The notes under the pieces were generated by a model that saw only the letters and a program-made list of their open reading frames with translations, searched no databases and was not told where the DNA came from. This document shows positions 1-64,000 of a stretch of DNA of 64,000 nt, piece by piece; positions within the stretch are counted from its first letter, which is position 1; each line of letters begins with the position of its first letter. The DNA comes from Methylosinus trichosporium OB3b (GTDB lineage: Bacteria; Pseudomonadota; Alphaproteobacteria; Rhizobiales; Beijerinckiaceae). The stretch is taken from the NCBI RefSeq assembly GCF_002752655.1, contig NZ_CP023739.1, positions 145,103-209,102 of the forward strand, given 5' to 3'. A program made the position numbers and the translations under genes.

Positions 1-179
1 GATCCGCACGGCGCCAGAGCCCGAGAGCAAGCCCATGAAGCCGCAACGAAAGGCCACAAAGCCCACACGCACCAGCATCAAGCTCCGCAGAAAAATCGCG
101 AGCTGGCAGGAGGATTATCTCGCCATCGCCTTGGGAGCCTCAGCCCGTTAACCCGGATTCGGAGCCCTGGAATGTGGGA
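1..179 (+). mobile_element. ISAs1 right end with terminal repeat and 10-bp target duplication
   Basis: Positions 145-169 hold a 25-bp terminal repeat ending in GGAGCCCTG. It matches 6754-6778 with one mismatch. The 10 bases just outside it, GAATGTGGGA at 170-179, are the exact reverse complement of the 10 bases outside the other end (TCCCACATTC, 6779-6788). This is what one insertion's target duplication looks like after the DNA between the two ends has been inverted. Positions 180-321 show no gene. Confidence 0.7.
2..151 (+). pseudogene. ISAs1-family transposase, C-terminal tail (cut by window start)
   Basis: An open frame enters from the left edge and ends at a TAA at 149-151. Its last residues (SIKLRRKIASWQEDYL) resemble the usual end of ISAs1-type transposases, a basic stretch followed by W-x(2)-DYL. 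The stop lies inside a terminal inverted repeat, as expected for the 3' end of such an element. The remainder of the gene is outside the window. The matching N-terminal piece of an ISAs1 transposase is found on the other strand at 6565-6692, so this element appears split by rearrangement. Confidence 0.55.
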
Positions 180-321
180 CGCGATCGATCGCAGCGCAGC
201 GCGGCTCGCCGAATGCGCGCAAGAGAGACGCCGTCCCTCCCGAGTGGCCAAAAGCCTGCGTTGACAGGCAAACTCATAAGCTTTAGTCAGGCCGGAGACC
301 CAGTAATGATGCAGAAGGTCG

Positions 322-3300
322 ATGAAAGTGGTCACTTATCCGTTCCGGATCAGCCAGCGTGTCGCGCAAGCCGAAGAAGGCTCAACGGGCCATTATAAAT
401 CGATCGACAACACTTACAGCATCTTTTTTAGAGAAAAAATCGACAGCAAGAGCGTCGTCATCAAGCCGACGGAACGAGGGTTCGCTCCGATCAAGAGCAC
501 CTATCTGTCGCTCGACCTGTCGAGCACGACGCACTATACGCGGCTCCAGCTTCCCGTTGATTTGAAAGATTTGATCACAGTATCCGGCTCGGATGCGGCC
601 GTCGTCGAAGTGAGCTTCTACATCGGGCCTCTGCGTGACGCCGATTCGCTCTCCTTGGTCAATATATCGATCATGGTGAATCGGGAGCGGAAGCAGTTCT
701 TTACGAAGCTCGTCGATTTCGAGAAAAATCAAACCTGGACTGGAGAGGTACGGAAAAAAGTCGCTGTCGCGCTCGATGTGAACGCCATTCCCGACGATAT
801 TCCGAGCGTGATCGTGCTTGAGTTTCCGCCCTTCACGCCGCCTTTCTATATCAGCCCTGTGTCATTGAGATTCGATTCCTCTCCCGGCAACTACACCTGT
901 GCGCCGGCGCGATACTGCCGAGCGCAAGAGTCCGATCTCGTTTGCGCCTATCTCGACATTCCGGGCGCTGCCGGCCTGTCGAATATGCAGGCGACTTCCG
1001 ACGAGGCCTCCGGCGCCTTCGCGCTTTCCGGCGTTTTCCCGCTCCCGGGCGATGATTTCCGCGGGCGGGTGCTGATCCCCATCGAGCAGCTCGCGGCCGC
1101 GACGAGCTGGCGCGCCGCCGACGTGACCCTGGAGCTGTCGCATCATGCGGAGACGTCGTCGGGCGTCGTGAACGCGGAGATCGGCGTCCTCCCCGTCGAT
1201 GTCGCCGGACATCCGATCGACAGCCCCACCTGCGAGCGACGGGCGACCATCCGCAATCTGGTTCTCTCCCGCCGCGCCACCATTTCGTTTCCGCGCGCAG
1301 AAGACAGCCTGTGCGGACACGCCATCGTCCTGGACTTCGAATCGTTTCGTGGAATCGGCGAGATACGCTTCTCCTGCACTGTGCGCGTGGCGGCCGAAGA
1401 CGCACCGGACGCAATCAAGGTCGAGGCGCAGGTCTCCGGCGCACCCGAGGCCGCCGACGTCCCCGCAATTTTCGACGGTCTGCATTATTTGGCGCAGATC
1501 GGCATCGATCCGAGCGAATTGAAAGATCTCTCCCGCCAGGAGATCCAAGCCGCGACCTGGTCTCTCTATGACCGGTCCGGCTATACGGGCTTCGCTCCGC
1601 ATCCGCTGTTTTCACCGTCCTGGTACGAGACGCAGCTCGACGCCGATGGACGACAACGACTCCCGGGCCTACGCAATCTCCTCGTCGATTATTCGACGCG
1701 GCCGGACCGATCGAGCCCGCACCCCCTGATCGACGAAGATTACGTCAATCTCCAGTATCGATTATTGTACGATGTTCCAGTGGAGTCGCGAAGCGCCATC
1801 GAGATATTGACGACCAGCGACGATTTTCGCATCGATCCGCATCGCCTGTTTTCGACGATGGATGTGGCGAAGGCGCTGAACATTCCGCCGCGCTCGCGCA
1901 AGGTCGCGGACGTGCTGCTTTGCTATCTCACCGACGAAAACGCTTGGACTATTCCGCCGTCGCCTCTGTTTCGTCCCGAACGAATCGACAGCGCGAACGA
2001 ATGCCCGCTCCTGGCCTATCTGCGCGACGCGGCGTTATGGGGGCAGTCCCCGCATCCCTTGTTCGACCCGGCCTTTTTCGCCGATCAGCCGAACGCTCCC
2101 CAAAAGCGAAACATCGCTCCGCTCGCCGCCTATCTCGCAGCAGATATAAGAGAACGATCGAATCCACATCCGCAGTTCGACACTCACTATTATGCTCTGC
2201 AATTTCCACAGATTTGGGACGGAAAAATATCCGCGCTTGAGCACTATGTCCGCACCGGCGCCGGCAATCCCAGCTCCAAATTTCAAAAGCGCTATTATCT
2301 CGCCGCCCATCCGGAAAAAGCCCTGTCCACTTCATTTTTCACCGAAGGCGGCAACGGCATAGCCTCGTTGGGCAATGGCAAATACGACGCGCCGAGGGAC
2401 ACGCTCGTCGCTGCGACGGCGAATTCGCCGGTCATCGTGCAGATGACCCCGCAAAAGCCGCGCAATCCTTATTATTCGCAGCTGCCTACCGCTTTCAAGG
2501 AAGCGGGATGGGACTTCCGATTTGCGACCGACGTCGATGCGATGGCGGATTTTTCAAAGAAGCGCAAAGGCCTGATGTTCTGGTTTCATCAGCTCGAGCC
2601 CTTCTACCACGTGTCGGGAAACGACCTCTCGACAAAAACCCGCATGGTCGGCCTGGTCAAAAACCTGTCCGCCATGCGGCAGTCTGGCAACACGGTCGTT
2701 CATACCTGGCATAATCAGATACCTTATGACGCCCGCCATTTGGACGCCGACTATGAGCTCTATTTCAAGCTCGACGAAATATTGAGCCTCATCGTGACTC
2801 ATGCCGAGCACGCCGTGCCCTGGATCCGGCAGTTCTGCCCGACGGTTCCGATTCACGTCACGCCGCATCACGGCCTCACTCATCACTTCAACACGTTCAT
2901 CGACAAGCAGGTGGCCCGCAAGATCCTGAAGCTGCCGCAAGACGCTCTCATCTTCCACCACTTCGGCGAGATAAAGCCGTATAAGAACATCGGACTCCTG
3001 CTGCGCGCCTGGCGGCGATTCCGGGACGATAGTCGATACGCGAACGCCTTCCTCATGATCACCGGTCAGTGGAAACTCCACGACGCCGAGTTTCGGGAGG
3101 CGTCCGCATTGTCGGACCTCATGCTGGTGGATCGACTCCTCAACGATGAAGAGCTCGCTCTCTACATCGCCGCCGCCGACGCCTGCGTCTTCACTCATAA
3201 GGCCGTTTGGGCCTCGGGCGCCTGCGCGACGGCCATCAGCTTCGGCAAGCCGATCATCGTGCCGACCGAGACCGGGCTCGGCAAAATCTTCGTGGACGAA

Positions 3301-3492
3301 GAGAACGGCTTCGTGTTCCCGAACAACGATGTCGAGGGACTGGTCCACACGATGAACCGGATGTGCGCGAGTTCTCTCACCCAACATATGGAATTCATGA
3401 ACAGAAGCTTGGCGGAGGAGTGGCACCCGTTTCGTCTTCAGGAACGCTATGCGAGCTTGTTCGAGAGTCTGAGGTCGACCACGGGCAAATAG
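322..3492 (+). CDS. large glycosyltransferase: N-terminal region, six HPLF-type repeats, C-terminal GT4 domain
   Basis: The protein has 1056 residues and starts at ATG 322. The C-terminal part (about residues 700-1050) looks like a GT-B fold, family 4 glycosyltransferase: it has a GEIKPYKN segment and, further on, a FGKPIIVPTETGLG nucleotide-sugar-binding region. Between about residues 420 and 620 there are six short repeats of the type PHPLF(D/S)PxxY, spaced 30-40 residues apart. Such repeats are common in bacterial rhamnan and surface-glycan glycosyltransferases. Residues 1-400 look like beta-rich, unassigned domains. There is no signal peptide or membrane segment, so it should act in the cytoplasm on nucleotide sugars. 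Another glycosyltransferase follows 120 bp downstream on the same strand, suggesting one glycan cluster. The acceptor and sugar cannot be told. Confidence 0.85.
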   Translation: MKVVTYPFRISQRVAQAEEGSTGHYKSIDNTYSIFFREKIDSKSVVIKPTERGFAPIKSTYLSLDLSSTTHYTRLQLPVDLKDLITVSGSDAAVVEVSFYIGPLRDADSLSLVNISIMVNRERKQFFTKLVDFEKNQTWTGEVRKKVAVALDVNAIPDDIPSVIVLEFPPFTPPFYISPVSLRFDSSPGNYTCAPARYCRAQESDLVCAYLDIPGAAGLSNMQATSDEASGAFALSGVFPLPGDDFRGRVLIPIEQLAAATSWRAADVTLELSHHAETSSGVVNAEIGVLPVDVAGHPIDSPTCERRATIRNLVLSRRATISFPRAEDSLCGHAIVLDFESFRGIGEIRFSCTVRVAAEDAPDAIKVEAQVSGAPEAADVPAIFDGLHYLAQIGIDPSELKDLSRQEIQAATWSLYDRSGYTGFAPHPLFSPSWYETQLDADGRQRLPGLRNLLVDYSTRPDRSSPHPLIDEDYVNLQYRLLYDVPVESRSAIEILTTSDDFRIDPHRLFSTMDVAKALNIPPRSRKVADVLLCYLTDENAWTIPPSPLFRPERIDSANECPLLAYLRDAALWGQSPHPLFDPAFFADQPNAPQKRNIAPLAAYLAADIRERSNPHPQFDTHYYALQFPQIWDGKISALEHYVRTGAGNPSSKFQKRYYLAAHPEKALSTSFFTEGGNGIASLGNGKYDAPRDTLVAATANSPVIVQMTPQKPRNPYYSQLPTAFKEAGWDFRFATDVDAMADFSKKRKGLMFWFHQLEPFYHVSGNDLSTKTRMVGLVKNLSAMRQSGNTVVHTWHNQIPYDARHLDADYELYFKLDEILSLIVTHAEHAVPWIRQFCPTVPIHVTPHHGLTHHFNTFIDKQVARKILKLPQDALIFHHFGEIKPYKNIGLLLRAWRRFRDDSRYANAFLMITGQWKLHDAEFREASALSDLMLVDRLLNDEELALYIAAADACVFTHKAVWASGACATAISFGKPIIVPTETGLGKIFVDEENGFVFPNNDVEGLVHTMNRMCASSLTQHMEFMNRSLAEEWHPFRLQERYASLFESLRSTTGK

Positions 3493-3612
3493 GCTCGGGC
3501 TGGCGCTTCGCCGCAGGGCCTCCGGGCGCTGTCGAAGGGCCATTGTATGGCGACGCGTCGACGAGGCTGCGTGCGAGAGCCATGCGCCGCATCCATGGAC
3601 GGAGGGTTGAAG

Positions 3613-5553
3613 GTGGAGCAAACGGGCATGGATGCCGAAAATGAGAATGCGGTTCAGCAAACGCCCGCTCCGATCGGCGGCGCGCCCGGGCGTCCGCTGT
3701 CCATCGACATCATTATACCCGTATACAATGCTCTCGATCAGGTGCGCGAGTGCATCAAGAGCGTCGTCGCCCACCGTGACGACCTCGTCAATGTGATCGT
3801 CGTCAATGACGCGAGCCATCCGCATGTGGGCGAATGGCTCGACGCCGAACACGCCGGCACGATTCGCTGCACGATCATTCACAAGGAGCAGAACGAAGGC
3901 TATCTGAAGGCGATCAATCAAGGGTTGGAGCTGTCGAAGGCGGATATCGTGATCTGCCAGAACTCGGACACGATCATCTTCGAGAATTTTTTCGATATCG
4001 TCAGAGCTCTGTTCCAGTCCGACCCTAAAATCGCAGTCATCAACCCGGTGTCCGTCTGGGCCAATTGGACACGCATTCCGTTTCCGTCCGGGCATACGGT
4101 GTTTTCGCTGGCGGACAGACTGTGGCGGGCCAATGGTCTCAGCGTCCGCGATATCCAGAACGCGTCGGGCTTCTGTTTTGCGGTTCGCGGCGAGGCGCTG
4201 CTGCGCCTGGGCTCGTTCGATCCGGTCTATGATCCCGGCTATTGGGAAGAAACCGATTTCTGCATGAAGGTTTTGGACGCCGGCTTGCGCGTCGTCTGCG
4301 CGCCGGGGCTGTTCGTCTTTCATCACGGCTGGTCCTCATTCGGGGCCGACGCCCGCAACATGAACATGGAGAAGAACGAACGCATTTTCCGCAGCCGATG
4401 GGGTGAGCAATTTTCGGCTCTCGAAAAATGGTTCAAATTCAATGACCCTCTGCGCGGGCTCAAGAACGAGCTCGCTTGCACTGACAGCGCCGTCGATAAC
4501 GTCTATGCGCGAAGCGCCGCCGCAGACGGATTGTCTGTTCTCTATATCTTGCCGTCATTGGCGCATTACGGAGGGATCATCTCCGTCATTCAGGTGGTGA
4601 ACCGCCTCGTCATGCAGGGCGTGCGCGCGAATATCGCGGTGACGAAGGCAGGGGACAAATCGGTCCTGCGCTATTGCGCCTGCTACTTCAATCCACTCTT
4701 CTTCGAGAACGAGGCCGAGCTGATCCAGAATTGTCCGCAGGTCGATGTCGTCGTCGCGACTCATTGGACGACCGCCTATTCGGCGATCAAATTGACCAAT
4801 GTCGGCAAGGCGAAGCGGGCCGCCTATTTCGTGCAGGATTACGAGCCCGATTTTCATACCGATGATCCGATGCGGGCCCGGCTGGCCGAGGCGACCTATA
4901 AATTGATCAGCGACCGCATCTGCAAGACCAGCTGGCTGAAGGAGAAGCTCGACGCCTATGGCGGCGACACCGAGATCATTCCGATCGGCCTCAACACGGA
5001 TATCTTCGCCGACTATCGGCAGCCGCGCGAAAACCTCGTCCTCACCATGGCGAGGCCCTCCTCGGCCCGGCGAAACTGGCCGACCGCGCTCAAAGCCTTC
5101 AGGATATTGGCCGAAATTCGTCCCGATATAGCGCTCGGCGTCTATGGCTCGAATTTCAAACCGGGCGAGCTGCCGCCCAGCATCACGAGCTATGGCCTCT
5201 TGGAGAGCGCATCTAGCGTCGCGAGAATGCTCAATCGTGCGAAAGTGCTGCTCGACGCGTCGACGTTTCAGGGCTTCGGGCGCCCCGGCCTCGAGGCCAT
5301 CGCCTGCGGCGTCGCGCCGGTTCTCACCAAGAACGGCGGCATCACCTCCTATGCAAAGCACATGCACAATGCACTGCTGATCAATCCGTTCGACGTCGGC
5401 GAGATCGTGACCTCGATCTGCCGCATCATCGACGACGAGCCGCTCTATGAGCGGCTGCGGACGAATGGCAAAGGACTGTCGGCGAATTACACGTTGGATC
5501 GCGAAGGCGCACAGACGCGGGTGTTCCTGGAACGTGTGCTGAGGAACGGCTGA
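3613..5553 (+). CDS. bifunctional glycosyltransferase (GT2 + GT4)
   Basis: About 646 residues from the preferred GTG start at 3613, which has GGAGGG at 3601-3606. An ATG at 3547 is in frame but lacks a good ribosome site. The N-terminal half is a GT-A, family 2 domain: it begins SIDIIIPVYNALDQ, has a VVNDAS nucleotide motif, a NSDT segment in the DxD position and WEETDFC as the acceptor/base region. The C-terminal half is a GT-B, family 4 domain with GFGRPGLEAIACG near the end, the usual E-x7-E-like donor-sugar motif. Two transferases in one chain often add successive sugars to a growing glycan. It probably works with the gene at 322. Confidence 0.88.
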   Translation: MEQTGMDAENENAVQQTPAPIGGAPGRPLSIDIIIPVYNALDQVRECIKSVVAHRDDLVNVIVVNDASHPHVGEWLDAEHAGTIRCTIIHKEQNEGYLKAINQGLELSKADIVICQNSDTIIFENFFDIVRALFQSDPKIAVINPVSVWANWTRIPFPSGHTVFSLADRLWRANGLSVRDIQNASGFCFAVRGEALLRLGSFDPVYDPGYWEETDFCMKVLDAGLRVVCAPGLFVFHHGWSSFGADARNMNMEKNERIFRSRWGEQFSALEKWFKFNDPLRGLKNELACTDSAVDNVYARSAAADGLSVLYILPSLAHYGGIISVIQVVNRLVMQGVRANIAVTKAGDKSVLRYCACYFNPLFFENEAELIQNCPQVDVVVATHWTTAYSAIKLTNVGKAKRAAYFVQDYEPDFHTDDPMRARLAEATYKLISDRICKTSWLKEKLDAYGGDTEIIPIGLNTDIFADYRQPRENLVLTMARPSSARRNWPTALKAFRILAEIRPDIALGVYGSNFKPGELPPSITSYGLLESASSVARMLNRAKVLLDASTFQGFGRPGLEAIACGVAPVLTKNGGITSYAKHMHNALLINPFDVGEIVTSICRIIDDEPLYERLRTNGKGLSANYTLDREGAQTRVFLERVLRNG

Positions 5554-5591
5554 CCGCTCGATGACGTCTGACGAGGGGAAGGAGCTTTCCC

Positions 5592-5657
5592 ATGAATCTT
5601 ACCGTCGCGCGGAAGCCCAAATGGCTTTCGCGGCGACTGAACCGCGCCTATTCGTGA
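5592..5657 (+). CDS. very small ORF (21 aa) or start of a lost gene
   Basis: ATG 5592 is preceded by a strong ribosome-binding stretch (GGGGAAGGAG, 5575-5584) and opens a 21-codon basic frame that stops at 5655-5657, just before the IS6 debris. The good ribosome site suggests that a real gene once began here, or that a short leader is made. No similarity is recognised. Confidence 0.3.
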   Translation: MNLTVARKPKWLSRRLNRAYS

Positions 5658-5670
5658 CTGCGCGTCTTTT

Positions 5671-5747
5671 GGCTCTGTCGCAAATTTTGTTTATGGACGC
5701 GATGAGCGTGTGAGAGTGACGCGGCTCACGCCGCGAGGGCATAGAAC
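5671..5747 (-). mobile_element. remnant of an IS6-family right end
   Basis: These 77 bp repeat, in inverse orientation, the right terminus of the IS6 copy that follows: the first 48 bp match 6517-6564 with two mismatches, and the next part matches the 3' end of its transposase gene. It abuts the complete copy directly. It is probably a leftover of an earlier inverted insertion or of a replicative rearrangement. Confidence 0.7.
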
Positions 5748-6564
5748 GGCTCTGTCGCAAATGGTTCTGTCGCGAATTTTTTACCGCGGGTCGGTTGGGG
5801 CTATGATCGGTGGCAGTGGAGCTGGCGGACGTGTGCGATGATCGATTTCAAGGGCAGCCATTTTGAACGCGACGTGATCCTGTGGAGCGTCCGCTGGTAT
5901 GTGGCGTATCCCATGAGCTATCGCCAGCTCGAAGAAATGATGGAAGAGCGCGGCGTCGAAGTCGACCATTCCACGCTCAACCGCTGGGTCGTCAAGTATG
6001 CGCCTTTGCTGGAAAATCAGTTCCGTGCTCGCAAGCGCGCGATCGGATCCAGCTGGCGTCTCGATGAGACCTACGTGAAAGTCAAAGGCTGCTGGAAATA
6101 TCTATATCGGGCGGTCGACAAGGTAGGCGCGACGGTGGATTTCCTGCTGACGGCCAAGAGGGACTGCAAAGCCGCGCTGCGCTTTTTGCGCAAGGCGATC
6201 GGCCAGCATGGCGAGCCGGAGAAGATCACGATCGACAAGAGCGGCGCCAACACGGCAGCGATCGAACGCTACAATGCGGAGCATGGAGCCGACATCGAAA
6301 TCCGCCGCATCAAATATCTCAATAATATCGTCGAACAGGACCATCGAGCGGTGAAGCGAGTAACGCGGCCGATGTTGGGTTTCAAATCATTTCGATCCGC
6401 TGCTGCGACACTCTCGGGGATCGAGCTCATGCATATGATCCGAAAGGACCAGTTGCAGACCACGGGCAAATTGCGTCCAGCACAGCAGTTCTACGCCCTC
6501 GCCGCGTGATCTGAAACACTCTCATACGCTCGTCGCGTCCATAAACAAAATTTGCGACAGAGCC
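5748..6564 (+). mobile_element. IS6-family insertion sequence, copy A
   Basis: About 817 bp bounded by GGCTCTGTCGCAAAT at 5748-5762 and its inverse at 6550-6564. It contains one transposase gene. The second copy at 29026-29827 is nearly identical inside but begins at the equivalent of 5763, so this copy has 15 extra bp on its left. The right end sits directly inside an ISAs1 transposase gene (6565 onward). IS6 elements move by cointegrate formation and can cause inversions, which fits the surroundings. Confidence 0.8.
5838..6509 (+). CDS. IS6-family transposase (copy A)
   Basis: A 223-residue DDE transposase starting MIDFKGSHFERD. It has the YPMSYRQLEEMM helix-turn-helix region, then the catalytic signature: D in RLDETYVKVKG (about residue 77), D in TIDKSGAN (about 137) and E in NNIVEQDHR (about 172). 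Length and motifs are normal for the family, so it is probably active. It differs from the copy at 29101 at a modest number of residues. Confidence 0.92.
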   Translation: MIDFKGSHFERDVILWSVRWYVAYPMSYRQLEEMMEERGVEVDHSTLNRWVVKYAPLLENQFRARKRAIGSSWRLDETYVKVKGCWKYLYRAVDKVGATVDFLLTAKRDCKAALRFLRKAIGQHGEPEKITIDKSGANTAAIERYNAEHGADIEIRRIKYLNNIVEQDHRAVKRVTRPMLGFKSFRSAAATLSGIELMHMIRKDQLQTTGKLRPAQQFYALAA

Positions 6565-6692
6565 AGCAGCAGCACCTCGCGAAGCGGATGCGCGACGCGC
6601 CAGGGCTCGCGCGGGTCGTCGATGATCGAGAAATGGTCGAGAAGCGCCTTCAGACGCGACTTCTCTTTGAAAACGGCGAAGGCGAGGCTCAT
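6565..6692 (-). pseudogene. ISAs1-family transposase, N-terminal fragment
   Basis: From ATG 6692 the minus strand encodes about 43 residues, including LLDHFSIIDDPREPWRV and HPLREVLLL, the characteristic start of ISAs1 (H-repeat type) transposases. The frame then runs into the IS6 terminal repeat. The missing middle of the gene should lie left of position 1 if the inversion model is right. Confidence 0.7.
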
Positions 6693-6788
6693 GACGGCGG
6701 CTCCAGAATCACTCCGCCCACAGGAAATCACCCCGCGCGCAATCCGTTAACCGCCGTTAACCCGAATTCGGAGCCCTGTCCCACATTC
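6565..6788 (-). mobile_element. ISAs1 left end, truncated by IS6, with target duplication
   Basis: The terminal repeat at 6754-6778 (outer end CAGGGCTCCGAATTCGGG read outward-in) is followed by TCCCACATTC at 6779-6788. This is the inverse of the 10 bp beside the other ISAs1 end at 170-179. The inner side is cut at 6564/6565 by IS6 copy A. A second GTTAAC lies just inside the repeat. Confidence 0.7.
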
Positions 6789-6865
6789 CGCACCGCTTGC
6801 TCAGGTCGTGATGACCGGATAGAGGTCGTGCGAGCGCTGCGCGCGCTGTTCACGAGGACGCTGGA

Positions 6866-8092
6866 ATGGTGGATTACCCGACCGACTTTGCAATCCCTCA
6901 GCCGAGCGGAACGTTCGGCGCTTATTGCGCCGGGGGGCATCGGGATGTCGAGGGGTGGCTGGAGCCCAGCATTCTCACCGCGATCACCGGCTTTATCGCC
7001 TTCCAGCGCGCCGCCGGTCTGCCCGCCACCTTTGCGGAGATCGGAGTTCATCACGGGCGCTTCTATCTCGGCCTCGCGCTCGCCATGGGAGCGTCGAGTC
7101 GCGGCGTCGCTATCGACGTCTTCGAGGCGCAGCATCTCAATCCGGACGGCTCGGGCAAGGGCAATCGCCAAGCGTTCGTCTCGAACATGGCGCGCTTGAA
7201 CGTCGCGGCGGATCGACAGACCATCATCGCCCACGACAGCCGATTGGTGTCGCCGCAACAAGTGATTTCCGCGCTCGGCGGTCAGCACGTGTCAATCTTC
7301 AGCGTCGATGGCGCGCATACGGTCGAATATACGATATCGGATCTCGAGCTCGCGGCCGCGACGATCGCGGAATGCGGGATCATCATCGTCGACGACCTGT
7401 TCAATGCGCGCTGGCCTGGCGTCATCGACGGCGTGCTGCAGTGGCTTCGGTCCAAGGCCGGCACATTCGAAATGGTCGTCTATGGCGACAACAAGGGCTT
7501 CATCGCGCGAAGCGCGGTCGCTTCCGCCTATCGTCAGATGCTGGTTTCGGGTCCGGCGCGGCGGTTCGGCGCCTTCCATCCCGTCGTCTTTGCGGGACGC
7601 CCCTCGCTGTTCGCGCGTTTTGCAGACCCGCGCGCCGCCTTTCCGCTGGGCTCAGACGCCGAGGGCGCGCCCGAGGGGCGCGTGGACTTCTGCAAGGGCG
7701 GCGCGGGCGCGCCGTTGCTCGGAGAGGGATGGGCAATGCCCGAGAAAGGCGGCGTCTGGTCGATCCGGCGGGAGGCGAAGGTCGCGCTGCCGACGAGCTA
7801 TGTCGCTCGCGCCGCCACTCCGCTGACGATCACTTTGCAGGCGTTCGTGCCCGACGGAGAGACGCAACGCCTCACCGTCTCGGCCGGCGGCCGCAGCGTG
7901 TTTTCCGAGGGCGTCAAGACGGGCGTTCACACGATCATGCTCGGCCGTGAGGAACTAAAGCGAGCAGGAGCGCAAGGGGCCGAGCGCATCGAGCTGACCT
8001 TCGGGGTCGAGCGTCTGTTCATTCCGAGCGCTTTCAGCCTCGGCTCGGATAACCGCGAGCTCGGCATCAGGCTCGTCTGCTGCGACGCCTGA
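6866..8092 (+). CDS. class I SAM-dependent methyltransferase with C-terminal beta-rich module
   Basis: The protein has 408 residues and starts at ATG 6866, behind GAGGA. Residues about 50-210 form a Methyltransf_24-like Rossmann domain: FAEIGVHHGRFYLGLA is the glycine-rich SAM loop, VAIDVFEAQ the acidic motif II and IIIVDDLFN the later strand. The last 120 residues contain GWAMPEKGGVWS, a motif also seen in the N-terminal domain of the glycosyltransferase at 25630, and may bind carbohydrate. It is likely to methylate a sugar or the end of a glycan chain. It is followed 116 bp later by another methyltransferase on the same strand. Confidence 0.8.
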   Translation: MVDYPTDFAIPQPSGTFGAYCAGGHRDVEGWLEPSILTAITGFIAFQRAAGLPATFAEIGVHHGRFYLGLALAMGASSRGVAIDVFEAQHLNPDGSGKGNRQAFVSNMARLNVAADRQTIIAHDSRLVSPQQVISALGGQHVSIFSVDGAHTVEYTISDLELAAATIAECGIIIVDDLFNARWPGVIDGVLQWLRSKAGTFEMVVYGDNKGFIARSAVASAYRQMLVSGPARRFGAFHPVVFAGRPSLFARFADPRAAFPLGSDAEGAPEGRVDFCKGGAGAPLLGEGWAMPEKGGVWSIRREAKVALPTSYVARAATPLTITLQAFVPDGETQRLTVSAGGRSVFSEGVKTGVHTIMLGREELKRAGAQGAERIELTFGVERLFIPSAFSLGSDNRELGIRLVCCDA

Positions 8093-8208
8093 TCCGAGAT
8101 CGTCCGGGAGAGATGCTCGGTGGAGCGTTCGCGCCCGGCGGCGTAGCGTGACGATCATGCCCCGACCAGACCGGTCGTGACGCGGCGGCGATCAGAAGGA
8201 AGGAAGCG

Positions 8209-9381
8209 GTGGAAGAGGCTGAGTTCATTGCGGTCTCCGATGGCGAAGCGATGCACTTCGCCGACGCCCGGGCTATCCCCTGGGATACGCCCGAGCGCGC
8301 AGCGAGTCTGAATGAACTCATCCACATCCTGCAATATCGCTGGTTCCGCCGGGCGCTCGAGACGACCGGTGGACACGGCCGGCATCTCGACGTCGCTTGC
8401 GGCAGCGGCTATGGCGCGGCCTATCTGTCGCAGTCGCAGGCCATCGCCGAGACGGTCGGCCTCGACCTCGACGAAGGGCGTCTGCACCTGTGCCGGCGCA
8501 CCTATCCGAGTGTCCAGTTTCTCTGGGGCGATTGCGAAAGACTGCTGGACCATTTCGCGCCCGACAGCTTCGCCTTCGTCACCTCCGGCCAGACCATCGA
8601 GCATTTGATGGATCCGGTCGCCTTCATCGACGGGGTGCGCCAAATCCTGCAGCCGGACGGCGTCTTTCTGCTGATGAGTCCGACGCATGACGAGGGTCCT
8701 CACGCTCTCGAGTTTCGCAACCCTTTCCATCTAGTCGAATATAGCCCCGATACGCTGACCCCCTTGCTCGAATTCTTTTTCGCCGATGTGCGCATGGAGC
8801 GGAGGCTGCCGGCGCGCGACGTGTTCGACGATCTTCCGCGCTATGGGGGAGGCGCGCGCTTGCCGGCGGCCGATGCGGTCTATTGCGCGCAGCCCCGTAA
8901 GGCGCTCGATCCCGCGGCGGTCGCCGCCTTTCGCAGCGCGTTCCTGCTCGACATTTACGCGAGAGTGCTCGGCGATATCCAGACGCGGCTGATCCGTGAG
9001 CGCCGCAGCCGGCATTTTCTCAAGGACAGCTATCATTTGATCGATTTCGTGTCGGGCGTGTTTCCCTCCGAGCTCGAGAAGACCTGGTGCATGCCGGAGG
9101 CCAGCTTCGTGCTGCGGCCGAGCTCGCCCGGACGGCGGATTCAGTTGCGTCTCCTGATGCCGGCGACCGCCGAATTTCCGATGACCTCGGTGCTGCAATG
9201 GCCGGGCGGCGAGACCCGCCTCGACGTCGCCGACCGCCGCCTTCGCACGGCCGAGTTCGGTCCGCTGACAGAACCGACGCCGTTGCGCGTGACGACGACT
9301 CCGCCCTATGTCGCGAGCGAGCACGGCCTCGAGGACATCCGCACTTTCGGATGCTGCCTCGTCGGAGTCGCCGAGCTCTGA
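8209..9381 (+). CDS. class I SAM-dependent methyltransferase
   Basis: The protein has 390 residues from a GTG start with AAGGAAGG just upstream. Residues about 60-165 hold a Methyltransf_11/23-type domain: HLDVACGSGYGAAYL is motif I, GLDLDEGRL motif II, and FVTSGQTIEHLMDP with the following LQPDGVFLLMSPTHDE are motifs typical of glycan and quinone methyltransferases. The C-terminal third is beta-rich and unassigned. Given its neighbours, the substrate is probably a polysaccharide or glycolipid. Confidence 0.8.
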   Translation: MEEAEFIAVSDGEAMHFADARAIPWDTPERAASLNELIHILQYRWFRRALETTGGHGRHLDVACGSGYGAAYLSQSQAIAETVGLDLDEGRLHLCRRTYPSVQFLWGDCERLLDHFAPDSFAFVTSGQTIEHLMDPVAFIDGVRQILQPDGVFLLMSPTHDEGPHALEFRNPFHLVEYSPDTLTPLLEFFFADVRMERRLPARDVFDDLPRYGGGARLPAADAVYCAQPRKALDPAAVAAFRSAFLLDIYARVLGDIQTRLIRERRSRHFLKDSYHLIDFVSGVFPSELEKTWCMPEASFVLRPSSPGRRIQLRLLMPATAEFPMTSVLQWPGGETRLDVADRRLRTAEFGPLTEPTPLRVTTTPPYVASEHGLEDIRTFGCCLVGVAEL

Positions 9382-9398
9382 TCGTCTGTGAAGACGGC

Positions 9399-10946
9399 TC
9401 AGTCCCGGATCAGCAGCGCGATCGGTCGGCTCGGCGGCGCGCAGCCCAGTGGCCGCGCATCGGTGCAGTCCGGCCGGGCGTCGCCGTCGGCGAATTGGGT
9501 GATCCATCGGAGCAGGGCGCGGCCCTTCTCGCCTCCAGGAATGGCGCTCTGTCGGAGCCTGAAGCCCTTCGGGACCTCCTCGTGGAAAGGATCGGCGGAG
9601 CGAGGCGCCGTCGGCTTGCGATCGCCGGTGATCACGAAGTTCGAATCGAGCTCCAGCTCCCCTTGGCCGTGCACGACATGGTAATAGCGCAGCGCGTAGC
9701 CGCCGCGCCGATTTGGCGTGATCGGGTTCGTCGATATCTCCGGACGCGTCGTTCCATAGCCCGACAACGCCCATTTGTAATTCCAGGCGGTCAGCTTCTC
9801 GATTCCCCATTCTCCCGCCTGTGGCGCGGCGAGATATAATTCAGTCGAGCCGTTTTCATCGAATTTCAAATAAGTCAAAAGCGGACGGCCGTCGGGATCG
9901 AAGCCGAGACGCGGCGGCCCCATCAAGCCGCTTCCTTCGTTCACCGCATCGACCACCGCCGTCGATGTTTCGGAAATCGGCAGGTCCAGACTGCGGCCAT
10001 TCACATCGGTCCATGTCTGCAGGTCGCTCGTCTGGGCGAAGCCGATAAAGTAATTGGTCGCGACATCGGCGTTGCGGCGCCAGTTCCACGCGAGGCTCAG
10101 TCGGCCGTCGGGCGAGAATTGCGGATCGAAGGGATAGGCGCTCGAATGGTGGCGGCCGTGATGCTCGCCGAGCACAGGTCGGTCGGACGGATCGCGCCAA
10201 GAAGCTCCATCGAAAATCTTGAAGCGGGTTTCGCCGGCCCCCGAGCGCCCGTTGCGATAGCCGAACAGGACGTCTCCGTTCGGCATTGTAGCGAAGCGCG
10301 GATAGGTGACCGCGTCCTCGCCAGAGCCGGTCATGCGATTGGCGATGCTCAGAGATCCGAGTGGCGCGCCGATTGAAAGACGCGCATAGATCAGCGGGTC
10401 GGCGTGCATCCCGCCGCAGATGTGCAGCACGCCGAAGCGATCGGCAAAGATCCTCACTTCCCGATGCGCATCATATCCCGGCAGCGGACCCGAGAGGGAT
10501 GTGCGAGTCACTAAGTTATTCGTCAAATCGACGGCGGCGAGGGTGAGGCACCGTTCCGCGTTAAGGTAGCCGACATAAACGATGTCGTCGACGATGACGG
10601 CATCGAACCGGATATCGGCCCCGGTCCAGGCGTCGTCGACGACAACTCGGCGATATACGGGGCCAGCCGCTTGAGAATGAGCAGCGATCTGGCTGAAGCT
10701 GGCGACGCCCGTCGCGACGAGACAGGCGCGGCGCGAGAAGAGGCGGGGAGAGGCTGTTACTGGTTGAGCTGCAAATTTAGGGGAAGGCCGCGGGATGGGG
10801 TTCGCTATTTGATTAGGAACAAGCAGCGAGCACCGCGCTCCAGATTTCGGGCGCACTTGCCCCAGCGGCTCTAAATTTGCTGAGCGCGAATTGACACTTC
10901 CTGATCCGGTGCATGAGGTCCACGCTGGCGATAGTGAAGGACGCAT
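9399..10946 (-). CDS. BNR-repeat-containing exported protein (start uncertain)
   Basis: The reading frame encodes a protein with a twin-arginine-like export signal (SRRACLVATGVASF, coded at about 10660-10740) followed by roughly 430 residues rich in beta strands. Pieces such as SPDGRLSLAWNWRRN and TYPRFATMPNGDVLFGYRN are typical of BNR_4-family six-bladed propellers, a family that includes polysaccharide lyases and hydrolases. It may cut or bind the polysaccharide made by the neighbouring genes. No ordinary start codon lies close to the signal peptide. The nearest in-frame ATG is at 10946, inside degenerate IS6-type transposase DNA, so the original promoter and start may have been lost or replaced. 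Confidence 0.65.
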   Translation of the reverse strand: MRPSLSPAWTSCTGSGSVNSRSANLEPLGQVRPKSGARCSLLVPNQIANPIPRPSPKFAAQPVTASPRLFSRRACLVATGVASFSQIAAHSQAAGPVYRRVVVDDAWTGADIRFDAVIVDDIVYVGYLNAERCLTLAAVDLTNNLVTRTSLSGPLPGYDAHREVRIFADRFGVLHICGGMHADPLIYARLSIGAPLGSLSIANRMTGSGEDAVTYPRFATMPNGDVLFGYRNGRSGAGETRFKIFDGASWRDPSDRPVLGEHHGRHHSSAYPFDPQFSPDGRLSLAWNWRRNADVATNYFIGFAQTSDLQTWTDVNGRSLDLPISETSTAVVDAVNEGSGLMGPPRLGFDPDGRPLLTYLKFDENGSTELYLAAPQAGEWGIEKLTAWNYKWALSGYGTTRPEISTNPITPNRRGGYALRYYHVVHGQGELELDSNFVITGDRKPTAPRSADPFHEEVPKGFRLRQSAIPGGEKGRALLRWITQFADGDARPDCTDARPLGCAPPSRPIALLIRD

Positions 10947-11400
10947 GTCGGATTCCCTTGAACCGGAGCATGGGACCCAAACGAGGCCTATGGATCGGTG
11001 ATCCTGTTCAACGAGATTAACAAAAAGTTTCGAAGATCGAATTCGAGTCCGCGCGGCCCCTCGATGCTGAGCGAGAAGTTCACGCGCCGCCTGATGCAAA
11101 GCCTGAGGCAAGCGTCCCTGGCTCGCAAAAGCACGACGAAACAAAGCTTTAACGGCGGCGATAAATCGCTCGGCGCGCAGCAAAAAGTCCACCGTTTTTC
11201 CCGCCTTGTCGACGGCGCGGTAGAGATAGGCCCACCGACCCTTGATCTTGACGTAGACCTCATCCACGCGCCACGATCCGCCGCCCTTGCGCGCGAAGCG
11301 GTTCCACCGCTTTTCGAACTCAGGAGCGTAGCGCTGGACCCAGCGCATGATGGTCGTATGGGCCAAAGACAAGCGGCGTTCGGCCATCATTTCCCCGAAG
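10850..11400 (-). pseudogene. degenerate IS6-family transposase, different lineage from copies A and B
   Basis: The minus-strand frame contains MMAERRLSLAHTTIMRWVQRY, GGGSWRVDEVYVKIKG and LVEQDHR, clear pieces of an IS6/IS26-type transposase of the common rhizobial kind. The central part is out of frame (the expected TLDGYAASHRA region is scrambled) and the 5' end is missing. The 3' part runs without a stop into the BNR gene's frame. It cannot be functional. Confidence 0.75.
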
Positions 11401-11499
11401 ATCGTTCATGTTCAGCATCGCCCGTCACCGCAGCGTCCGGTCGCACTCGTCCGGGCGATTATGGTCCGCTCACGCCGTTCGCACCAGAGCCCCCAGGCG

Positions 11500-12147
11500 C
11501 TACCGCGCCTGCGCCTTTTGGGCCCATCCCCATCTGCCGTCGTCGCGCAGATTCTCATAGCCCGGATGCTGCCGAACCAGGAGATCGAACACGTCGAGCA
11601 CATGAGGAGCCGCGCGATAATCCTCGGGGAAGGATGCGGACCTCTGGCTCCAACTCGGGCTATCGCGAAAACACCATCGCATATCGTCGAAGATGATCCA
11701 TCCGCCGGGTCGTAGGAGCTTGTCGATCAGAAAGAAGTCCAGACCGGCTTGCTCCCAGCTATGGTACCCGTCAATAAAAGCGAGGTCGAATCGATGAGTG
11801 CATGCTCCATCTACGGTGGAGTTGGCAATCATATGACGCAAAAGCCAATGGCTGCCGAAATGGGCGCGCATCGGCTTCACATAGTCGGACAGGCCGAGGC
11901 TCTGCGACAGGGTTTCGGCGTTCGGCTGGAACGTCAGCGAAACGGGCACGTCAAGAGAGGTGACGGAGCCGCGACCCTTCTCCTGCAGGGCCGCCGCCAT
12001 ATAGCACGCCGACTTTCCGTGGAAGGTCCCGACTTCGACTATGTCGTAGATCGGGTTGTCTAACACGAACTGGTATAGTTGAGCGCCCGCCTTTGCCGAT
12101 GTTGCGGGGAGACTGGCGATTTGCGGCTCCAATTCGGATAGCTTCAT
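11500..12147 (-). CDS. class I SAM-dependent methyltransferase (Methyltransf_24 type)
   Basis: About 215 residues from ATG 12147 (MKLSELEPQ); an in-frame ATG at 12195 would add 16 residues. DIVEVGTFHGKSACYMA is the SAM-binding loop, SLDVPVS the acidic strand, DLAFIDGYHSWEQAGLDF and GGWIIFDDMRW the later motifs. It matches small methyltransferases found in glycan clusters. It lies between transposon remnants and is probably an isolated survivor of a larger cluster. Confidence 0.75.
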   Translation of the reverse strand: MKLSELEPQIASLPATSAKAGAQLYQFVLDNPIYDIVEVGTFHGKSACYMAAALQEKGRGSVTSLDVPVSLTFQPNAETLSQSLGLSDYVKPMRAHFGSHWLLRHMIANSTVDGACTHRFDLAFIDGYHSWEQAGLDFFLIDKLLRPGGWIIFDDMRWCFRDSPSWSQRSASFPEDYRAAPHVLDVFDLLVRQHPGYENLRDDGRWGWAQKAQAR

Positions 12148-12477
12148 CGATACCCTGCCTAACTTGGCCGAACATAGAAAACCAGCGGTTTGCAAGCTGG
12201 TCTTCGGCTGTCCCTCTATGCCTAAGGGCCGCTCCCTGCTCCGTCAACCCAGCTCCTGAACCACAACAAGGGAACCGCATTTGAAGCCGATTGACAATAG
12301 CTTTTGGGTTGCATGCTTTTGAAGAATCGATTCTAGCCGATGGCCGAATCGGGCTACGGCGTAGGATCGCATGTCTCGCCGGTGCTGATCGGCCATGGCG
12401 GAATTTGGGCGATGACGGCGTGAGGCGAGCGGCGTTGGTGTCCGGCCGACCCGAACTTCCCGGAGGAGCGTTACGCC

Positions 12478-12805
12478 ATGACCGAGAATAATGCTGTCGC
12501 CTTCCATCAGAAAGACGAAATCGACGGCTCGCTCACGGAAATTCTGCGCTCTGGCGCGAGGCGGCTCATCAAGCAAGCCGTGGAGGCGGAGTTCGCGGCC
12601 TTCCTGGCCTCGCACGGCGATCTGAAGCTGCCGGACGGTCGCCAGCGCGTCGTTCGGCATGGGCATGACCCAGTTCGCCCGATCCAGACGGGTATTGGGC
12701 CGGTAGAGGTGGAAAAACCCAAGGCGCGGGACCGCGGGGCGTTGAGCGCCGAGGAACGGTTTCCGCTATTCGTCGTCAATCCTGCCGACATGGGCGCGGC
12801 GCACG
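12478..12805 (+). pseudogene. IS256-family transposase, N-terminal fragment
   Basis: ATG 12478 (behind GGAGGAGCG) opens a frame with LTEILRSGARRLIKQAVEAE and the DLKLPDGRQRVVRHGH segment, the standard start of IS256 transposases of alphaproteobacteria. At about 12762 the similarity moves to another frame (SSSILPTWARRTKT), then stops at about 12805 where an IS630 remnant begins. Three quarters of the gene, including the catalytic core, are missing. Confidence 0.8.
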
Positions 12806-12811
12806 AAGACG

Positions 12812-13694
12812 GCGTTCAGCCACGAAGCGGAGGTCGGCGTGAAGTGGAGGGTCCAGCATGGATGATCGGCGAGCCACTTCATCACAGCGGGATGTTTATG
12901 CGTCGCGTAATTGTGGAGGGTGGCATGGATGACCTTGCCTGCCGGCACGGTGCGCTCGACGGCGGAAAGGAAGCGGATGAACTCCCGATGGCGATGCTGC
13001 TTCATGCAGCGGCCGATGACGATTCCGTGCAGAATATCGAGCGCGGCGAACAGGGTGGTCGTGCCGTTTCTCTTGTAATCGTGGATCATGGTCCCGCATT
13101 TTCCGGGTTTGAGCGGCAGGCCGGGCTGTGTGCGGTCGAGCGCCTGGATCTGGCTCTTCTCATCGATGGAGACCACGACGGCGTGAGCCGGCGGGTCCAT
13201 GTAGAGGCCAACGACATCCTCGACCTTCTCGGCGAATTGTGGATCGGCCGACCGCTTGAATGTTCGGATGCGATGCTGCTGGAGGCGATGCTTCTCCCAG
13301 AAGCGCTGCACCGCCCGCAGCGAAATCCCCATGATCTTCGCCATGGCGCGGCCCGTCCAATGAGTGGCCGCTGGGCGGTTCCGAGCAGGTCAATTCGAGA
13401 ACTCTGGCGACGAGCTTCGCGTCGAGCGGCGTGCGGCCCGGCTTGCGGGTCTTGTCGCGCAACAGGCCATCGACGCCTTCCTCGGCATAACGCTGCTGCC
13501 AGCGCCGGACCGCCGGACGGCTGACGGCTGACGGCGGCGCGCCGGGCGATCTCCAGAACCGGGAGCCGCTCGCCGGAAAAGAGCACGATCTTTGCGCGCT
13601 GGATATGTTTGAGCGGACGCGAGCGATCGGAAGCGATCGCGTCCAGTCGCTCGCGGTCTTCGTCCCGAAGGATGATGCTGACAGTCTGGGCCAT
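12812..13694 (-). pseudogene. IS630-family transposase, frameshifted and truncated
   Basis: Reading from ATG 13694: the N-terminal helix-turn-helix region is in one frame (IILRDEDRERLDAIASD), while the catalytic part (VVVSIDEKSQIQALDRTQ, KRNGTTTLFAALD, HFTPTSASWLNAV) is in another frame and lacks everything after SWLNAV, where the IS256 stump joins. Further shifts lie at about 13380-13530. A dead remnant. Confidence 0.8.
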
Positions 13695-13750
13695 CAGCCC
13701 AGACTCGCACGCCGAGCCGCATTTGTGAATCCTACGTCCGTGTCAGTGCA

Positions 13751-15023
13751 CTAGTGCGCCGCTTCAGCCAATTTGAAAGGGCTTCGCGTTCCCCCGAGTC
13801 GGAGTTTCTGATTCGCTTACGCCATTGATTCGGCCCGAGGAGGCGAGGATGGCGCAGGACGAGACCGGCGAGAAGAAATATGTCGTGCGGCTGAGCGGCG
13901 AGGAGCGCGCGCAGCTCGAAAGCATGTTGAGCAAGGACAAGCACTCGGCCAAGACTTTGGTGAAGGCTTGGATCCTGCGGAAGGCGGACGTGTCCGAGGC
14001 CGGCGAAGGGATGAGCGACGGCGAGATCATCGAGCAGCTGGAGGCGAGCGTGTCGATGGTCTACCGTGTGCGCAAGCAGCTGGTGGAGGAAGGCTTCGAT
14101 GCGGTCTTGACGCGCAAGCAGCGCTCGCGCCCCGCCGTGCCGCGCATATTCGACGGCGAGAAGGAAGCCAAGCTGATCGCGCTGTCATGCTCGGCGCCGC
14201 CGGAAGGCTATGCGCGCTGGTCATTGCGGCTGCTGGAACGAAAAGTGGTCGAGCTCGCCATCGTCGATGCGGCGAGCGACAGCACGATCGGTCGTGTTTT
14301 AAAAAACATCTTGCAGCCCCATCGCAAGGAGCAATGGGTCATTCCTCCGCATGCGGACGCGGCCTTCGTCGCCGCTATGGAGGACGTGCTCGAAGTCTAT
14401 CGGCGTCCGCATGATCCATTGCTGCCCGTGGTCTGTCTCGATGAGGCGACCAAGCAGCTGATGAAGGAGACGCGGCCGCCCATGTCGATGCAGCCCGGGC
14501 AGCCGCAGCGCGTCGACTGTGAATATGAACGCAACGGAACCGCCAGCATCTTCATGATTTTCGCGCCGCTCGAAGGAAAGCGCGAAGCGATCGTGACCGA
14601 GCGCCACACGGCGATCGATTATGCGCATGCGCTCGAGCATGTCGCCGACGTGATGTTTCCGCAGGCGACGAAGATCGTGCTGGTGCAGGACAATCTGAAC
14701 ACGCACAAATCCGCCTCGCTCTATCAGGCTTTCGCGCCCGAGAAGGCCCGACGGCTGACCGAGCGTTTCGAGTGGCATCACACGCCCAAGCACGGAAGCT
14801 GGCTCGACATGGCCGAGAGCGAGCTCAGCGTTCTGTCCTCGCAATGTCTCGCGCGCCGCATCCGCGACATCGAGAGCCTGCGCGCCGAAGTCGCCGCCTG
14901 GGTCGCCGACCGCAACACGCATCAGGCGAAGGCGGACTGGCAGTTCACCACCGCCGACGCCCGTATCAAGCTCAAAAGCCTCTACGGTCTTCCCCGTTCA
15001 AAACGGCTGAATCACGCCACTAG
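13751..15023 (+). mobile_element. complete IS630-family element
   Basis: The ends are related inverted repeats: CTAGTG, then TTCAGCC, TTTGAA and GGG in the same spacing at 13751-13782 and, inverted, at about 14992-15023. TA (or CTAG) stands at both edges, as expected for the TA target duplication of the IS630/Tc1 group. It carries one intact transposase gene. The right flank is the 3' end of a different IS630-type transposase, so one IS630 element jumped into or beside another. Confidence 0.75.
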
Positions 15024-15027
15024 CTAG
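13849..15027 (+). CDS. IS630-family transposase
   Basis: About 392 residues from ATG 13849, with GAGGAGGCGAGG upstream. The N-terminal helix-turn-helix region (GMSDGEIIEQLEASVSMVYR) is followed by a DDE core: VVCLDEATKQL (first D), VLVQDNLNTHKSASLY (second D) and HHTPKHGSWLDMAESEL (E). Length and motifs are complete. Its stop codon (15025-15027) falls just outside the terminal repeat, so the last codons use flanking DNA. Confidence 0.9.
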   Translation: MAQDETGEKKYVVRLSGEERAQLESMLSKDKHSAKTLVKAWILRKADVSEAGEGMSDGEIIEQLEASVSMVYRVRKQLVEEGFDAVLTRKQRSRPAVPRIFDGEKEAKLIALSCSAPPEGYARWSLRLLERKVVELAIVDAASDSTIGRVLKNILQPHRKEQWVIPPHADAAFVAAMEDVLEVYRRPHDPLLPVVCLDEATKQLMKETRPPMSMQPGQPQRVDCEYERNGTASIFMIFAPLEGKREAIVTERHTAIDYAHALEHVADVMFPQATKIVLVQDNLNTHKSASLYQAFAPEKARRLTERFEWHHTPKHGSWLDMAESELSVLSSQCLARRIRDIESLRAEVAAWVADRNTHQAKADWQFTTADARIKLKSLYGLPRSKRLNHATS

Positions 15028-15039
15028 ATCGTCGTCGGC

Positions 15040-15260
15040 AAGGTCGTGTTGCGGCTGGCGCAGGACACCGTCGATGTCTGCCGCCCTACAGCCCCGATCT
15101 CAATTCGGTCGAAAAAGCCTACTCAAAGCTGAAAGCCTATCTACGCAAGATCGCCCAGCGAACCGTGTCCGGCCTGATGCGCGCCCTCGAAACATGCGAC
15201 GCACATCTTCCTCCGCGAGGCATGAACTATTTCAAGGCCTGCGAGTATGATACAGATTGA
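15040..15260 (+). pseudogene. IS630-family transposase, C-terminal remnant
   Basis: The frame ending at TGA 15258-15260 reads PYSPDLNSVEKAYSKLKAYL, the glutamate motif near the C-terminus of IS630 transposases, followed by the usual tail ending YFKACEYDTD. It is not the 3' end of the adjacent complete element, and its N-terminal part is absent. Confidence 0.75.
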
Positions 15261-15314
15261 TCCGAAGCTGCTCTGGACCACGGTCCGTTTCACGCGGAGA
15301 AGGAGACTTGTCTG

Positions 15315-15578
15315 ATGCAAAGTAATAACAAATATTCCGCAGGCGAGGAAAAAAACATCGCGTCCATGTTTGCTGGTATTACCGCTGTGATCTCAGAACT
15401 TTGTGAATTGCTTATCGAAAAGAAGGCTATTGACCGGAATGAATTAAAGCATCGGCTCTACCGACTGCATGAAAAGGCCGTGAGCCATGGCGGTGCTCCA
15501 GCGGCGGCGGCAGTATCCCATCTGATTCACATCCTGGAAGCGGCGGATACTGAAGGTAAGACTGAGCAGCCGAAATGA
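15315..15578 (+). CDS. small hypothetical protein (87 aa)
   Basis: ATG 15315 is preceded by AAGGAGA at a good distance. The product is helical, charged and soluble (ITAVISELCELLIEKKAIDRNEL). Its lower GC content than the surrounding transposon genes suggests a separate origin. No family is recognised, and there are no clear partners, since it stands alone between IS630 and IS1380 debris. Confidence 0.5.
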   Translation: MQSNNKYSAGEEKNIASMFAGITAVISELCELLIEKKAIDRNELKHRLYRLHEKAVSHGGAPAAAAVSHLIHILEAADTEGKTEQPK

Positions 15579-15775
15579 TCCTCATGCCCTTGATCGAAAC
15601 CTCTTTGGTCACAGGGGTATTCTGCGGCGTCAATTCGTACCCAGCTTCTGATGACGCCTAACCCGTCTTATTCAGGGCGCTTTGGAAGGTTGACGAGCGT
15701 AGCATAGCTCACTGAAACGGCGTAGGATTTGGTTGCTGACACCACCCCTTTCCCGCTGCACTTGCGACGCCCGCC

Positions 15776-15968
15776 ATGACAGACGATACGTTTCCTGCCT
15801 TCTCCTTTCCAGCCGTCCGGGGCAAGAAAGTCACAGCCGCTTTCGATGGCGGCCGCATCTCCTCGGACGGCGGCGTCATGCTGCTCGCCATGGCGGAGCG
15901 CCGGCTCGGCGTCGCCGAGCGGCTGGCGCGCTGCTTTCCCGATCGCCGCGATCCCGCGCGAATCACCC
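15776..15968 (+). pseudogene. IS1380-family transposase, N-terminal fragment
   Basis: ATG 15776 begins a frame with VTAAFDGGRISSDGGVMLL and AERLARCFPDRRDPARI, the conserved start of IS1380 transposases. It is broken at 15968/15969, where an IS6 remnant begins. Only about 64 of some 440 residues remain. Confidence 0.85.
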
Positions 15969-16133
15969 TGCAACTGGTCCTTTCAGATCATATGCATGAG
16001 CTCGATCCCTGAGAGTGTCGCAGCAGCGGATCGAAATGATTTGAAACCCAACATCGGCCGCGTCACCTGCTTCACAGCTCAATGGCCCTGTTCGACGATA
16101 TTATTGAGATATTTGATGCGGCGGATTTCGATG
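15969..16133 (-). mobile_element. IS6-family remnant (internal, 165 bp)
   Basis: This stretch matches, inverted, the region of copies A and B encoding the last third of the transposase, without either terminal repeat. It joins IS1380 DNA on the left and an unrelated coding fragment on the right. Confidence 0.8.
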
Positions 16134-16409
16134 GGCTTTGTCTTGGTCGACGGTGTTTTGCCGCGCCTAAGAGCGGTGTCCGGATCGTTCGACACCACAC
16201 AACTTCGGCACGTCGCCGAGCAGATCGCCGCCGGAAACGTCGGTGCTTTCGATCAAGCCGCTCCGGGAGTGTCGAAGGTGCTCGGTCCTGCCGCACTGGC
16301 CGGCGGCTTCGGTGAGGTGATGCTCTACTGCGCCATTGGTGTCTGGGTGCTCGCCGCACGCAGCTTCTTCACCTTCGGGAGGAGGAAAGATGTCGATGGC
16401 GCGTCATGA
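16131..16409 (+). pseudogene. C-terminal fragment of a membrane protein, possibly an MFS efflux pump
   Basis: The open frame after the IS6 scrap encodes about 92 residues: an amphipathic region (TTQLRHVAEQIAAGNVGAF), then a hydrophobic segment (EVMLYCAIGVWVLAARSFFTF) and a short basic end. This layout resembles the last part of a 14-helix drug-efflux permease, but that is a guess from the hydropathy pattern. It has no start of its own. Confidence 0.4.
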
Positions 16410-16514
16410 GGTTGGAGCCAGGCGGTCGGTCCGTCCGAGTGTCTTGCGCTATGCCGAGGTCGGCGCGTTCGAGCGACGTACCACCTCGACGAACAGGTTT
16501 CCGGCCCGGGAGAG

Positions 16515-17336
16515 CTATCGCACTGGCGAAGCGACGAGTCCGAACTCGCGATGCAGCGGCGAAGCGAGCTTCGAAACCCGGAAGCCGCGGTGCTGTTCCG
16601 GCAACGTGGATTCCGGCACGAGGCTGACACCGGCGCCCTCTCGAACCAAGGCAATCGCGCTCGACCAGTCGCGCACCTCGATCTCAACGTTCTGGAGCGT
16701 CAATCCAGCCGCTTCGGCAAGCGAGCGGGCGTTCGTATGGCACCCGCCGGTGGCGAGAACGAAGGGCGCTGCCGCCAGTTCGGCCAATGAGACCGAATTA
16801 CGCCGTGACAGGGGATGCGCCGCCGGGAGGATGGGAACCCAGGCATCCCGTCCGAGTGGAACGGCATTTCTGGCAGGAGACGGGTTGAGAACGACGCCGA
16901 GGTCGATCGATCCCGCCGCGAGCCAAGCCTCCACTTCCATGTCGTCGGTTTCGAGCGGCACGAGATCGATGCCCGGATGGAGCGTGCGAAAACGCCGAAG
17001 CAAGGGCGGAAGGACCGTGACGAAGACGCTCGGGAAACCCGCCAGACGGATGGCCCCGGTCTCCTCACCGATCAGCGCCATTGCCTCCCTTTCGATCGCC
17101 TCCAGATGCGAAAGGGCTGTTCGCGCATGGTCGAGCGCGCGCTCTCCGAAGGCGGTCAATTCGACACCCCGTGGCTGGCGGATCAGCAGTTTCACTCCCA
17201 GGCTCTCTTCGAGCGCGGCCAGGGCTTGGCTCATCCCCGATTGGGTGACGCCCAGCTTGTCCGCGGCTGCGGTGAAGCTGCCGGCTTCGGCGACGGCGAT
17301 CAGGCTCTGGAGCTGGGTCAGGTTCATAGTAGCCAA
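16515..17336 (-). CDS. LysR-family transcriptional regulator with an early in-frame stop
   Basis: The frame begins MATMNLTQLQSLIAVAEAGS. The winged helix-turn-helix region (FTAAADKLGVTQSGMSQALAAL) covers residues about 5-60. The effector domain follows from about 90. The frame ends with TAG at 16515-16517 after 273 residues. Beyond it the same frame continues with LSRAGNLFVEVVRRSNAPTSA to TAG 16449-16451, which looks like the normal LysR tail and would give 295 residues. So a nonsense change seems to have removed the last ~21 residues; the protein may still work. It is divergent from the GST gene and probably controls it from 17337-17428. Confidence 0.85.
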   Translation of the reverse strand: MATMNLTQLQSLIAVAEAGSFTAAADKLGVTQSGMSQALAALEESLGVKLLIRQPRGVELTAFGERALDHARTALSHLEAIEREAMALIGEETGAIRLAGFPSVFVTVLPPLLRRFRTLHPGIDLVPLETDDMEVEAWLAAGSIDLGVVLNPSPARNAVPLGRDAWVPILPAAHPLSRRNSVSLAELAAAPFVLATGGCHTNARSLAEAAGLTLQNVEIEVRDWSSAIALVREGAGVSLVPESTLPEQHRGFRVSKLASPLHREFGLVASPVR

Positions 17337-17428
17337 GATTATACCAGAAATATGTTCGAGTAATTTTTATTATGTCGTGGAGCCTGTCAGTGTTGGTGGC
17401 TATCTTCCCCCTCAGCGAGGCCCCAACG
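17337..17428. promoter_or_regulatory. divergent LysR/GST intergenic region
   Basis: The 92 bp between the two divergent genes are AT-rich at about 17339-17372. LysR regulators usually bind such divergent gaps at T-N11-A boxes, and controlling both its own gene and the neighbour would be typical. No exact box or promoter was assigned. Confidence 0.4.
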
Positions 17429-18046
17429 ATGAAGCTCTATTTCGCGCCCGACACCTGTTCGCTCTCGCCGCACATCGTGCTTCAGGAGCTCGGACTGCCC
17501 TACGAGCTCGTACGCGTGAACAATCGGGCGAAGCGCACATCAACGGGGGAGGATTTCCTCGCCATCAATTTGAAGGGCTATGTCGCGGCGCTCGAACTCG
17601 ATACCGGCGGCGTTCTGACCGAAGGGCCGGCCATCGTGCAGTATCTGGCCGACCTGAAGCCGGAAGCGGGATTGGCTCCGGCTGCTGGTACGCTGGCGCG
17701 GGTTCGGCTCCAGGAATGGCTCAACTTCATCACCAGCGAGGTCCATGCCGGATCGAGCCCGCTGTTCAATCGAGCCTTGCCGGAGGAGGCGCTGGCGATC
17801 TTCCGGGATCGGCTATTCCGGCGCCTCGACTTCATCGAGGTGAACCTCGCATCTCGGGATTATCTGATGGGCGACGGCTTCACGGTCGCCGACGCATATC
17901 TCTTCACCGTGCTCGGCTGGATGGAGGCCTTTTCGATCGACCTCGGCCGTTGGCCGGCGACCGCGCGCTACATGCTGCGGATCGTCGCGCGGGCGTCCGT
18001 CCAAGCTGCTTTGGCGCGGGAGGCGGAGATTCCTGCCGTGGAATGA
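17429..18046 (+). CDS. glutathione S-transferase
   Basis: ATG 17429 is chosen over upstream in-frame codons because MKLYFAPDTCSLSPHIVL is the standard GST start. The product has 205 residues, the normal length. Residues 1-80 form the thioredoxin-like domain (Y4 and S11/C10 near the glutathione thiol; LTEGPAIVQYLAD is the glutathione-binding loop). Residues 90-200 are the helical domain with DGFTVADAYLFTVL, the N-capping box. It conjugates glutathione to electrophiles in the cytoplasm. Probably regulated by the divergent LysR protein. Confidence 0.92.
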   Translation: MKLYFAPDTCSLSPHIVLQELGLPYELVRVNNRAKRTSTGEDFLAINLKGYVAALELDTGGVLTEGPAIVQYLADLKPEAGLAPAAGTLARVRLQEWLNFITSEVHAGSSPLFNRALPEEALAIFRDRLFRRLDFIEVNLASRDYLMGDGFTVADAYLFTVLGWMEAFSIDLGRWPATARYMLRIVARASVQAALAREAEIPAVE

Positions 18047-18114
18047 CATGCAAGTTCGACTTCGACCCGTTGATCGGTGAGCGGTCGGTAGTCGCAGCGC
18101 GCGGCAGAGAAGAT

Positions 18115-18339
18115 TCAGGGCGCGTCGTCTCGTCGGAACTTTCCCGGCGCACAGCCGACGATCCGCCGGAAGGTCGTGCTGAAGGCCGCTTCGGATTCAT
18201 AGCCGATGGAAAAGCCGATCGCCCCGACACTGTCGTTCGTCCGCTTGAGCCGTTCAGCCGCGAGCACCATGCGCCAGCGGATGAGATAGTCCAGGGGCGG
18301 TTGTCCAACCCTTCTCGGAAGCACGCTGTCAATCGGCAT
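18115..18339 (-). pseudogene. AraC-family regulator, C-terminal DNA-binding fragment
   Basis: About 70 residues remain: PPLDYLIRWRMVLAAERL and AIGFSIGYESEAAFSTTFRR are the two helix-turn-helix motifs of an AraC/XylS domain, ending GCAPGKFRRD. The N-terminal cupin or effector domain is missing. It lies convergent to the GST gene, which it may once have regulated. Confidence 0.8.
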
Positions 18340-18409
18340 CGAAAATTCTTATGACCTTTTTCAAGCGCAATTTGCGTGCGCGATTGCCCCCGTCTCCTAT
18401 GAGGCGAGG

Positions 18410-18583
18410 ATGAACATGTTCTGCGAGGCAGAGGTCAGGATGTCAATCGGCGTGCTGATCAAGGCCCAGGGGCAGCCGGTGGGCGCCATTGGGGTCAGCG
18501 GCGCGCCGCTCAGCGCCGAGGATGAGGTCTGCGCGAAGTTGGGCATTGCCAAGGTACAAGGTAAACTTGATGCGCCCCGGTAA
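18410..18583 (+). pseudogene. GlcG/HbpS-family heme-binding protein, C-terminal fragment
   Basis: The frame from ATG 18410 to TAA 18581-18583 contains GQPVGAIGVSGAPLSAEDEV and CAKLGIAKVQGKL, the conserved end of the GlcG/HbpS (DUF336) family. The first 80-100 residues of a normal protein are missing. Confidence 0.65.
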
Positions 18584-18609
18584 CGCCAGGGCCGGAAAGC
18601 AAATATCTG

Positions 18610-18675
18610 CGCGTATTCCGTCACTGTTCTTCGCCACAAACTGCGAAGAAGCTCTCCCCATTTACGAGCGCTGCG
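18610..18675 (+). pseudogene. VOC/PhnB-like fragment
   Basis: A short stretch reads SLFFATNCEEALPIYERCG, which resembles the start of PhnB-type vicinal-oxygen-chelate proteins (YLFF..NCEEA..FY). It is only about 20 residues long and then loses similarity, so it is a scrap at best. Confidence 0.4.
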
Positions 18676-18714
18676 GCCCACGATCCCGCTGGCGCGCCAG
18701 AAAGGGAGCCCCAA

Positions 18715-19203
18715 ATGCCACAATCCCAGCTCTCGCACGCCGCACAAATGGCAGTGCCGAAGATCGAAGCCGACATCAAAAGGCGCCTGTTTCTCGGCGC
18801 TATGGCCGGCGCCGCCTTCGCGTTTTCCGACGTCCCGCTGCTGGCCCAATTAAACACGGCGGGCAATACCGCCGTTTCGCCGGACGGCATCATCCGCACG
18901 ACGCTTCAGAATTATATCAATGCCGCGGGGGAAGAGTTCCGAATGGTTCTGACGACCTTTCCGGCGGGCGTAGGTCTCCCGACGCACCATCACCCTTCGG
19001 TTGCACACAACTACGTCCTGGAAGGCGTGGCTGAGTCTCAATACGCGGGCGAGGAGCTTCAGCGCTTTATCGCCGGCGAAAGTTATCAGGACAGAGCCGA
19101 AGCCCAACATACAATCTTCCGCAACCCGGATAGCGCCTCGCCGCTCAAATACCTTATCGTCTACACGGTCACGAAGGGGCAGCCCTACCTGATCATCCCG
19201 TAA
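18715..19203 (+). CDS. cupin-domain protein with twin-arginine-like signal
   Basis: The product has 162 residues; ATG 18715 follows AAAGGGAG. Residues 22-45 (KRRLFLGAMAGAAFAFS) resemble a Tat signal, suggesting export. The rest is a single cupin barrel: GLPTHHHPSVAHNYVLEG supplies the metal-binding histidines and the following E/H positions (AEAQHTIFRN) close the site. Small periplasmic cupins of this kind are often near quinone- or stress-related enzymes; the substrate is unknown. Its upstream neighbours are gene stumps, so its operon context is lost. Confidence 0.75.
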   Translation: MPQSQLSHAAQMAVPKIEADIKRRLFLGAMAGAAFAFSDVPLLAQLNTAGNTAVSPDGIIRTTLQNYINAAGEEFRMVLTTFPAGVGLPTHHHPSVAHNYVLEGVAESQYAGEELQRFIAGESYQDRAEAQHTIFRNPDSASPLKYLIVYTVTKGQPYLIIP

Positions 19204-19702
19204 ACTGGAATTTGACGCCCAGTGCCGAGAATGCGCGCCTGCTGCACACAATGCTCCGCGTCAACGCCGTTAATGTCCTCAAGGCCATCGAAAGCGGACA
19301 TGCCCTCGCACACACCGAACGTCCGCTCGTGTGAAGGTTTTCGGATGCCGGCCCTTCGCGGACACGCGCCGTTGCGCAGCCGTGGGGCCGGCGTTCGAAA
19401 ACCTCCAAGGAAGGAAACCGCGAGTCGGAAGGGCGCCGTCGCCGCCGCGGGCTATGGGGATTTATGCGTCGGCGGAGAGCATCGACGAGGCGTCGGAATG
19501 ACTGACGCCATCGTCACGGCCGATCTCGAGTGATGGAGCAGCGCGAAGGGACTGTCTTCGTCGGCGATGGCATCGGAGTTTTCGCGGCGACGACGGCGAT
19601 GGACGGCGCCCGGCGCAGATTTGTGCGAGCGGCGTCGCAGCCGCAGAGCGATCTGCGGCGACAAGGAGCGCGGTTGCGAGGCCGGGAGTGACATGATCGC
19701 GA

Positions 19703-20599
19703 TCATGAGCTGTCGATCCTGATCTTCGAGAACGAAAAGCCGCGCGAAGCGCGTCCGCCTTCGAAGGTCTCGACGACGATCATGCGGCCGCCGCAGCATG
19801 GACATGGATCTGCGAGGATTCTCGGCTCGGGCCCGGCGGCCTCCTCGCGGCGCTCGTCGTCACGCTCACGCGGCGCCGCGGCGTCGAGCAGCTCGCGCGC
19901 GCGGGCGATGTTTTGGACGCGAACGCCGCTGGCGAACAGGCCGTAATGGCGAATGCGATGGAAGCCCGTCGGCAGGACATGGATGAGGAAGCGGCGGATG
20001 AACTCGCCGTTCGAGAGTCGCATGACCTTTTGCCGAGCGCGGCCCTCGGCGCGGTAATCCTTGTATTTGAAGGTGACGCCGTCGTCGCTGCAGGCCAGCA
20101 GGCGGCTGTTGGAGATGGCGACGCGGTGGGTGTAGCGCGACAGATAGGCCAGCACGGCCTCGGGGCCGCCGAAAGGACGCTTGCTGTAGACCACCCATTC
20201 GATGGCGCGTGACGGCGCCAGATATTGCGCGAAGGCGGCGCGGTCGGCGAGCGCGGCCGAGGCGCCGAAAAATTGTAGACGCCCGGCGGCGTGGGCTGCG
20301 ACGAGCTTTTCGAGAAACAGCCGGCGGAACAGCCGCGACAGCACGCGCACCGGCAGGAAGAAGCCCGGCCGGCACGCGACCCAGCTCCTACCGTCCAAAG
20401 AAACGCCGCCGCCCGGAACGATCATGTGAACATGCGGATGGTGGGTGAGCGCGGACCCCCATGTATGCAGCACGGAGGTCACGCCGATCCGCGCGCCCAG
20501 ATGTTTGGGGTCGGCGGCGATGGCGATCGCCGTCTCGGCGGAGGCCTTGAACAGCAGGTCGTAAATCACGGCCTTGTTCTGATAGGCGATGTCGCCGAT
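19703..20599 (-). pseudogene. IS91-family transposase, C-terminal part (interrupted by IS66)
   Basis: This part encodes IAYQNKAVIYDLLFKAS, LGARIGVTSVLHTWG and HHPHVHMIVPGGG (the histidine motif of the HUH/Y2 nickase), then YLSRYTHRVAISNSRL with the catalytic tyrosine region, ending at 19703. Removing 20592-22151 (the IS66 element plus one copy of its 8-bp duplication) joins it in frame to 22152-22474. The result is a 403-residue transposase, the usual size. Broken only by the insertion. Confidence 0.85.
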
Positions 20600-22151
20600 G
20601 TAACTGCTCAGCCCCGGCATTCGGCGACGTTTCCGGTTTGTGATTGACACGGGAATCGCGACTTGATTCAAGCTGCGAATGGATCGCTCCGCGCTTGATT
20701 CGCTCGACAAGGAAGCTCTGATCCACCTGATCTTGATGCAGGCGGAGGTGATCGAGCGTCTGACGAAGCGCGTGGCCGAGCTGGAAGCCAAGCTCGGTCT
20801 GCCGAAGAAAACCCCGGACAATTCCAGCACGCCGCCGAGCAAGGGCCAGAAGCCCTCGGCGCCGGCCACCGACAAGACCGGCAAGACGCGAAAATCGCAT
20901 CAAGGCACGCATCGTCCGCTGCACCCGAACCCGACGAAGACGCGCGACATGCCCGCCTGCGCCTGCCAGCATTGCGGCGCCGACGTATCGGGCGCGGCGC
21001 AGCGCGTCTGCGAGGCCTATGATCATATCGAGATTCCGCCGATCGAGCCCGACGTGACCCGCATCAATCTGCACGGCGGGACCTGTCCGAGCTGCGCGAA
21101 AAAATTCAAGGCCGCACCGCCCGCCGACATGCCCAAGGGGTCGCCCTTCGGCGACATCTGCGCGCGCTCGTCCTCTATCTGCGCTTTGCGCAGAACATCG
21201 CGCTGGAGCGGCTGTCGACGCTGCTCTCCACGCTGTTCGGGCTCGACGTCAGCGAGGGCGCGATCGTCGAGTTGCTGCGCGCCTCTCGCACGGCTTTCGC
21301 CGCGCAGCGCGAGGCGATCCGCGCGCGGCTGCTCGCGGGAACCGTGCCGCAATCGGACGAGACCGGCCTGCGCGTCGGCAAGGCCAATTGGTATCTGTGG
21401 GTGTTCCACCACGAGGAGAGCGCCGTCTTCGTCGCAAAGCCCACGCGCGCGCAGACTGTCGTCTCCGATTTTCTCGGCGATGTGAGGCCGGACTATTGGG
21501 TTTCGGATCGCTACGCCGGCCAGATGGGATGGGCGATGAAGGATCATCAGGTCTGCCTCGCGCATCTCATTCGCGACGTGCAATATGCGATCGATTGTGG
21601 CGACGACGTGCTCGGCCCCGATCTGCGCCGCCTGCTCGAGCAGGCTTGCGGGATCGGCGCGCGCCGCGCCGATCTGTCGGACGCGACGCTGAAAAGCTAC
21701 AAATATCGGCTGGAGGCGCGGCTCGATCGCCTGATGGCGCGCGCGCCGAAGCAGCCTGCCGGCGTCAAGCTCGCGGCGATGATCAAGCGGACGCGGCGGT
21801 TCCTGTTCGTGTTCCTGACCAACCGCGATTTGCCGGCGACCAACAACGGCTCCGAGCGGGCGATCCGGCCCTGCGTCATCTTCCGCAAGGTCACCTATTG
21901 CTTTCGCAGCGGCTGGGGCGCCGAGCTCTACGCCGACATCCGCTCGGTGATCGAGACCGGACGCCGCCGCGCCATCGACGCCCTCGAGGCGATCCGCCTC
22001 ACCCTCGCCGGAATGCCGCTCGCGTCGCCCGTCCCATCATGAGGGGGGCGCCGCGAGCCGAAATCTGTCCCGCCCGCCAAAAAATTAACAGCTCCATCCC
22101 CGCACAGAATCCGCCTCACGGTGCAACCGCGGAGCGAGCCTGAGCAATTAC
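20600..22151 (+). mobile_element. IS66-family element (tnpC-only type) inside the IS91 transposase
   Basis: The element is 1552 bp. It starts GTAACTGCTCAG at 20600 and ends with the inverse of GTAATTGCTCAG at 22151. TCGCCGAT flanks it on both sides (20592-20599 and 22152-22159), the 8-bp duplication expected for IS66. Unlike classic IS66 elements it has no tnpA or tnpB, only the large transposase, as in the ISBst12-like group. Confidence 0.88.
20679..22042 (+). pseudogene. IS66-family transposase (TnpC), one frameshift
   Basis: Starting at ATG 20679: a coiled region (EALIHLILMQAEVIERLTKR), the linker (TPPSKGQKPSAP), then a zinc-finger-like part (PACACQHCGADV...CPSCAKKF). At about 21154 the frame breaks; the continuation (LRALVLYLRFAQNIALERLS) is in the +1 frame and runs to 22042 with DETGLRVGKANWYLWVF, DRYAGQMG, HLIRD and NNGSERAIRP, the DDE motifs. 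One missing base explains the break (1364 bp instead of 1365). It is either inactive or a sequencing indel. Confidence 0.85.
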
Positions 22152-22474
22152 TCGCCGATCGCCGCCGGCAGAGTAAAGACCATATGGTAGTAGGGGACGG
22201 GCAGCAGCTCGGCCTCGCGCTCGGCCAGCCATCTCTTCGCCGCCGCGCCCTGGCACATCGGGCAGTGCCGATTGCGACAACTATTGTACGCGATGACTTC
22301 GTGGGCGCAGTCCTCGCAGCGCGCGACATGCCCGCCGAGAGCCGCCGTGCGGCAGCTCTCGATCGCCGACATCACCTTCGATTGGCCGAGGCTCAAATGA
22401 CCGGCGTTGGCTCTGCGCCACGCCGCGCCATGGTCGCGGAAAATATCCGCGACCTCCAACCCGGATCGCGCCAT
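22152..22474 (-). pseudogene. IS91-family transposase, N-terminal part
   Basis: From ATG 22474 (MARSGLEVADIFRDHG) to the IS66 insertion point. It carries the zinc-binding module of IS91 transposases (GGHVARCEDCAHE and SCRNRHCPMCQG) and ends at LPAAIG. The upstream integrase gene stops only 12 bp before it, so both form one operon. Confidence 0.85.
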
Positions 22475-22485
22475 AACCCCGGCGT

Positions 22486-23364
22486 CTATGCGGGCGGCTC
22501 GGTGTTTCTTGTCCTCAGCGGGGTCAGGCGATCCAGCGGGCTCATGACGTCGCGGATGGTGTTGGCGACGACGCGCGTATAGAGCGCGGTGGTGTCGAGC
22601 TTGGCGTGGCCGAGCAGAACCTGGATCACCCTGATATCGATATTCTGCTCGAGCAGGTGGGTTGCAAAGCTGTGCCGCAGCGTATGGGGGGTGACGCGCT
22701 TGGCGATCTCGGCCGTTTGGGCCGCCGCGTGACAGGCCCGATCGAGCTGGCGCGTCGTTATCGGATTGATCGGATCCTGCCCAGGGAACAGCCAGACCGG
22801 CGGGCGCGCGATGCGCCACCAGTCGCGCAAGAGCTCCAGCAGCCGCGGCGAGAGCATCGCGTGGCGATCCTTGCCGCCCTTGCCTCGCTCGACGCGGAGC
22901 AACATGCGCGTGCTGTCGATGTCCGAGACTTTCAGCGAGACCACCTCGGAGACGCGCAGGCCGGCGCCATAGGCGACGCCGAGCGCGGCCTTGTATTTGA
23001 CGCCGGGCGCCGCCTCCAGCAGTCGCGCGACCTCATCGGGGCTGAGGACGACCGGCAGCTTGCGCGGCTCGTGAACGAAGGTCAGGTGGCGGGTGGCGTC
23101 GGCCCGATCGAGCGTCACGCCGAAAAAGAACCGCAACGCGGTGACTGTCGTGTTGATCGTCGGCGGGCGGACGTGGGTCTCGGTCAAGTGCAATTGGAAA
23201 AGACGCAGGTCTTCGGCCGTGGCGGTATCCGGCGATCGGCCCAGGAAGCCCGCCAAGGTCTTGACTGCACGGATGTAATTGCGCTGGGTCTCCGAGGCCA
23301 TATGCCGGATGGCCATGTCTTCGATCATGCGCTGGCGAAGCGGGGTGATGCGCTCCTTTGTCAT
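22486..23364 (-). CDS. tyrosine recombinase of an IS91-family element
   Basis: 292 residues. Residues 1-100 form the SAM-like arm domain (MASETQRNYIRAVKTLAGFLG), residues 110-285 the catalytic domain with the first arginine in YGAGLRVSEVVSLK, the HxLRH box in PHTLRHSFATHLLEQ, and LLGHAKLDTTALYTRV with the nucleophile tyrosine. All catalytic residues are present. A tyrosine recombinase directly upstream of an IS91 transposase is a frequent arrangement in proteobacteria; the recombinase probably resolves or helps transposition. Confidence 0.9.
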   Translation of the reverse strand: MTKERITPLRQRMIEDMAIRHMASETQRNYIRAVKTLAGFLGRSPDTATAEDLRLFQLHLTETHVRPPTINTTVTALRFFFGVTLDRADATRHLTFVHEPRKLPVVLSPDEVARLLEAAPGVKYKAALGVAYGAGLRVSEVVSLKVSDIDSTRMLLRVERGKGGKDRHAMLSPRLLELLRDWWRIARPPVWLFPGQDPINPITTRQLDRACHAAAQTAEIAKRVTPHTLRHSFATHLLEQNIDIRVIQVLLGHAKLDTTALYTRVVANTIRDVMSPLDRLTPLRTRNTEPPA

Positions 23365-23374
23365 GCGCTGCTCC

Positions 23375-23413
23375 TGTCTGAAGCGAGGTTGCTAACCCCG
23401 CGATCTTCAGACA
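23375..23413. repeat. 9-bp perfect inverted repeat upstream of the integrase
   Basis: TGTCTGAAG (23375-23383) and CTTCAGACA (23405-23413) form a perfect inverted repeat with a 21-bp spacer, 11 bp in front of the recombinase start. It may be an operator, a recombinase-binding core site, or part of the IS91 end. Confidence 0.7.
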
Positions 23414-23535
23414 GTTCGCCGACCACCCGTTACCCGCAGCCCGCCCGAAACGCCGGCCGCAAACTACCGCGAGAGCCGTTTAGTTCCCTGGCGCAATACC
23501 GAACCAGAAACGCCCGCAGAGTCCGAAGACCATCT

Positions 23536-23868
23536 GGTTCCGTCGCAAATTTTGACTATGGACGCGACGAGCGTATGAGAGTGTTTCAGCTCACGCGGGG
23601 AGGGCGTAGAATTGCTGTGCTGGACGCAATTTGCCCCTGGTCCGCAACTGGTCCTTTCGGATCATATGCATGAGCTCGATCCCCGAGAGTGTCGCAACAG
23701 CGGATCGAAATGATTTGAAACCCAACATCGGCCGCGTCACTCGCTTTACCGCCCGATGGTCCTGCTCAACGATATTATTGAGATATTTGATGCGGTGGAT
23801 TTCGATGTCCGCTTCATGCTCCGCATTGTAGCGTTCGATCGCTGCCGTGTTGGCGCCGCTCTTATCAC
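23536..23868 (-). mobile_element. IS6-family remnant with one intact end
   Basis: It begins with the terminal repeat GGTTCCGTCGCAAATTTTG at 23536, the same as the right end of copy B, and runs on the minus strand through the last ~90 codons of the transposase (23591 onward). It is lost at about 23868, just upstream of the KSGAN motif. The other end and the rest of the gene are missing. Confidence 0.85.
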
Positions 23869-23871
23869 AGT

Positions 23872-23995
23872 CAAGCATGGCACAGGCAACATTTTGCTGA
23901 CGACCGGGGCCGACGCCACATTGTCTTCATCGCTAGACTGCATCAAGCTGCGGAAAAGTGGAAGCAGCTACGTCGAAGAGTCTCGCGCTATATGA
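23872..23995 (+). pseudogene. short C-terminal fragment, tail-fibre-like
   Basis: The frame reads VKHGTGNILLTTGADATLSS and ends VEESRAI. Glycine/threonine-rich beta strands with a final E-x-SR end are common in phage tail and surface-fibre proteins. Together with 25173-25535 it may be debris of one such gene. Weak. Confidence 0.3.
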
Positions 23996-24008
23996 ACCAA
24001 TCGTGCAT

Positions 24009-25127
24009 TCACGGTACGGCCGCGGGCGACTTATCGCGAAGTCTGCCCGCCAACGCCTGATATGCCGGGTTATTCGGATCGAGCGACAACGCTCGTGCCA
24101 AGTGGGCGCCGGCGGCTCCTTTTAGTCCGAGCACAGCCAGCGTCTCGGCGAGACGGAAATGGGTTGCAGGTGCGGCCTCGTGAATGGCGAGCGCGTCTCT
24201 GAACCGGGCCACCGCTTCGTCGCGCCTCCCTCGCGCCGCCAAACAGAGTCCTAACTGGTGAAGCGATTGGGCGCTATTGCTGTCTAGTTTGAGAGCGTGC
24301 TGCAGCAAAACGATAGCAGCATCAATGTTCGTCGATGGCATGTAGAGCGCAGCGAAAAAAAAATCGGGGGCGAAATCGCTCCATTCGCAGCGTGATAGGA
24401 GCAGTTTCGAAGCGTCGTCTATTCTACCATCGTGTAAGGCGCGCTTCGCTTCCGTGTAGTCATGCATGTTGCACGGAAGTTCTGACAGTCGATGAACGCC
24501 GATATCGCCGTCGCCAGCATACAGTCGGCGCCAATCTAGGCGCTCGGAGACCTTATGATCGCCCGAGAGAAACTTCACACTTACGCCCGCATAATCGAGA
24601 AGCCGTTCGTCGAAGCCGCCGAGATCGATCAGATCGTAAGCGGCGACATAAATTTCGACACCGGACGCCGAGGCTATTGTGTCGTGGAGATTGGTGTAGC
24701 GGGGATCGTAAACGCGAGTTCTGTTCAGCAAAAAGCTTCGCTGCCACGGCTCGCCAATCTTGATTTCCGGCGCTACGGCAATCACACGCTGCGCCCCGAG
24801 CCGACATCCGAACAACATTGACGCATAGGCGCCCATAGACGATCCGGCGCATGTGATCCGCCGAGGGCCGAGCGATGAGATGGTCTCAGCGAGGCGGTCC
24901 GCGGTCTGATCGATATCGCGCTGATACCAGTCATTGTCCATTGTGTTCAAATAAAGCCTATCGACGCGCGCTCCCGACAGCAAAGTAGACTGCGCGAACT
25001 TTCCACGCGGAAAGCCGATGTGGCTGAAAACCATATAGAGTTCTTCGGATGCGTCTGAGCGAACCACGTTCATCAGGTCGGAATCGTCAAGCGCCATCGC
25101 AAACCCCGGTTTAGGTCCTCCGCCCAT
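24009..25127 (-). CDS. alpha/beta-hydrolase-like protein with TPR repeats
   Basis: The protein has 372 residues. The first two thirds look like an alpha/beta hydrolase: GSSMGAYASMLFGCRL is a G-x-S-x-G nucleophile elbow (serine at about 95), HIGFPRGKFAQS may belong to the oxyanion region, and FLSGDHKVSERLDW holds a candidate acid/histidine pair. From about residue 230 there are tetratricopeptide repeats (NSAQSLHQLGLCLAARGRRDE and following ones). Similar proteins in glycan clusters may deacylate or sense polymer; no substrate can be named. The start could also be the in-frame ATG at 25097. GC is a little lower than in neighbouring genes. Confidence 0.65.
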   Translation of the reverse strand: MGGGPKPGFAMALDDSDLMNVVRSDASEELYMVFSHIGFPRGKFAQSTLLSGARVDRLYLNTMDNDWYQRDIDQTADRLAETISSLGPRRITCAGSSMGAYASMLFGCRLGAQRVIAVAPEIKIGEPWQRSFLLNRTRVYDPRYTNLHDTIASASGVEIYVAAYDLIDLGGFDERLLDYAGVSVKFLSGDHKVSERLDWRRLYAGDGDIGVHRLSELPCNMHDYTEAKRALHDGRIDDASKLLLSRCEWSDFAPDFFFAALYMPSTNIDAAIVLLQHALKLDSNSAQSLHQLGLCLAARGRRDEAVARFRDALAIHEAAPATHFRLAETLAVLGLKGAAGAHLARALSLDPNNPAYQALAGRLRDKSPAAVP

Positions 25128-25172
25128 GCGTAAGCTGGGCTCCCTGTCGCGTCAACCCGCGCACCAGACCTC

Positions 25173-25535
25173 ATGTCCATCATCGGCATAGTCGCGGGCT
25201 CGTCGTCGCGAACGCGATCTAACTTCGTCAAATTAGGAAGAAAATCGTGGTCCGAGGCGAAAACGCCGCTCGCATTGGTCCCGCCCGTCTCCACGCTCGA
25301 CACGGTGGTGGGCGTGCGCGACGACGGCACGGGCGCCCAAATCGTGCAATTGACCACGTCCAATCTCGCCGCTCTGCTGCAGATCGACGCGGGCGGCCTG
25401 GTGCGCCCATTGTGGACAGAGCTCGCGACGATCGTCGGCAGCTATGATGGCCAGCCGGCGCGCGTGCTCGGCGATGCTGGACATCATAATGATCCGGTGA
25501 CCGCCGGCCACCCGCACAATGTAATCAGCCGTTGA
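25173..25535 (+). pseudogene. fragment resembling a phage or surface-fibre protein
   Basis: The 120-residue frame contains LDTVVGVRDDGTGAQIVQLT and GSYDGQPARVLGDAGHHNDP, styles seen in phage structural proteins that begin with a sensor-like TSNLA...LL repeat. No complete domain is visible and its relation to the fragment at 23872 is unproven. Confidence 0.3.
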
Positions 25536-25629
25536 CGCACGAGCTCGACGCTGACAGAATCGCACTTCACGGCTTCTGGATGCCAGTGTCAGGAGTTCGG
25601 TTTCTCTGCGATGAGCAGATGACAATCGT

Positions 25630-28600
25630 ATGCGATTCTGTCATCCACGTATCATTGTCCGGCGTCCAACAGAGGTGCCTTTGCGGCCCATCGAAAGCAA
25701 ACTGCTCATCGAACTTGAATTCGATGCGACCTTTCGACCGAGTGATATGAGCACGAGCGATGATCATCGCGTGCTTGCGGTCGGCTTGGTCAAGATCACC
25801 GTTTTCTGCCTTACGACACAGGATCGAATAGGCGAATTCGACTTCATGGAAGCGTCGTCGAATGGGTTCAGCTTGCTCTATGGCTTCAGCCGTGTCGAAT
25901 CCTGGGGAAGATGGAGCTCTGGCCCGAACGCCGCGGTTGTTCTCGGACTTTCGAAACGTCCGCGCGGGGAGATTCGGATCGAGTTCACGCATATTGTTGC
26001 AAACCGGGTACTGCCCGTCGTCCCGGGATGTGTCAGAATTGCCGGTGGGGAGCCGCGAGCCGTCGAATTTCGGGGTGGGGTTCTCGCCCTCACGGTCGAT
26101 CCATCTCCACCCATCCCGGGCGCGCTCGTCTCCTATGACGCCTCGGATTGCGGCGACGATATCGAGCTGTCGATCATCATATCGAACTCTGATCGGCCAG
26201 ACCTGACTTTCGCTTGTGTGACAGCGATTCTCTCGGCGGCGATCGACATGCGCTTCGAGATAATCGTCGTGGACTATGGCGGCGAATCCGCGGCGACGAC
26301 GCGGCTCGCCGAAATGGACCTGCCGGTCAGGATGATCGCTCTGGCGAAACCGCGCTCATTCGGCTGCGCGAATAATATCGCGGCCGAAGCCGCACGCGGC
26401 GCTCGCATTCTATTCTTGCACAATGACGCCTTCCTCGAGAAAGGCGTAAGCGAAAAGCTCGCCGCGGAACTGTCGAACGGCGAGATCGGGATCGTCGGAC
26501 CGAGTTTTCGCTATCCAGACGGTTCGCTGCAGGAACTGGGCGGGTTTGTCTCCGTCGAAGGAGAAACGAGCACGCCTGTGTGGACAGGTGTGGGCTGGGA
26601 CGCGCCGTCCGCCGTCGACGCGGATTATGTCTCGGCCGCCTGCCTGATGCTTCGCCGGGTCGATTTTCTAAGCATAGGCGGTTTCGATTCCGAATTCGAC
26701 ATCGATTATCTCATGGATGTCGACCTCTGCCTGCGGATGCGCGCCATTGGAAAACGCGTACGCCATGTAGCGACCGTCACGGTCCGACACGTTCCGGGTG
26801 GCGTCGCCGCCACACCCGACGCCGTAGCAAAGCGCGACAACGCGCGGCGGCGCAATCTCCATCTGCTGCGCGCGAGATGGGGCCTGTGGCTGATCACCCG
26901 CAATCGTGCCGACGCCCCAATCGTGGAGCGGCTCGACGTGCAAGAGCTGCAAAAGCAGATTTCGCAATTTCCCGGAGAGGTGCTGAACTGCGTCGTCTCG
27001 TCAGACCAGTCGGCGAGCGACGCATCGCGATCGAGCCTGGCCGTCGCCGCCGCGGCGAGCGTGCTTCGGCCAACTGCGATTGTCGCGCGCGTCCCGTGCC
27101 CGGTCGTCGACATTCGCCAAAAGGCGGGCGCGTTCGGCCAATATCATGATCGGCTGACCGGCGGCTGCCTCGCCGACATGGCCGAACGCGACATAGACGT
27201 GACGATTGTCAGCGGAATTGAATTTCCGGCGGTGCCGCCTCCCTTCGGACGCCTCCGCATTCTCCATTGCCCGTTCCCCGCGGCGTCGCCGAGCCGCGAG
27301 GAGGCCAGTCGGCGGATCGGCTCGCTGTTGAATTTCGACGCGGTGGCGACCGATTCCGAATTTGGCCGTCGCGCCTTGGCGCAAGCGATAGAGGCTTTGG
27401 GCGCACCGGCTATCGACATCGATGTGATCACGCCGGCGATCAACCTTTTCCCCGTCGAGCAATCACCCGAAGCACGCAGCAATATCATTCTGTGCCTCGG
27501 CGCGCTGCGGGCGGGACCATCGGGCGGCGGACATCGAGCGGTCCTCCGCGCGCTTCGATTCGTCGCGGCCACCGCCAAAAGTCGCCGATGGCGACTCGTC
27601 GTCGTCGGCGAGCTCCTTCCGAGCGACGATGCAAGCTATGTCGATATGCTACGCCGGTGGCCCTGGCCGATCGATGTGGACGTGATGGCCGATCCGCCGC
27701 ACGCTACCTTGCGACGCCTATTCGCACACGCGAAGATTTGCGTATCGCCCCACGGGCTCGGCGCACAATCGCCGGCCGAAGCGCATTTTTGCACGCATTC
27801 GAGCACACAGATCGGCGCGGCGATTTCGGCCGGCTGCATTCCTGTCGTGTTCGGCGTGGGGGCCGAAGCCGAATTCTGCGAAACCCATGATGTGGGATTT
27901 CGCTTCAACGACGAGCACGAGCTTGTCACTGCGCTTGAGCAGGCGATCGAGCTCGCGAATGGCGTCGGCGTGACGAAGGCGCAGCGCGATCGCATGCGCG
28001 CCTATTCGCAAACCGCGCACGCCGACGCCTGGGCGCAGCTGATCGCGCGCCTCGACGCCGGTGCCGAGCGCGAGGAGCGCGCGGCGCCGTCGCTGCGGTC
28101 GGAACGCGGCCTGTCCCCGCCCGCCCTGATCGTCGCCGGCTGCCATCGTTCCGGCACATCGGCGATGGCGCGCATGCTCTCGATCGCCGGCGTGGATCTG
28201 CCGAGCGATCTCATGATCAAGAAAGCCGATAATCCGACCGGCTTTTGGGAGGCGCATGTGATCGCCGATTGGAACGAGGCGCTTCTGCGCTCTGCCCGCT
28301 CCGGTTGGGATGACCCATTCGCCTTTTTTTCGCAACCCTGCGCCGCTCAGATCGCACCCGGTCTGATCGACGAAGCCGCCGCGAGGATCACCGGGCTCTA
28401 CCCCGGCAATCGTCCGATCGTTGTCAAAGATCCACGCATTTCATTGTTGGCGCCGCTCTGGGACAGGGCGCTGCGGAAGTCGCGTTATGCGCCCAATTTT
28501 ATCATCATGGTGCGCAATCCGCTGGAGGTCGCTGCCTCGCTGACGGCGCGAAATAAATTCTCCTTGGGCAGAGGTCTGTCGATCTGGGCCAGCTACATGT

Positions 28601-28956
28601 TGACGATCGAGAGAGACACGCGGGACACGCCACGCGTCTTCGTTGCCTATCGTGATCTTCTCGCGAATCCCGAATCGGTTCTGGACCGCATCCGATCGCA
28701 ATTGGGGATCCCCCTGCCGCGTTACGAATGTGCGAGTGGCTCGATCTCGCGCTTCGTCGACCCGGCGTTGTGCCAGCATCACTTCAATGGGCTTTGGAAC
28801 AAGCATCTGAGCGAGGCGGTCCACGAGTATTTTGTGCTGCTCCAAGCGGCCTGCCACGATCAGCCTCTTCCAAACACAGCGGGGTCGGCGCTGGAAGCTT
28901 GGCTCGCCGAGCTACGGGACCTCCTCTCAACTCCCGAGCGGACGATATCGACTTAG
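25630..28956 (+). CDS. three-domain fusion: glycosyltransferase GT2, glycosyltransferase GT4, sulfotransferase
   Basis: The protein has 1108 residues. Residues ~20-140 are a beta-rich module with GFSRVESWGRWSSG. Residues ~175-430 are a GT2 domain (LSIIISNSDRPDLT, FLHNDAFLEKG in the DxD place, DIDYLMDVDLCLRMRAIG). Residues ~500-800 look like a GT-B/GT4 domain (KICVSPHGLGAQSPAEAHF, ISAGCIPVVFG). Residues ~835-1080 are a sulfotransferase: AGCHRSGTSAMARML is the 5'-PSB loop for PAPS, and VVKDPRISLLAPLW with IIMVRNPLEVAASL form the 3'-phosphate site. It could add sugars and then a sulfate to a surface glycan. No membrane segment. The start is uncertain by a few codons, as the ribosome site is weak. 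Confidence 0.82.
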   Translation: MRFCHPRIIVRRPTEVPLRPIESKLLIELEFDATFRPSDMSTSDDHRVLAVGLVKITVFCLTTQDRIGEFDFMEASSNGFSLLYGFSRVESWGRWSSGPNAAVVLGLSKRPRGEIRIEFTHIVANRVLPVVPGCVRIAGGEPRAVEFRGGVLALTVDPSPPIPGALVSYDASDCGDDIELSIIISNSDRPDLTFACVTAILSAAIDMRFEIIVVDYGGESAATTRLAEMDLPVRMIALAKPRSFGCANNIAAEAARGARILFLHNDAFLEKGVSEKLAAELSNGEIGIVGPSFRYPDGSLQELGGFVSVEGETSTPVWTGVGWDAPSAVDADYVSAACLMLRRVDFLSIGGFDSEFDIDYLMDVDLCLRMRAIGKRVRHVATVTVRHVPGGVAATPDAVAKRDNARRRNLHLLRARWGLWLITRNRADAPIVERLDVQELQKQISQFPGEVLNCVVSSDQSASDASRSSLAVAAAASVLRPTAIVARVPCPVVDIRQKAGAFGQYHDRLTGGCLADMAERDIDVTIVSGIEFPAVPPPFGRLRILHCPFPAASPSREEASRRIGSLLNFDAVATDSEFGRRALAQAIEALGAPAIDIDVITPAINLFPVEQSPEARSNIILCLGALRAGPSGGGHRAVLRALRFVAATAKSRRWRLVVVGELLPSDDASYVDMLRRWPWPIDVDVMADPPHATLRRLFAHAKICVSPHGLGAQSPAEAHFCTHSSTQIGAAISAGCIPVVFGVGAEAEFCETHDVGFRFNDEHELVTALEQAIELANGVGVTKAQRDRMRAYSQTAHADAWAQLIARLDAGAEREERAAPSLRSERGLSPPALIVAGCHRSGTSAMARMLSIAGVDLPSDLMIKKADNPTGFWEAHVIADWNEALLRSARSGWDDPFAFFSQPCAAQIAPGLIDEAAARITGLYPGNRPIVVKDPRISLLAPLWDRALRKSRYAPNFIIMVRNPLEVAASLTARNKFSLGRGLSIWASYMLTIERDTRDTPRVFVAYRDLLANPESVLDRIRSQLGIPLPRYECASGSISRFVDPALCQHHFNGLWNKHLSEAVHEYFVLLQAACHDQPLPNTAGSALEAWLAELRDLLSTPERTIST

Positions 28957-29025
28957 CAAACGCGCAACGGATTCGTGTCGCAATCTTGGCAGCGTGGGTC
29001 GGACCCGTGCTCGGACGGGCTGTGG

Positions 29026-29827
29026 GGTTCTGTCGCGAATTTTTTGTTGCGGGTCGGTTTGGGCTATGATCGGCGGCAACGGAGCTGGCGGACGAGTGCG
29101 ATGATCGATTTCAAGGGCAGCCATTTTGAACGCGACGTGGTTCTGTGGGGCGTCCGCTGGTATGTGGCGTATCCGATGAGCTATCGCCAACTCGAAGAAA
29201 TGATGGAAGAACGCGGCGTCGATGTCGACCATTCGACGCTCAACCGGTGGATCGTCAAATATGCCCCTTTGCTGGAGAAGCGGTTTCGTGCTGGCAAGCG
29301 CACGGTCGGTTCGAGCTGGCGGCTCGATGAGACCTACGTAAAAGTCAAAGGTTGCTGGAAATATCTGTATCGGGCGGTCGACAAGGCAGGCGCGACGGTG
29401 GATCTCCTGCTGACGGCCAAGAGGGACTGCAAAGCTGCGTTGCGCTTTTTGCGCAAGGCGATCGGCCAACATGGCGAGCCGGAGAAGATCACGATCGACA
29501 AGAGCGGCGCCAACGCGGCAGCGATCGAACGCTACAATGCGGAGCATGAAGCGGACATCGAAATCCGCCGCATCAAATATCTCAATAATATCGTTGAGCA
29601 GGACCATCGGGCGGTAAAGCGAGTGACGCGGCCGATGTTGGGTTTCAAATCATTTCGATCCGCTGTTGCGACACTCTCGGGGATCGAGCTCATGCATATG
29701 ATCCGAAAGGACCAGTTGCGGACCAGGGGCAAATTGCGTCCAGCACAGCAATTCTACGCCCTCCCCGCGTGAGCTGAAACACTCTCATACGCTCGTCGCG
29801 TCCATAGTCAAAATTTGCGACGGAACC
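29026..29827 (+). mobile_element. IS6-family insertion sequence, copy B
   Basis: 802 bp, bounded by GGTTCTGTCGCGAATTTT (29026) and the inverse of GGTTCCGTCGCAAATTTT (29827). The 8 bases outside the ends differ (GGCTGTGG and GCAGATCG), so it probably arrived by recombination or cointegration rather than by a simple insertion. Its right end truncates the coding fragment at 29829. Confidence 0.9.
29101..29772 (+). CDS. IS6-family transposase (copy B)
   Basis: A 223-residue, complete DDE transposase from ATG 29101, nearly the same as the product at 5838 (for example VLWGVRWYVAYPMSYRQL against VLWSVRWYVAYPMSYRQL). The catalytic D-D-E positions are present (RLDETYVKVKG, TIDKSGAN, NNIVEQDHR). Confidence 0.93.
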   Translation: MIDFKGSHFERDVVLWGVRWYVAYPMSYRQLEEMMEERGVDVDHSTLNRWIVKYAPLLEKRFRAGKRTVGSSWRLDETYVKVKGCWKYLYRAVDKAGATVDLLLTAKRDCKAALRFLRKAIGQHGEPEKITIDKSGANAAAIERYNAEHEADIEIRRIKYLNNIVEQDHRAVKRVTRPMLGFKSFRSAVATLSGIELMHMIRKDQLRTRGKLRPAQQFYALPA

Positions 29828-29828
29828 G

Positions 29829-29948
29829 CAGATCGCGCTCAGCCGTGAGATCGAACGGCTCGCCGGTCCTATCGTCGATCCGGACTTCCGGTCCCGTAGC
29901 GCGACGATCTCCTGGAGCCGTCCTGGGTGTCCCGGGATGCTCCAATGA
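29829..29948 (+). pseudogene. C-terminal stump of an unknown protein cut by IS6 copy B
   Basis: From the IS6 edge an open frame of 39 codons (QIALSREIERLAGPIVDPDF and on) ends at TGA 29946-29948, overlapping the next ATG in an ATGA arrangement. The tight overlap indicates a true gene end in a translationally coupled operon. The family is not recognised. Confidence 0.45.
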
Positions 29949-30190
29949 ATGTCGCTCGACTGGCGGGGCCGGTCTATCGGCTAGTTGGTCGTGGGACCGG
30001 CGCGATCGTCCATCTGCGCAGCTTTCTCGGGCGTTGCGCACGGATCGAGCGCATCCGACGAGCAGCGCGTCGATCGCAGATGGAGGCGCGCACGATCCGC
30101 GAGATCGGTCCCGACGGCGCGGGTGACGTCGCTTTCCTCGACGCCGCGCCCGGCTGGTTCGACACCGCGGTGAGACAGATCGCGGAGTGA
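29945..30190 (+). CDS. small hypothetical protein (81 aa)
   Basis: ATG 29945 overlaps the previous stop (ATGA), and the end at 30188-30190 overlaps a GTG start (GTGA). The product is basic, with a hydrophobic N-terminal part (MNVARLAGPVYRLVGRGTG) and no known motif. The coupling on both sides suggests a real, once coordinated operon. Confidence 0.45.
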   Translation: MNVARLAGPVYRLVGRGTGAIVHLRSFLGRCARIERIRRAARRSQMEARTIREIGPDGAGDVAFLDAAPGWFDTAVRQIAE

Positions 30191-30625
30191 GCAAGACCTC
30201 GCCCGCGCCGCCGGAGGCGGCACTTCGCGATCTGCCTTACCCGCGCGAGGTCCGCTTTCGAGGACTGGGAGAGCTCGAGCGCGGCGCCCGAGCGGGTCTA
30301 CGACCATTGGGCGCTCGACATCCGCGAATACGAATATCCTAGCGAACGGGAGGTCGGCTTCATTCCGCGGCCGCGGCGCTTCCCATCGGCGCGCTTACTC
30401 GTCGACCCGGCCATGCCGCCACAAGGGCTGATGGAACGCGCGGCCTCAATCGATCGTGAGATCGGCTACCCCTTCGCTTGGTTTTTCCTGATGGCGCACG
30501 GCCACTGGGTCGATCCGGATGCAGGACAGGCGATCACGGCGGCCTTGCGCGAGCAGCGCGTCCGGCTGCCGGAGCGCGATGCGCGCGTCTTGCTGCGCTG
30601 GGACGAGGCCCTACACTCATTCTGA
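30187..30625 (+). pseudogene. hypothetical gene with a frameshift
   Basis: GTG 30187 opens a frame (SKTSPAPPEAALRDLPYPRE) that loses protein-like character at about 30255. From there the +1 frame continues with FEDWESSSAAPERVYDHW and runs through GYPFAWFFLMAHGHWVDPDA to TGA 30623-30625. One indel would join both into a protein of about 145 residues. No family is recognised. Confidence 0.45.
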
Positions 30626-30890
30626 GTGGCCGAGCAGGCAGGCTGTGGGCCAGATCCAGCCCATATCCTCCGGATGTTTTGTTGCTCGTAGGTCGCTCTG
30701 CAACCCAGCTAAAGCTCCTTCCGCCGAGTGTTCCCTCATACGTACCGCTACGGGCTCGACGAAACATTCGGAACTGAACGTTCGTGTTCGGCACTGAGAG
30801 GATCAGGACAGAATCGTCCATGGCGATGATTCCGGCTTCGAGTGTTTCGCTGGGTCGGTCCAAGTCGGTCAGAATTATCCGTCCGTCCAC
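30534..30890 (-). CDS. possible hypothetical protein
   Basis: An open frame of 118 codons. Its first 75 residues (MDGRIILTDLDRPSETLEAG onward, with VQFRMFRRARSGTYEGTL) look like a compact beta-rich protein. The 3' half is arginine/proline-rich and overlaps the gene on the other strand, so the real end may be lost. A fair guess only; the remaining DNA between 30891 and 31050 shows no gene. Confidence 0.35.
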   Translation of the reverse strand: MDGRIILTDLDRPSETLEAGIIAMDDSVLILSVPNTNVQFRMFRRARSGTYEGTLGGRSFSWVAERPTSNKTSGGYGLDLAHSLPARPLRMSVGPRPSAARRAHRAPAAGRAARARPP

Positions 30891-31059
30891 AATAATCTCT
30901 CCTGCATTAGAACGGAAAGGCTCCCGAACCGACAGGCTCGCGAACCGCCCGAGAGACCTGTTGCTCCGAGGATGAAAAGTATCTTCCTGTCCGCGATGCT
31001 CAGTCGGCTGTCAGGACCGGTAGCTTGAGCGACGAGATAATAGTCGTTTTTGGACTAGT

Positions 31060-31080
31060 CTGAAAGAGACTTTATTTCAG
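31060..31080. promoter_or_regulatory. candidate operator upstream of the XRE gene
   Basis: CTGAAA (31060-31065) and TTTCAG (31075-31080) form a 6-bp inverted repeat 30 bp before the start of an XRE-type regulator, a common position for autoregulation. Short repeats of this size also arise by chance. Confidence 0.35.
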
Positions 31081-31110
31081 GGCTGCCTTCAACAACCGGA
31101 GCAGCCCGGC

Positions 31111-31380
31111 ATGGGCCGCTCGGTCCACAGCACGCCCTACAAACATCTCTTGGCCCTGATGATCGCTGCACGCGAGCGCGCTGGACTTACGCAGACCGAA
31201 CTCGCCGAACGCATCGGTCAGACGCAATCCTTTGTCTCGAAATACGAGCGGGGAGAGCGACGCCTGGATGTCGTCGAATTTGTCGAATTCGTGAGCGCCA
31301 TGGGGCTCGACCCGAGTTCGATTTTCACTCAATTCATTCGACAGGCCTTCGGTCGGACGACCGGAAAGAAGGACTCGTAA
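31111..31380 (+). CDS. XRE-family helix-turn-helix regulator
   Basis: 89 residues. A full HTH_3 domain lies at residues about 15-70: LALMIAARERAGLTQTELAE, IGQTQSFVSKYERGERRLDV and the closing helix VEFVSAMGLDPSSIF. The length suits a single-domain repressor of a mobile element or an orphan antitoxin. It is divergent from the RES/Xre pair, though separated by pseudogene DNA, so it may regulate neighbours or itself. Confidence 0.85.
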   Translation: MGRSVHSTPYKHLLALMIAARERAGLTQTELAERIGQTQSFVSKYERGERRLDVVEFVEFVSAMGLDPSSIFTQFIRQAFGRTTGKKDS

Positions 31381-31468
31381 TTCGAAGCCATCGCCGCAAT
31401 GGTCTCCCTTCCTTGACGGAGCCAGCTAATTCGCCAGCTCCCCTCAGGGAGTCCCTGCGCTCAGGCGA

Positions 31469-31887
31469 TCAAGGATCGGGCTCGACGACGCTGACCCTCA
31501 AGTCGTTCAGGACGGCCAAGCTGCGTGCCCGTTGAGGCGTGACGGATAGATGATCCCATCTGGTTTCTCAGGGTGCTCGTGCAACGCCACTGCCGAGCCT
31601 GCAGCTCCGCCTCCGCTATCGGCAGATCGCCGATCGCGCCATCGCGTCGATCGCGGAGCTCTGCCTCCAAGAAGCAGACCTTCACCGTCTCCCCGAGGTA
31701 GAGCAACGCCGAACCGATTAGCGGCGACGCGCCGGCGTGGATCGCTGAAACGGCTCGGTGTCTTGCCGAAGCCGAGCGGGTCCGGATAGCGGCCGAGATA
31801 GATGCGGCCGAACCGCTGGCCAGCTGGCGCTCGATAAGTGCGGAGGTTCACGCCCGCAAAGCGATCAGGCGGGAGAACTTTCGCCAT
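31469..31887 (-). pseudogene. RES-domain toxin, destroyed by several frameshifts
   Basis: ATG 31887 is directly after the antitoxin stop. The first part (MAKVLPPDRFAGVNLRTYRA, FGRIYLGRYPDPLGFGKTPS) is in one frame. RES homology then shifts to a second frame (LYLGETVKVCFLEAELRDRR), returns (KPDGIIYPSRLNGH), and ends in a third (LAVLNDLRVSVVEPDP, stop 31469-31471). RES toxins degrade NAD+; the arginine, tyrosine and glutamate positions are split across frames, so no active toxin can be made from this sequence. Confidence 0.8.
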
Positions 31888-32649
31888 TCAGCGAAAATCT
31901 CTCCCTATGCTCTCCGCGGCCTCGAGGGCAGCCTGGACCTTCCCTCGTTCCAGCGCTTCGCACCCGGTCAGTCCGTCGAGTTCGCCATGCGGCTGCACCA
32001 GAAAGCGATACACTGCCCAGGGTGCGCCCAGTCGCTCATGCAGGGCGGCAAGTTCGCAATAGGGCCTTCCCTCGGCATCTAGTTGCCAGACAGGGAAGCG
32101 AAAGCCCCGCTTGGCTCCGTCAAGGCCCAGAATCTGGCCGCTCTGGCGTTTCGCATTGACAGTCACCCGCGTGGTGCCGAGCATCTTGGCAAAATCCTTC
32201 GCGCTCAGCATGTCATCGCCGCCCAGGATTTCGGCGGCCCGCAGGCGACCGCGCTCACGCGCCGCGGCGAGCGCCGCCGTCAGCTCGGCATCCGGCGCGG
32301 CGGCCGCCTGCACGGTTTCACGCGCGGCAATCGCCTCCTCGACGGCGGTCACGACCGTCTCGCCTTCAGGGTCGACTTCGACCCGAAAGCTGACCGGTCG
32401 ACCAGCCGCGCGGCTCTTGACGATCGCATCACCATAGCCTTGCAGGAGCGCCTTCATATGCCGCCGACTTCTGGTGAGGAGCTGGGACGCCGTACCCGGG
32501 AGCTCCACCTTGAAACCAGCCGATCCCTTCGGCAATGTCTGATCCGGGCCGACGAAAAAGGTCGTCATGGTGAGAGTCGTCTTGCCAGCCGTCCGCGCCC
32601 GCCGGCCTGCGCCGCTTCGAACACCAGTTGTCGATTTTGAAGCCGTCAT
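31888..32649 (-). CDS. Xre/MbcA/ParS-type antitoxin
   Basis: The protein has 253 residues. The last ~60 (LGAPWAVYRFLVQPHGELDG with LTGCEALERGKVQAALEAAE) match the toxin-binding domain of the Xre/MbcA/ParS antitoxins. A helix-turn-helix-like part lies at about 150-180 (SAKDFAKMLGTTRVTVNAKR). The first 60 residues are basic and probably disordered. Its partner, a RES toxin, follows immediately (stop and start codons adjacent) but is frameshifted. An antitoxin left alone can still protect against related toxins. Confidence 0.8.
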   Translation of the reverse strand: MTASKSTTGVRSGAGRRARTAGKTTLTMTTFFVGPDQTLPKGSAGFKVELPGTASQLLTRSRRHMKALLQGYGDAIVKSRAAGRPVSFRVEVDPEGETVVTAVEEAIAARETVQAAAAPDAELTAALAAARERGRLRAAEILGGDDMLSAKDFAKMLGTTRVTVNAKRQSGQILGLDGAKRGFRFPVWQLDAEGRPYCELAALHERLGAPWAVYRFLVQPHGELDGLTGCEALERGKVQAALEAAESIGRDFR

Positions 32650-32803
32650 GTACCGACCTCCGTCAGCGCATATATGAAAGAGGTCGATAAGTTCGTCAAA
32701 TTCGTAAAGCCAGTGCCGGTTCAGCGACAGCGGAGAGGCGGCGAGCTACACGCACGGATCGAAAAAACTGAAGCGAATCATGCTCCGTCCGGTGCGGCGC
32801 TGC

Positions 32804-35677
32804 TCAATTCTCGCCGTTCATGCCTTCCTCCGCTATCGGAAGCGAGGCCTCGGGCATGCCGGCCTCCGCGAGATAGCTCCGGAGCAATTGCCGCGCGCGG
32901 TTCCAGCCGAAATCGGACGGAGTAAATTCGGCGATGAAAGGCAAGTTCAGCGCTTCGAAGATCGGCGTCCAAACATCCTCGCCATTGCGGCGCTGGCGCA
33001 AGGCCAAGGCCGAATTGAACTGATAGCGACCGAGCGCCCGGCGCTTGAAAAGTCGGCGATTGTAGGCGTAATCGCGATCGACCTCGTTTCTCGCCATCAG
33101 GCCGGAGAGATACGGCTTCTTTCTGCGCTCCTCGGCGACGATCGCGATGGGCAAGTCGTCCCAGGCGGCGAGAATGGCGCGTGTGTCCAAGGCGGCGATA
33201 TCTTGCGACCGGCCATGCGTGAACAGCGGCTTGAAGAGGACCCAGAACGTCTGGAATAGAAAATACTCGGCGTGACGTTGATCGATGCGCACGAGCCTCT
33301 CACCCGTGTTCACGTCGACGCTCGACGGCGCGAGCAGTTCGTAGAGCGCGCCGAATGGACCGCTTGCGAAGGCTCGATCGCGGAACGCCTCGCGCATCGC
33401 CCAATGAAGCGCGTTGTAGCCGAAATGATCGATATTCTGCCTGTCCGCGCCGCGTTCGAGCAATGCCTCCACGAGCGCGACATTGCCGGCGGCTGCGGCC
33501 GCCATCAGAGGCGTTTGGTTCATCGGCAACCGATGCTCCATGCCGTAGCTGGCGCATTGGTACAAGACTTCCTTCAGATTCTTGGAAAAATAAGCCGAGT
33601 AGCTCTTGCGGGCGATGCTGTCGCGCTGCCGGTCGAATTGCCGTGCGGCGTCCAGGCCCGCGTTCCTCGCCAGCCAACGAGCGAGCACGGGCTCGTCATG
33701 GCAGCATGCGATGTCGAACAATTGTTGGCGCGGCTTACCGCCCGGAGCGCGATCGCGGAACACCTTGATCAACAGCTCGGTCGTTTTCGCCTGATCGAAG
33801 ACCGGCCAGGGAACCGGGCTCTGCCGGAGAATATCGCGCCGGATCGCATCGACCTGCTCCTGCTTGCCCTGGAGCTCCAGCTTACGGGCTTCCCTCTGCC
33901 AGTCCTCGAGGCTTGATTGTTTCGCATCAACCTGCACCCGTCCCGCTGGGGTCAGCTCGAGCAGCTCGAAGAGCCGATGGCCGGTGTCGGATTCGATCAG
34001 ATAGAGATTCGCGGTCGCGCGGGTCAAAGCGACATAGAGCGCATTGACGAAGAACTTATACACCTCCAACGACTTGTCGGTCTTGTCCTTCGCCCGCCGA
34101 TAATCGAGCTCGTCGGCGGTTAGATCCTGCGCCGTAACGCCGTCGGCGATCTCGTTGAACTCGGCGCGGTGGTCGGAGATGAAGCGATAGAGGACGATGT
34201 TTTCGTATTCCAGCCCCTTGGCCTCATGAATCGAGAACAACAGCGGCGTCGTGAAATGCTTCCGCGCCTCGATCTTGTCTTCCTCGCGCATGACCAGCAC
34301 GGCGAAGCGGGTCGACTGCCGAATCTTTTGGTTGAGTTCCCGCTTGAGGTCATCCTTGTCCGGCGCCAGCGTCACGACGCCTGCCTCTGCGCCGACAGCC
34401 CTGACGAGAAAATTGCTCTCGCGATCGATCGAGCCGAAGCGCCTCTGCTTGATCTTGAGCAATTGATTGGCGACCCGCGTCTCCTCGCGGCTGTTGCGGA
34501 AATTGGCGGTGAGCATCGAGAGCTGCTGACGTTGCGCGAGTTCCGGCTCGCGCCAGAACAGGCTCTTGACCTGAGCCCAAGAAAAAAAGTTCGGATGAAC
34601 GATCTGGTTGGAATCGCCGCAGAGCAGAAATCGGCCGGGATGGCGCAGCGTCGCGAGAACGAGCGCGAGCTCCACCGGCGTGATGTCCTGCACTTCGTCG
34701 ATCACCACGAAGTCGTAACGCGGCGCGGCTTTCGCGCGCCATTCGTGCGCGATCAAATTGAGGTCGTACAGCTTCGCGTCCTTCAGCCAGGACAGATATT
34801 TTTCGAACAGGTCGTACAGCCGGCCGCGTTGGCTCGCGGCGAAAATCGATTGGCGCACGCCCAAAGCGAGATAATCCTCCCGCGAGAGCGCGCCACGTTC
34901 TCCAGCAGTGATGACGCCGCGAATTTCTTCGAGGATCTGATGCCCGTCGACCCCGCGAAGCTCCGGGTCCTTGACGGATTGGCGAACGCGCTGGAACCAG
35001 CCGGCGAAGTCCCGCCAAGCCGCCTCCCGTCCGGGTGGAACGTGAATGGATTCGACGAACTCCCGATAAGAAAGAAACGTCGCTTCCTGGCCCGCTCGCT
35101 CGAAACCGTTCGCGTAATAGAGGTTTCGCGCGCTCTGCGCGAGATAGGCCGAATGAGTCACATAGAGCGCCTCGCCCTCGACATGCTTCAACTTCTCGAG
35201 CGTCAGCGCCGTCTTTCCGCTGCCGGCGCCGCCGACGATGACGAGCGGCGGCGGAGCCCGAAAGACGGCGTCCTGCACATCGTCGAAGGAGATCGGCTTG
35301 TCGAGCAGATGGATGATTTTCACTTCGGGATTGAGATAGCGCAGCGGTCGCGCGCCCGATTCGGCCTCGGCGGCGTCACACGCGACGAGCTTGTCCTCGT
35401 CGATGACGGCTCCGCGGAGAAAGCGGGATTTCCCGTAATCGTGATTGACGATGACCTCCAGCATGAGGGCGCAGACCTCGTCATCGTGCCGCAGGAGACG
35501 AAATATCAGGCGATCCGCGTCATTGAGCCGAGCGCGATAAAGATCGGCATACGCGGCTCCCGTAAGCTTGCGCACCTGAGCCCCGCGAAAATCCCGGTTG
35601 GCGATCGCAGCGATCACCTTTTGATAGGCCAGCCTTACCCGCGACGTATCGAGATCGGCGATTTCGAGGATCTTCAT
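32804..35677 (-). CDS. RelE-like/SF1 helicase/ankyrin fusion protein
   Basis: The protein has 957 residues. Residues ~1-90 resemble a RelE/ParE-type fold (VRKLTGAAYADLYRARLNDA, RLIFRLLRHDDE, LEVIVNHDYGKSRFLRG). Residues 140-580 are a UvrD/REP-type SF1 helicase: Walker A GGAGSGKTAL (149-158), Walker B DFVVIDEVQDI (322-332), FLLCGDSNQI (350-359), LTANFRNS, SIHEAKGLEYENIVLY and FVNALYVALTRA. Residues ~719-765 hold two ankyrin-like units (NQTPLMAAAAAGNVALVEAL). The C-terminal 190 residues are unassigned. It would be a cytoplasmic ATPase acting on nucleic acid. Its place beside toxin-antitoxin genes suggests a defence or plasmid-competition role, but this is inferred. Confidence 0.8.
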   Translation of the reverse strand: MKILEIADLDTSRVRLAYQKVIAAIANRDFRGAQVRKLTGAAYADLYRARLNDADRLIFRLLRHDDEVCALMLEVIVNHDYGKSRFLRGAVIDEDKLVACDAAEAESGARPLRYLNPEVKIIHLLDKPISFDDVQDAVFRAPPPLVIVGGAGSGKTALTLEKLKHVEGEALYVTHSAYLAQSARNLYYANGFERAGQEATFLSYREFVESIHVPPGREAAWRDFAGWFQRVRQSVKDPELRGVDGHQILEEIRGVITAGERGALSREDYLALGVRQSIFAASQRGRLYDLFEKYLSWLKDAKLYDLNLIAHEWRAKAAPRYDFVVIDEVQDITPVELALVLATLRHPGRFLLCGDSNQIVHPNFFSWAQVKSLFWREPELAQRQQLSMLTANFRNSREETRVANQLLKIKQRRFGSIDRESNFLVRAVGAEAGVVTLAPDKDDLKRELNQKIRQSTRFAVLVMREEDKIEARKHFTTPLLFSIHEAKGLEYENIVLYRFISDHRAEFNEIADGVTAQDLTADELDYRRAKDKTDKSLEVYKFFVNALYVALTRATANLYLIESDTGHRLFELLELTPAGRVQVDAKQSSLEDWQREARKLELQGKQEQVDAIRRDILRQSPVPWPVFDQAKTTELLIKVFRDRAPGGKPRQQLFDIACCHDEPVLARWLARNAGLDAARQFDRQRDSIARKSYSAYFSKNLKEVLYQCASYGMEHRLPMNQTPLMAAAAAGNVALVEALLERGADRQNIDHFGYNALHWAMREAFRDRAFASGPFGALYELLAPSSVDVNTGERLVRIDQRHAEYFLFQTFWVLFKPLFTHGRSQDIAALDTRAILAAWDDLPIAIVAEERRKKPYLSGLMARNEVDRDYAYNRRLFKRRALGRYQFNSALALRQRRNGEDVWTPIFEALNLPFIAEFTPSDFGWNRARQLLRSYLAEAGMPEASLPIAEEGMNGEN

Positions 35678-35997
35678 CGGAATATTCGCTTCTCGAGTTC
35701 CTGCAAACCAGGCCGATCATGGGGATCGGTAGCCCACGATCGACGCGATCCGAATAGCCTTTTTCTCACGGCACGCCTACGGCTTGTCCGCACCTGGCGC
35801 CGACACGGAAACCTGCAACCTCCGACAGATGCACGTATGTCATTGTTTCAATGTGCTGACGACCATGGATAGCGCCGCGGCAGTTCGCACGATAAGCATT
35901 TCCATGCCCCTTCCGCTCAGCCTCGACAGCGCTGTCGAGGTCCGCGAGCTCTCGGGCCCTGTGCAAAACCTTGTTTTTGGGAGCGCCTTGAAATCTC

Positions 35998-36183
35998 CTC
36001 CCGCCGTCCGCCTCGTCGACGTCAAGGAGATCAACGACCGCTTCGGCCATGCGGAAGGCGACCGAGCTGTTGGCCCTGCTGTACCCGGCAGACGAATTCA
36101 CGGCTCAGACGGTCGCCCAATGGAGAGGTCGAGCCTTCGAAGAAGCGGCGTCTGAACGCGCGGCAGGAATGCAAACTGCGTGA
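35998..36183 (+). pseudogene. degenerate fragment with a GGDEF-like motif
   Basis: A plus-strand frame reads VDVKEINDRFGHAEGDRA, the DxxxFKxxND(x)xGHxxGD segment of diguanylate cyclases. The next part is in another frame (ELLALLYPADEFTAQTVAQW, stop 36181-36183) and is not GGDEF-like. The catalytic GGDEF loop is absent. The rest of 35678-36384 shows no convincing gene. Confidence 0.35.
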
Positions 36184-36384
36184 CGGTCACATACAGTCGT
36201 GCTTCAAATTTTCGTGAATTGGCACGAGCCGCAGATATTGCTCCTTAACAAGGCAAGGGCGCGGGTCGAAATCTGGTTGTCTGAATCCATCCGAGCATAA
36301 CGCGCCGATAGCTTCAGAACGCGCTGAACGCGTCCGAGCATTCTGAACCGGTCTCCGGCAAGGCTGGACGATACTGAAATAGCG

Positions 36385-36648
36385 TCAATGAGCACGGGAC
36401 TCCAACAAAAATCGGTAGCCGACGTGTGTCATCCAGCGCGCCCGACTCAAATGGCTTTCATGAACGAGCCTGGTCCTCTGCGGCTCGATCTCAGAATCGA
36501 GCCCGAAGATCGTCAGAGCGACTTCGCGCCAGTCTGCGCCTTCTTCCTCGGCGTCCAATAGGCGAAGATAGGTCACGAGGTGGCGTTCGTCATAGCTCGT
36601 CGGGCGCGCGCTGTAAGGCGGCTGATCCTGAAAGGGAAGAAAATCCAT
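36385..36648 (-). CDS. DUF2285-domain protein
   Basis: From ATG 36648 (MDFLPFQDQPPYSARPTSYD) to the stop, 87 residues. YDERHLVTYLRLLDAEEEGA, DWREVALTIFGLD and SHLSRARWMTHVGYRFLL match DUF2285, a small DNA-binding-like family common next to plasmid and integrative-element genes in alphaproteobacteria. An upstream extension of the frame (to 36897) looks non-coding. No partner regulator is seen next to it. Confidence 0.65.
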   Translation of the reverse strand: MDFLPFQDQPPYSARPTSYDERHLVTYLRLLDAEEEGADWREVALTIFGLDSEIEPQRTRLVHESHLSRARWMTHVGYRFLLESRAH

Positions 36649-37497
36649 TTCGAGCAACTCCGTCGTGTAGCATTGGTCGGGGCGCCGCAGCCTACGAAAT
36701 TGCTGCTCACGCTTCATTCTGCCGAAGCACGGAACGACGTCCCAGACTCGAGCCGCTGAAGGGAACTGACCCGCGGCACATCGAGAATCATCGTCATCAG
36801 AAATTGTGTCGATCCAAGGGCGATCGAGATGCGCGCCGCGCGTCGCCCAGCTGAGCACGACAATGAAATGATCATCGAGAAGTCCGGGGCGTCGCACAAA
36901 AAATCGGCGACGCCTCTACAATACCTGCGTTCATCGTGCGCGAGCATCGCAAGCCTGATTATGGGAATATTGTGGCGTGCGATTCTGCGCATCTTTGGAT
37001 CGCATGCAGCCTCGAACATAGGCGATAATCCCGCCGCGTTTGCGCCCTCTTTCTCATTTCGACTCGGCGCCTCACATCGGAACTGGCCGTTCTGCATCGG
37101 AGCGACGTCCGTCGTCGTAGGTCGAATGGATGTGCAGCGAGCTCGACCTCGCGCCGCGTGAATGCGGCAGAAAGATCCCGCGCGAATGCCAGCGTCGGTC
37201 TCTCTCGGATGTCGAATGACTCAACTCGAAGCCGACGGGCAATGTCGGCGCGCTGCATGTGTCGTGAAAGGATGATGCGCGGGTAGCGTTGATGTCGCGA
37301 CGACTCTCATGCAGGACCCGCGGGGTATTGCGTAGAGGCGAGCTTGCTGTATCCTCGAGATCGAGATCTGTGGCGAAAGCGGCGCGCGGTTCCCAAACCC
37401 TATTTGTGTGCGCGTCTACTTCGATGCAGCGACGATAAATGCGGACGCGCTGCTGCGCGCTCGGAAAGATATTTTCATTCGATCAGGGGGCCGCGAA
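36649..37497. other. 849-bp region without a recognised gene
   Basis: Only short frames on both strands, none with family motifs, a good ribosome site or convincing codon use. It separates the accessory genes from the conjugation locus and may hold promoters or a decayed gene. No origin-like iterated repeats were noticed by eye. Confidence 0.4.
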
Positions 37498-37911
37498 ATG
37501 ACCGCATCATTGCCGCGCCGCAAGCAGCCACGCGTTGTAAATGCCGGGCGCGAGCTGACTACTTTGCAGGATGGAACGAGGCAGGCGCGCGTTCAAGGAG
37601 CGCTGCTTCGAGAGTGTGACGAAGCGCTCGACCGCTTGATGCAGCTCACTCATCAAACATCGTCGAGGCGCCCGGCGGGAGTGCGATTCAGCGCAGCCGA
37701 GGTTCAATATATAGAGCATATGGTCGGCCAGATCGTCGCGACTGTCCCCGCAGGCGCGTGTGAAAAAATGGGGAAGGTGGCGATCTATCGGGAATATGCA
37801 GATTTCAGCGACAGGCGCCCCGAGCTGTTGGTGATCATGTTACGAGCCGCCTGCGACGAGATGGAGCGGGAGCTTCTTGCAACCGCGAGACACACGATCG
37901 GAGAGTCGTGA
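37498..37911 (+). CDS. hypothetical protein at the edge of the conjugation locus
   Basis: About 137 residues from ATG 37498 (MTASLPRRKQPRVVNAGREL). An earlier in-frame start at 37408 is possible. Soluble, charged and helical, with AEVQYIEHMVGQIVATVPAG in the middle and a helical C-terminus. No family is recognised. It is followed 62 bp later by the thioredoxin-fold gene on the same strand, so it may belong to that operon. Confidence 0.5.
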   Translation: MTASLPRRKQPRVVNAGRELTTLQDGTRQARVQGALLRECDEALDRLMQLTHQTSSRRPAGVRFSAAEVQYIEHMVGQIVATVPAGACEKMGKVAIYREYADFSDRRPELLVIMLRAACDEMERELLATARHTIGES

Positions 37912-37973
37912 ATTTTCTCGGCGCCAATTCGCGCACGGGTCTCCTAGCGTCCTTACGTCGAAAGGAGACCCGA

Positions 37974-39080
37974 ATGCGAACGCATTTGCTTACGATTGCC
38001 GCGATATTCGCCTCCACCATTGCCCAAGCCGAGCCAAGTGTCTCGCAGGCTGGAGCATTCGACACGGGCAGCGGCCCCGTGTCGAATGCTCCGAAGACCG
38101 TGACCGGCGTGACCTTCGGCGCCTCGGAGCTTGCTCGGATTGCGCCCGAGGTCATCGAGCAGACGCCGGCGCTGCAACATCTCGCCAGAAGCGGCGCGCG
38201 GCTGTTCGATGCGGGCGATGCTCATGGCCTGCGCGCGATTGTCGCGCGCCAGGGCGACGAGTTCATGATCTTGCAGCTCACGCCGGATGGCGACGCGATC
38301 GTCTCTGGCGTGCAGACCGATTTGTCGGCCGATCTGTTGCTGACGATCGCCGGACGGCGCGAACCGTGGGTCACGGAGCTCGGCACGAGCCACGGGATGC
38401 GTGGGCTGTTCGTGCGCAACGGCGGACAGTTTCAGGTGTTCTACGTCACTCCCGACGGAGAGCGCGTGATACCAGGCGTCATGTGGGATGCGAGCGGAAA
38501 AAATATCACGCGCGAACAAGTCGCTCCGCTGCCGGGGGTGACGCCGACCGTGACGATCGGCAGGGAGAAGGCCACCGGAGGCGCCGGCATCGGCAGCCAG
38601 CAGAAGGTCGCTTCGGCGCTCGAGGCTGCACGCAGCGCGTCCTTCGGGACGATCGGCTCGGAAGCTGCGCCGAGACTCTACGTCTTCATCGATCCATTGT
38701 GCGGCTATTCCGTTCGCGCCCTTCAGCAATTGCAGCCTTTCGTCGCTGGGGGAAGGGTGCTCGTCGCGATCATCCCCGTGTCGGTGCTGGACTACGAGAA
38801 TGACGGCCGGAGCACCAAGAGCGCCTTGGCGATGATGAGCAAGGCTGCCGATCAAATGGCGACGGCATGGTCGCGCGGAGATTTGAACGGGCCTGCATCA
38901 CAGGAGGCGGAAGAGCTGCTTCGCCGAAACATGGCGATCACCGAAACGATCTGGCTGCGCGGAACTCCGACGGTGATCTGGCGGAAGAAGGACGGCTCGG
39001 AGGGGCGCGTCGACGGACTGCCGGAGGATTGGAATGCGGTGATCGCATCGATAGGGAGCGAAAGCCATGCAGGGCGATAA
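37974..39080 (+). CDS. exported DsbC/DsbG-like thioredoxin-fold protein with one active-site cysteine
   Basis: The protein has 368 residues; ATG 37974 follows AAAGGAGA. Residues 1-19 form a signal peptide (HLLTIAAIFASTIAQA). The C-terminal 150 residues have the DsbC/G thioredoxin fold: RLYVFIDPLCGYSVRAL holds the active site, GTPTVIW the cis-proline loop. The motif is CGYS (about residues 243-246) instead of CxxC, so normal disulfide exchange by two cysteines is not possible. DsbC-like proteins occur in conjugation loci and help fold pilus and channel proteins in the periplasm. A strong hairpin lies in its early codons (38052-38092). Confidence 0.8.
   Translation: MRTHLLTIAAIFASTIAQAEPSVSQAGAFDTGSGPVSNAPKTVTGVTFGASELARIAPEVIEQTPALQHLARSGARLFDAGDAHGLRAIVARQGDEFMILQLTPDGDAIVSGVQTDLSADLLLTIAGRREPWVTELGTSHGMRGLFVRNGGQFQVFYVTPDGERVIPGVMWDASGKNITREQVAPLPGVTPTVTIGREKATGGAGIGSQQKVASALEAARSASFGTIGSEAAPRLYVFIDPLCGYSVRALQQLQPFVAGGRVLVAIIPVSVLDYENDGRSTKSALAMMSKAADQMATAWSRGDLNGPASQEAEELLRRNMAITETIWLRGTPTVIWRKKDGSEGRVDGLPEDWNAVIASIGSESHAGR
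38052..38092. repeat. 17-bp perfect inverted repeat inside the DsbC-like gene
   Basis: The arm at 38052-38068 (GGAGCATTCGACACGGG) is exactly complementary to the arm at 38076-38092, with a 7-base loop. In RNA this would be a very stable hairpin about 80 nt after the start codon; in DNA it could be a cruciform. No U-run follows, so it is not a normal terminator. Confidence 0.85.
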
Positions 39081-39615
39081 ATCGAGCACGAGACGATCCA
39101 CGAGTGCGAAACGGGTGTCGCGGCTGAGCAGAGCATGGAGCGGGCTCAAATGGATCGGCTCCGTTCCGGGACGCGCATTCCCGAAACCCGAAGTCATCGA
39201 GGGCGGTCGCTTTTTGTCGGGGTTGATCACAGGGGTTCGTCGTGGAGCGCGACGCAACACGCGGTTTAGAGTCGACGAAGATCGCCGCATCGATGTCCAG
39301 GCGACGGCGTTTCTGCACGGGATGAAAGCCTGGCAGGTCGAGGGACTCTTGCGGCGCCGTCGCCGGCAAACCGCGCTGGCTGCCTATATCTTCTTCGGCG
39401 CCGCCTGGACGCTCTTCGCCTACTGGCTGTTCGAGATCGCGATCACGCCATGGGCGTCTTGGAGGATAGCGCCGGTTCTGGAATTCGCGCCGTTCTGCTT
39501 GTTTCTGTTTCTGACGGCGTTCCAAAGCGCGTTGCAAAATTATCAGATCAGAACACGTCGACTGGCGACGGCGTGGGAATATCTTACCACCTCCGAGCAG
39601 TTCTGGCCGAGCTGA
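39067..39615 (+). CDS. membrane protein of the conjugation locus (TraX/IcmV-like position)
   Basis: The protein has 182 residues and overlaps the preceding gene by 14 bp, so it is translated with it. The N-terminal 100 residues are very basic. Two hydrophobic segments follow (TALAAYIFFGAAWTLFAYWL and about 135-155), then a short soluble tail. Size and layout recall small two-helix inner-membrane proteins of I-type systems (IcmV/TraX), but the sequence itself does not prove this. Confidence 0.6.
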   Translation: MQGDKSSTRRSTSAKRVSRLSRAWSGLKWIGSVPGRAFPKPEVIEGGRFLSGLITGVRRGARRNTRFRVDEDRRIDVQATAFLHGMKAWQVEGLLRRRRRQTALAAYIFFGAAWTLFAYWLFEIAITPWASWRIAPVLEFAPFCLFLFLTAFQSALQNYQIRTRRLATAWEYLTTSEQFWPS

Positions 39616-39849
39616 AATGAGCGCATATTCTGGCTCGACGCCGCCAATGTCCTCGGCGGCGTCGATAACCACGCCACTGCCGAGCTCCGCGCTACAATTT
39701 CGGAATAATCTCCATGGCGAAAATTGCTCGGACGACGCGCGCGAATTTTCCGCGCGTCGTCCGCCGCACTCTTCTCGGCGACGCACAGTGCCGTCGGAAC
39801 GCAGGGCGCCCCTGCCGATCGCGGCCGACAATCGCGGGGCGGCGCCCGA

Positions 39850-40158
39850 TCAAAACGTGCCGAGAGGAGCGCTTCGGGAGCCGCCCGCCGCCCCGGTCGC
39901 CCAAGGCGCCGATTCGTAGCTGGGCCGCGTCGCTTGTGTGGAAGGCTCCACAGGCTTGACCAAGGTTCCGTTCCTATCGATCACCGGCGGCCGCCAAATG
40001 GCGTTGGATTCACCATAGGAGGCGTAGGGGTCATAGAAGGGATGACGCACAGTTGGGGCAGGGGGCGCGTCGTAGTCGGCTGCGGTGCGCACATTTCCCG
40101 AGTAACAAGCCGTGAGCGGGATGGAGAGACAAATCAGGGGGAGGAAGAGATGTCGCAT
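39850..40158 (-). CDS. small lipoprotein
   Basis: The protein has 102 residues. The signal ends in a lipobox (SIPLTAC, cysteine at about 18). The mature part is proline-, tyrosine- and serine-rich (RHPFYDPYASYGESNAIWRP). It lies at the end of the minus-strand DotA operon and is probably an outer-membrane accessory of the secretion channel. No family is recognised. Confidence 0.6.
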   Translation of the reverse strand: MRHLFLPLICLSIPLTACYSGNVRTAADYDAPPAPTVRHPFYDPYASYGESNAIWRPPVIDRNGTLVKPVEPSTQATRPSYESAPWATGAAGGSRSAPLGTF

Positions 40159-40215
40159 GAGGGTCTCCTATGGAGAGACCAATCATGCGACGAGGCTGCG
40201 CGTATTCGGCGTGCA

Positions 40216-40767
40216 TCAGCGGTCGAGCGCTCGTTTCAAAGAAGCGATATGGGGACCGAGAGCATTGGGACTGCAGAGAATTTCGCCTTTGGACCACGCG
40301 TCGTTCATCTGATAGACGATGGACTTGAGCTCGGCATACTCCGGGCGACCGGACTTGCCTTGTTCCGCGGCAGTGAGCAGAGCCCAAAGACAGCTTTCCA
40401 TCCCTCTCCTGAAATCCAGCGTCTTCAACAGCTTCGTTCGGTGCTCGTCGCTGTGTCGATCAGAGATGGCGAGATTTTCTCGCAAGGATTCGACCTCGAC
40501 GGCGAGCTGGGCGCGGCGCCTCCGCTCTTCATTGAGGACGTCCATCCAGGCGTTGAAATCATTGATATGGATCGAACGCCAGCCGGCGCAGTATTCAGTT
40601 TGTCGCTGGGCTTCGACATCGCGCAGCGCCGACTGCTCCCCTTCATAGTAGCCGTTGTTTTCGCCTTCCCGATAGCCGTCGGATTTGCCACTGGAGTAGC
40701 CGTTCGAGCGACCTACCGCATACCACAGCATCCCGTTTCCAGAGCCAGGTTCGTCGTCGTCGCGCAT
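40216..40767 (-). CDS. hypothetical protein with a GxxxG-repeat and coiled coil
   Basis: ATG 40767 lies one base after the DotA stop codon, so it is translationally coupled; this decides the start. Of 183 residues, about 12-40 carry seven glycines every fourth position (GRSNGYSSGKSDGYREGENN and on), the 'deca-GX3' style known from Yae1/Lto1 proteins. A helical coiled-coil region follows (EERRRRAQLAVEVESLRENL). The function is unknown; a stabilising or docking role beside DotA is possible. Confidence 0.65.
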   Translation of the reverse strand: MRDDDEPGSGNGMLWYAVGRSNGYSSGKSDGYREGENNGYYEGEQSALRDVEAQRQTEYCAGWRSIHINDFNAWMDVLNEERRRRAQLAVEVESLRENLAISDRHSDEHRTKLLKTLDFRRGMESCLWALLTAAEQGKSGRPEYAELKSIVYQMNDAWSKGEILCSPNALGPHIASLKRALDR

Positions 40768-40768
40768 C

Positions 40769-43156
40769 TCAGGCGTCCTTATTATGATCTCCGATGTCCG
40801 TCTGGGCACTCAAGGTCGAGTCGACGCTTCCGCCTTTTGCGGAGCTATCAGCGGGGCCAGTGATACCCTTCGGCGGAGAGTATAACGCTTGGGTCGAAGA
40901 CGATCCTACACCATTGCGCCGCCGTTGTCGTGCCGGTCCGGCCAGCTGATTTCGGGCGTAGCCATCGATCGTCTTGATTGTTCCCTCGGTACCCGTCCAT
41001 GCGGCGGCCTTGCTGAACTCGTCCATGTCGACACGGTTTGCCGGCGAGAACCCGAGCATCTTCGGCACATGATGGGGAATGAGCGAGATCAGTCCGAAGG
41101 CTTTGATCGCGACCACGATATGCAACAAAACGAATATCGCCAGGAGCACGACGAGTCCGATCAGATTAGTGACGAACCAGCCCTTTTCGAGCACGAAATG
41201 CACGGCGACTCCAAAGCTTATGCGAATGAGCCAGGAGACCGACGAGAACACGAAATATCCGGCGAAGAGCCCGAGAAGCATGAGGACCGGCCGGAAGAGA
41301 ACGTTGAACAGCAGCTCATAGACCTGGAAGGCGCGGCCATGCAGGCCTTCGCCTTCGAACGTCATATGCGCGACCATCATGAGCGGAACCGCGATCACCG
41401 CCTCGAGCACGAGGATCAGATAGCCCGTTACGCCGGCGATCCACATCACCCAGGGGATGAGAGGAAGCACATAGGCGATCATGATGCCAGGAATGAGGAG
41501 CGCCAGGAGACCGAAGAACAACGGCGTCAACAGCGCCTTGAAGACGTCGGAAACCGTGGCCAGCCCCGCGGCGGCTGCGGCCCCTGCGAAATTGCCGGTG
41601 AGGAGAGAAAAGGCCGCTGCTCCCGTCTGTACGGTCCCGGATGAGGCAGCTATCGCGAGCCCATAGGCGGTCAGCGCGGCGGTCATGAGATATTGACCGA
41701 GCGTGATGAGAGAGCCGAAAGGGTCGGACCACTGGTTCGACGTCGGGCCGATGCTGTTGGCGACAAAGTTCAACAGGGGCTCGTTGAGATTGATCGCACG
41801 AAAGACTCGTTCGACCCACGAGCCGCCTTCACGAGCTGCCGCGTTGCCGAAAGTGTCGGCGTTGCCGGTCGGAGGGTTTGCGCCATCCGCGGTGTTCACA
41901 TAGGTGCGCAGCTGCCCGAGAAAGTTGTCGCTGGCTTGGATGAGCGGCGCGAGATCGGTCTTGAGCGCATTGCTCCAGCCGCTATAGCTCGGACCGTTGA
42001 CGATCGGCAGATCGTTTAGCAGGGACAGCGTTCGGCCGTTTAGCTGAGCGAAGGTCAGATAATAGGAGCCGGCCGACGCCCATCCGAGCGTTGATAGATC
42101 CGTGGTCGTGTTGTTGCTGAGGCCGAGCTTTCCCGCGCGCGCGTCCTGGGGCTTGATGGCGTTCTGCAGCTGCTTCTGAATGTCGCTGGCGGCCGCGGTG
42201 AGCTGCTGTGTGTAGTCGCGGGTCGCGTTCTGATAGGCGGCGAGCAGTGGGATGAGCGCCGAGGTCTGCTTGGTCTGCCAATAGCTCTTCGCGACTCTCT
42301 CGGCGACGGGACGAATATCCGAAGTGATCACATTTTGGAGAATTTCCTTCTGTTTGGCCGTCATGTCCGTATTGACGCCGGCGATCGGCTGCTGCGCGCC
42401 GGAGGGCTGGTTGACCGTGATCGTACCGCAGCTCGGCGAGCCGGTCTGATTGCCGGGGGACAGAGAATAGGCCCAGGTCGTGGAGCCGGAGACGAGCGTC
42501 GGCGTCGGGGCTGGCGCGATCTGCGGATTGGCGGTCGCCTCATTGACGAAGGCCCGGCAGAGCTCGTTCTCCATGACGCCGAGGACGATGTTCTTCGCGC
42601 CGGGAATGATCGGCGTGGCAATGACCATCGCGTCGGGCCCCATCGCCTTGATCGCGAATTTGAAGAGCGATCCCGCCATGCCGATGCCCCACATGGACGT
42701 CTGGACCACGGCGGCCTGACCGATCGAGAAGCCCGATGTTACCGGAAACATCATGATGGCTGCAAAACCGATCCTCACGACGAACATGGAGGTCATCGAA
42801 TTGGTGAGGAGATTGCTGGTCTCGGCGGTGCGATAGATATTCCAGAGCGTCAGGTAGCACACGTAGAACATGCCGAGCGCCATGCAGAAGCCGGTGAACC
42901 GTCCGAGCAGCTCGCCGATGACGGTGGCGGCGGAGCCCGTGCATGTCGCGGATTGCGCGCCGCTGCTGCAGACGCCTCCGTTGATGGGAAAGACCGCCTT
43001 GATCATTTCAGCGGCCCAATCCTGACCAGGATCGAGGGCGGACCAGCTGACGTCATAGCTCGGCGTCGCCGGAGCGGCGGATTGGGCGAGCGCCGGCGCG
43101 GCGAAAACCAGGGCGATGAGGGCGATCGATAGAGAAGGAAGGATTCGGCGCGACAT
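40769..43156 (-). CDS. traY: DotA/TraY-family type IV secretion membrane protein
   Basis: The protein has 795 residues with a signal peptide (LPSLSIALIALVFAAPALAQ). It has a membrane segment after about residue 80 (GRFTGFCMALGMFYVCYLTL), a long periplasmic region, and then several C-terminal membrane segments (ALLTPLFFGLLALLIPGIMI, YVLPLIPWVMWIAGVTGYLI and others) with a hydrophilic end. This layout and the TM-rich C-terminal half are typical of DotA (Legionella) and TraY (IncI plasmids). It is a large inner-membrane component of the I-type channel. It is transcribed with the genes at 43210-48031. Confidence 0.85.
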   Translation of the reverse strand: MSRRILPSLSIALIALVFAAPALAQSAAPATPSYDVSWSALDPGQDWAAEMIKAVFPINGGVCSSGAQSATCTGSAATVIGELLGRFTGFCMALGMFYVCYLTLWNIYRTAETSNLLTNSMTSMFVVRIGFAAIMMFPVTSGFSIGQAAVVQTSMWGIGMAGSLFKFAIKAMGPDAMVIATPIIPGAKNIVLGVMENELCRAFVNEATANPQIAPAPTPTLVSGSTTWAYSLSPGNQTGSPSCGTITVNQPSGAQQPIAGVNTDMTAKQKEILQNVITSDIRPVAERVAKSYWQTKQTSALIPLLAAYQNATRDYTQQLTAAASDIQKQLQNAIKPQDARAGKLGLSNNTTTDLSTLGWASAGSYYLTFAQLNGRTLSLLNDLPIVNGPSYSGWSNALKTDLAPLIQASDNFLGQLRTYVNTADGANPPTGNADTFGNAAAREGGSWVERVFRAINLNEPLLNFVANSIGPTSNQWSDPFGSLITLGQYLMTAALTAYGLAIAASSGTVQTGAAAFSLLTGNFAGAAAAAGLATVSDVFKALLTPLFFGLLALLIPGIMIAYVLPLIPWVMWIAGVTGYLILVLEAVIAVPLMMVAHMTFEGEGLHGRAFQVYELLFNVLFRPVLMLLGLFAGYFVFSSVSWLIRISFGVAVHFVLEKGWFVTNLIGLVVLLAIFVLLHIVVAIKAFGLISLIPHHVPKMLGFSPANRVDMDEFSKAAAWTGTEGTIKTIDGYARNQLAGPARQRRRNGVGSSSTQALYSPPKGITGPADSSAKGGSVDSTLSAQTDIGDHNKDA

Positions 43157-43209
43157 GTTCTCCTCGCGTGTCGAATGGCAAAGGCAATTTCGGTCGACGA
43201 AAATGGCTG

Positions 43210-45252
43210 TCAGGGTCCCGGGCTCGGGGAGGGGCGCGCTTCGGGATCGCGGTGAAACACGGCTTTGACTTTTTCGAGGATTTTTTCGACGATCTCGCGG
43301 GCCTTTTCGCCGAGATGCTCCAGCATGCTGCCGTCACCCTCCTTCTTCGGAATCGAGGAGGCGGCCTCGCCGACAGCGGCGTCGAGCTTTTTGAAATGCT
43401 CATTCCAGTTCGAGGCGTTAGGCTGGGAGGTGAGAGCCGAAACAATCCGATCTCGGTCGCTTCCGTATCGAGCGAGCGCCCCGGCGGCTCGATCGTAAGC
43501 CGCGCTGAAAGCGTTGTTCTCGTCGAGAGCGATGTCGAGCTGCTTGCGCAGGCCTTCGAACGCCCCTCCGGGCTTCATGCCCTCGATCACCGCGTTCATT
43601 CCGCCCTTGTTGTTGGCTGCGGCGTCCTGAATTCGGTTGAGGATCGTCACTCCCGGCGCATCACGAAGCGCGCTCATCGCGTCGAGGGCGGCGCGCCCCG
43701 ACGCATCGGCGGCGTAGAGCAGCGGATCATCGCGCTTGAATTGCATGCGCGTCTTCTCGAAGTTCTGCAGGCGCCGTTGGACATCTTCGGTGTTCGCCTG
43801 TTGCTCACGCGCCGGCTGCTCGCGCCGCTGTTGTGCGCTTTGCTGCAGCGCTACCTGTGCCGATGGCGTGGCGGCCTCCAAAATCCGGCCGATGGCGCTG
43901 GCGGAGCGCCCGACCGCCCCGATCGCCTTTCCGAACACGCCGCCCACGACGAGCTTTTCCTGAACGAATTGCACTTCATGTTTCGTGGTCGGATCGGGTC
44001 CGACTGCTTCCGGCGGCTCCGGAGTGGTGGTCGGCTTCGCCGGAGAGGCGGGCCGTGCGGCGAAGGCGGCGAGCTTACGGTCGTCATTGGCCGGCGTCGA
44101 CGCATCTCCGGCCGCCGGTGAAGCCCGCTGCGGAATCGACGCTGGCGAAGATTTGGGCTGCGCGTTCGCTGCATCCCGGACGGGCTCGGAAGCGGCCGGA
44201 GGGCGCCCCGCCGATGCAGAGGAAACGTCGAAGGCCACGATCTCGATTTTAGCCTTGTCTGCAGCAGCCGACGGTGGGTTCGTGGTCTGGTCGACCGACT
44301 TGACCTGCGATGCTTGGTCCGGCGCTGACAGCGGCGCAGCGGCGAGCCCATTGCGCTGAATGTCATCGGCGGCTGCGGCAGGCGTCGGCGAGCCCTCGGG
44401 CTCCGGCGGCCGCTCGGCGGCGTCGACCGGCGCGCCACGGCGCGCGGAAGGGCGGCCAGCAGTCGGGTCATCGAAGGCGTCGATCTCGGCCTGTATCGCG
44501 GCGCTGACACGCGATTCCGCGGCCGCATCGGGAGCTGTCGGTGGGGCACCGGCCGAGGCGACAGAAGAGACAGGAGACTGCGCGATCGTCGGCTCGGACT
44601 CGATCAACGGGCTGGCGATCGGCTGCGCGCTGATCTCTCGACGAGGAGCCTGCAGCACCTCGAAGGACAAAGCGAATATCTCACCCTGGACGGCTTTTGT
44701 CGTCTGGTTCGATTTCGCGGCGATCTCCGTGGCCTTCTCGCGCAGCCTCGCCACGAGATCGGAATCATCGAGCGTTGCGGTCATCTGCAGCAGACTTCGC
44801 ATTTGCTCGTTCTTGAGCCCAGGGCTGGATATCGCCAGTTTCGTGAGCTCGTCACGCAGATCTTTGTCGACATGGAGCTGATCGACGAGTTTCTCGGCGT
44901 CCTGCAGCGCATAGGAGAGATCGGTCTTGAATTTCGGATCGCGAAGCCGCTCGTTCGGATTGTCGAGAAACGCGTCGGCGACGCGATCGATCCGAGTGGC
45001 GAGTTGCGGATCGCGCGCTTCGATCTGCGACTTCCGTTCCTCGAGTTCGGCGAGCAGCCCGGCTGTCGCCAAATGATCGCGAGCGCGGGTCAGCTCTTCG
45101 CCGATCGCCTTGCGCTCGCGTGGGTGCATGGCGCCGTTCAACTCAGCCCGCAACTCTTCGATATGTTGCGCGTTGGGCGCGTCGGCGCGCCGGTCATCAG
45201 AAGCGGTCGTCGGATTGGGCTTGCGCGGGGGATTCTCGGGTTCGGTGGGCAT
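43210..45252 (-). CDS. large hypothetical protein of the conjugation locus, coiled coil and low complexity
   Basis: The protein has 680 residues. Residues 1-210 are predicted helical (HIEELRAELNGAMHPRERKA, EKLVDQLHVDKDLRDELTKL). Residues 210-450 are alanine/proline-rich and probably disordered. The last 220 residues are helical again (QSAQQRREQPAREQQANTED). No signal peptide or membrane segment. It lies between DotA/TraY and a VirB5/TraW-like gene, so it may be a cytoplasmic accessory or an effector-like protein. No family is recognised. Confidence 0.65.
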   Translation of the reverse strand: MPTEPENPPRKPNPTTASDDRRADAPNAQHIEELRAELNGAMHPRERKAIGEELTRARDHLATAGLLAELEERKSQIEARDPQLATRIDRVADAFLDNPNERLRDPKFKTDLSYALQDAEKLVDQLHVDKDLRDELTKLAISSPGLKNEQMRSLLQMTATLDDSDLVARLREKATEIAAKSNQTTKAVQGEIFALSFEVLQAPRREISAQPIASPLIESEPTIAQSPVSSVASAGAPPTAPDAAAESRVSAAIQAEIDAFDDPTAGRPSARRGAPVDAAERPPEPEGSPTPAAAADDIQRNGLAAAPLSAPDQASQVKSVDQTTNPPSAAADKAKIEIVAFDVSSASAGRPPAASEPVRDAANAQPKSSPASIPQRASPAAGDASTPANDDRKLAAFAARPASPAKPTTTPEPPEAVGPDPTTKHEVQFVQEKLVVGGVFGKAIGAVGRSASAIGRILEAATPSAQVALQQSAQQRREQPAREQQANTEDVQRRLQNFEKTRMQFKRDDPLLYAADASGRAALDAMSALRDAPGVTILNRIQDAAANNKGGMNAVIEGMKPGGAFEGLRKQLDIALDENNAFSAAYDRAAGALARYGSDRDRIVSALTSQPNASNWNEHFKKLDAAVGEAASSIPKKEGDGSMLEHLGEKAREIVEKILEKVKAVFHRDPEARPSPSPGP

Positions 45253-45316
45253 GGGATGTCAGCCTCGTGGAACAGAGAAAATGCAAGGATTTCGGGCGGT
45301 AGACGCCATGTGTCGA

Positions 45317-46525
45317 TCAGTTGGAAAGGTTCGGCGTCGGAAGCTCGACAGCGGGCTTGAGCGTCTGAAGGTCGCGTTCGGCGACGGCGGCCAGCGTCGT
45401 TGCGTTGACACTCGCGTTCTTCATCGCCATCCGGTAGTTCTCCAACAGCAGATAATTGGTGACGGCGAGCTCATTGGCGATTTCGCGCTCGACCGCGGCG
45501 GGCGTCATGCTCTGCAGCTGCGCCGCCCAATTGACGTCGCTGTAACGGCGATGCACGTCGAGCTGCAGGGCTTGCACCCAGGAGCCGGTGTCGACGGCCG
45601 TGAGGCCTTCGTTCTGCATCTGCTGCTTCTGCGCGGCGTTGAGTGGAACCGACGGCGATTGCGCGGCGAGGACCTCATTGAGCACGCTGCGCGCCAGCGA
45701 GATGCGCGACTCGTATTGACGGCGTCGGACCGACGCTTCCTTAGCGACGAGCGACGTCATTTGCCCGCCGCGCTGCGCCGTCGGCACGATGGGCTGGACC
45801 AGATTGGTGACGTAATCATTGGCGGAATTGACGCCGTCCTGGCCGTCATAGGTGCCGGTCCCGAACAGCGACGAGGCGCGTTGGTCGGCATTTTCTCGTT
45901 GCGACGCGCTGCAGAAACCCGCGGCCGCTTCGTCCGCGGAACAGTAGCGCGAATAGTGCAGCATATTGATGGCTTCGACAGCCTGGGCGGCTCCATAATA
46001 GGAAGGCGTCCCCTTCGCCGCCTCGCCGCGCTGGTCGGCGACGGTCTGGATAGCGGCGGCGACTTTCCACGATTGTCCCGCGCCGACCGTGATCGTCTGG
46101 CCATTGTCGAGATGGGCGCAATGCAACGGGCTGACGACATGCTCGTCGCGAATCACGGCGTTGCGCTTGTCGCGTTCGAACCGCGCCATCGCGGAATTCG
46201 AGGCGTCGGCAATCTGTCGCTGGGCCGAGACTTGCGCTTTCGAATAATTGGCGTTTTGGGTAAAGCCTTGCCGGAGCAGGGTGGTGACGTCGCCATAACT
46301 GTTGGAGCCGAGCAGGCTCGCGAGCGGACCATTCAGACCGAGCTGGCCCGTGATCGTATTCAAGAAATTGTTCGCCTGATCTTGAAGCTTTTGGAGCCCC
46401 TGCTGAACGGCGATCGATGTCTCGTCGAAGACGGCCAATTGCGCATTTGCCGGGGCCGCGCCGAAGACGACGGCTCCGATGACGACACCCGTCGTTGCAG
46501 AAAGAAGATGAGAGGTCTTGTTCAT
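45317..46525 (-). CDS. secreted conjugation protein, TraW/VirB5-like
   Basis: The protein has 402 residues; ATG 46525 follows GAGGAG. The signal peptide is TGVVIGAVVFGAAPANA. The start of the mature part (QLAVFDETSIAVQQGLQKLQ, then NNFLNTITGQLG) resembles VirB5-type pilus-tip proteins. The long helical remainder (YESRISLARSVLNEVLAAQS, REIANELAVTNYLLLENYRM) fits TraW-like proteins of IncI systems. The periplasmic location is clear; the exact family is inferred. Confidence 0.6.
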   Translation of the reverse strand: MNKTSHLLSATTGVVIGAVVFGAAPANAQLAVFDETSIAVQQGLQKLQDQANNFLNTITGQLGLNGPLASLLGSNSYGDVTTLLRQGFTQNANYSKAQVSAQRQIADASNSAMARFERDKRNAVIRDEHVVSPLHCAHLDNGQTITVGAGQSWKVAAAIQTVADQRGEAAKGTPSYYGAAQAVEAINMLHYSRYCSADEAAAGFCSASQRENADQRASSLFGTGTYDGQDGVNSANDYVTNLVQPIVPTAQRGGQMTSLVAKEASVRRRQYESRISLARSVLNEVLAAQSPSVPLNAAQKQQMQNEGLTAVDTGSWVQALQLDVHRRYSDVNWAAQLQSMTPAAVEREIANELAVTNYLLLENYRMAMKNASVNATTLAAVAERDLQTLKPAVELPTPNLSN

Positions 46526-46537
46526 GGGCTTTGCTCC

Positions 46538-47089
46538 TCACCAGAGGCCGATTGTGTTGGGAAGCGTGTATCCGGTCGGCGCGCGGCCGGAGCCATTGAC
46601 GTAGAGACTGCCGCTCCCGCCGGCGCCGCCGATTCCGATGTAACCGACGGGCGGTCCTCCGCTACCGAAGCTCAGCTTCGGGCAGGAGAGTCCGCCGCCG
46701 AGATTGCCGCCGAAATTGAACGCGCCGAGATTGAAGCCGCTCAGAGTGATGCCGCACTGCGCGCTTCCGAGCGTCTTCTTCCAGGCGTTGGTCACGGCGT
46801 TGCAGAGCTGGCCTTCGATGGAATTGAACAAGGTCGTCGGGTCCAGGAGATTGACCACGACATTGAGGCCGACGCCCTTCAAGATGTTGTCGAGACAGGT
46901 GAGCGACTTGACGGCTTGGGGCGGCGCAATGTCCTTGTCGTCCGCAGCGATGCGCGCCGCGGCCGCGCTGGCCGCCTGTTGATAGAGCGTGCCGCAGGCG
47001 CCGGCGGAGCCGGACGGCGGAGCGGTTTGCGCCAGGGTGGTGGTGGAAATGGCGATCGAAGCAGTTGCAGAAATGATCGTTCGTCTCAT
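46538..47089 (-). CDS. exported hypothetical protein of the conjugation locus
   Basis: The protein has 183 residues. A signal peptide (IISATASIAISTTTLAQ) is followed by a cysteine-containing helical region (GACGTLYQQAASAAAARIAA, SLTCLDNILKGVGLNV) and a glycine-rich C-terminus (NFGGNLGGGLSCPKLSFGSG). Four cysteines may form disulfides, matching the presence of a DsbC-like gene at 37974. It ends 12 bp before the TraW/VirB5-like gene in the same operon. Confidence 0.6.
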   Translation of the reverse strand: MRRTIISATASIAISTTTLAQTAPPSGSAGACGTLYQQAASAAAARIAADDKDIAPPQAVKSLTCLDNILKGVGLNVVVNLLDPTTLFNSIEGQLCNAVTNAWKKTLGSAQCGITLSGFNLGAFNFGGNLGGGLSCPKLSFGSGGPPVGYIGIGGAGGSGSLYVNGSGRAPTGYTLPNTIGLW

Positions 47090-47113
47090 CGGGAAACGTC
47101 CATTCGATTGGAT

Positions 47114-47575
47114 TTATCGCGAACGCGCTTCTGTCGCGCAGAAGGCGAGAGAGCGCAGTCGAGTCTCGGCGGTCATACGATTGAGGAGCGCGCGTTTGCT
47201 GGCGACTCGGACCGCCGCGCGAATTGCGTCGGACGAATCTCCCGCGTCGGACGTGAAGAGAGCGGCGAGAATCGAACGCCGAGCAGGTTTGTCGGGAGCC
47301 GTGAGCCAATCGAGCATCCGCAAGAGCCGCTCGCTCCCGAGCTGCGCGAGGACCGACTGGAACAGTGTTCGAGCCGGATCGGTGCGAATGCGTCGTGCGA
47401 GGCCGGGCGGGTCGAACGCTGCGGCGTCGTGGATGGCGACGCCGAGAGCGACGACGGCCGTTTCGACACTTGGCTCCAGCTCCGCGCGTCGAGTCGCCTC
47501 CGGCAGCTCGCTCAGTAGATCGAGCTGGCTCGGGTCGAGCCAGCCGCCGGCTTGCGTGGTGACGAGATCGGGCAT
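47114..47575 (-). CDS. hypothetical protein of the conjugation locus (153 aa)
   Basis: ATG 47575 has AGGGAGG upstream. The product is soluble and all-helical (QLDLLSELPEATRRAELEPS, RTLFQSVLAQLGSERLLRML), without a signal or known motif. The gap to the next gene is 24 bp. Confidence 0.6.
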   Translation of the reverse strand: MPDLVTTQAGGWLDPSQLDLLSELPEATRRAELEPSVETAVVALGVAIHDAAAFDPPGLARRIRTDPARTLFQSVLAQLGSERLLRMLDWLTAPDKPARRSILAALFTSDAGDSSDAIRAAVRVASKRALLNRMTAETRLRSLAFCATEARSR

Positions 47576-47638
47576 TTGGCCTCCCTTTCTGCTTGACCGC
47601 AGGTTCGAAGCGTCTTGCGCGAATGACGAGCTGATTTA

Positions 47639-48031
47639 TCAATGGGTGATGGAGACGACGCCCTGGCGCGCGACGACGCGCAGGCCGAGCGGACGCAATG
47701 CGTCGCGGAGCACGCTCGGCCAAGCGCGACCGCCTCGCCAGTCGACGAGGGCGCCGCGATCGACATCGCGCGCGAACCTGACCTTGATCGGAGGCGGGAC
47801 GATTTGCCGTATCGCGAAGGCGAGGGGGATCTGATTTCCGAAACCGCGGGCCGCGGTCGGCTTCAGCTCCCCGCGGACCTTCGGCATTTTCTCGGCGGAT
47901 TCGGGGGGCTCGGCCGCCGTCTGGGGCGGTGAGGCGTTGGCGTTTTCGAACGGCAGCATTGCAAAATCGGCGTCAGCCGGCGTGGAGGCGCTCAAAGAAA
48001 GCAGGATAGGAAGGATAATCGGGGCTCGCAT
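47639..48031 (-). CDS. exported protein with a TcpQ/PilL-like domain
   Basis: The protein has 130 residues; ATG 48031 follows AAAGGAG. A short signal peptide (IILPILLSLSASTPADA) precedes a linker. The last ~65 residues (IPLAFAIRQIVPPPIKVRFA, VDWRGGRAWPSVLRDALRPL) resemble the TcpQ C-terminal/PilL domain, which binds secretins or channel proteins in the outer membrane. It is the first gene of the minus-strand operon. Confidence 0.65.
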   Translation of the reverse strand: MRAPIILPILLSLSASTPADADFAMLPFENANASPPQTAAEPPESAEKMPKVRGELKPTAARGFGNQIPLAFAIRQIVPPPIKVRFARDVDRGALVDWRGGRAWPSVLRDALRPLGLRVVARQGVVSITH

Positions 48032-48211
48032 AGAGTATGACTCCTTTGTGAGCCGGGAAGCGTGCTATCGATCTGCGCAAATGGCGTCTGATATCGATGA
48101 GCGGAAATAATTCGAAACGACTTGGACGTAAGAGAAATAAGTCGTTCGCGTCCGATGTTGCCGACGATGCGCGGTCGGGGCGAGATGGGCGGAGAGCGGG
48201 GGAAGGCGAGA
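48032..48211. promoter_or_regulatory. divergent promoter region with an inverted repeat
   Basis: The 180 bp between the minus-strand transfer operon and the XRE regulator must hold both promoters. AACGACTT (48116-48123) and AAGTCGTT (48139-48146) form an 8-bp inverted repeat with 15-bp spacing, a good candidate for the regulator's operator. No exact -10/-35 boxes were assigned. Confidence 0.5.
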
Positions 48212-48649
48212 ATGGCAAAGAAGAAAGGGGTCGACGGTGAGGACGACGATTCTCTCGGGAATGATCCGTTCCTGGTGGAGATTGGGCGGCGGATCAAACA
48301 GTTGAGAACGGACGCCGGGATAACCCAGAGAGACCTCGGAGAGGCTGCAGGCGGTCTCAGCCCTTCCTACATTTATACGGTCGAACGTGGGCGTCAGAAC
48401 ATGACGCTGACGGTCTTCCGACGGATCGCCGAGGCGCTCGGAGCGCCGATCGAAGACTTGCTCTCTGATGGCGAGCCCGACGGTCGCCTGACGGACAGGT
48501 CGTTGACGAGATTCGTCTACCAACTCGATAAGCTGGGGCAGATCCTGGATCTGCGACGCGAACAGGACGACGCGATTTTCAAGGAATTGAAAAGCATGTC
48601 CGGAGTGAAAGAGAGGATCGCGGAGCACCTGAAGGCGGAGAAGAAGTAA
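48212..48649 (+). CDS. XRE-family transcriptional regulator
   Basis: 145 residues from ATG 48212, which has GGGGAAGG upstream; earlier in-frame ATGs lack this. The HTH_3 domain covers residues about 25-80 (IGRRIKQLRTDAGITQRDLG, LSPSYIYTVERGRQNMTLTV, IAEALGAPIEDLL). A helical C-terminus may dimerise (FVYQLDKLGQILDLRREQDD). It is divergent from the minus-strand transfer operon, so it is a likely repressor or switch of conjugation genes. Confidence 0.85.
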   Translation: MAKKKGVDGEDDDSLGNDPFLVEIGRRIKQLRTDAGITQRDLGEAAGGLSPSYIYTVERGRQNMTLTVFRRIAEALGAPIEDLLSDGEPDGRLTDRSLTRFVYQLDKLGQILDLRREQDDAIFKELKSMSGVKERIAEHLKAEKK

Positions 48650-48756
48650 GGCGGCCCGTCGCGCCGATCGGGCAGTGGCGGAGGAATATTATTATCGGGT
48701 GTTGACACACCCTAAAATGTGCATAGTCTGCCCCGGACACCGCCGGAGCAGACGCC

Positions 48757-50086
48757 ATGCTCGATTGCGATCGTTCATTCGAACCGACCCTTTTTAAAGC
48801 CGCGCCCATAGAGGCGGGATTGCTCTTGGGGCTGCTGGGCCGAGAATTGGCCGGCGCCGAGGGCCTCATCGAGGGCATGTTGCACGCCGGTCTCGGCGTC
48901 GACGCCATCGCAGCCTATTTGGGCTGTGCGCGAACGACCATCTTCGACGAAATCTCAAGCCGTGGGATACCCATCGGCTTGGAGCAGCTCGAAAAACCAT
49001 TCCGGCCACGCAAGAACGCCTGGTCGCTCATAGATCACACGCTGTTCATCGTCGGATGGACCTGCGGCGTGCGAAATCCCCGCCTTGGCGGAATTTCTCG
49101 GGCGTTCCGCAGGTTCGCTCTATGGAAAGCGCCGACGCATCGGCTTGCCCACGCGACGCGTCGCGAAGGCGGAACAGAGGCAAAGAGCCGAACGCCAGTC
49201 GAAAACCAACGCAGCATCGGCTGCTCTTCACTTCGACAGCGCGGCGCCGACAGGAGAGGCGAAACGAACGCGTCGACGAAAGTCCACCGCGAAGAGAGCC
49301 ACGTGCACGGCGCAGGAAGTCTCGGAGACGTTGCCGGGGGAACCGACGATCTCCTCGTTTCCTATTGTTCCGTTGGCTCGCCCAGTAACGGAAGCGACGG
49401 CGACGACGCAGGAGGCGCTTGTTCCTCTACAAGCGGAACCGCCGGCTAACCCCCCCGCCACAGCTCCATCCGATAGCCCATCCGAGCCTCCCCCGTCTCA
49501 GCCCGCTGAGGTCGAAGAGAAAAAACCGCGCACACCACGACAGGCGAAGCCCTCCTCGCTGTCGGCCGAGACGCAACCCGAATGGTATGCGGCGGTCGAG
49601 GACTTCATGGCGAACCGGCTTCCGGCCGACGTGGACACGATTCGCCATTACGCCACCAAGAACCACGTCATCACCGGCGTCGCGATTCTCGGCGGAATGA
49701 AAAAGACCGCGATCGAAGAAGCAGCGGGCTTCGGCCGCTCGGGGGTGAACAGTCATGTCGATCGGCTGCATCTCAGCTCAAAAGGCGTGAGAGGTGAGAT
49801 CTTCGATCGGCGACAGTTCGACGACGCCATGAAAGTGCTGACGCCGAAAGCCGATGGCGTGACGCATCGCTTGATATTCCATGCGCCCGGAGATCACCGA
49901 ATCGCCGTCACGGTGAAGCGCGCCGCGAGACGACGCGATGCGGCGAAAGAATCCCGTGCGAAGCTGGCCGCCGCCGCGAAGCGAAGGCGGGAAGAAGACG
50001 CGTGGACCGCAGGCATCGAGATTCGAAGGGGCGTGAGCTTGCGCAGGCTCGAATGCTTGTCGCGACCTTTCGACATGGCGATATAG
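48757..50086 (+). pseudogene. DNA-binding-like protein with one frameshift
   Basis: The first frame, from ATG 48757, has a helix-turn-helix-like part (LHAGLGVDAIAAYLGCARTT) and ends similarity at about 49068. The frame then continues +1 (EIPALAEFLGRSAGSLYGKR), a second helix-turn-helix, with a long proline-rich linker and a C-terminal domain (MANRLPADVDTIRHYATKNH, KKTAIEEAAGFGRSGVNSHV) to the stop at 50086. One indel would restore about 442 residues. If it is real decay, the N-terminal DNA-binding part is separated. The family is unknown. Confidence 0.55.
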
Positions 50087-50282
50087 ACCTCTTTCGCGCC
50101 AGCAGCCGGGCAGAGCAAATTTCTCTTGCGCAACATTCTGCACGGACGACTGCGCGTGCGCGCGTCGTCACGCGAGTTCGGCTCACGCGTCGATCGCCCA
50201 TCCCCGAAAAAAGCTGGCAATTCATATTCGCGCACGAACTCGCGATGCTCGGCGACATCATTTTTTCGAGAGAGCCGCCTTT

Positions 50283-50909
50283 ATGCAAAACGAACACGCC
50301 GCGATCAACCGCCGATTGTCCGATCCGGATTTTCAGGCGCTTCTTCTCAGCAGGGCCATCGGCCTCGCTCTCGGATCGTCGTTGATGGCGACGGCCTTCG
50401 TTGTGCATGACGTGTATCTGTGGACGCATCCGCCGACCCCGAAATATTTCGTGATCGACGGGCGGAAAGCCCGCGAGGTCACGGCGCTCGACACGCCGAT
50501 CGTCGACGACGCGCAGCTGCTCGATTGGTCGACGCGCGCCGCGCTCGCGCCCTACAACATAAATTACAATGATTATCCGCAGCAGCTTTCCGCTGCGAGC
50601 CGAAGATTCTCCAAACGCGGCTGGAACAGTTTCGCCACCAGCGTCATGGACACGAAAAATTTCGACACGATGAAGCGGTCGATGCTGCTCTGCTACGCGC
50701 AGGCGCAGCGCGCTGCGATCATCAGCGAGGTCGCCACGATGGCAGGAGCGCTCGCTTACCGGATCCAGGTTCCGATCGTTCAGACCTGCCAGAACAGCAA
50801 TCAGAACATCACCCAAAATCTCATCATCAAAGCGCTCGTCGCGCGAACGAATGCCGAGGATCGCCCGGACGGATTGGAGATCGACGAGCTCGTGGCGGTT
50901 CGCCAATAG
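50283..50909 (+). CDS. traM: DotI/IcmL/TraM inner-membrane protein
   Basis: The protein has 208 residues. One membrane segment near the N-terminus (AIGLALGSSLMATAFVVHDV) precedes a periplasmic domain with NINYNDYPQQLSAASRRFSK and RIQVPIVQTCQNSNQNITQN, the typical DotI/IcmL (TraM) features. It is part of the I-type inner-membrane complex. It starts the plus-strand operon TraM-TraN-TraO. Confidence 0.92.
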   Translation: MQNEHAAINRRLSDPDFQALLLSRAIGLALGSSLMATAFVVHDVYLWTHPPTPKYFVIDGRKAREVTALDTPIVDDAQLLDWSTRAALAPYNINYNDYPQQLSAASRRFSKRGWNSFATSVMDTKNFDTMKRSMLLCYAQAQRAAIISEVATMAGALAYRIQVPIVQTCQNSNQNITQNLIIKALVARTNAEDRPDGLEIDELVAVRQ

Positions 50910-50925
50910 CGATGAGGACAAAAAG

Positions 50926-51882
50926 ATGCAGCACAAGTGGACTTTATTCGGCGCGGCGGTCGTCCTGCTGGCGGCTCCTTCGCCCTGTCTGGCGCAGCAA
51001 TCGGCAAGCCTTCCCGGAGCGGCGGAAGGCGGCGGCGTGCCGGCAACGGGATCGGCCGATCGCACGGCAAACATCATTCCCCTGACGCCTGGAATGATCC
51101 GGGATCTCGGCAAGCGGTTCGGCGACAACAAGCGCGCGCAGGAGCAGGCGACGACGGAGTTCGCGGCGCCGGCGAGCCGGCGCGTGAATGTGTCGTTCAC
51201 GCCGGGGCAGGCGGTCAACATCATCCAGACCGTCAAGGGCTATCCGACGGCGATCTCCTTCTTCGATCGAACCGGCGAGCCATGGCCGATCCAATGGGAC
51301 ACGAACTCAAATCCCGCGGCCGTGACGGATGGAGGCAATTGCAACACGGGACAGAACGCCAGCGGCCCCGCGGTCGCCGCCACGGGCTTTTATGTCTGCA
51401 CGCCGGCCAAAGGATCGAATGTCCTGGAGATCACGCCGATGTCGTTGCAGCCGCGCGGCGGTCTCGTGGTGACGCTGCAGGGCGCTCCGAAGCCGATCAG
51501 CTTTCTGTTGATCGGCGGGGGCGGTCGCTACGACGCCGATATTTCGATCCAAGTGGCGGAGCGCGGCCCGAATGCGAAGGCGGGGACCGTGCGCGCGAGC
51601 GCGCCGGACACGGCCACCCCCTTCCTCACCGCCATGCTCGACGGCGTTCCACCCGCCGAGGCGACGCCTCTGTCGGTCCGAGGAGTCTCCCCGGACGAGC
51701 TGCGCGCCTGGCGGCTCGGCGACCGCGTCTATCTGCGCACGCGCCTCACATTGATCTCCCCGGAATGGACGGCGTCCGAGGCCGCCGAAGGGGGCCTCAC
51801 CGTCTACCAGCTGCCCGCGACGCCAGTCGTGCTGCTCTCCCATCAGGGACGCACGGTCTCGGCCTCTTTGACGGAGGATTGA
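50926..51882 (+). CDS. traN: DotH/IcmK/TraN outer-membrane core protein
   Basis: 318 residues from ATG 50926. A signal peptide (FGAAVVLLAAPSPCLAQ) is followed by PLTPGMIRDLGKRFGDNKRA, VNVSFTPGQAVNIIQTVKGY and SFFDRTGEPWPI, all typical of DotH/IcmK. With DotC and DotD it forms the outer-membrane ring of the channel; those two genes are at 60737-62189. It ends directly at the start of the DotG gene. Confidence 0.93.
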   Translation: MQHKWTLFGAAVVLLAAPSPCLAQQSASLPGAAEGGGVPATGSADRTANIIPLTPGMIRDLGKRFGDNKRAQEQATTEFAAPASRRVNVSFTPGQAVNIIQTVKGYPTAISFFDRTGEPWPIQWDTNSNPAAVTDGGNCNTGQNASGPAVAATGFYVCTPAKGSNVLEITPMSLQPRGGLVVTLQGAPKPISFLLIGGGGRYDADISIQVAERGPNAKAGTVRASAPDTATPFLTAMLDGVPPAEATPLSVRGVSPDELRAWRLGDRVYLRTRLTLISPEWTASEAAEGGLTVYQLPATPVVLLSHQGRTVSASLTED

Positions 51883-53190
51883 ATGTCCGACCTTTTTTCC
51901 AAAATCCCGCTGCTTTCGCAGCTTCGTGAATTCAACCGAGGCGGGCGAGGCGGCCCGGTTCGGATCGTTACGATCGCTGCCGTCGGCGTGTCGATGGCCG
52001 CGCTTCTCGTCGGCGTCTCGTCGATCTCGCATCCGGCGCCGCCCGAATCGTCGGTCGCGAAGATGCCCGAGGTCGATCCGCTGCCCGGCGGAATGCACAG
52101 CAATCCGGCGCAGGACGCGCTGCTGAAGCGTCATGCGCAGACGCAGGCGGACAAAGCGCTCGCATCGGGGGCGTCCTATACGCCGCCCCTGCCTGCGGCC
52201 GCGCCGCTGCGGCTCGTCGATCGGCGTCAGCCCGAGGAGATCGCCGATCCGGCGCCGCCACCCGAGCCAGCCGTGGTTCCGATTCCCGAGCCTGCGCCGC
52301 TCTACGTCCCTCCCGAAAGTCCACAAGAGGAAGCGCGCGTCGAGCAGGTCGCCGCCAGCGATCCCGCGAGCACGGGAGCGAACGAGGAACAATTCAAGCA
52401 GGCGGTCGCCGATCTGTTCAAGCAGTGGGAAGGACGGCCGCCGCGCACGGATCTGGTGCTGACGCCTGCGACGGACGTTCGAGACGATCTCGCGCCGGGG
52501 CAGGGCGCTCGCGTCGAGCAGCGCGCCACGAGCCCGGCGCCGCCGACACAACAACAGCCGCGTCCTACGGCCGAGGCCGTTTTGGTCCCGGCCGGACGCG
52601 GCGTCTACGCCCATACGGTGCTCTCGGTAAATTCCGACACCGGAGGCCCGATCGTCCTGCAGGCAGACACGGGACCGCTGGCCGGCGATCGAATGATCGG
52701 AACTTTCTCCAAGAACCAAGCCGTCGGCGCGCTGTTCGGGGACACCGAGCGGCTGGTGGTGCGGATCAATTCGGTCGAGCACCATGGGCAGACGATAAAC
52801 GTGCAAGGCCTGGTGATCGCGCCGGACAGCATGGAGACCGCGGTCGCGACCAACGTCGATCAGCATTACATCGAACGCTTCGCTCTTCCGACCGCGGCCG
52901 CTTTCGTCGCCGGTCTCGGACAGGCGATCGCGCTGTCGAATTCGACGATCGGCTATACGCCGTTCGGCGGCATGATCCAGAGCTACGGCAAGCTGGATTT
53001 CCGACAGCAGGCCGGCATCGCCGGCGGCGCGGCGGCCGCGCAGATCGGACAGACGCTGCAACAGCAAACGCCGAAGGGCGCAACCGTCTTCCTCGCCGCC
53101 AATGCGGGCGTCGGCGTCATCTTCTTATCCAATGTCGCCGCGACGCCGGAGAGGGCGAGCGTCGATCCCGCGAGCCTCAACACGAAATAG
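51883..53190 (+). CDS. traO: DotG/IcmE/TraO, VirB10-like core protein
   Basis: The protein has 435 residues. A cytoplasmic start is followed by one membrane segment (IVTIAAVGVSMAALLVGVSS), a proline-rich periplasmic stalk (about 95-220) and a VirB10-like C-terminal domain: AGRGVYAHTVLSVNSDTGGP, FSKNQAVGALFGDTERLVVR and GGAAAAQIGQTLQQQTPKGA. It is shorter than Legionella DotG because the long pentapeptide-repeat region is missing, as in IncI TraO. It spans from inner to outer membrane. Confidence 0.93.
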   Translation: MSDLFSKIPLLSQLREFNRGGRGGPVRIVTIAAVGVSMAALLVGVSSISHPAPPESSVAKMPEVDPLPGGMHSNPAQDALLKRHAQTQADKALASGASYTPPLPAAAPLRLVDRRQPEEIADPAPPPEPAVVPIPEPAPLYVPPESPQEEARVEQVAASDPASTGANEEQFKQAVADLFKQWEGRPPRTDLVLTPATDVRDDLAPGQGARVEQRATSPAPPTQQQPRPTAEAVLVPAGRGVYAHTVLSVNSDTGGPIVLQADTGPLAGDRMIGTFSKNQAVGALFGDTERLVVRINSVEHHGQTINVQGLVIAPDSMETAVATNVDQHYIERFALPTAAAFVAGLGQAIALSNSTIGYTPFGGMIQSYGKLDFRQQAGIAGGAAAAQIGQTLQQQTPKGATVFLAANAGVGVIFLSNVAATPERASVDPASLNTK

Positions 53191-53244
53191 GCGGAGCGAA
53201 CGCCAAAGGGACGCTTTTTGAAACCTCACAAGAAGGAGAAGCCA

Positions 53245-54651
53245 ATGAGCGATGCTGCCGCCAATCTGAATTTCGTCGACAGCGACGAAACCCGAGAGAT
53301 CGTCCTCGACCTTCCCGCACCGGACGCCGAAACGGCGCCGAGCAAGCCCACGTCCGAGGAGGACAAAGGCTCCCGAAAGAAGACGCTGGCCGCGTCGATC
53401 GCGAGCAGCTTCGCGCGCATCCGCGCGGAGTTCCTCGGTCCCCGAGGACAGCCCGCTGAAACGGCGGCGAAGGAGCCATTCTCCGACACGGACGCCGATC
53501 CGAATGTCGCCCGCGTCGCCGAGACCGATCCGGCTCCGCGAGCCGACGAACGGAAGTCACGGTCGAACGTCTGGGATCCATTCGACCGCTACAAGCTCGC
53601 GACTTCGGTATCCCTCGCGGCTCTCGGCGTCGCGACCATCGCCACGGTCGCTCTTTGGCCGAATGGCGGAGGCGTCGAGAGCGGGGTGACGGAGAAAGGG
53701 GTCGACGCCGGACTGATGGCTCCGGCGTCGAAGCTCGCGTCCGTGCCGCTGAATGAGCGCGGCGAGCCCACCTTAGAAATTCCAGCGGCCTCCCCGTCTC
53801 AGAAGATCGCAGAGGAGGTCCAGGCGTTCTGGAGTCCCAACGGGGAGAGCCGAAAGGCGTCGACTGGGCCGATCGCTGCGGCCGCGTCCATTCCCGCCTC
53901 GCCGGTTGTCGTCGGAGAAGTCGGCGTAAGGCCTCCGACGGCGGCTCCTGAAGCCTTAAACGTCTCCCCTGTAGTCGCCGCAAAGGCGACGGCCGTGCCG
54001 ACGCCGGCGCCGCCCGCCCCGGTCCCCGCCGCGGCGCCCGCCACAGCGAGCGAGCCGCCCGCGAAGGCGAGAGAGGACGGCGCCAGGCGCGTCGCCTCGA
54101 TGCCGCCAGAAGCGGTCACGAAGGCAGGTGAGAAGCCGCTCGAGATGGAAACGAGACTCTTCGGCATGATCACCGAGCTCTCCACACTGGTGCGTCGCAC
54201 GAGGGAGGAGATCGCGGCGCTGCAGGAGAGCGACAAGCGAACGGCGCGCGCGCTCGAAGCGAAAATGAGCGATTTTGATCGCCGCTTGAACCTCGGCGAG
54301 GCGCAACGCTCGCTCGACGCGGCGAAGGCCACTCCGACGTCTCCACCGGAACCGGCAAGCCCGCCCGCCGCCACTCCGGCCGCTCGGCCGGCGACAGGGA
54401 TGAAAGGCGTCGTCCCGGCGTCCCTGTCGACGCAGAGCGGCGCCGACGCCGCTGCGCCGCCGGCCCGTTATCGCGTGCAGGCGGCCTCTCCGGGCCTCGC
54501 CATGCTGTCCGAGCTCGACCGAAGTGGCGAGGAAGTCGCCCCACTGCAGATCGCCGTGGGCGCGCATGTGCCGGGCTACGGACGGGTCACGAAGATCAGC
54601 CAGCGCGGGACCGAATGGGTCGTGCAGACGGAGAAGGGGCCGATCCGCTGA
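53245..54651 (+). CDS. traP: TraP-like (DotF/IcmG-type) membrane protein
   Basis: 468 residues from ATG 53245, which has AGAAGGAGA upstream. The N-terminal cytoplasmic part (1-115) is acidic. One membrane segment follows (YKLATSVSLAALGVATIATV), then a proline/alanine-rich periplasmic part, a coiled coil (LSTLVRRTREEIAALQESDK) and a small C-terminal domain (ARYRVQAASPGLAMLSELDR, VPGYGRVTKISQRGTEWVVQ). Position directly after DotG and the topology fit TraP of IncI plasmids and DotF/IcmG of Legionella. Confidence 0.7.
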   Translation: MSDAAANLNFVDSDETREIVLDLPAPDAETAPSKPTSEEDKGSRKKTLAASIASSFARIRAEFLGPRGQPAETAAKEPFSDTDADPNVARVAETDPAPRADERKSRSNVWDPFDRYKLATSVSLAALGVATIATVALWPNGGGVESGVTEKGVDAGLMAPASKLASVPLNERGEPTLEIPAASPSQKIAEEVQAFWSPNGESRKASTGPIAAAASIPASPVVVGEVGVRPPTAAPEALNVSPVVAAKATAVPTPAPPAPVPAAAPATASEPPAKAREDGARRVASMPPEAVTKAGEKPLEMETRLFGMITELSTLVRRTREEIAALQESDKRTARALEAKMSDFDRRLNLGEAQRSLDAAKATPTSPPEPASPPAATPAARPATGMKGVVPASLSTQSGADAAAPPARYRVQAASPGLAMLSELDRSGEEVAPLQIAVGAHVPGYGRVTKISQRGTEWVVQTEKGPIR

Positions 54652-54692
54652 GCGGCTCCGGTTCGAGGCATTCGGCGAATGGGGGGCTGAAC

Positions 54693-55229
54693 GTGCAAGG
54701 ATTGGTCAATTTTGCAGGAGCGATCGGCAACGCGATCGCAATCCTGTTGCCGACCTTTTGTTATCTCTCGGCGCTAGGACTGTTCATGTCCGCAGGATGG
54801 GGATTCTGGTCGCAGGCGCAGAGCCACAATCCCTATCGAGGCCGTCCTTGGGTTCCGTTCGTGGCGCTCGTCCTGTCGGGCGCCTTCGCCTCGTTCCCGT
54901 CCATTCTGACAATGGCGAACAACACGGCGGGAACCAATCTGCAAGTGTCGGTGTCGGCGCTGACGAGCTACACGCCGCCCACGGTCGACGGGAGCCTGTT
55001 GGGGCAGACCCCGGGAGACGCCGTCGTCAACATCGTGAAGCTGTTCCAAGGGTTCTTCCAAGCCTTCGGCGCGATGTGCTGCTTTTTCGCCATGCTGACC
55101 TGGAACGCAGTGATCGCCGGCCGGAGCAATCGAAGCGCAGGCGGTTGCGGAGTGCAGTTCGTGTTCGGGGTCATGCTGATCAACGTCGTGACGATTTCCA
55201 CATGGCTCGTCTCCGTTTTTCGGACGTGA
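54693..55229 (+). CDS. traQ: TraQ-like (DotE/IcmC-type) membrane protein
   Basis: About 178 residues from GTG 54693. There are four hydrophobic segments (NAIAILLPTFCYLSALGLFM, VPFVALVLSGAFASFPSILT, GFFQAFGAMCCFFAMLTWNA, GVQFVFGVMLINVVTISTWL). This matches the small polytopic DotE/DotV/TraQ group of I-type systems. It overlaps nothing; the next plus-strand transfer gene follows after the toxin-antitoxin pair. Confidence 0.75.
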   Translation: MQGLVNFAGAIGNAIAILLPTFCYLSALGLFMSAGWGFWSQAQSHNPYRGRPWVPFVALVLSGAFASFPSILTMANNTAGTNLQVSVSALTSYTPPTVDGSLLGQTPGDAVVNIVKLFQGFFQAFGAMCCFFAMLTWNAVIAGRSNRSAGGCGVQFVFGVMLINVVTISTWLVSVFRT

Positions 55230-55268
55230 TCGCCATGCTCGGACGATACTCGGGCGGACCGCGCGTGC

Positions 55269-55592
55269 TTACGAGAGAATCTGCAGTCCGTGCTTCTGGA
55301 CAATGGTGAGCAGCTTGAGCGCCATACCGCTCGGCCGCTTGGCGCCCGTTTCCCATTTCTCGACCGTGCTTTCGCTCGTGTTGAGATACCGGGCGAACAC
55401 CGGCTGACTGACATTGTTGGCCTCGCGGAGCTGCTTGATCTGCGCAGGCTCGATCTGGGTCGGAACAACCAAGTGACGCGCGTCGAAATCGCGCATCGTC
55501 GCCTTATCGAGCGCGCCGACCTTGTGGAGCATGGCCGCAGACGAGTGGAGCGCTTCCGAAGCATCGCTCTTGAATCTACTTTTCGTCGCCAT
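55269..55592 (-). CDS. HigA2/NadS-like antitoxin, XRE type
   Basis: The protein has 107 residues. The C-terminal HTH domain reads PAQIKQLREANNVSQPVFAR, YLNTSESTVEKWETGAKRPS and GMALKLLTIVQKHGLQIL. It is typical of antitoxins partnered with RelE-type toxins. It overlaps the toxin gene by 17 bp and is on the strand opposite to the transfer genes. It probably binds the palindrome at 55966-55980 and represses the pair. Confidence 0.85.
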   Translation of the reverse strand: MATKSRFKSDASEALHSSAAMLHKVGALDKATMRDFDARHLVVPTQIEPAQIKQLREANNVSQPVFARYLNTSESTVEKWETGAKRPSGMALKLLTIVQKHGLQILS

Positions 55593-55956
55593 GGCAAATC
55601 TCCGTCAGGTCTTTTTCTTCCAGGAGCCGCGAGACCTGCTTCTCCGTCAGCGTGGCGTAGCTCTTTGCAAGGATGCGGAAGTCCTCCAGCTCATCATCCT
55701 CGACGTTTGCCCGATCCTTCTTTGCGAACAGATATTCGTAAATCCAGTATCGACCGCCCTTCGCAAGAATGATGCTCCGATGCATGTTTTTGTTCAGTCG
55801 CTTCTTGAAGACCCCTCCGCCCAAATCATCGGCTTGGCCCTTCATCACCTCTCGAAGCGCCTCACAAAGTTCACCATCCTCGATACGAGCCTTGCGTGCC
55901 GCCTTGGAGAACCATGCGGTTTTGAAGGCCCGCGCAGTTTCCTCATCGTCGACCAT
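55576..55956 (-). CDS. RelE/HigB-type toxin (Pfam RelE, PF06296-like)
   Basis: 126 residues from ATG 55956. An upstream in-frame GTG at 55971 would lie inside the palindrome and is less likely. KTAWFSKAARKARIEDGELC, EVMKGQADDLGGGVFKKRLN, HRSIILAKGGRYWIYEYLFA and KKDRANVEDDELEDFRILAK cover the whole family. Such toxins cut mRNA at the ribosome. The gene comes before the antitoxin, the HigBA order. In a transfer locus it would act as a plasmid-maintenance module. Confidence 0.88.
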   Translation of the reverse strand: MVDDEETARAFKTAWFSKAARKARIEDGELCEALREVMKGQADDLGGGVFKKRLNKNMHRSIILAKGGRYWIYEYLFAKKDRANVEDDELEDFRILAKSYATLTEKQVSRLLEEKDLTEICHGDEK

Positions 55957-55965
55957 GCCGATATG

Positions 55966-55980
55966 TAGCACTGAGTGCTA
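55966..55980 (-). promoter_or_regulatory. operator palindrome of the toxin-antitoxin pair
   Basis: TAGCACT-C-AGTGCTA is a perfect palindrome, 9 bp before the toxin ATG. TACAAT, a good -10 box on the minus strand, ends one or two bases before it. A bound antitoxin would therefore cover the transcription start. The -35 box is not obvious. Confidence 0.65.
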
Positions 55981-56148
55981 TTGTATTCAAGTGGCGATGC
56001 CGGCCGTCGATCTGTAGCTCGGTTGAAAAAGCACAATCGCTGCGAAAAAATAGCGCACCCCGAAAAACAACGCCGTCAACATTCGCGCGCGCTTATCCGA
56101 ACCTCTGGTCGAGGGCGTCACCGCTCTCGCAATCAGAGGAGATGAACG

Positions 56149-56553
56149 ATGCATTTCACGTCTTCCAAACTCAAATCCATAACTCTCCCATGTTGCACGA
56201 TCGCGGCGACGGTCGCGCTCGGAATATCGGAAGCTCACGCGCAGGCCGCCGGCCAGACGCTCGGCTCACAGGTGCAGAGCATCGCGAAGGAGTTTTCGAC
56301 CGCGGGCGGTTTCGCTGGCTCGACCGCCATGTATGTCGCCGCTCTGGTGACATTCGTCGCCGGCGTCTGGTTCCTGTGGCAGTCGCGTCAACCGGAGAAC
56401 CGCGAGAGCGGGAAGGTCGCCGCCGGTCTCACGGGTCTCGTGCTGACCGGCCTGTTCGTCGCGGGCGGCTCGTGGATCCAGAAGGCCTCCTACACGACCA
56501 CTGGCGCGGGCGCGAAAGTGACCGACCAGGCGGGCGTCATCACCTTCCAGTGA
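56149..56553 (+). CDS. traR: DotP/IcmD/TraR small membrane protein
   Basis: The protein has 134 residues; ATG 56149 follows CAGAGGAGA. Signal-like N-terminus (TLPCCTIAATVALGISEAHA), then two hydrophobic segments (MYVAALVTFVAGVWFLWQSR and TGLVLTGLFVAGGSWIQKA). This fits DotP/IcmD of Legionella and TraR of IncI plasmids. The 160 bp before it hold its own promoter region, now shared with the toxin-antitoxin insertion. Confidence 0.8.
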   Translation: MHFTSSKLKSITLPCCTIAATVALGISEAHAQAAGQTLGSQVQSIAKEFSTAGGFAGSTAMYVAALVTFVAGVWFLWQSRQPENRESGKVAAGLTGLVLTGLFVAGGSWIQKASYTTTGAGAKVTDQAGVITFQ

Positions 56554-56686
56554 CGTCCAATGCTCTCCTGTCCTTCGCTGGCGTAACGCAGCGGGGGCGC
56601 AGGAGAAAGATGGCCCTCGCCGGTTATTCGGTCGCGAAGCCGAAGACCGGCGGGGGCGCATCAGCCTCGAAGATCGGCGCGCCCCA

Positions 56687-57334
56687 ATGCTCACCCTCTC
56701 ACTATCGGCTATGCGCCATAGGACGTTGCCCGCATTCGCAGCGATGGGGCCGCGCGCAAGAAAATTCGTCGATCGCTGCCCGCATTGTGGATGCGTGATC
56801 GTGAGCTGGCCGGAAGAAGGGCCGGCTGCCTCGCCGATGGACCTGCTGTCTGACCAACGACCGTGTTGCGCTCTTTGTCACCTCGCGCAAAACCTCGAAC
56901 GCTGCGAGATCGATCGCGAGGCGATCCTGATCTGGGCGCCAGAATTCACGCAAGGCGCGCTCAACGCTCTCGCGCATCGCATCCATCGGATCGCCGCGAC
57001 CCATGGGAAGCCCGTATTCTGGTCGCCTGATCCGCCTCCCGCGAACAGCCCCGAAGATCTTTTCGCCGCCAGCTCGGCCTATGCAGCTCTCGTCGAACGC
57101 AGTGTGACCGCGAAGCAATGCCTCGGCACGTCGTCGCCACGCGATCTCGCCGAAGCTCTGTCGTTCATCTCGCCGAGCACCTACGCCCATCGTCACGAGC
57201 TGCTCGGCGGGGTTCGCTTGCTGCCGCTCGGACGATTTTTTGTCGACGGCCGCGATGTCTATCCGCGCTTGCTCGCCGCCACCGGGATCCCATCCAACTC
57301 GTCGATCAATTCGCGCGCCGCGGCCCGACGATAG
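56687..57334 (+). CDS. traT: DotN/IcmJ/TraT-like zinc protein
   Basis: The protein has up to 215 residues; a later in-frame ATG at 56708 is possible. DRCPHCGCVIVSWPEE and RPCCALCHLAQNLER supply cysteines for a zinc site like that of DotN/IcmJ. SPSTYAHRHELLGGVRLLPL resembles its C-terminal part. It lies directly before the IcmB gene, as icmJ does in Legionella and traT before traU in R64. DotN is a cytoplasmic adaptor bound to the coupling complex. Confidence 0.75.
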   Translation: MLTLSLSAMRHRTLPAFAAMGPRARKFVDRCPHCGCVIVSWPEEGPAASPMDLLSDQRPCCALCHLAQNLERCEIDREAILIWAPEFTQGALNALAHRIHRIAATHGKPVFWSPDPPPANSPEDLFAASSAYAALVERSVTAKQCLGTSSPRDLAEALSFISPSTYAHRHELLGGVRLLPLGRFFVDGRDVYPRLLAATGIPSNSSINSRAAARR

Positions 57335-57344
57335 GAGATAGAAG

Positions 57345-60300
57345 ATGCTCCATTGGATTTCACGCGGGCTCGCCGCGGTGTCGTTGATGGCGAAGCAGCC
57401 GCTCGCGAGCTTTTGCGATATCGAATCCTCTCACGGCGACGCGCTCGTCACCAAGCACGGCGACTATGTGAGCTTCCTCCGTCTCGGCGGCATGCGCCGA
57501 ATGGCGACGCGGGCCGACATCGATCGCTTGGCCAACGCCATGCGCATCGACATCTCGGGAACGCTGGAGAACAGGGGACAAGCGATCGTCGGATGGTACG
57601 CCTCCGATCCCGATCTCGCGGCGGTCGAGATCGAGCGCGTCAACATGTCGGCTTGCCGAGAGATCGCCAAAGAAATCGGACTGGAACTGGGCGATATTTT
57701 CGAGGAGCGCAAAAAGCTCTGGGCTGGAATGATGCGCTGGGAGGCGGCGTATTTCATCTTGTGGACCCGCGCCACGACGCTCACCAAGGAAGAGCGAAAG
57801 CAGATGAAGGAGGAGCAGGCGGCGCGCCGCCAAGAAATGCCCGAACATCGGGGACGCTCAGAAATTTTATCTGCGCAGCGACGTCATGGCGGCGCGCCAC
57901 ACCGGCTTCGTCTCGCGCGTCACTTCCTCGCTGAAAGGTCTCGATGTCGCCGCAACGGAGATCTCGGCGCATGACGCTCTCTCGGTCGCCCGCGAGGCCA
58001 TGTATCGCGAGACTGTAGGATCGGCCTGGCGTCCGACCTTGGTTGGAGACGCCTTTCGCCCGCGTTGGCCGGACGAGCCGGATGACCGTCCGATCCTGGA
58101 GACGCTGATGTGGCCGGCGATCCGCGATCTCTTCTTCGACTCCGACGCCGTCGTTCATGACGGGCAACGCGTGGAAATCGGCCTCTATGATTACGGCTGC
58201 GTCGATATGACGGTGGGGCCGGAGGACCCCCGGCCCTTCATCGAGCTGTCGTCGCGTCTCGGAAAGGACCGAATCCCATGGCGCGTATCCTTCGTGATCG
58301 AGGGCGGCGGCAATTCGGACATGCTGTTGAAAAACGCCGGCGCGCAGTTCTTGTGGATGTTCCCCGGAAACCGGGACATTACCCGCGCCTTCGAGCTTTT
58401 GAAGCGGCGAACGCGAAAACAACAACCATATCGCCGTGCGCCTGCGGGCGTCCTTCGCGACCTGGGCGCCGTTCGGAGAAGTGGGCAAGCTGCGGCTACA
58501 GCTGTCGACGCTCAAGCAACGCCTCGAGGCCTGGGGCAATTGCCGGGGCACGACCGTCATCGGCGATCCGCTCGAAGGCGTCATGAGCAGCGTGCCGGGA
58601 CTGGCGCTAGCCTCGACCGCGCCGCCGTCGGTAGCGCTGATCGGCGACGTGCTGGCGATGCTGCCCTGGGGACGAACGGCGTCCCCCTGGGACCGAGGCA
58701 GTGTGCTGTTCCGCCAGCCGAATGGGGCGATGTGGCCCTATGACCCCTCTGGCGGCTCGAAGCGTCCACAGGTCCTCGACACATTCGTCGCGCCGCCCCG
58801 TTCAGGGAAATCGGTGCTGGCCAACACCATCAACCTCGGGCTCTGCCTCAGCTCCGTCGCTCTCGGGGCGATCGGCGCCAAGCTTCCTCTGATCGGCAAG
58901 GTCGATATCGGGGATTCGGCGGAAGGCTTCGTGCTTCTCATTCAAGAAGCCCTCGGACCGCAACGGCGGCACGAAGCGATCTACACGCGCATGCAATTCG
59001 CGCCCGGCTTCGAGTTCAATGTCTTCGACCTGCAGGTCGGCTGCGAATATCCGCTGCCGCTCGAAAAAGCCTTCCTGCAGAATTTTCTGGCGCTGATCAC
59101 GCTGCCGCCGGATCAGAGCACGCCCTTCGAAGGCATGAACCAGATGATCGGCATCGTGATCGACGAAGCCTATCGACTCTGCACCGATGTTCCGGGGGCG
59201 TCGCCCAAGCGCTATCGGCGCGGCGTCGAGCCTCTCATCGATGCGGCGATCGAGAAATATGGAATCGATCTCCACCATGACGAGCCGCATTGGCGAGACG
59301 CGGTGAAAGCGCTGTGCGCGGTCGAAGATTATCGTCTCGCGGAAGCAGCGCAGCGGCACACCGTCCCACTGTTGCAGGATCTGATCGGAGCCGCGCGCAC
59401 CGATCAGGTCAAAGACATGTTCGGCAAGCTCACCATCGCCATGACGGCGGAGCAGGCCTCGGACCTCTTCGAGCGCTACATCTACGACGTCATCCGCAAG
59501 TTTCCGACATTGAACAGTCCGACGCGGCTGGACTTCGGGGCGGCTCGGATCATCGTCATGGATCTTGCGGAAGTCGCGCCGACCGGCTCGGCGGCGGCCA
59601 ACCGCCAAACCGAGATGATGTATATGCTGGCGCGCCACATCATCGGGCGCAACTTCTTCCTGAAGCCCGACTATCTGCCTTTCGTGCCGGAAGAGGCGCG
59701 CGGCTTCCATCAGCCGCGCTTTCAGGAAATCTATGAATCGGTGAAGCGGCTCGACTATGACGAGTGGCATCGCACCCAGGGCAGTCCGCAGGTGCGCGCG
59801 CAGGCCGAGCTCGATGTGCGCGAAGGCCCCAAGCACAATGTTCAGCTCGGCTTCGCCAGTCAGCGCCTGAGCGACATGGGCGACGCGATCGTCAGCCAAT
59901 CGACGGGCCGCTTCGTGCTGCGGGCCGGCGATGATGTGGAAGCCGAAGAGATCGTCCAGCGTTTCAATCTCTCCGAAGCGAGCGCCGACATCGTTCGCCA
60001 CCGTCTCCATGGGCCGGGTCCGGCCGGCGCTCCGTTCCTGGCGGTGCTGCATGCGGACAACGCCAAATATGAGCAGATGCTCGTCAACACGCTCGGTCCG
60101 ATCGAGCTGTGGGCGCTGTCCACGACCCCTGGCGACCGAGCCCTGCGCAATCGTCTCTATGACCGCATCGGGTTTCGGGAGGCGCTGCGGCGTCTCGCGA
60201 GGATATTCCCCGGCGGATCGGCGGAAAAGGAGATCGAGGAGCGCAAGGCCAAGCGCATGCGACGCGGCGAGCTCGACGCGCGTGCAGAGACCGGCGTCGT

Positions 60301-60358
60301 CGACGAATTGGCCAACGAGCTGGCCGATGCGTGCGGGATCGGCGCAAAGCTCCGATAA
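57345..60358 (+). pseudogene. traU: DotO/IcmB/TraU ATPase with two frameshifts
   Basis: ATG 57345 follows TAGGAGA. The frame is normal to about 57842 (GMMRWEAAYFILWTRATTLT), then continues in another frame (NIGDAQKFYLRSDVMAARHT to about 58413), then in a third (NNHIAVRLRASFATWAPFGE) to TAA 60356-60358. Joined, about 1004 residues, the size of IcmB. The third part has the nucleotide loop (APPRSGKSVLANTINLGLCL), a Walker-B-like IIVMDLAEVAP and RQTEMMYMLARHIIGRNFFL. Either the plasmid lost this essential ATPase or two bases were misread. Confidence 0.85.
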
Positions 60359-60494
60359 AAAAATAACGGCTCGGAGTTCATCGCAGCGGCGGCTCGATAG
60401 GGTCACGCAATTTTTTGCACGCACGGAAACATTTGAAACTCGCGCAGAGCAGGAGAATCTTTTCGGCGTGATTTCGTGATCGAGGAGCGTCGCC

Positions 60495-60710
60495 ATGCCC
60501 AGCCTGCGCATCCAGCTTCGTCCGAGCGGCGTCGTCATGTTCGGCTCGGGCACGCGCGACCTCGCTCGAATGGAGCATCACGGCGCCTTCGATCTCGATA
60601 ACGCCGATTCGGTCTCGATCGCCGAAGAGGCCGAGCTGCGGCGTCTCATCAAAGGTCGGGACAAGCGGCCGAGACTTCATCGTCATTCGCGCCGACGCCG
60701 AATAGCGTGA
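60495..60710 (+). CDS. small hypothetical protein (71 aa)
   Basis: GAGGAGCG precedes ATG 60495. The product has a short beta-like start (LRIQLRPSGVVMFGSGTRDL), an acidic middle and a very basic end. No family is recognised. It lies between TraU- and DotD-type genes on the same strand, so it is probably a transfer accessory gene. The preceding 60359-60494 shows only an AT-rich spacer. Confidence 0.5.
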   Translation: MPSLRIQLRPSGVVMFGSGTRDLARMEHHGAFDLDNADSVSIAEEAELRRLIKGRDKRPRLHRHSRRRRIA

Positions 60711-60736
60711 TCGCGCAAAAATACGGAGCAGATCAC

Positions 60737-61204
60737 ATGAGCGCCAACCGTCCATGTCGCGGTCTCGTCTTACTATTGGCGTCGAGCATTCTGGGTGGCT
60801 GCGCGCATGATGTTCCCGCGACGGTCGATGTCGCGGGCATGCCGAATGCGGAGATCGCCCTTCGACGAAGCGTCGAGCATGTCGACAAGGAGATGAGCGA
60901 GATCGGTCGAATGCGGCCGGCGCCGCGTCACGGCCCGGCCGTCGTGCCCGCCGAACTGCAAAAGATCGTCGCCTTCGAATGGGAGGGGCCGCTCGAGGGG
61001 GCGGTGGAAAAGCTCGCCGGTGAGGTCGGTTACGATGTCGTCGTCGACTCCGCCTTCAACGTCCAAACGGTGTCGATCGGCATCAAGTCGGGCCCGCGCC
61101 GCGTCTACGAGATTTTCCAGGCCATCGGCAGCGCCGCGGGCGACCGCGCGACTGTGCAGGTCGATGCGCAGCATCATCGCATCGAGGTGATCTATCATGT
61201 CTAA
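60737..61204 (+). CDS. traH: DotD/TraH lipoprotein
   Basis: 155 residues from ATG 60737. The lipobox ILGGC puts the lipid on a cysteine at about residue 21. The C-terminal domain (PLEGAVEKLAGEVGYDVVVD, GPRRVYEIFQAIGSAAGDRA) has the secretin-N-like fold of DotD. With DotC and DotH it builds the outer-membrane ring. It overlaps the DotC gene by 8 bp. Confidence 0.9.
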   Translation: MSANRPCRGLVLLLASSILGGCAHDVPATVDVAGMPNAEIALRRSVEHVDKEMSEIGRMRPAPRHGPAVVPAELQKIVAFEWEGPLEGAVEKLAGEVGYDVVVDSAFNVQTVSIGIKSGPRRVYEIFQAIGSAAGDRATVQVDAQHHRIEVIYHV

Positions 61205-62189
61205 GCTCGCGCTCCGGCTCGTCCCGACATTGCTGGCCTCGTCTCTGTTGGCGTCGTCTCTCCTGGCCTCGACCTTCCTGGCTTCGTCCGCCTTCGCCGC
61301 CGAGCGCGGGATCAAGGTCTATCCGGTCCCTCCGGCTCCGTCCCCCGAAGAGATCGACGAGGCGGCGCATGGTCTCGGCAATCCGCTGAACAAGCCGATC
61401 ACCGGAGCGGCGCAGGAGCCGGCGGTCGTCGGAGGCGAACGCCCGCCGTCGCTCGAGGCGCTGCAGGCGGTGCGCGCCGGACGCGGCGATCCCGGGCTCG
61501 GACTGGAGCCGGGGCGAGAAGAAGCTCTGTATCAGGCGGCCCTGAGCTTCGGCGCGCAAGGCGGCCTGGCGGCGCGATCCTTCGCGATCAACGACATGTT
61601 GCGCCGCTATGAGCCGACGCTCGACAAGAGCTATGACTTCAGCGCTGTGGTTCTGCCCCTCGGCGGCGGCCGGACCCTGCTACGTCCGCCTGTCGTGACC
61701 CAAGGACAGCTCGCCTTCGCGCTCGGCGACAATGCGCAGGTCGCCCGGGAGACGGATTGCGTCTATCAGATCACGCGCGAAGCGCAGCTCGCCTCCGCCC
61801 CGCCGAATTGGCGCGCCTATCTGGTGCGCAATTGGAAAGCCCCGACGCGGCCCCATGACGCCGTGCTTCCGCGCACCGAGCAGGAGGCCGCCTATTGGAA
61901 CAAATGGGTCGCCGAAGGGTGGGCCCAGGGCGAGAAGCAGGCCGTCGAAATATTCTTGTCCGATCTCGGCCGGCTGCAGCGCGACATTGTCGGCATGGCT
62001 CGGTTCCGCCTGCTGCTGCGCGCGGGCTTGGTCGAGCACCCGAGGATCGCCTTCCAGAACAGCGTCGTCAACGGCGGTCGCGACGAGCTCCGCGCCGGCG
62101 ATCGGATTGTCCGAATTACCGATCAGCCCGGCCTCCGAGCCGACGCGCGCCGCTGGGAGCCCAAGCGCCGCGGGCCCTGCCCCAAGTGA
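61197..62189 (+). CDS. traI: DotC/TraI outer-membrane core protein
   Basis: The protein has 330 residues. An N-terminal signal with repeated LLASS blocks is followed by RPPSLEALQAVRAGRGDPGL, ALSFGAQGGLAARSFAINDM and PPVVTQGQLAFALGDNAQVA, typical of DotC. Legionella DotC is a lipoprotein; here no cysteine is seen near the cleavage site, so this one may lack the lipid. It ends in a GTGA overlap with the DotB gene. Confidence 0.9.
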   Translation: MSKLALRLVPTLLASSLLASSLLASTFLASSAFAAERGIKVYPVPPAPSPEEIDEAAHGLGNPLNKPITGAAQEPAVVGGERPPSLEALQAVRAGRGDPGLGLEPGREEALYQAALSFGAQGGLAARSFAINDMLRRYEPTLDKSYDFSAVVLPLGGGRTLLRPPVVTQGQLAFALGDNAQVARETDCVYQITREAQLASAPPNWRAYLVRNWKAPTRPHDAVLPRTEQEAAYWNKWVAEGWAQGEKQAVEIFLSDLGRLQRDIVGMARFRLLLRAGLVEHPRIAFQNSVVNGGRDELRAGDRIVRITDQPGLRADARRWEPKRRGPCPK

Positions 62190-63361
62190 TCCCCGAGCGG
62201 GCTCGTGAAAGTCTGACGCAGGAGACGGTGGTGGTCGACGAACCTTGGGATAGCGCTGATCTTTCCTGGGTGACGGACCCGCGAAAGAGCGCGCCCGGAC
62301 TGGATTCTCTGTTGAGCTGGGCCTATCGCTCGGGGGCTTCGCGCGTCTCGTTTCAGACGGGCCACTGTCCTTGGCTGAGGATCTACGGCCGGAATCGCAA
62401 GATCGGCGACACGACGCTGGACGAGGCGGAGATCGCGCAGATCGTCAATCATCTCTACGGCGCCGACGGCATGGCCCGTTTGCAGGGCTGCGCCGCGCTC
62501 GACACGACCTATGAGATCGCCGTGAGCCGCACCGAGCGGCTTCGCTACCGTCTCAATGTCACGTCGACGCGCAGCAGCCGGCGGCTCGGCGTCAATGTGG
62601 TGCTGCGTCCAATCCCCGGATTGCCGCCTTCCCTGGAGGAGCAGCTCGTCGAGCCGGGGATCATGGAGGCGTTCCGTCCGCGAAATGGCATGGTGATCGT
62701 ATCGGGCGGCACGGGGTCGGGAAAATCCACGCTGATCGCCGGCATGACCATCGCCAAGCTGCTCGACCCGAACGGGCATTACAACATCGTCGAAGGCGCC
62801 GCCCCAGTCGAGTTTCTGCTCGATCGCGTCAAGAGCCCCAGCTCGACGATCAATCAGAGCGAGATCCCGCGCGACCTGCCGAACTTCGAAGAGTTCATTC
62901 GGGGCTGCATGCGCCGCGAGCCGACCGACATCATCGTCGGCGAGTGCCGCGAGACGGCGACGGTGAGCGCCGCCATTCAGGCGGCGATCTCCGGGCACAC
63001 GCTGACGACGACGATCCACGCCAATGACGTCGCGCTGACGATGCAGCGCATCGCGAGCCTCTGCCCCTTGGCCGAGCGCGAGAATTTGATCAGCGCGGTG
63101 GCGCAGTCGCTTCGGCTCGTCGTCAACCAGAGGCTGACGCCGTCCCTGGACGGCAAGCGCACGGCGTTGCGGGAGTTCCTGGCGTTCGATCGCAAGCTGC
63201 GCAATCGCTTTCTGGAGACGGACCCGGCGCAATGGCCCGGCCTGACGCGCGGCGCCATCGAGGATCAGGGGCAGTCGTTCGCACAAGCGATCGACAAGGC
63301 GCTGCAGGATGGCCGCATCAGCGAGGAGACCGCGGCGCACGAGTTGAGGGAGGAAGGCTGA
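62186..63361 (+). CDS. traJ: DotB/TraJ secretion ATPase
   Basis: 391 residues from GTG 62186, overlapping the DotC stop (GTGA). PilT/VirB11-type ATPase: the N-terminal domain (LLSWAYRSGASRVSFQTGHC) is followed by Walker A SGGTGSGKST (about 173-182), the Asp box VEGAAPVEFLLDR, and the Walker B region PTDIIVGECRET with the His box TTTIHANDVALTM. A hexameric cytoplasmic motor of the I-type channel. The frame is intact and the length normal (Legionella DotB about 377). Confidence 0.95.
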   Translation: MIPERARESLTQETVVVDEPWDSADLSWVTDPRKSAPGLDSLLSWAYRSGASRVSFQTGHCPWLRIYGRNRKIGDTTLDEAEIAQIVNHLYGADGMARLQGCAALDTTYEIAVSRTERLRYRLNVTSTRSSRRLGVNVVLRPIPGLPPSLEEQLVEPGIMEAFRPRNGMVIVSGGTGSGKSTLIAGMTIAKLLDPNGHYNIVEGAAPVEFLLDRVKSPSSTINQSEIPRDLPNFEEFIRGCMRREPTDIIVGECRETATVSAAIQAAISGHTLTTTIHANDVALTMQRIASLCPLAERENLISAVAQSLRLVVNQRLTPSLDGKRTALREFLAFDRKLRNRFLETDPAQWPGLTRGAIEDQGQSFAQAIDKALQDGRISEETAAHELREEG

Positions 63362-63609
63362 TGTGGCGGAACACCGCTCTGCCGACACGGATCTTGTTTC
63401 TGGACGGGCGCGCGTGCCTGCCCCTGCTGGTCTTCGTCGTCTATTGGAGCTGGCTCACTTTCTACATTGCGATCGGCGGCATGACCTTCTTCATCGTCGT
63501 CAGCTGGGCGGGACTGACCGTGTCCTCGGTCTTGCGGCTTCTTCGGCGCATGCTGATCGGGCCAATCCGAACCGCTGTCCCGACCTGGAAGCGCAGGAGG
63601 GCGGCATGA
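63361..63609 (+). CDS. traK: IcmT/TraK membrane protein
   Basis: The protein has 82 residues; ATG 63361 overlaps the DotB stop (TGATG). WRNTALPTRILFLDGRACLP is followed by two hydrophobic segments (LLVFVVYWSWLTFYIAIGGM, FFIVVSWAGLTVSSVLRLL) and a basic end. Length, double hairpin and position match IcmT of Legionella and TraK of IncI plasmids. Confidence 0.9.
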   Translation: MWRNTALPTRILFLDGRACLPLLVFVVYWSWLTFYIAIGGMTFFIVVSWAGLTVSSVLRLLRRMLIGPIRTAVPTWKRRRAA

Positions 63610-64000
63610 TCCTGGATATAGAGGATGTCGAGGCGGTGCTCGAAAACCTTCTGCGGAAGGGCGGACAGCCGGTGCTGTTTCATGGCGTGACCATCCCTTT
63701 CGATTGCGCGGTCGCGGCGGACGGATTGCTGCCGCTGTTTCTGCTGGCTGGCGAAGCCTTGTGGCGGGAGGTGAAAGGAGAAGGCTTCGGATTGACGACC
63801 GAGCCCGACGAAGGGGCCTTCCTCGGCTATCGCCTCGCCGTGATCGACCCCGGGTCTTTCACAATGGTGTTGCTGGCGACGATGGAGGCGATCTCGCAGG
63901 CCTGCGGGCCAAACGGGATCGTGGTGGAAAAGCTCGAGGAGGTCTGGGCCGCGTCGAACGAACGCATTCATGCCGATCGACGCATGACGGGGCAAAGCCA
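63606..64000 (+). CDS. partial gene in the TraL/IcmS position (cut by window end)
   Basis: ATG 63606 overlaps the IcmT stop (ATGA). The visible 131 residues are soluble and helical (LDIEDVEAVLENLLRKGGQP, LLPLFLLAGEALWREVKGEG), an acidic small protein. The order DotB-IcmT-next gene corresponds to traJ-traK-traL in IncI plasmids; Legionella has icmT followed by icmS, a chaperone. The assignment rests mainly on position. Confidence 0.6.
   Translation, partial: MILDIEDVEAVLENLLRKGGQPVLFHGVTIPFDCAVAADGLLPLFLLAGEALWREVKGEGFGLTTEPDEGAFLGYRLAVIDPGSFTMVLLATMEAISQACGPNGIVVEKLEEVWAASNERIHADRRMTGQS

What the first reader, a model, noticed from the sequence alone, without database searches (positions are those of the whole stretch)
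145..6788. One ISAs1 insertion torn apart by an inversion, with its target duplication now in opposite orientation
The ISAs1 right end (145-169) and left end (6754-6778) carry the same 25-bp terminal repeat with one mismatch. The 10 bp beside them, GAATGTGGGA (170-179) and TCCCACATTC (6779-6788), are exact reverse complements. In a simple insertion they would be direct repeats. An inversion with one breakpoint inside the element explains this. IS6 copy A cuts the ISAs1 gene exactly at 6564/6565, and IS6 is known to make inversions by replicative intramolecular transposition. The glycosyltransferase genes at 322-5553 would be the inverted cargo.
Basis: partly seen in the sequence, partly recalled or inferred. 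Interest (0 to 1): 0.7.

Follow-up and report, generated by a model that had tools for sequence, protein, structure and literature searches.

The report
ISAs1 element split by IS6-bounded inversion
On a plasmid of the methane-eating bacterium Methylosinus trichosporium OB3b, one jumping gene was cut in two and its parts turned against each other by an inversion with a copy of a second jumping gene at each end; it is a well-preserved trace of a known kind of DNA rearrangement, not a new mechanism.

Summary
The two ISAs1 ends (145-169, 6754-6778) point the same way and their outer 10-bp flanks are reverse complements. Of 22 ISAs1 ends found in this genome, 8 pairs share such a flank: 7 are the two ends of intact copies, the eighth is this pair. 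One insertion was split and one part turned round. Left of position 1, ISAs1 continues into its transposase gene and stops at an IS6 copy in opposite orientation (C3:143722-144523) that differs from the window copy at 1 of 802 bases; the other full-length copies listed are at most 93% identical. A second assembly of the strain agrees. Two corrections: ISAs1 residues 215-568 (354 bp) are missing and no 8-bp IS6 duplication links the breakpoints, so one clean IS6 event is not enough; a later IS6-adjacent deletion is the simplest addition. And "inverted cargo" is not established: two distant relatives carry GT1-GT2-methyltransferase in the order OB3b has now, while the ISAs1 duplication demands that GT1 and the methyltransferase gene once stood head to head. 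Ordinary IS6-type remodelling, well preserved.

The parts
1..169 (+). Right part of the split ISAs1 element (residues 569-1316 in all, continuing left of the window to C3:144524), ending in the terminal repeat 145-169
   Evidence: 748 bp alignable without gaps to 8 intact 1316-bp copies, 715-717 of 748 identical; transposase part matches NF033564 positions 158-314
170..179 (+). 10-bp target duplication GAATGTGGGA of the ISAs1 right end
   Evidence: exact reverse complement of 6779-6788; 10 bp is the duplication length of the 7 paired intact copies
322..3492 (+). GT1, glycosyltransferase, 1056 aa, between the two IS6 copies
   Evidence: PF00534/PF13692; open frame
3547..5553 (+). GT2, two-domain glycosyltransferase (start 3547, 3616 or later), between the two IS6 copies
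   Evidence: PF00535 and PF00534; open frame
5561..5670 (+). start of an open frame after GT2, cut off by IS6 sequence
   Evidence: translation
5671..5762 (-). remnants of other IS6 ends: 77 bp of a right end (5671-5747) and a 15-bp end (5748-5762)
   Evidence: 87% to the IS6 right end; end motifs at 5671, 5748 and 5763
5763..6564 (+). IS6 copy at the right breakpoint, 802 bp, transposase 5838-6509 (223 aa)
   Evidence: NF033587; 1 of 802 bases differs from the inverted copy C3:143722-144523
6565..6778 (-). Left part of the split ISAs1 element (residues 214-1, reversed), ending in the terminal repeat 6754-6778
   Evidence: 199-202 of 214 positions identical to 8 intact copies without gaps, about 94% with gaps
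6779..6788 (-). 10-bp target duplication of the ISAs1 left end, now in opposite orientation (TCCCACATTC)
6866..8092 (+). MT1, methyltransferase gene whose upstream region carries the ISAs1 left-end flank
   Evidence: PF13578

Best explanation
A 1316-bp ISAs1 element inserted once on this plasmid, making a 10-bp duplication, between the upstream regions of GT1 and MT1, which then stood head to head (shown by the matching flanks). An IS6 copy elsewhere on the same plasmid then transposed replicatively within the molecule into ISAs1. This copied the IS6 and turned the DNA between the two IS6 copies (now 6341 bp, C3:144524-150864), leaving one IS6 at each breakpoint in opposite orientation and parting the two ISAs1 ends (IS6 at both breakpoints and their near-identity are shown; the replicative step is inferred). 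A later deletion beside one IS6 copy took 354 bp of ISAs1 and with it the 8-bp mark of the IS6 event (loss shown, cause inferred). GT1 and GT2 keep open frames; the ISAs1 transposase gene is broken.
For: Matching 10-bp flanks, 1 of only 8 matching pairs among 231. IS6 copy on the minus strand exactly at the other ISAs1 break, C3:143722-144523. The two IS6 copies differ at 1 of 802 bases, while the 14 other near-full-length copies listed are at most 93% identical (40 of 94 first-look candidates were scored); replication within the plasmid yields just such a pair of inverted copies. Another IS6 pair of this genome, C4:86846-87649 and 95626-96429, identical over 804 bp and in opposite orientation, carries the inverted 8-bp mark CCGGGCCA / TGGCCCGG. 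Same arrangement over 40,786 bp in a second assembly of the strain. Published parallel: a 3.1-kb IS26 inversion argued from variant bases shared by both IS26 copies, with later IS26-adjacent deletions (PMC5400096, passages).
Against: ISAs1 residues 215-568 are missing, so the two pieces do not overlap by 8 bp. No shared 6-mer or longer between the IS6 flanks. Two distant relatives have GT1-GT2-methyltransferase in one direction, as OB3b has now, so the head-to-head stage that the duplication demands is not the order seen there. No near relative with the uninverted order was found.
Confidence: 0.7

Rival explanations
1. The inversion is real but ran by homologous recombination, or by the conservative IS6 reaction, between two IS6 copies already present in inverse orientation, one inside ISAs1 and one at the other end; the segment may flip repeatedly.
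For: 802 bp of near-identical inverted sequence; no 8-bp mark at the breakpoints; the present gene order resembles distant relatives, as after a second flip; in PMC5400096 both orientations of such a segment were seen by PCR (passages).
Against: A second IS6 copy of the same variant must first have arisen inside the plasmid, and replicative transposition within one molecule would itself give an inversion or a deletion (established for IS26; inference here). Both assemblies show one orientation.
Confidence: 0.22
2. The cluster has been turned more than once: GT1-GT2-MT1 in one direction first, then a head-to-head stage in which ISAs1 landed, then back by IS6. This is an addition to, not a replacement of, the ISAs1 split.
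For: Of 11 loci with a GT2 relative, 6 have a GT1-like gene just before GT2 on the same strand, 2 an MT1-like and 1 an MT2-like gene right after it. Stacked IS6 remnants at 5671-5762 point to repeated events.
Against: MT1 likeness in those loci is 36-37% over about half of the protein, so the gene there need not be the same one; gene order in sugar clusters is fluid (general knowledge).
Confidence: 0.35
3. Chance match, two unrelated ISAs1 fragments, or an assembly error.
For: 6 of 22 ISAs1 ends have no partner flank, so fragments exist. The genome paper reports manual work on one unitig (whole text of PMC5721141).
Against: p about 1.7e-6 for this pair; the match has exactly the length of the 7 other pairs; a second assembly agrees.
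Confidence: 0.02

Closest known systems
IS26 (IS6 family) intramolecular replicative inversion, e.g. the 3.1-kb inversion beside AbGRI3 (PMC5400096, passages) and the inverted 42.7-kb block of pLSP 40/13-1 (PMC11047700, passages)
   Same: Inverted segment bounded by two IS6-family copies in opposite orientation that share the same variant sequence; later deletions beside the IS copies (PMC5400096).
   Different: No 8-bp duplication survives here; the proof comes from the split 10-bp duplication of a bystander ISAs1 element.
IS6 pair at C4:86846-87649 / 95626-96429 of the same genome
   Same: Opposite orientation, identical copies.
   Different: Retains an inverted 8-bp mark on one pair of flanks.
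IS copies without matching flanks, explained by recombination or adjacent deletion (PMC11708052, abstract only)
   Same: Lost or separated duplications as traces of rearrangement.
   Different: Here the partner flank was found 6.6 kb away in the opposite sense.

Membership tests
ISAs1 family insertion (the split element) | ISAs1-type transposase | tested here: met
   NF033564 in the intact copy (357.8 bits) and in the right part left of the window (171.8 bits, cut-off 70)
ISAs1 family insertion (the split element) | terminal inverted repeats and a 10-bp target duplication as in the other copies of this genome | tested here: met
   25-bp repeats with one mismatch; 10-bp duplication perfect but now in opposite sense
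IS6 family (copies at the breakpoints) | IS6-type transposase and short terminal inverted repeats | tested here: met
   NF033587 in both copies; ends GGTTCTGTCGCGAA and GGCTCTGTCGCAAA
IS6-mediated replicative inversion | two copies of one IS6 variant in opposite orientation at the two breakpoints | tested here: met
   1 of 802 bases differs, opposite strands; other full-length copies listed at most 93%
IS6-mediated replicative inversion | 8-bp target duplication in inverted orientation at the breakpoints | tested here: not met
   no match of 6 bp or more between flanks; none at 8 bp with up to 1 mismatch. A later deletion of 354 bp of ISAs1 could have removed it (inference)
IS6-mediated replicative inversion | uninverted order in a relative | tested here: inconclusive
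   no near relative holds the cluster; distant ones have the order that OB3b has now
Reversible (flipping) segment | both orientations in one culture | not testable with these tools
   no reads held; two assemblies show one orientation

The most novel reading that the evidence does not exclude
The 6.3-kb glycosyltransferase segment between the inverted IS6 copies is reversible and has flipped at least twice (one-direction order, head-to-head stage in which ISAs1 landed, and back), so that GT1-GT2 are by turns joined to or parted from the methyltransferase genes: a crude IS-borne switch of a surface-sugar cluster.
Probability: 0.1. Interest if true: 0.5.

Novelty: new member of a known kind. 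Interest (0 to 1): 0.25.

Why it matters
The split duplication of a bystander element proves an IS6-bounded inversion after IS6's own 8-bp mark has gone, a handle that could be used on other IS-rich plasmids.

Tried and rejected
Near relatives for the uninverted order: GT1 (47 of 150 genomes with any match at E 1e-3, the own included, and no full-length match but the own; 2 of 397 at E 1e-25, the own and one of 29% over 299 residues); GT2 (8 of 150 at E 1e-30, the own included, the others 31-35% over the first domain); MT1 (13 of 150 at E 1e-15, the own included, the others at most 40% over at most 248 residues). Plasmid records: 17 records, 1 covering at least 80% of the query, the strain's own; the other rows listed match the IS elements; 16 records, 15 under 60% identity; 19, 18 under 60%; 220, 219 under 60%. 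Viral contigs: no relative of GT1.

Withdrawn: I first took the apparent lack of a near GT2 relative on the 8654-bp contig as a sign that GT1 and MT1 are neighbours without GT2 there (note). GT2 is better conserved than GT1 among relatives (best other hits 60% against 33%, leaving out the 88% GT1), so a near GT2 could be hidden in the 90% cluster of the OB3b protein (P0028: 4 members, 12 contigs). That P0001 and P0004 share a contig rests only on equal contig length.

Rejected: a single clean IS6 inversion (354 bp missing, no 8-bp match); recombination between two whole ISAs1 copies (the pieces are complementary parts that end at IS6); chance; assembly error.

Full report
WHERE IT IS. The window is C3:145103-209102 of a genome of 5,183,433 bases in 4 contigs. 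The sizes equal those published for Methylosinus trichosporium OB3b (chromosome 4,508,832 bp; plasmids 285,280, 209,102 and 180,219 bp; whole text of PMC5721141). The same DNA stands in a second assembly, plasmid pOB3b_02, NZ_CP119871.1; 40,786 bp around the locus align in one piece with 1 mismatch and 3 gap openings. An assembly error is therefore unlikely, although the 2017 paper reports a manual break and reassembly of one unitig.

THE OBSERVATION. From the matches of two DNA searches of the own genome (in which 40 of 91 and 40 of 148 first-look candidates were scored) I fetched 11 stretches and found 22 ISAs1 ends in them and the window: 8 intact 1316-bp copies, the window pair and 4 single ends. 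Of all 231 pairs of outward 10-bp flanks, exactly 8 match with 2 mismatches or fewer, and all 8 are perfect; 7 are the two ends of an intact copy, the eighth is the window pair. Against a tidy picture: one intact copy, C4:97075-98390, has unmatched flanks, so with two single ends on C1 and two on C2 6 of 22 ends are unpaired. The chance of a 10-bp match for two random flanks is about 1.7e-6. The split duplication is real and has the length usual for this element in this genome.

LEFT OF THE WINDOW. The ISAs1 right part runs back from 169 to C3:144524, residue 569 of the intact element; it holds the end of the transposase frame (NF033564 from profile position 158). There it meets an IS6 copy on the minus strand, C3:143722-144523. 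The window's IS6 copy, 5763-6564 on the plus strand, differs from it at 1 of 802 bases. One search lists 36 matches to it in the genome (40 of 94 first-look candidates scored): 16 are near full length, and the 14 other than this pair are at most 93% identical; shorter pieces reach 94% (628 and 331 bp), 95% (166 bp) and 96% (28 bp). So the two copies at the breakpoints are by far each other's nearest full-length relatives among those listed.

WHAT DOES NOT FIT ONE STEP. The window's IS6 meets ISAs1 residue 214, the other copy meets residue 569; the 354 bp between are gone. A single replicative inversion would split ISAs1 with an 8-bp overlap. The IS6 flanks share no 6-mer or longer within 20 bases, in either sense. 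Yet IS6 in this genome can leave the textbook mark: the pair at C4:86846-87649 and 95626-96429, identical over 804 bp and in opposite orientation, is preceded by CCGGGCCA and TGGCCCGG. It is the only exact 8-bp pair among 98 end-like places compared, many of which are chance matches to the loose end pattern; 4 further pairs match with 1 mismatch and none of the 5 joins the two ends of one IS6 copy, so copies without a direct duplication are the rule here and the lack of one at this locus says little. IS6-adjacent deletion is the simplest cause of both the 354-bp loss and the missing mark. At 5671-5762 ends of other IS6 elements are stacked, a sign of repeated events at this spot.

MECHANISM. 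Shown: one ISAs1 insertion; its parts in opposed sense; near-identical IS6 copies in opposite orientation at both breakpoints; a loss of 354 bp. Inferred: that IS6 made the inversion by intramolecular replicative transposition (0.7, against 0.22 for recombination or conservative exchange between IS6 copies), and that a second IS6 step made the loss. Literature seen: passages of PMC5400096 describe a 3.1-kb IS26 inversion argued from two variant bases shared by both IS26 copies, later IS26-adjacent deletions, and both orientations seen by PCR; passages of PMC11047700 describe an inverted 42.7-kb block between oppositely oriented IS26 copies with an inverted 8-bp duplication; the abstract of PMC11708052 names recombination between copies and adjacent deletion as frequent causes of missing duplications.

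GENE ORDER: A TENSION. The duplication requires that, when ISAs1 inserted, the upstream regions of GT1 (322-3492) and MT1 (6866-8092) were neighbours, with the genes head to head. Now they stand GT1-GT2-IS6-MT1-MT2 in one direction. In the 11 loci with a GT2 relative found, a GT1-like gene precedes GT2 on the same strand in 6 (L120-L124, L126), lies on the other strand in 3 (L127-L129) and is not found in 2 (L125, L130; L130 is only 4003 bp long); an MT1-like gene follows GT2 directly in 2 (L120 Eilatimonas milleporae, L123 a Hyphomonadaceae MAG) and an MT2-like gene in 1 (L126). The present OB3b order thus resembles some distant relatives, and the head-to-head stage may itself have been derived. 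The MT1 likeness there is 36-37% over about half of the protein. The nearest known relatives of GT1 and MT1 (P0001, 88%; P0004, 89%) are both listed on a JGI contig of 8654 bp, perhaps the same one; I could not read it, and an argument from the apparent lack of GT2 on it is withdrawn (see Tried and rejected). So I do not call the glycosyltransferase genes the inverted part; on a circular plasmid only the relative turn is shown.

NOVELTY. This is a new example of IS6-type remodelling, with the useful twist that a bystander's duplication proves the inversion. Two paper searches on the strain (listings, and of the listed papers only PMC5721141 read) showed no title on this rearrangement; that does not prove that nobody has noted it. 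The age of the steps, present-day flipping, and any effect on the sugar cluster remain untested.

Noticed in passing
G000 C4:86846-87649 and 95626-96429 (L084, L083): Two identical 804-bp IS6 copies in opposite orientation, preceded by CCGGGCCA and TGGCCCGG: the inverted 8-bp mark of an IS6 inversion of about 8 kb on the 180-kb plasmid.
   Followed up: partly
window 5671-5762: Stacked ends of other IS6 elements (77 bp and 15 bp) just before the intact IS6 copy, one of them 87% like the IS6 right end.
   Followed up: partly
window 5561-5670: An open frame starts 8 bp after the stop codon of GT2 and is cut off by IS6 sequence: a gene start whose remainder was not found.
   Followed up: no
G000 C4:97075-98390 (L026): A complete ISAs1 copy whose two 10-bp flanks do not match and which abuts IS6 pieces at 98392-99200: another rearranged copy.
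   Followed up: no
G000 C2:138008 and 140167 (L035): Two ISAs1 ends pointing the same way 2.1 kb apart, as in the window, but with unmatched flanks.
   Followed up: no
L025:15001-17760 (C3:141000-143759) against L025:5301-7200: A diverged second copy of the region annotated as DUF1403 and ScpB genes lies beside the left IS6 copy (72% over 774 bases; annotation).
   Followed up: partly
   Followed up: no
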